17,691 bases of DNA from an uncultured Dysgonomonas sp. Its GTDB lineage: Bacteria > Bacteroidota > Bacteroidia > Bacteroidales > Dysgonomonadaceae. Below are positions 1 through 17,691 of this stretch, piece by piece; within the stretch, counting starts at the first letter, position 1, and every line of letters begins with the position of its first letter. Position numbers and translations under genes: made by a program. The notes under the pieces are model-generated. The model was not told the DNA's origin. It did not search any database and was given only the letters and a program-made list of their open reading frames with translations. The stretch covers positions 1 to 17,691 of the forward strand of contig CALYRA010000002.1 in assembly GCA_945292135.1 (NCBI GenBank), in the 5' to 3' direction.

Positions 1-2084
1 CTCGGACTGATATAAAATATTTGGCAGGAGTAGGTCCCAACAGGGCGGAAATCCTGAACAAAGAGATTGATATATTCTCAGTGGAGGATTTACTATATTA
101 TTTTCCATATAAATATATAGACAGAAGTCGTATCTACTTTATACATGAATTAGACGCCAACATGCCTTATATTCAATTGAAAGGGAGTATTACAGCTTTC
201 GAAACAATTGGAGAAGGACGAAACAAACGTTTAGTAGCTCGTTTTACAGATGGAACAGGCTTCATAGACCTTGTTTGGTTTCAGGGCGTTAAATTCATAG
301 CCGATAAATATAAAACGCATGTACCTTATATAGTTTTTGGTAAACCCACGCGTTTTGGAGATAAATATAACATCGCACATCCCGATATAGACCCCTATAC
401 AGGCGAAAAGGAAAGAAATGTGGGACTGATGCCATATTATAACACAACGGAGAAAATGAAAAAGCATTTTCTTAATTCTAAGGCTATACAAAAGATAATG
501 GTCAGCGCTTTCGCTTCGGTTGCGGGACGTATTGTCGAAACCTTACCGGAGGCAGTTATTCGCGAAGCTAATTTGATGGAATTGAAAAACGCTTTGCGAA
601 ACGTTCATTTTCCGGAGAATACCCAATTGCTGAGAGCAGCACAATACAGATTGAAATTTGAAGAACTTTTTTATATACAACTGAATATATTAAAATATAC
701 CTCCGAAAGAAAATCAAAATTGAAAGGAAACGTATTTGTCAGAGTCGGAGATTACTTAAATACATTTTACGAAAAGAAATTGCCATTTCCTTTGACCAAT
801 GCTCAAAAACGGATAATAAAAGAAATAAGGCAGGATATGGCTACCGGGGAACAAATGAACCGGTTGTTGCAGGGCGATGTCGGCAGTGGTAAAACGCTGG
901 TCGCTTTGATGTTAATGCTAATAGCGCTTGACAATGGTTATCAAGCCTGCCTTATGGCTCCAACCGAGATTTTAGCGACCCAACACTATGCTACCATATC
1001 CGAAATGCTCGAAGGAATCGGAATAAATGTCGAACTGTTGACAGGATCAACCAAAAAAGCAGACAGAGAGCGGATTCATAATAATTTATTGACCGGAGAT
1101 CTACAGATTCTGATAGGAACGCATGCCTTGATCGAAGATACCGTTCAATTTTCAAATTTGGGATTAGTAGTTATAGATGAACAACACCGTTTCGGAGTTG
1201 CCCAACGCGCTAAATTATGGGCGAAAAATATTCAGCCCCCTCATATATTAGTAATGACAGCTACTCCGATACCACGTACATTGGCTATGACATTATACGG
1301 AGATTTGGATGTTTCAGTCATAGACGAACTACCACCGGGTCGTAAACCCATACAGACAATACATCAATATGATAAGAAAAGAGGAGCTATGTATGAGTCG
1401 ATACGTCGTCAATTACAAGAAGGACGACAGGTTTACTTCGTTTACCCATTGATAGAAGAAAGCGAAAAAATGGATTTGAAAAATCTGGAAGAAGGATATA
1501 AACATATTTGTGAAGTATTCCCGGAATATACCGTCTGCAAAGTACACGGCAAAATGAAGCCGAAGGAAAAAGACGCCGAAATGCAACGATTTGTACGTAA
1601 CGAAGCTCAAATAATGATTGCCACTACCGTGATAGAAGTAGGCGTAAATGTGCCCAATGCTTCCGTGATGGTAATCGAAGAAGCTCAACGATTCGGTTTA
1701 TCCCAATTACATCAGTTAAGAGGAAGAGTAGGACGTGGAGCCGACCAGTCGTATTGTATCTTGGTCACGCCGTACGAATTGTCTGCAGATACGCGCAAAC
1801 GCATTAATATAATGGTAGAAAGTAACGACGGATTTGAAATAGCAGAGGCTGACCTTAAATTGAGAGGACCGGGCGATTTGGAAGGAACGCAACAAAGCGG
1901 TATACCTTTTAGTTTGAGAATAGCGAATCTGGTAAAAGATGGGGAAATCTTACAATATGCGAGAGAAGTAGCCCAGACCATTTTGAATAAAGACCCCAAA
2001 TTGCAACACCCCGATAATAGGATATTAAATCTACAACTTCGAAAACTCAAAGGCAATCGTTATGGATGGGGACTTATTAGTTAG
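1..2084 (+). CDS. recG: ATP-dependent DNA helicase RecG (5'-truncated by window edge)
   Basis: RecG remodels stalled replication forks and branch-migrates Holliday junctions in the cytoplasm. The frame is open from base 3, and the residues before the first possible start (TTG at 21) already match the family (TDIKYLAGVGPNRA). The true start therefore lies left of the window and only a few residues are missing. An N-terminal wedge/OB-fold region comes first. The helicase core follows, with Walker A GDVGSGKT (about 874-897), the DEQH box with following FG (about 1177-1194), TATPIPRT, and the C-terminal RecA-like motifs around QLRGRVGRG (about 1714-1740). The C-terminal TRG/wedge-contact region is complete and the gene ends in TAG. 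Nothing looks broken. The gene to the right is 358 bases away and has its own promoter, so recG is probably the last gene of its transcript. Confidence 0.96.
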   Translation, partial: RTDIKYLAGVGPNRAEILNKEIDIFSVEDLLYYFPYKYIDRSRIYFIHELDANMPYIQLKGSITAFETIGEGRNKRLVARFTDGTGFIDLVWFQGVKFIADKYKTHVPYIVFGKPTRFGDKYNIAHPDIDPYTGEKERNVGLMPYYNTTEKMKKHFLNSKAIQKIMVSAFASVAGRIVETLPEAVIREANLMELKNALRNVHFPENTQLLRAAQYRLKFEELFYIQLNILKYTSERKSKLKGNVFVRVGDYLNTFYEKKLPFPLTNAQKRIIKEIRQDMATGEQMNRLLQGDVGSGKTLVALMLMLIALDNGYQACLMAPTEILATQHYATISEMLEGIGINVELLTGSTKKADRERIHNNLLTGDLQILIGTHALIEDTVQFSNLGLVVIDEQHRFGVAQRAKLWAKNIQPPHILVMTATPIPRTLAMTLYGDLDVSVIDELPPGRKPIQTIHQYDKKRGAMYESIRRQLQEGRQVYFVYPLIEESEKMDLKNLEEGYKHICEVFPEYTVCKVHGKMKPKEKDAEMQRFVRNEAQIMIATTVIEVGVNVPNASVMVIEEAQRFGLSQLHQLRGRVGRGADQSYCILVTPYELSADTRKRINIMVESNDGFEIAEADLKLRGPGDLEGTQQSGIPFSLRIANLVKDGEILQYAREVAQTILNKDPKLQHPDNRILNLQLRKLKGNRYGWGLIS

Positions 2085-2442
2085 AGATAAATCTCATTGA
2101 AGATATTTCCTTTATAAATCATTTTGAAAAAATTATTATTTATTGACTAAATAAAATTTAAAATAAATTATAGGAATATATTCGATTGAATTCGAAAAAC
2201 GAAAAAACTAATAGTATAATTCAATACGATCCAAGTATCCCAATCATCAACGCAACACAAGTTTGTGCCGACTCGAAAAGAATAAAAAAAATAATTTATT
2301 ATAATGTGAGCGTTTTTATTTTTGTATATTTGTCAAATTAAGGTTGTTAAATCTCGATAACAAAACTTAAGCAAAAAACACAAAGAGTAGAAGACTGCTC
2401 TCATACATAATATTATTAATTAGAAATAAGTTATAGTAATCT
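2085..2442. other. Intergenic region between recG and the YbjN-like/protease operon
   Basis: This very AT-rich stretch has no credible coding frame on either strand, no tRNA-like fold and no clear rho-independent terminator after recG. The only supportable element is the TATATTTG promoter box at 2325-2332. The spacer could be decayed coding DNA, as elsewhere in the window, but I could not match it to any family. Confidence 0.6.
2325..2332 (+). promoter_or_regulatory. Bacteroidota-type -7 promoter element (TATATTTG)
   Basis: The octamer fits TAnnTTTG, the -7 element of the primary sigma factor in Bacteroidota. It lies about 110 bases before the YbjN-like gene, giving a long 5' leader. No good TTTG -33 box sits at 19-21 bases upstream, so this is a candidate only. 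Confidence 0.45.
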
Positions 2443-3630
2443 ATGAAACAAACTTTGACATTCAATGTTTCTCTGATTAGATCAACTGCAAGTAAACTAT
2501 ATGTTGATGCGTTCGACTCTAGCAAAACAGCTTTTGATAATAAAGAGTACTTAAAATCATTTCACTATTTATTGGATTATATAAATCCCAGCTTACGTCA
2601 AAAATATGGTAACGCTCAAGGAACAGAATTTAGTATACAGCATGGTTCAATCGTAGTTAATATAAAAATAGAAAATGATGAGTTAAAAGTAACAGCCCCA
2701 TTCCTCAAAATACCGGAAAAGAATCGTGTGCCATTACTACGTCAGACAGCCGTATTAAACTTCCGATTTATAGACTTAGCGAAAATAGAATTAAAAGATG
2801 AGCGTCTGCAATTTATCTATACATGTCCGCTTGGTTTGGTTGATCCATTCAAAATGTATTACGTGTTGAGAGAAATATGTAGTACAGGAGATGAATATGA
2901 TGATGAATTCTCGACAAAGTTTGGAGCAGAGCGAATTTATGAGCCCAGAATCGTCCCTTATAACGCTAAAACGATAGATGACGTATATAACGTTGTACAA
3001 CATAGTTGTAAAGAGTGTAATGAAGGATTGAAATATTTTGAAGGAGAACGCAAATATGGGTTTGCTTGGAATATCGTCGCATGTACGTTACTCAAAATTC
3101 TTTATTACGCACATCCGCAAGGACAATTGCTGAATGACCTGAATAAAACCATTAAAGATTTAGACCGGGAAGATATTCCTTTACCGGAAGTAGTCGCCAT
3201 TGGGAAAAAACAAGTTGAACGTATTCAGAATATGACTAAAGAACAACTTGCCGGATATCTTTATTTTGTTGAAATATTTGTTTCCGATAAGCGGCGTTCA
3301 TCCTTGTCAAATATTCAAGAAAATTTTAAAAACGCATACGAAAAAGCCGGTTTATATATGTCTCAGGCAGATTATATGGCTTGCGCAGTGATGATTATAT
3401 ATCAATTTTATAATATGTACTATTATAATGATGTACAAGACGACGTAAATGATCTTGTCGTATATGCGATGACGCAAAGTTCGGGAAAATCTTGGGAAGA
3501 AGCTGCCGAAATTCTATACAAAGCTATGGACAATATAATGAAAGGCAATCTTTATAATTATAAAAACGGCTCAGTTTTGAAAAGCGTGGTTTTATATTTA
3601 TTAGGAGTTTTATTCGGAGGAAAAAGATAG
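2443..3630 (+). CDS. Hypothetical protein with N-terminal YbjN-like (type III chaperone-like) domain
   Basis: This 395-residue protein has no signal peptide and is probably cytoplasmic. I do not recognise it as a named family. By strand/helix pattern, residues about 25-165 resemble the YbjN / type III secretion chaperone-like fold: an opening helix with YLKSFHYLLDYI, strands GSIVVNIKI and LKVTAPFLKIP, then LNFRFIDLAKIEL, a strand RLQFIYTCPLGLVDP, and a helix ending in an acidic GDEYDDEF. Residues about 190-390 are mostly helical, rich in Tyr and Met, and end in a hydrophobic helix (VVLYLLGVLFGGKR) that could touch a membrane. The ATG at 2443 follows in-frame stops and gives the full domain. 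Only 34 bases separate it from the protease gene, so the two are probably co-transcribed, and the protease carries a similar domain at its own C-terminus. A role as partner, adaptor or substrate of the protease is inference. Confidence 0.8.
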   Translation: MKQTLTFNVSLIRSTASKLYVDAFDSSKTAFDNKEYLKSFHYLLDYINPSLRQKYGNAQGTEFSIQHGSIVVNIKIENDELKVTAPFLKIPEKNRVPLLRQTAVLNFRFIDLAKIELKDERLQFIYTCPLGLVDPFKMYYVLREICSTGDEYDDEFSTKFGAERIYEPRIVPYNAKTIDDVYNVVQHSCKECNEGLKYFEGERKYGFAWNIVACTLLKILYYAHPQGQLLNDLNKTIKDLDREDIPLPEVVAIGKKQVERIQNMTKEQLAGYLYFVEIFVSDKRRSSLSNIQENFKNAYEKAGLYMSQADYMACAVMIIYQFYNMYYYNDVQDDVNDLVVYAMTQSSGKSWEEAAEILYKAMDNIMKGNLYNYKNGSVLKSVVLYLLGVLFGGKR

Positions 3631-3664
3631 TAATATAAAACAGGATTAAAAAGTCAATAAAATT

Positions 3665-4744
3665 ATGGCGCATAATAATATATATGATTCAGTTTTCAAA
3701 GTAAATCATGCCGGAGGATCCGGAAGCTGTTTTTATTTGAAACAATACAATATTTTTGTAACTAACTATCATGTAGTAGAAGGATTTAGTGAAGTTGGCG
3801 TTCAGGACAATGATAAAAATTCGTATTTCGGCAAGGTCGTCCTTGTAAATCCGTTGCGTGATATCGCCCTATTATCAGTAGATGGCGATTTTTCATCACT
3901 GCCCGAAATCAAATTGTCAGAAGTTGAAGAAACAGCAATTGGACAAAAGATAAACGTAGCAGGTTATCCTTACGGTATGCCTTTTTCTTTGACCGAAGGA
4001 ACAGTATCTTCGCCAAAGCAACTGATGGGTAATAACTATTATATCCAAACCGATGCGGCAGTCAATCCCGGAAACAGCGGCGGTCCGATGTTCAACGACA
4101 AACAAGAATTGATAGCAATCACGGTCAGTAAAATAAAAGATGCCGATAACATGGGTTTTGGTATTCCGATCAATGCCTTAAAAAAAATACTGAGCCAGAT
4201 TGACAATCTGGATAAATTAAAATTCAACGTACAATGCGATAGTTGCGACGCTTTTATTTCGAACGAAGAAGAATTTTGCTCATCATGTGGAAATAAGCTG
4301 CCAGAAAAGGTTTTTGACAAGCGTGGATTGACCGATTTGGCGGTTTTCTGCGAAGAAGCTATCAAAGAAATAGGTCTTAATCCAATTTTGGCTCGTCAAG
4401 GCTATGAGTATTGGAAATTTCATAAAGGAAGCACCGAAATCAGAATATTTGTTTACGATAACAACTATTTATTCTGTACCTCTCCGATAAATGTTTTGCC
4501 AAAACAAGATTTAGAACCCGTACTTAGTTATTTATTAAGCGACGCAGTTCGACCATATCAATTAGGATTAGAAGAAAATCAGATTTACATATCATATAGG
4601 GTTTATATCGGAGACATATTTACAGATTTTAGAGAAGAGATTAAGAAGAATATTGTAAACTTAGCCTTTAAAGCGGATGAGTTGGATAACTTCTTGATGG
4701 ATACATACGGTTGTGAACTTTCAGAATACTCAAAAAAAGACTAA
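3665..4744 (+). CDS. Trypsin-like serine protease (S1C/DegP-type) with zinc ribbon and C-terminal YbjN-like domain
   Basis: This 359-residue protein has three parts. Residues 1-180 form a trypsin-fold protease with an intact triad: His36 in TNYHVV, Asp66 in RDIALL and Ser138 in GNSGGP. The oxyanion-loop and terminal-strand motifs (TDAAVNPGNSGGP, GFGIPI) match the HtrA/DegP type. Residues 191-208 form a zinc ribbon, C-x2-C-x10-C-x2-C (Cys191, 194, 205, 208). Residues about 220-350 look like a YbjN / type III chaperone-like domain (EYWKF.KGSTEIRIFV, then LFCTSPINVLP, then a final helix with ADELDNFLM). There is no signal peptide and no PDZ domain. This is unusual for a DegP-type protease, which is normally exported, and points to a cytoplasmic enzyme. 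It is the second gene of an operon with the YbjN-like gene 34 bases upstream, and a strong terminator follows. Its substrate is unknown; the YbjN-like tail may bind the partner or clients. Confidence 0.87.
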   Translation: MAHNNIYDSVFKVNHAGGSGSCFYLKQYNIFVTNYHVVEGFSEVGVQDNDKNSYFGKVVLVNPLRDIALLSVDGDFSSLPEIKLSEVEETAIGQKINVAGYPYGMPFSLTEGTVSSPKQLMGNNYYIQTDAAVNPGNSGGPMFNDKQELIAITVSKIKDADNMGFGIPINALKKILSQIDNLDKLKFNVQCDSCDAFISNEEEFCSSCGNKLPEKVFDKRGLTDLAVFCEEAIKEIGLNPILARQGYEYWKFHKGSTEIRIFVYDNNYLFCTSPINVLPKQDLEPVLSYLLSDAVRPYQLGLEENQIYISYRVYIGDIFTDFREEIKKNIVNLAFKADELDNFLMDTYGCELSEYSKKD

Positions 4745-4768
4745 AATATATTTTCAGATAAATATAAG

Positions 4769-4798
4769 AAGCCGACTATCATTAAAGTCGGCTTTTTT
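4769..4798 (+). terminator. Rho-independent terminator of the YbjN-like/protease operon
   Basis: The left arm AAGCCGACT (4769-4777) pairs with AGTCGGCTT (4786-4794) over an 8-base loop and runs into a T tract to 4798. It starts 25 bases after the protease stop codon. Confidence 0.93.
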
Positions 4799-4835
4799 AT
4801 TTGCAATAAAATAACATTTTGTCAGATATTTCCAT

Positions 4836-5020
4836 TTATTCTATATCTTCATAAGGATAGATCGAAGAAACGTTGGCTAACCCGATATTCATTTGCGAAT
4901 TTAGTATATTTTTGAGTTCGGCTATTCAACTTTCAAGGCTGTTAAACTTAGCCTTCGTCACGTGTATTTCTTCATTTAAAGAATTGTCGGTTTTACCTTA
5001 AATTCAAGCTCTTTTTTCAT
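4836..5020 (-). pseudogene. Remnant of a small unidentified protein gene
   Basis: Reading the minus strand from an ATG at 5020 gives a short start (LMKKELEFKV). A frame change follows near 4997, then protein-like text (including LNEEIHVTKAKFNSLES). A TGA at 4926-4928 interrupts it, and the same frame then continues (IAELKNILNS, later SSIYPYEDIE) to TAA at 4836-4838. The Lys/Glu/Leu-rich, heptad-like composition suggests a coiled coil. One frameshift plus one nonsense codon in otherwise protein-like text is typical of a decayed gene. The family is not recognised. It lies just downstream of the blaR1 relic on the same strand and may once have been the third gene of that operon. Confidence 0.45.
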
Positions 5021-5176
5021 GAGATATCCCGCCAATTATTTTTTTGGGCAACCCTCATGCTGAAATATGGCGTAATTATAAACCTTCGATTTTTCATAAA
5101 CCATAGATTTCCATGTAATGAGTAAACAATTGCTTATCCAATTATATCCTTTAGAGTTGCGTTTTTTTTTGTAAAA

Positions 5177-5704
5177 TTAAAATTCGTCCTCTGGTTTATC
5201 AAGTCGGAAATAAACAGGAAGAGTGTAATAAACGGAAACATCCTTTCCATCCAGTTTTCCCGGTTGCCACATTGGCATGCTGCTGACCACTCTTAAAGCT
5301 TCTATGTCGCAATCAGGATGTATCCCTTTCAATACTGTAATGTGGTTAATTGCCCCGTCGTCTTCGACAACAAAACGAACATAAACTTTACCTTCGATAT
5401 TTTTTTCTAAAGCTGTCGCAGGATATTCAAGGTTTTCGCTTATAAAATCCCAAAGCGCCTTTTCTCCGCCCGGAAACATCGGCATTTTGTCTACTGATCT
5501 GTAAACTTTAGAATTACGTTGACCGGAGTTATCAATTTGTTTTTTCTGCTGATTAATAAGCGAGTCGGTAGATACGGCAATAACTTGCTTATTCATTGCA
5601 TTGATTTGCATGCAATTCAAGGTTAATAAACCGCATACAAGAGGCAATACGAGTAAATACTTTGCTGAAAACAGCGCCGAAGTTCTTTTCTTATTCATCA
5701 TCAT
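5177..5704 (-). CDS. TonB C-terminal-domain protein: surviving tail of a decayed BlaR1/M56 sensor
   Basis: The open frame encodes 175 residues: a hydrophobic helix (KYLLVLPLVCGLLTLNC), a short linker, and a TonB C-terminal fold with the typical motifs MPMFPGGEKAL, VRFVVEDDGAI and MWQPGKLDGKDVSVYYTLP. The frame stays open upstream of the ATG cluster at 5704 and reads FNVSQLKKRIMMMNKKRTS. In Bacteroidota BlaR1-like M56 proteins this segment links the membrane metallopeptidase to the TonB-like tail. The M56 core with its HExxH zinc site is gone, and the first helix of the same gene survives separately at 5740-5880. The fragment could still yield a membrane-anchored periplasmic TonB-like protein, because the hydrophobic helix can act as a signal anchor. 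Without the protease domain it cannot act as a beta-lactam sensor. Whether it is expressed is unknown. The alternative reading, a free-standing TonB-like gene, is disfavoured by the upstream homology. Confidence 0.8.
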   Translation of the reverse strand: MMMNKKRTSALFSAKYLLVLPLVCGLLTLNCMQINAMNKQVIAVSTDSLINQQKKQIDNSGQRNSKVYRSVDKMPMFPGGEKALWDFISENLEYPATALEKNIEGKVYVRFVVEDDGAINHITVLKGIHPDCDIEALRVVSSMPMWQPGKLDGKDVSVYYTLPVYFRLDKPEDEF

Positions 5705-5739
5705 AATACGTTTTTTTAATTGTGAAACATTGAAATTAT

Positions 5740-5880
5740 TTATAAAAGGTAAACAGACAGAAAATATAATCTTTTTATCATAAATAACATGTCATTTCTA
5801 AATAAAAGCATATATAACAAATAGAAGGAAATTATCAATGACGATGCTTTCAAAAGATATATTAAAATTGCGTTTTCCAT
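5740..5880 (-). pseudogene. blaR1: N-terminal fragment of blaR1-like M56 sensor gene
   Basis: An ATG at 5878-5880 opens a 46-codon frame that begins MENAILIYLLKAS, continues as a membrane helix (SLIISFYLLYMLLFRND) and stops at TAA 5740-5742. This is the classic start of Bacteroidota BlaR1/MecR1-like proteins: a first transmembrane helix followed by a charged loop. The C-terminal part of the same family resumes in another frame at about 5755 (FINNFNVSQLKKRI). The two pieces abut with no room for the roughly 220 residues of M56 metallopeptidase and other helices normally in between. This indicates an internal deletion plus a frameshift; the size is inferred from family length. The start lies 11 bases after the blaI relic, which is normal blaI-blaR1 operon spacing. 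Confidence 0.8.
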
Positions 5881-5891
5881 AATCAGTGACT

Positions 5892-6263
5892 TTAGCCGTT
5901 ATGATCTTTTTGTCGTTCTTCGATCATCTTGATAATTTCAGTTAATCCTCAAGCGATATTTTTTCTACTTTGGAAAAGATAGATACAAGTTCCTAGTATG
6001 AATTTTTAAAATAGCTTTGTACTACGCTCGACATAAAATTTTTTTTGTACTTATCTTCTTTTATTTTAGGAGAATAAACATATACGTTCCCTTACTTTTT
6101 TGCGTTAATATAATTTTTGTTCCAGATTGCGAACGACAAACGCCAGTATCGTATAGGGCGGTTTCGGTTACTCCATTTCATTCAAAATATCTTTCACTAC
6201 GAATTCTTACAATTTCCGGATAGATAGCATGACAGTTTCTTCTTCGATAGCAAGAGGCTTCAT
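5892..6263 (-). pseudogene. blaI: Decayed blaI/mecI-family transcriptional repressor gene
   Basis: BlaI is a winged-helix repressor of beta-lactam-responsive operons and is cleaved after BlaR1 signals. From ATG 6261-6263 to TAA 5892-5894 the span is 124 codons, the usual BlaI length. The text is plainly BlaI: MKPLAIEEETVMLSIRKL, then EFVVKDILNEME, PKPPYTILAFVVRNLEQK, KEDKYKKNFMSSVV, YFKNSY, and ELVSIFSKVEKISLED with IIKMIEERQKDHNG. It is broken by TAA at 6207-6209, 6168-6170 and 6105-6107. A frameshift follows near 6090. In the second frame there are TAG at 5993-5995 and TAA at 5942-5944, and a second frameshift near 5943 restores the original frame. No full-length product is possible. It is the first gene of the former blaI-blaR1 operon. 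Confidence 0.92.
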
Positions 6264-6277
6264 CAATATAGTAGTTA

Positions 6278-6292
6278 TACGATTTTTTCGTA
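6278..6292. promoter_or_regulatory. Palindrome upstream of the blaI relic, candidate BlaI operator
   Basis: TACGA and TCGTA form a perfect 5-base inverted repeat over a 5-base T (or A) spacer. It ends 15 bases upstream of the blaI start codon. BlaI dimers bind short interrupted palindromes flanked by TAC/GTA and normally repress their own operon, so position and shape fit a fossil autoregulatory operator. The assignment rests on location and symmetry only. Confidence 0.5.
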
Positions 6293-6383
6293 AATGCGCG
6301 AATGTTTTTTATGTAAAAAATATTTTGCTGATAATATAGTTTGGAAAATAAAAAATAAGATTTCGGACAATCAGAACCCAATC

Positions 6384-7085
6384 TTAACGCTGTGGCAAAA
6401 CTTTATTTTTAGGTGTCGTAGCCACAAATTCTTTTAAATAAAATGGTTCGAAATAAGCTACGTCAACAAAGTTATTTTCTTGATAAGCAAGTTCCGCTAA
6501 ATCAACCATGTTTGTTGCATGAGGATGAATATTGTCTAAGAATATAGCGTTTGTATTTTTTAGCGTCTCTTTGCACTTTTCGGCGCCGTTACCGAAAAAT
6601 ACCACTTTGTTTTGTTTTAAAATATTTGCGAAAGATGAATCATCTATGATATCGGCTGATACTTCTTTTATTTTGTTTAGACCATTATCAAAAACAGCGT
6701 CATATACTTCCATTCTGCGTGCGTCAATCATTGGACAAAGCAAACAGTCATTCTGAACCAAGTTACTTTTTACCACGCCTGCCGCCATGATTGTCAATGT
6801 CTCAATAGCTATCAGAGGAATATCCATACCAAAACAAATCCCTTTCGCTTCAGATACTCCGATACGCAACCCGGTGTATGAACCCGGACCACAACTAACC
6901 GCGACAGCATCCAATTGTATATTGTAATTGCGAATTTCCGTAATAGCGTCATTGACGAATACTCCTAAAACAGAAGCATGCGAAGGACCCTTTGTCTCTT
7001 CCCTTTGATAAATAATATTACCATTTTGAGAAAGGGCAACAGAACAAATATTTGTAGCGGTTTCGATATTTAATATACAAGCCAT
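6384..7085 (-). CDS. tsaB: tRNA threonylcarbamoyladenosine biosynthesis protein TsaB
   Basis: TsaB is the inactive ASKHA-fold partner that dimerises with TsaD for the universal t6A37 modification of ANN-decoding tRNAs. The protein begins ILNIETATNICSVALSQNG and carries the family signature GPGSYTGLRIGVSEAKG. It has the TsaB length (233 residues) and lacks the TsaD zinc motif. The frame stays open for 38 more codons to an ATG at 7199, but the family starts at MACILNIE. A TAnnTTTG promoter box (7110-7117, minus strand) lies just upstream of 7085, so the longer start would fall outside the transcript. The gene is therefore called from 7085. No key region appears missing. Its minus-strand neighbours on both sides are relics, so it is probably transcribed alone. 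Confidence 0.94.
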   Translation of the reverse strand: MACILNIETATNICSVALSQNGNIIYQREETKGPSHASVLGVFVNDAITEIRNYNIQLDAVAVSCGPGSYTGLRIGVSEAKGICFGMDIPLIAIETLTIMAAGVVKSNLVQNDCLLCPMIDARRMEVYDAVFDNGLNKIKEVSADIIDDSSFANILKQNKVVFFGNGAEKCKETLKNTNAIFLDNIHPHATNMVDLAELAYQENNFVDVAYFEPFYLKEFVATTPKNKVLPQR

Positions 7086-7109
7086 TGTTTTATTTGATAA
7101 TATAAAATG

Positions 7110-7117
7110 CAAAATTA
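7110..7117 (-). promoter_or_regulatory. Bacteroidota-type -7 element of tsaB (TAATTTTG)
   Basis: On the minus strand the octamer reads TAATTTTG and ends 24 bases before the tsaB ATG. This implies a short leader and supports the 7085 start. A -33 box is not convincing. Confidence 0.6.
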
Positions 7118-7205
7118 AATAATTTGCGTAATAATATAACTTCATTAGTCTAAAAAGAAAGCAGACATAAATTCTCATGTATGCTCTATCGGTTTTCATA
7201 AATAT

Positions 7206-7466
7206 TTATTTACGATAGAAAGCTTTAAGATACATATTCTTTATTTCCTCCATTAAAGGATACCTTGTATTTACTCCCGTACACTGATCGTCAAAAGCCT
7301 GTTCGACCATTTCGCCCAATGTATCTAAGAATTTTTTCTCATCCATTCCGTAATCCGCAATCGTCTTTTTGATACCAATTTTAGATTTAATACCTTCAAT
7401 ATCCTTAATAAAATTTTCAAAAATCTCTTTCTTATCCTTACCGGTCATAGCCATATTAGGCAACAA
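7206..7466 (-). pseudogene. adhE: 3'-end remnant of bifunctional aldehyde/alcohol dehydrogenase adhE
   Basis: AdhE converts acetyl-CoA to acetaldehyde and then ethanol, regenerating NAD+. Only the last 80 or so residues remain. They include DEKKFLDTLGEMVEQAFDDQ followed by CTGVNTRYPLMEEI and NMYLKAFY, the hallmark C-terminus of the AdhE iron-dependent alcohol dehydrogenase domain. A full AdhE is about 870 residues. The open frame begins directly after an in-frame TAA (7470-7472), and no recognisable AdhE sequence precedes it, so everything upstream, including the NAD and iron sites, has been deleted. The surviving text is well conserved and uninterrupted, which suggests a fairly recent deletion. 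A small ORF could be translated from the ATG at 7454 but would have no enzymatic capacity. Confidence 0.87.
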
Positions 7467-7684
7467 TTATTTTGCATAATAGCGAATCTAAATTGTCAAT
7501 TTGATCCGAAAACTTGGGCTTTTTCTTTTTTTATGTATGTCGTGGTATTTAGACTGTTAAAAATATAGACTTCCCAATTAACGAAATTAGAAGAATAAAA
7601 ATATTTCAGTGCTTAAATTTTTTCATATTTTTATACGTACTTCATCTTAATTCTTTTTTGTCCAAGTATGAAGTCAATTTTTTG

Positions 7685-7692
7685 TACATTTG
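7685..7692 (+). promoter_or_regulatory. Bacteroidota-type -7 element of rnr (TACATTTG)
   Basis: TACATTTG fits TAnnTTTG and lies 20 bases before the rnr ATG. A TTTG at 7657-7660 is the nearest -33-like box, but its 24-base spacing is longer than the usual 19-21. Confidence 0.55.
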
Positions 7693-7712
7693 AAATAAAT
7701 ATTAAATAAACT

Positions 7713-9863
7713 ATGAGTAAAAAGAAATCCCCCCATAAAGTTGACAGACGAAAATCCAAATCAGATATAATTAATATGACTATTAATTTTTTTAATAAAA
7801 ATACTAAAGAGGGATATAATTATAAGCAGATAGCTGCGGAGATCGGATTGAAGAATAATGTAGAAAAACAATTGTTGAATGCGATTCTACAGGATTTATT
7901 AGAAGATAATTTTGTAACCGAAATATCAAATGGCAAGTATAAGTCAAATACCAGAGGGATGATTCTGGAAGGTAAATTTGAAAGACGAAGTAACGGTAAG
8001 AATTTCTTTATACCGGACGAAGACGAATTGAAAATTTTTGTAGCCGAAAGAAATTCAGCCCATGCGATGGATGGAGATCGCGTCCGAATACAAATTCTGG
8101 CTCGTCGAAAAGGTCGCGACCCCGAAGGAGAAGTTGTAGAAATATTAGAACGCAAACAAACCCGATTTGTCGGAATACTTGAAGTTCAAAAACAATTTGC
8201 GTTTTTGCTGATGGACAGTAAAATATTAGCCAATGATATATTCATTCCGAAAGATAAGCTGAAAGGGGGCAAATCAGGAGATAAAGCTATTGTAGAAATA
8301 ATCGAATGGCCTGATCGCGCTAAAAACCCCATCGGAAAGGTGATAGATATTTTAGGCGTTGCGGGAGAAAACAACAGCGAAATGAATGCGATTCTTGCCG
8401 AATACGGATTGCCTTATAAATATCCACAAAAAGTAGAGGACGCAGCCAATAAGATACCGGAAGAAATAACGCCCGATGAAATAGCCCGTCGCGAAGATTT
8501 TCGAAATACGATAACATTTACTATCGACCCGCGTGACGCAAAAGACTTTGATGACGCATTATCAATCAAGCAGTTGAAAAATGGGAATTGGGAAGTAGGC
8601 GTACATATTGCCGACGTAACGCATTATGTACAAGAAGGCGATATCATAGACAAAGAAGGAGAAAACCGCGCAACCTCTATTTATCTTGTTGACCGTACGA
8701 TACCGATGTTGCCGGAACGATTGAGCAATGGATTATGCTCACTGCGTCCACACGAAGACAAACTATGCTATGCCGTTGTATTTGAATTGGATGAAAACGC
8801 AAATATAAAAAAACATCGTATCGGTCGAACAGTGATTCATTCAGACAGACGATTTACATACGAAGAAGCGCAAGAGATAATTGAAGGCTCGGAAGGCGAT
8901 TTCAAAGATGAGATTCTTAAATTGAATGAACTCGCAATCAAATTGCGTAATAAACGCTTCGAAAACGGAGCAATAGCATTTGATCGCCACGAAGTACGTT
9001 TCGAAATAGATGAAAAGGGCAAACCAATCAGCGTTTATTTTAAATATGCCAAAGAATCGAATAAAATGATCGAAGAATTTATGTTGCTTGCTAATAAAAC
9101 AGTGGCTGAATTTGTCGGTAAAACACCTAAAAATAAAAAAGCTAAAACATTCGTATATCGAATACATGATTTGCCAAATCAGGATAAAATGGAAAACCTA
9201 TCCGAATTTATTCGTCGATTTGGTTACAAAATAAAACCCGATGGCAGCAAAACGGCGGTATCCAAATCAATAAATCATTTATTGGATGAAGTATCCGGAA
9301 CGCCTGAGGAAAACCTGATCTCTACGATAGCTATTCGCGCAATGGCTAAAGCTGTTTATTCAACAGATAATATCGGACATTATGGATTGGCGTTTGATTA
9401 TTATACCCATTTCACGTCGCCCATTCGTCGCTATCCCGATATGATGGTACATAGATTGTTGACCCGCTATTTGGATGGAGGACGCAGCGTGAGCAAACCA
9501 TTGTATGAAGAAAAGTGCAAGCATAGTTCCGATATGGAGCAACTTGCCGCTAGCGCGGAACGCGCGTCAATAAAATATAAACAAGTAGAATTTATGTCAG
9601 ATAAATTAGGTGAAGTTTATGACGCAGTGATATCCGGAATAACGGAATGGGGACTTTATGCCGAAATTAATGAAAATAAATGTGAAGGGATGATTCCTAT
9701 TCGTGACCTTGATGATGATTTCTATGAATTTGATGAAAAAAACTATTGTTTGAGAGGACGTCGAAATAAAAAAGAATACCTTCTTGGAGATCCTATCAAA
9801 ATAAAAGTAGCCAGAGCAAATTTGGAACGTAAGCAGTTGGATTTTCAATTGGTACAATCATAA
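7713..9863 (+). CDS. rnr: Ribonuclease R (RNase II/RNB family 3'-5' exoribonuclease)
   Basis: RNase R degrades structured RNA processively from the 3' end and takes part in mRNA and rRNA quality control in the cytoplasm. The 716-residue protein has a Lys-rich N-terminus, a winged-helix region (residues about 15-75), cold-shock/OB domains (about 80-240), the RNB catalytic domain (about 260-600) and a C-terminal S1 domain (about 630-714, starting GEVYDAVISGITEWGLYAEI). The catalytic metal-binding aspartates are present in TIDPRDAKDFDDALS (Asp272, 278, 280, 281). The later RNB signature HFTSPIRRYPDMMVHR is also intact. The start ATG at 7713 sits 20 bases after a promoter box. The gene converges on exbD over a shared terminator. 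It is slightly shorter than the E. coli enzyme, as is usual in Bacteroidota. Confidence 0.96.
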   Translation: MSKKKSPHKVDRRKSKSDIINMTINFFNKNTKEGYNYKQIAAEIGLKNNVEKQLLNAILQDLLEDNFVTEISNGKYKSNTRGMILEGKFERRSNGKNFFIPDEDELKIFVAERNSAHAMDGDRVRIQILARRKGRDPEGEVVEILERKQTRFVGILEVQKQFAFLLMDSKILANDIFIPKDKLKGGKSGDKAIVEIIEWPDRAKNPIGKVIDILGVAGENNSEMNAILAEYGLPYKYPQKVEDAANKIPEEITPDEIARREDFRNTITFTIDPRDAKDFDDALSIKQLKNGNWEVGVHIADVTHYVQEGDIIDKEGENRATSIYLVDRTIPMLPERLSNGLCSLRPHEDKLCYAVVFELDENANIKKHRIGRTVIHSDRRFTYEEAQEIIEGSEGDFKDEILKLNELAIKLRNKRFENGAIAFDRHEVRFEIDEKGKPISVYFKYAKESNKMIEEFMLLANKTVAEFVGKTPKNKKAKTFVYRIHDLPNQDKMENLSEFIRRFGYKIKPDGSKTAVSKSINHLLDEVSGTPEENLISTIAIRAMAKAVYSTDNIGHYGLAFDYYTHFTSPIRRYPDMMVHRLLTRYLDGGRSVSKPLYEEKCKHSSDMEQLAASAERASIKYKQVEFMSDKLGEVYDAVISGITEWGLYAEINENKCEGMIPIRDLDDDFYEFDEKNYCLRGRRNKKEYLLGDPIKIKVARANLERKQLDFQLVQS

Positions 9864-9897
9864 TATCCGAAGAGAAAGTTAGAATTAAAGGAAAAAG

Positions 9898-9936
9898 AAA
9901 GGCTATTCCAAAAAAAACTTGGAGATAGCCTTTTCT
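9898..9936. terminator. Bidirectional terminator between rnr and exbD
   Basis: The arm AAAGGCTAT plus TCCA (9898-9910) pairs with TGGA plus ATAGCCTTT (9920-9933), with one bulged G at 9924 and a 9-base A-rich loop. A-rich sequence on the left and T-rich on the right let it work for both converging genes. Confidence 0.85.
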
Positions 9937-9948
9937 CAAACTTAGTGG

Positions 9949-10581
9949 TTATGGTAATTTCTTATTGCTCAAAGCAGTCAATTCACCTTTTGAATTTAAG
10001 TTATCAAGTAAAAAAATATCAGCTTCCTCAACTTCCAAAATAGTATATTGCCCGATATTACAAATCTGCATTTCGTCCAACGTCTCAACTAAATTGCGGT
10101 ACGAAGATGATTTCAAAGGCTTTATCATAACAATAGCACCATCTTTCGACTTTTTAATATTTTCCATCTGAAGCTTATAATCTTTTTGCGAAATTTCTTT
10201 TTTTGCGAATTGTTGTTTCAAAAGGCTAACCTTTTCTACCAAAGCGGCATTCTTATCAAGTAATACATTGCGAAGATTTCTATAACTTGTCTTTTTCAGG
10301 GAATTGAAATCTTCATAATCCGGAAAACCATGATAATAATAAACTTCATCCCTATCTAATATAAGAGTTAATGATCTGGATTCCGGTGACTTGGTAGGAC
10401 TTCCGTCAGCCGGCATCGCTATATCCATAACTTGAGAAATACTAAGAGTGGTACAGAACATAAAGAAGCAAATCAATAACATGTTCATGTCTACCATAGG
10501 TGTAAAATCTACTCTTAGCGTCGCTTTTTGAGGTTTGTTTTTCTTGAAAACATCTTTGCCGTTAGTATTTATTTCAGCCAT
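9949..10581 (-). CDS. exbD: Biopolymer transport protein ExbD/TolR (orphan)
   Basis: ExbD works with ExbB in the inner membrane, using the proton gradient to energise TonB (or TolR-type partners). The 210-residue protein has a cytoplasmic N-terminus and one membrane helix (about 28-50). The family signature RVDFTPMVDMNMLL carries the helix-border Asp31 that matches the essential ExbD aspartate. A periplasmic domain follows. Residues about 80-160 contain a charged, helical insertion (NVLLDKNAALVEKVSLLKQQ and onward). This is longer than in the 130-150-residue classical ExbD and resembles the second, longer ExbD of Bacteroidota tonB-exbB-exbD-exbD clusters. No exbB, tonB or tolQ lies within the window, so its partners must be elsewhere. 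The ATG at 10581 gives a normal MAEINTNGKD start. Confidence 0.9.
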   Translation of the reverse strand: MAEINTNGKDVFKKNKPQKATLRVDFTPMVDMNMLLICFFMFCTTLSISQVMDIAMPADGSPTKSPESRSLTLILDRDEVYYYHGFPDYEDFNSLKKTSYRNLRNVLLDKNAALVEKVSLLKQQFAKKEISQKDYKLQMENIKKSKDGAIVMIKPLKSSSYRNLVETLDEMQICNIGQYTILEVEEADIFLLDNLNSKGELTALSNKKLP

Positions 10582-10673
10582 GATTTTGATTATTAATAAG
10601 AGTTAACTTTTAATCTTTGTCTTATAGAGGAGTTTTTTATCTCGATTCCATAAATCGAATGCTCATTTTCTTT

Positions 10674-10681
10674 TATCTTTG
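10674..10681 (+). promoter_or_regulatory. Bacteroidota-type -7 element before the LTA-synthase-like gene (TATCTTTG)
   Basis: TATCTTTG fits TAnnTTTG and predicts transcription from about 10688, some 40 bases before the ATG at 10729. No good -33 box is visible. Confidence 0.55.
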
Positions 10682-10728
10682 CATTATAGGATTTTAAATG
10701 CAAACGTTTTTTAATATTGGACGATAAT

Positions 10729-12549
10729 ATGAAACAAAGGATCTCCTTATATTTTACTATCTTTTTCTTTTTCTTTTTTATCTTTTTTATCGAAAAAATC
10801 GTATTTATATTTACATGCTATCCTTCGGGAATAGGATTTTCGATACAAGATATCTTGATGGTATTATTACATGGGTTATTACAAGATCTTTCTGTAAGCG
10901 CTTATCTGACTATTATCCCCACATTATTATTATTAGGTTCTCTTTGGGTGCGATCAGACGCCATAACAAAAGTGATGAATATATATTTCGGAATTGTTGT
11001 TACGCTGATATCCATAGTCGCGGTCGCGGATGTGACGTTATATCCGAATTGGGGTTTCCATTTTGATTCCGAATTGTTGATGATGTTGCGTAAACCAAAC
11101 GAACTTTTTGCGGGAGTCTCATTAATGGGACTTGGAATCTCGCTTTTGGCTGTGATTTTCCTGTCAGTCCTACTGTTTTATATGTATCGTTGGATCATCA
11201 AACGTAAAGTATTAAAGTTAAGATTACCATTTTCTATGGGAAAATCTTTTTTTATGCTTTTGTTGCTTTTAGGTCTGCTTTATTTTCCTATCAGAGGGAA
11301 TATCTTTGCGCCGATGCCGGATATTGAACAAGCATATTTTAGTAATGAACAATTTTTAAATCATGCGGCAGTTAACCCGCACCTTAATTTTGTGTATTCT
11401 TTTTTTAATAGAAAAGATGATTTAAAATCTCAATACCAGTTTTATAGCAAAGAGGAGGCGGAAAATATATTTAACAAATTGACATACGCTTCACAAGATG
11501 ATAACCTTATAAAAGCTTTAAAAATAGAACGACCTAATATTGTCTTAATTGTTTTAGATGGTATGTCGGCTAAAGTAGCTTCAGACTCTATCGTTGCTCC
11601 CAACCTGCATAAATACGGCAAAGAAGGTTTAAAATTCAGTAACTTTTATGCGACCGGTACAGATGCCGATGGCGGTATCGTTTCTATATTGAGCGGTTAT
11701 CAAGTGCAACCGATTGCCAGTATATTAGATTATCCGGGCAAATTGCGAACTTTGTCTTCCATACCCCGCGTTTTGAAAAATGAAAGCTATAATGTGTCTT
11801 TTTATACCAATGGAAAGATTGAAAATTCAGCGCTGAAATCATATCTGACAGATGTATGTGCAGTATCTCAAATGTATGTAGAAGGGGATTCTTTAAAAAG
11901 AGACGCTGATAGAAAAAGAGAGGGTAATTATTTGATAGACAGAGTTTATTGTGATTTGACCAAGAAGATAATAAACGGTTCGCAGATGGCTATCATTTAT
12001 GATTTTATTTCAGATAAGTCCAAAGACGGGTTTGATAAAAAATTTGAAGATCCTTACTTGAATACAGTCGCTTACGCAGATAGTTGCTTAGGTAATTTTA
12101 TAGATAGTCTGAATACTTCCGAAACGTGGGATAATACCTTGATAATCTTTACTTCAAATCAAGCGTCGAATGCTTCCCGGCAAAATTTAAGAAAGAATGA
12201 AGCTCAACTATTTCATGTTCCGATGATTTGGATTGGTGGAGCATTAGACAAAAATAACATCGACAATTCAGATTATGCATCTCAAAATGATTTGGCGGCG
12301 ACATTACTTTCTCAATTGAATATTGAGAATAAAGAATTTAAATTCAGTAAAAATATTTTATCGGACAAAACCTATAAATTCGCATTTTATACGTACAAAA
12401 ATGGTTTTTCGATGTTGGCGGATACCACTTCAGTAGCCATATATGATATTGATGAAAATAGAATGTTGGAGCAAAAAGGTAATCCCGATATTGAAAAACA
12501 AGCGAAAGCGTATTTTCAAAATATGTATATTGATTTAGGAACGCGATAA
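10729..12549 (+). CDS. LTA synthase/phosphotransferase-family membrane protein with degenerate active site
   Basis: The 606-residue protein has about five N-terminal transmembrane helices (residues about 6-185) and an extracytoplasmic alkaline-phosphatase/sulfatase fold from about 268. Fold and context motifs match the LtaS-like phosphoglycerol/phosphoethanolamine transferases of Bacteroidota: RPNIVLIVLDGMSA, NFYATG, ILSGYQVQP, YADSCLGNFI, WDNTLIIF, FHVPMIWIGGAL and AFYTYKNGF. The catalytic positions do not match. The usual R/S-T-D-K/R-G nucleophile segment reads DADGG, with Ala313 where the Thr belongs. The usual metal-binding Glu of ILESFS is Asp277. The DHGH motif is replaced by NQAS (Asn477, Gln478). 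The SSHEPF histidine is absent (ISDKSKDG, about 427-434). The enzyme is probably inactive, yet the frame is full length. The frame also has a TTG at 10717; the ATG is preferred. A binding or scaffold role is inference. Confidence 0.85.
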   Translation: MKQRISLYFTIFFFFFFIFFIEKIVFIFTCYPSGIGFSIQDILMVLLHGLLQDLSVSAYLTIIPTLLLLGSLWVRSDAITKVMNIYFGIVVTLISIVAVADVTLYPNWGFHFDSELLMMLRKPNELFAGVSLMGLGISLLAVIFLSVLLFYMYRWIIKRKVLKLRLPFSMGKSFFMLLLLLGLLYFPIRGNIFAPMPDIEQAYFSNEQFLNHAAVNPHLNFVYSFFNRKDDLKSQYQFYSKEEAENIFNKLTYASQDDNLIKALKIERPNIVLIVLDGMSAKVASDSIVAPNLHKYGKEGLKFSNFYATGTDADGGIVSILSGYQVQPIASILDYPGKLRTLSSIPRVLKNESYNVSFYTNGKIENSALKSYLTDVCAVSQMYVEGDSLKRDADRKREGNYLIDRVYCDLTKKIINGSQMAIIYDFISDKSKDGFDKKFEDPYLNTVAYADSCLGNFIDSLNTSETWDNTLIIFTSNQASNASRQNLRKNEAQLFHVPMIWIGGALDKNNIDNSDYASQNDLAATLLSQLNIENKEFKFSKNILSDKTYKFAFYTYKNGFSMLADTTSVAIYDIDENRMLEQKGNPDIEKQAKAYFQNMYIDLGTR

Positions 12550-12894
12550 AGTTAATATAACAAGGGACTGTTTTAAATTTTTATCCGATTCGCATTTAAT
12601 TAGACATTAGGGGAAATAGGAGATAAGCGCAATATAATATCTGAATCCCTATCGTATTGCTTCCGGTACTTTTATTTGTATTTTGAGATTCGGTACAACC
12701 AAAAAGCGAAATTAAAAAACTGATGAAATAATATTCGCTTCGCTGCCATTTACGAAACAATAGAAAACACAGACAGATTGGTAATTCCTTAGTTCTTAAA
12801 AGCTAAAACTTTCTTTATTAGTCATAAGGTTTTTCATTTCAAAAAGAAGTCGTACTTTTGTTCGAGATTAATATTATTTTAATAAACTAATTCG
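12550..12894. other. Intergenic region before tyrS, possibly holding a lipoprotein relic on the minus strand
   Basis: No intact gene is visible. The minus strand from about 12748 to a TAA at 12600-12602 reads ISFLISLFGCTESQNTNKST, which looks like the end of a lipoprotein signal peptide with a lipobox (LFGC) followed by a polar linker. It has no start codon in frame and soon becomes hydrophobic and stops. It may be a decayed lipoprotein gene but could be chance. The tyrS promoter box lies at 12853-12860. Confidence 0.3.
12853..12860 (+). promoter_or_regulatory. Bacteroidota-type -7 element of tyrS (TACTTTTG)
   Basis: TACTTTTG fits TAnnTTTG and lies 34 bases before the tyrS ATG. T-rich sequence but no exact TTTG occurs at the -33 position. 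Confidence 0.55.
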
Positions 12895-14187
12895 ATGAAT
12901 TTTGTTGAAGAACTAAGATGGAGAGGTATGATCCATGACGTCATGCCGGGAACAGAAGAGCAGCTTTTGAAAGGATTAGCGTCAGGATATTTAGGTATTG
13001 ATCCGACAGCTGATTCACTACATATCGGTCACCTTGTAGGAGTAATGATGTTGAAGCATTTTCAGCGCGCGGGTCATCGTCCGATAGCCCTCATAGGCGG
13101 AGCGACAGGAATGATCGGTGATCCTTCGATGAAATCGCAGGAACGTAATCTGTTGGATGAAGATACCTTACGACACAATCAATCAGCCATCAAAAAACAA
13201 TTGTCGAAATTTCTCGACTTTGATTCGGATCAACCTAACGCCGCTTTATTGGTGAACAACTATGACTGGATGAAAGATTATTCCTTTTTAAACTTTATAC
13301 GTGATATAGGTAAACATATAACCGTAAATTATATTATGGCTAAAGATTCCGTAAAAAAAAGCCTTAACGGCGAATCATCAGCCGGAATGTCTTTTACGGA
13401 ATTTTCATATCAATTGTTGCAAGGATACGACTTTTTGCACTTATACGAAGAATACGGTTGTTTACTACAATTGGGAGGTTCCGACCAATGGGGAAATATA
13501 ACAACCGGAACAGAGTTGATTCGGCGAAAAGTCGGAGGAGAAGCGTATGCGCTTGTTTGTCCATTGATAACAAAAGCAGATGGCGGAAAATTTGGAAAAA
13601 CAGAATCAGGTAATGTTTGGTTGGACAAACGTTATACCTCACCATATAAGTTTTATCAATTTTGGCTCAATGTAACGGATGCTGACGCAGAAAAATATAT
13701 TAAGATATTCACAACATTGCCAAAAGAAGAAATCGAATCACTTGTCGAAGAACAGAAAGCAGCTCCACATTTACGCCCATTACAAAAGCGTTTGGCAAAA
13801 GAAATTACCATAATGGTACACTCGGAAGAAGATTATAATATGGCAGTTGATGCCTCGGAAATATTATTTGGAAGAGCAACAGCCGACGCATTAAAGAAAT
13901 TGGATGAGGAGACATTTCTTCAAGTATTTGAAGGCGTTCCGACATTTGATATATCGAGCGAAGAATTGTCGTCAGGAGTGAAAGTTTTAGATCTTTTGAC
14001 CGAAAAAGCGGCGATATTTCCTTCAAAAGGAGAAATGCGTAAAACCGTTCAGGCAGGCGGAGTTCAGCTGAACAAAGAAAAAATAACGGATTCTGAAACA
14101 ATCATAAATGCTTCTTATCTTATTGCAGATAAGTATATTATAGTTCAGCGAGGAAAGAAAAATTATTTTGTTTTGCTGGCAAAGTGA
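12895..14187 (+). CDS. tyrS: Tyrosine--tRNA ligase
   Basis: TyrS charges tRNA-Tyr with tyrosine in the cytoplasm. The 430-residue protein is a complete class I synthetase. The HIGH motif is at residues 43-46 ([13 protein letters not shown]), after the tyrosine/ATP-pocket start GIDPTADS. The tyrosine-binding segment is present ([29 protein letters not shown]). The KMSKS-equivalent is KFGKT at 232-236. A C-terminal S4-type RNA-binding domain follows from about residue 365 ([19 protein letters not shown]). Length and motif order are normal for bacterial TyrS. The ATG at 12895 matches the usual [12 protein letters not shown] start. tRNA-Gln follows 76 bases downstream but has its own strong promoter. 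Confidence 0.97.
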
Positions 14188-14206
14188 AAAAATATATTTG
14201 AAAAAT

Positions 14207-14237
14207 TTTGAGAATTAAAAAATAAAATATAATTTTG
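14207..14237 (+). promoter_or_regulatory. Complete Bacteroidota-type promoter of tRNA-Gln
   Basis: TTTG (14207-14210), a 19-base spacer and TAATTTTG (14230-14237) match the consensus TTTG-N19-TAnnTTTG. It is the best promoter in the window and lies 26 bases before the tRNA. Confidence 0.8.
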
Positions 14238-14239
14238 CA

Positions 14240-14257
14240 CTGCTTTTAACGAAGCAG
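14240..14257 (+). other. Small hairpin in the tRNA-Gln leader
   Basis: CTGCTT (14240-14245) pairs with AAGCAG (14252-14257) over a 6-base loop, ending 6 bases before the mature tRNA 5' end. Transcription should start near 14244, so the whole stem may not be transcribed. If it is, it could affect processing of the tRNA 5' end. Confidence 0.4.
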
Positions 14258-14263
14258 AGGTCT

Positions 14264-14334
14264 TGTTCCATGGTGTAATGGTAGCACTACAGTTTTTGGT
14301 ACTGTCTGTCTAGGTTCGAATCCTGGTGGAACAA
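14264..14334 (+). tRNA. tRNA-Gln (anticodon TTG)
   Basis: The 71-base gene folds as a full cloverleaf. The acceptor stem is TGTTCCA/TGGAACA with A73. The D stem is GTGT/GCAC. The anticodon stem is ACAGT/ACTGT with loop TTTTGGT (anticodon 14296-14298). The T stem is CTAGG/CCTGG with loop TTCGAAT. The weak T1-A72 pair is typical of tRNA-Gln. The 3' CCA is not encoded and must be added after transcription. Confidence 0.95.
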
Positions 14335-14340
14335 CACGAT

Positions 14341-14374
14341 AAGCCGATTCTCAAAAAGAATCGGCTTTATTTTT
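14341..14374 (+). terminator. Rho-independent terminator of tRNA-Gln
   Basis: AAGCCGATTC (14341-14350) pairs perfectly with GAATCGGCTT (14358-14367) over a 7-base loop, followed by TATTTTT. It starts 6 bases after the tRNA. Confidence 0.93.
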
Positions 14375-14453
14375 GGATTATAATTACAATTTATTTTCTG
14401 CTTGTATGGGATGATTAGCTTTCCTTGGATAACTACTCTGTTCAATAAAAAAG

Positions 14454-14834
14454 CTAAAGATTCTTACTGATAATCTTACTCGCTTCATGCTCACGTATCA
14501 GAATATTCTTTTTTTTCATTTGAGTTATACCCCATTCTCTTAATTGAATAATCAATGGAATTAAACTCTCGCTGCTATCAGTAAGTCTGTATTCTACTTT
14601 AGGTGGGACTTCATGATAAACTTTTCTAAATAATAGACCATCATTTTCGAGTTCTCGTAATGTTTGTGTCAGCATTTTGGTGGTAATGTCCGTTATACGC
14701 CTTTTCAGTTCCCCAAACCTCAATACATCATTATTGTAAATATACCATAATATCCGAGCCTTATATTTTCCGCCAATTCTTCTAAAGGCATAATCTACGG
14801 CACAAACCGGTTCCTTGATATTTTTTTCCTTCAT
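14454..14834 (-). CDS. HxlR-family winged-helix transcriptional regulator
   Basis: The 126-residue protein matches the HxlR/YodB family of small dimeric DNA-binding regulators. It has an N-terminal CAVDYAFRRIGGKYKARILW, the recognition-helix region FGELKRRITDITTKMLTQTL, the wing RELENDGLLFRKVYHEVPPK, and the YRLTDSSESLIPLI helix. Cys11 sits at the position of the redox-sensing cysteine used by YodB-type members, so it may sense thiol-reactive compounds. The gene is divergent from a secreted metallo-hydrolase with only 117 bases between the start codons. That is the usual layout for a local regulator acting on its neighbour and itself. The effector is unknown. Confidence 0.92.
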   Translation of the reverse strand: MKEKNIKEPVCAVDYAFRRIGGKYKARILWYIYNNDVLRFGELKRRITDITTKMLTQTLRELENDGLLFRKVYHEVPPKVEYRLTDSSESLIPLIIQLREWGITQMKKKNILIREHEASKIISKNL

Positions 14835-14885
14835 TTTAAATCTCTTTTGTGTTGATAATCAACTATTGGTTTATTTTAAGTAACT

Positions 14886-14908
14886 AAGGTACAAAAAGGT
14901 ATGTACTT
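14886..14908. promoter_or_regulatory. Candidate HxlR operator in the divergent intergenic region
   Basis: Two AAGGTA direct repeats begin 10 bases apart (14886 and 14896), one helical turn. Two GTAC cores (14889-14892 and 14903-14906) flank an imperfect inverted repeat, AAGGTAC facing GTACTT. The right half overlaps the -33 element of the metallo-hydrolase promoter, so a bound regulator would block it. The assignment rests on symmetry and position. Confidence 0.5.
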
Positions 14909-14937
14909 GCGAAAAGTGAATTAAATAAATAGATTTG
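14907..14937 (+). promoter_or_regulatory. Promoter of the secreted metallo-hydrolase gene
   Basis: TTG (14907-14909), a 20-base spacer and TAGATTTG (14930-14937) fit the Bacteroidota promoter. The start codon follows 14 bases later, so the leader is very short. Confidence 0.65.
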
Positions 14938-14951
14938 TAAAAAAACATAAT

Positions 14952-15953
14952 ATGAAAATAAAAAGAGCTTTAAAGTTAAGTCTAATGGCTGTAAGTATGA
15001 TGGTTATACCCGTATTAATGGGCAATAATAGTAATTTGAATTATAATGTAATGGACAAGTCAAGAGTTAAAAGTGAGAGCTTGAAAGTAAATTTAGGTAA
15101 TATCTGTTTTTATATATTTTCAGACGGTTATCTGACCATTGACAAGCCTCAATCTACTTTTGCACCAAACACACCTTCTGCGGATTTCAAGACCGAGATG
15201 CAAAACGCTCACTTATCAGAAAATACCATTGATCTGGCTATCAACGTTATGATGATAAAGACACAAGAAAATACCATTTTAATAGATGCAGGTTTGGGAA
15301 GACATTTTGGGGATAAACAAGGTTGGTTAGTGAATAATATTGAAAATGCCGGAATCTCCAGAGATTCCATTACGGATATTTTGATTACCCATGCGCACAG
15401 AGACCATATTGGAGGGTTGATTTCGAATGAAGAAGCAATGATCTTTCCCAATGCAAAATATCATATAGCTAAAGAGGAGTATGATTTCTGGATGTCAGAA
15501 AATCCAGATTTTTCTAAAAGCAAATTAAGTATTGAACAAAGGAAAGTGACTATAGAATTTACAAAGAAAATATTAAATAGGATCAAGGAAAATGTTGTAC
15601 TGTTCCATCCCGGAGACACTTTGTTCTCTGTTATTCAAACAGAACTCGCAGCCGGTCATACTCCCGGACATACCATTTTTACTATTACATCCGAAGGAAA
15701 ATCGGTTAAAAATATTGTAGATATTTTTCATGCCCCGTTGTTAATTTCAAATCCTGAATGGGGTATAGTTTTCGATATCGATTTTGAACAAGGTATTCGA
15801 GACAGAAAACAAATATTGGAAGATTGTTACGTAAATAAACAATTGGTTATGTCTTCGCATCTACCTTGGCCGGGATTGGGTTATATTGACAAAAGGGACA
15901 AATACTATTGGAATCCGATATATTATTATACGCCTTTGGAAATAAATTTGTAA
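14952..15953 (+). CDS. Exported metallo-beta-lactamase-fold hydrolase
   Basis: The 333-residue protein starts with an export signal (basic KIKR, then hydrophobic LSLMAVSMMVIPVLMG) and is probably periplasmic. The MBL fold is complete. The HxHxDH zinc motif is THAHRDHIGG (His147, His149, Asp151, His152), the third-metal histidine is in AAGHTPGHT (His235), the bridging Asp is in VDIFH (Asp257), and the last His is in SSHLPWPG (His303). The segment FPNAKYHIAKEEYDFW and the overall spacing resemble the methyl-parathion-hydrolase/lactonase-like branch rather than true beta-lactamases. The substrate cannot be told from sequence. It is divergent from an HxlR regulator, which suggests induction by a small molecule that the enzyme may clear. 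Confidence 0.9.
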   Translation: MKIKRALKLSLMAVSMMVIPVLMGNNSNLNYNVMDKSRVKSESLKVNLGNICFYIFSDGYLTIDKPQSTFAPNTPSADFKTEMQNAHLSENTIDLAINVMMIKTQENTILIDAGLGRHFGDKQGWLVNNIENAGISRDSITDILITHAHRDHIGGLISNEEAMIFPNAKYHIAKEEYDFWMSENPDFSKSKLSIEQRKVTIEFTKKILNRIKENVVLFHPGDTLFSVIQTELAAGHTPGHTIFTITSEGKSVKNIVDIFHAPLLISNPEWGIVFDIDFEQGIRDRKQILEDCYVNKQLVMSSHLPWPGLGYIDKRDKYYWNPIYYYTPLEINL

Positions 15954-15984
15954 AATAAAGGTTTCATTCATGTCATAATAAAGA

Positions 15985-16564
15985 CATTGAAAACTTTGGG
16001 GTGGGCTACCTGATCGGAACCATCTATGGATTCAATATATTGTTTTACAACCGAAAATATATTGCTTGATGGTATCGAAAGTCCAATAGATAGATCATAG
16101 GACTAAGACAGACAAAAATCATGATATACGTGATAAAAAAATCATAACATGAAGAATAATCTTCTTTGTACCTCAAAAAAGGATTTTTTTGGCTGTCTCA
16201 AACATATGAAGGTCATGTTCGTGACAAAAAAATGTAGATGACAGCCAATAAGATTACCAACAGTATCAGTTTATGCAGTAAACTCGCTTTTTACGTCACA
16301 AATCTAAAAATGAAACCGTTAAGATGCCAACAAAGAAACCTAAAGGACAAAGACTTGTTTAATATTTAAAAGGAAGAAAATAGAAAAATATCAGGCTTTC
16401 GTATAATTGTGGAGCATTCTATTGAAGGAATCAAAAAATGCCGTATTGTCAAAGAACGTTTCAGATGTCGCAAGTTCGGCTTTGACGATTATGTCATGCT
16501 TATTGCTTTTGGTCTTCATAATTTCAGAATATCAATGAAAACGAGTAATATAGTACTTTGTTAA
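15985..16564 (+). pseudogene. Degraded IS5-family transposase
   Basis: Pieces of one DDE transposase are readable in order but in different frames: YLIGTIYGFN, LLDGIESPIDRS, FWLSQT with EGHVRDKKM, TKKPKGQRL, and KEENRKISGFRIIVEHSIEG followed by KKCRIVKERFRCRKFGFDDY and AFGLHNFRI, ending at TAA 16562-16564. All three catalytic acidic positions can still be placed: Asp at 16068-16070, Asp at 16222-16224 and Glu at 16412-16414. At least three frame changes and several stops separate the pieces, and the 5' third is missing. No terminal inverted repeats or target duplication could be found. The last roughly 55 codons are uninterrupted. It is a dead element. Confidence 0.85.
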
Positions 16565-16582
16565 AGATAATATCTAATAAAA

Positions 16583-17691
16583 TTATTTTTCAATCCTTAT
16601 ACGAGCATCAACCGCAATAACTGTTTTCCCGTTGGCTATTAAGGGATTAATATCTATTTCCTTTATTTCGGTCGCAAATCTCAGCATAACGGATAGCCTG
16701 ACAATTGTTTCAATGAATAAATCTTCATTCAGACCTTTTTTTCCGCGCGTACCTTTAATTATTTTATATGCTCTGAGGGATTGAACCATAGACCGAGCTT
16801 CTTCAAAACTTAAAGGAGCAAGTCCGGAAGCGATATCTTTTAATACTTCTACAAAAATTCCCCCCAATCCGCATAATACGATATGACCATATTTCGGCTC
16901 GTATTTAGCGCCGATGAATAATTCCTGCCCCGAAAGCATTGGTTGCACAGTAACCGCGTCTACGTTTTTTATATTCATTATTCTGTCAAACTCTAAAGAA
17001 AGATGTTCCGAAGATCGTATATTTAAGGCTACTCCCCCTATATCAGACTTATGAACAGATCCAACGCATTTGGCGACAACAGGATAACCCATTTTGTCGG
17101 CAAAGCTGATAATCTCATTCTTATCGTTAGAGACAAGCTCTTCCACGATTGAAATGCCCGCAGCGTCAAACAACTGTTTAATCTTACCGCTTTCGATATA
17201 ACCATTCTCACACGTATCAATAATAGACCTCACCTTCGGAATATCTACATCTATGTCCTCAATCTTCCCCACTGACGGAGGAGTCTGACCAATGACTTTT
17301 GATAGTGCGTCGGCAAGCGCGTATTCATCTAAAAAATTTACATGTCCTTTATTTATAAAATATTCAGTCTCTTCAGCAGCCATCACTACCGAAGGCAAAA
17401 TAGGGTAGATTGGCAGTCTGCAACTTCTTATTTTTTTATCCAATATTTCGTAAGCTTCTTTTACGTTACTAACGCCCGGATTGCCATATATAACAGCTAT
17501 TCCGTCAATTTCCTTAAAATATTTTTCGCAGAAGTCAATAGCGTGCGCCATATGTTCACCGGTGCCGGTACCTATTATGTCGATAGGATTGGATACGGCT
17601 TCCCCCGGAAGAATAGTCTTTTTTAATTACTTAGCACGTTCGGGTTCCATTTCAGGAACGTTGATATTACCCTTAGCCAATGCGTCTGTCA
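16583..17691 (-). pseudogene. ADP-forming acetate/acyl-CoA ligase, interrupted by an in-frame stop (partial at window edge)
   Basis: The enzyme family converts acyl-CoA, ADP and phosphate to acid, CoA and ATP, a last ATP-yielding step of fermentation. The minus strand enters the window in frame (TDALAKGNINVPEMEPERAK), hits TAA at 17627-17629, and continues in the same frame as LKKTILPGEAVSNPIDIIGT. It then runs uninterrupted from ATG 17551 for 322 residues. These hold the CoA-ligase-like domain (GIAVIYGNPG, LPIYPILPSVV) and an ATP-grasp domain with VVAKCVGSVHKSDIGGVALN and the ending IKEIDINPLIANGKTVIAVD. Homology on both sides of the stop shows a single long ancestral gene (family about 690 residues). 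The break is inside a domain, so it is not a natural alpha/beta subunit split. The downstream part is otherwise intact, so the nonsense change looks recent. Translation from 17551 could give an N-truncated protein lacking the CoA-binding domain. Confidence 0.85.

Follow-up and report, generated by a model that had tools for sequence, protein, structure and literature searches.

The stretch of DNA that we analysed (the window; 17,691 nucleotides from an uncultured Dysgonomonas sp.) contains an LTA-synthase/MdoB-like gene of 606 codons at 10729-12549 (+). Its frame is intact, as the initial annotation had stated, and runs from an ATG to a stop codon; its start Met is also that of same-genus orthologues. 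Recoding or a frameshift was ruled out as unneeded, the frame being intact. The protein (P0001) matches the Pfam Sulfatase profile (PF00884; E = 2.5e-21) over residues 269-532, covering profile positions 1-301 of 301, and its sulfatase/LTA-synthase fold is intact. The five-helix anchor claimed earlier reappears in the structure model as five long predicted helices within residues 1-183. We place the membrane domain at residues 1-190 (10729-11298, +) and the sulfatase-fold ectodomain, which has its catalytic residues replaced, at residues 268-540 (11530-12348, +). The source genome, which is 71.6% complete, holds five PF00884 places in total. A PADLOC scan returned nothing for the gene, and an Rfam scan of the window returned one tRNA.

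The gene is flanked by a divergently oriented ExbD/TolR gene (9949-10581, -) and, downstream, by TyrS (12895-14187, +), which we used as a clock gene. The ExbD gene is itself divergent, with a mean identity of 54% to the 19 copies in the genus, which are 68% alike. Upstream lies a weak -7-like box, TATCTTTG (10674-10681, +), a motif that we take to be of the Bacteroidales type. It does not exceed chance: the 8-mer pattern occurs 29 times across the window against 23.2 expected (24 of 200 shuffles were as high), and sigma-70-like hits number 10 against 11.0 expected. Because both scans are at the level of shuffled sequence, we make no promoter claim, and the earlier mention of a promoter is weakened. 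The gene relics said to lie nearby were recovered. At 7206-7466 (-), beside TsaB, an 86-aa relic matches only positions 120-193 of the 194 in the Fe-ADH C-terminal domain PF25137, and 64 codons at 16370-16561 (+) match the end of DDE_Tnp_4 (25.0 bits; cut-off 24.8), a transposase remnant.

All five active-site residues that we checked are absent from the window protein. Alignment with 93 homologues confirmed the replacements previously read from the sequence, namely Glu277Asp, Thr313Ala, His429Asp, Asp477Asn and His478Gln. In active relatives, the position of Asp277 (11557-11559, +) holds a metal-ligand Glu (LtaS Glu255), that of Ala313 (11665-11667, +) the Thr/Ser nucleophile, that of Asp429 (12013-12015, +) the His of SSHEPF (LtaS His416), and those of Asn477-Gln478 (12157-12162, +) the metal-binding Asp-His. 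The complete set (E277, T/S/C313, H429, D477 and H478) is present in 87 of the 94 aligned proteins (the query plus 93 hits) and wholly absent from five, the window protein and its relatives P0002-P0005; of the remaining two, one is short (432 aa) and the other retains four of the five residues. Each of the five columns is invariant for the canonical residue in 23 active full-length relatives, a set made without the fragments L022, L023, L027 and L029 and without the more distant rows L035-L040. In a profile alignment to Staphylococcus aureus LtaS (2w5q), LtaS Thr300 falls opposite residue 312, one column off, with the LtaS Asp opposite 314; in the family alignment, the sulfatase-type Cys falls in column 313. 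Since residues 312 and 313 of the window protein are Asp and Ala, loss of the nucleophile holds under either alignment.

Position 313 is Ala in all five of these proteins, and the Asp-His positions vary among them (N or S at 477; Q, E or N at 478). The pocket residues G361, D363, F366 and R370, kept in at least 95% of the 23 active rows, are likewise lost and variable. These four and H429 are replaced in four of four distinct members compared (the segment tested lies over LtaS H347-R356, plus H416, and in places its correspondence to LtaS numbering slips by one residue). According to PMC4973235, T300, H476 and E255 of LtaS bind Mn, and H416, W354, F353, D349, H347 and R356 bind glycerol phosphate. 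The window protein shares with active LTA synthases and phosphoglycerol transferases the AlkP/sulfatase fold on a five-helix anchor, but lacks their Thr/Ser nucleophile, their Glu and Asp-His metal ligands and their pocket residues. Fold, length, anchor and synteny are common to it and to the set formed by S. aureus LtaS, Listeria LtaS/LtaP, VP1736 and the active Dysgonomonas orthologues (40-45% identical for those of full length in the genus). It differs from LtaS/MdoB-like enzymes in that all five catalytic and metal-site positions, and a large share of those in the substrate pocket, are replaced.

The window protein is not alone in this loss. P0002, P0003, P0004 and P0005 are 99, 75, 69 and 69% identical to it, and each has none of the five catalytic residues; the cluster of P0002 counts 18 member sequences. 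In a tree of the LTA family, from which the four fragments L022, L023, L027 and L029 were left out, P0001-P0005 are monophyletic at 100/100 and sit within the Dysgonomonas orthologues. The initial annotation had proposed searching for homologues with the same substitutions as the mark of a conserved pseudoenzyme. The search found them in P0001-P0005, a single 100/100 clade of full-length proteins with a common catalytic loss, and the earlier reading as a true pseudoenzyme gains support from it. Elsewhere in the genus, the site was readable in 21 of 24 other genomes and canonical in all 21 (19 of them full-length, the other two, G009 and G014, fragmentary). An N-terminal fragment is all that G012 (51% complete) shows, and the best matches in G008 (98% complete; 4.6e-27, 25% identity) and G023 (81% complete; 4.0e-13, 20%) are weak and belong to other family members. 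We looked for more members with a profile built from the clade, and none turned up among the 7996 candidates sharing most words; searches of 25 genomes of the genus and 101 of the family found no clade member outside the source genome. A scan of genome contigs gave one 20% hit among the matches listed.

Note that ExbD adjoins the orthologue in 16 of the 19 full-length loci of the genus, so the window gene is the original gene gone dead. TyrS lies within the 1.5-kb flank in two of the 19 (L007 and L018), and the order RNaseR-ExbD-LTA-TyrS seen in the window also occurs in G010, among five larger regions inspected. Furthermore, the records of P0003 and of a TyrS (P0107, 91%) both give a contig of 93187 bases; this equal length suggests that the neighbourhood is kept in this clade mate too. 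That the gene is a paralogue instead of the orthologue was ruled out by synteny and by there being no other copy above 23% in this 71.6% complete genome.

Within the clade, conservation is distributed differently from that in active enzymes. For the comparisons that follow, the pseudoenzyme set does not include P0002, which is nearly identical to the window protein (99%). The membrane domain (residues 1-190) is the most conserved part, at 0.79-0.86 identity against 0.60-0.69 for the catalytic domain in the three pairs among P0001, P0003 and P0004. Membrane minus catalytic identity is +0.14, +0.19 and +0.21 in these pairs and from -0.23 to -0.01 in 253 active pairs; the membrane domain is thus the more conserved in 3 of 3 pseudoenzyme pairs and 0 of 253 active pairs. 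Among columns that changed in the clade but are fixed in 95% or more of the active proteins, most in residues 1-267 settled on a new residue (19 newly fixed, 5 variable) and most in residues 268-540 were left variable (12 and 29; P = 1e-4, a value that overstates independence, the aligned rows being related). Four consecutive constant-but-different positions occupy residues 116-119 (11074-11085, +), in the loop between predicted helices 3 and 4, and seven lie in a juxtamembrane segment at residues 185-200 (11281-11328, +). The latter cluster has a P value of 4e-6, for a region picked after inspection of the data and with the same overstatement in Fisher and hypergeometric values. Both stretches would face the periplasm if the N-terminus is inside. 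In blocks of 30 residues, the most drifted part is residues 361-450 (0.58-0.59, against 0.59-0.84 in active proteins). Constraint has shifted away from the catalytic domain and towards the membrane and juxtamembrane parts.

The stem of the clade measures 1.22 changes per site in the LTA tree, against a median end branch of 0.19. Tree distances from the window to active lineages, divided by those among active lineages, give ratios of 3.90 for the LTA gene, 1.56 for RNaseR, 1.59 for RecG, 2.08 for ExbD and 2.36 for TyrS. By these distances, the whole lineage is somewhat faster and the LTA-type gene most of all. By plain identity, which leaves saturation uncorrected, the burst on the stem does not show: over 34 pairs, the window-to-active LTA/TyrS ratio averages 4.2 and falls inside the active range. 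The burst is visible in tree distances alone, and these correct for saturation. After the stem, relative to TyrS, the pseudoenzyme gene evolves no faster than its active orthologues, judging from one clockable pair. For this pair, identity gives an LTA/TyrS ratio of 2.99 (active mean 3.9, range 2.47-5.81, 134 pairs), and tree distance gives one of 2.69 (active median 3.73, range 1.60-6.84). The rate comparisons covered the 17 genomes of the genus that have both genes at full length. In a three-gene species tree, the window genome (G000) and G008 are sisters at 100/100, on branches of 0.11-0.21.

We consider the gene to be, probably, a conserved pseudoenzyme. An ancestral syntenic gene of the phosphoglycerol-transferase/LTA-synthase type would have lost its nucleophile, metal ligands and pocket residues on one stem branch, and the dead gene would then have been retained under constraint in one uncultured Dysgonomonas lineage. 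This reading draws on the clade-wide loss, the intact frame in the window, the absence of a raised later rate (one clockable pair) and the shifted constraint. Weighing against it are the sister G008, which does without the gene, and ExbD, which has diverged in this lineage as well. The window protein would have lost its chemistry. A lipid or a membrane partner may be bound by the five-helix domain together with the stretch next to the membrane on its outer side, and the dead ectodomain could act as a sensor or scaffold, much as in YejM/LapC/PbgA. The enzymatic work was perhaps taken over by an intact paralogue, P0216 (contig C154), which the sister species also has. The pattern of constraint in the clade resembles that of PbgA/YejM. 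We infer a membrane-side binding or regulatory role, which would narrow the structural, binding or regulatory envelope role first proposed.

YejM/LapC/PbgA is an enterobacterial pseudo-hydrolase, an LPS sensor that restrains the degradation of LpxC by LapB-FtsH. To our knowledge, it is the well-studied pseudoenzyme of the LtaS/EptA fold, and we know of no LapB in Bacteroidota. Like the window protein, it has a dead AlkP/sulfatase-fold ectodomain on a five-helix anchor, and full-length PbgA pairs with residues 1-606 of the window protein in VIA-align. The membrane part is the part most needed in YejM/PbgA and the part most conserved in the window clade. According to published reports, the membrane domain of PbgA is essential and its periplasmic domain dispensable for viability (PMC6921655), LpxC stays at normal levels in YejM with a stop at 192 (PMC7240159), and missing catalytic residues are also remarked upon (PMC7773988). 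PMC4973235 gives T302, G450, R451 and D268 as the PbgA counterparts of the LtaS residues. Because it sets D268 at the position of LtaS E255, the Glu-to-Asp change is common to PbgA and the window protein, where it is Asp277. In contrast, scores against the NCBIfam LapC model NF038282 (25.3 bits for P0001, 46.6 for P0003) are far below its cut-off of 825 bits, and the lipid A motif YPMTARRF, as given in PMC13125744, is absent from the window sequence. Nesting among Dysgonomonas LTA-synthase orthologues indicates an origin independent of YejM. By cut-off and motif, the window protein is therefore no YejM, but by analogy it may work in a similar way.

Tentatively, it could be a second, independent and young YejM-like sensor, in which, within one genus, the enzyme was displaced by a paralogue, the site was lost, and the side of the membrane domain that faces the periplasm (residues 116-119 and 185-200) was re-specified and fixed to read an envelope lipid. 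If so, active enzyme, gene loss and pseudoenzyme could be compared across sister species. A second case that is young and bracketed in the phylogeny would illustrate how such regulators come from lipid-using enzymes, with active relatives at hand, by a route of possible paralogue displacement, a burst of change and constraint moving to the membrane domain. It also cautions that a sulfatase or LTA synthase annotation on a PF00884 membrane protein need not mean catalytic activity. In the limited collection of literature searched, we found no paper on an LtaS pseudoenzyme or a Dysgonomonas lipoteichoic acid synthase, and none on sulfatase pseudoenzymes of the alkaline phosphatase superfamily or on Bacteroidetes lipoteichoic acid synthase/phosphoglycerol.

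P0216 keeps the canonical motifs ES, RS-RG, SNHEPF and ADH. Its orthologues in the genus are 75% identical in G008 and 66% in G015 (listed as 82% complete and 6% contaminated), and all others are at most 36%. G008 has no orthologue of the window gene: its ExbD (the best of three hits, presumed orthologue) is adjoined by another gene, presumably DNA-alkylation-repair-like, and by no LTA gene (L136, G008:C11), and four LTA-family queries found no match in the 16 kb around it. These three genomes would agree with a scenario in which P0216 displaced the gene, which one sister then lost and the other recruited. Alternatively, the window protein might be a dead partner or regulator of P0216, a subunit that would join or restrain the active synthase. 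We regard this as unlikely: an intact synthase and its near confinement to the sisters and G015 would suit it, but G008 has P0216 and no dead partner, G015 has P0216 together with a canonical orthologue, and the two genes, 23% identical, are found on separate contigs. As the source genome is 71.6% complete, a second, active copy could be missing from the assembly. A further LTA-synthase paralogue in this genome (L139, G000:C85, about 3331-5172) has one in-frame TAG and is possibly another relic.

It is quite improbable that the protein is still an enzyme, with a site rebuilt from Asp277, Asp314, Asp425 and Asp429 and another nucleophile. The fold is intact and no clade member departs from these four Asp, of which Asp425 and Asp429 are new acids. 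However, between residues 309 and 313 the clade members have no Ser/Thr position in common. The metal-binding Asp-His pair is gone and its two positions vary, as do those of the four lost pocket residues, and no part of the protein is less conserved than the catalytic domain.

As a stand-in for dN/dS, neutral drift was simulated from the window gene with a simple mutation model without indels, in 300 runs at each of 75.2% and 68.4% identity. Stops averaged 10.4 and 13.7 (minima 3 and 7), and the frame was left open in 0 of 300 runs at either divergence. Simulated replacements had mean BLOSUM62 scores of -0.40 and -0.43 (maxima +0.11 and -0.09), against +0.25 to +0.44 observed over the three clade pairs. 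The mean for 170 active pairs at similar identity is higher, +0.47, than that of two of these pairs (+0.25 and +0.30), and between P0001 and P0003 the fraction of changes that score positive, 0.40, does not exceed what the neutral runs gave (maximum 0.46); constraint on the protein may be a little looser in the clade than in the active enzyme. The very early pseudogene that the initial annotation had offered as an alternative is disfavoured by the common-loss clade and by simulations that always gave at least three stops, and we rejected it as the main reading on the full-length relatives, the simulation and the common catalytic loss. Slow decay under relaxed selection, with a stop codon yet to come, is very improbable: the long stem, the sister species without the gene, the relics nearby, the poorly conserved residues 361-450 and the slightly less conservative changes would agree with it, but it is opposed by four more sequences entered in databases as full-length proteins at identities down to 69%, by the simulated frames and scores, and by a membrane domain better conserved than in active enzymes.

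Elsewhere in the window, Pfam scans of ten proteins found no reverse transcriptase domain. At 2443-4744 (+), a 395-aa protein without a Pfam match is followed by a Trypsin_2 protease that has a weak zinc-ribbon match and resembles the protease part of PADLOC RT-Protease XI (E = 3e-22).
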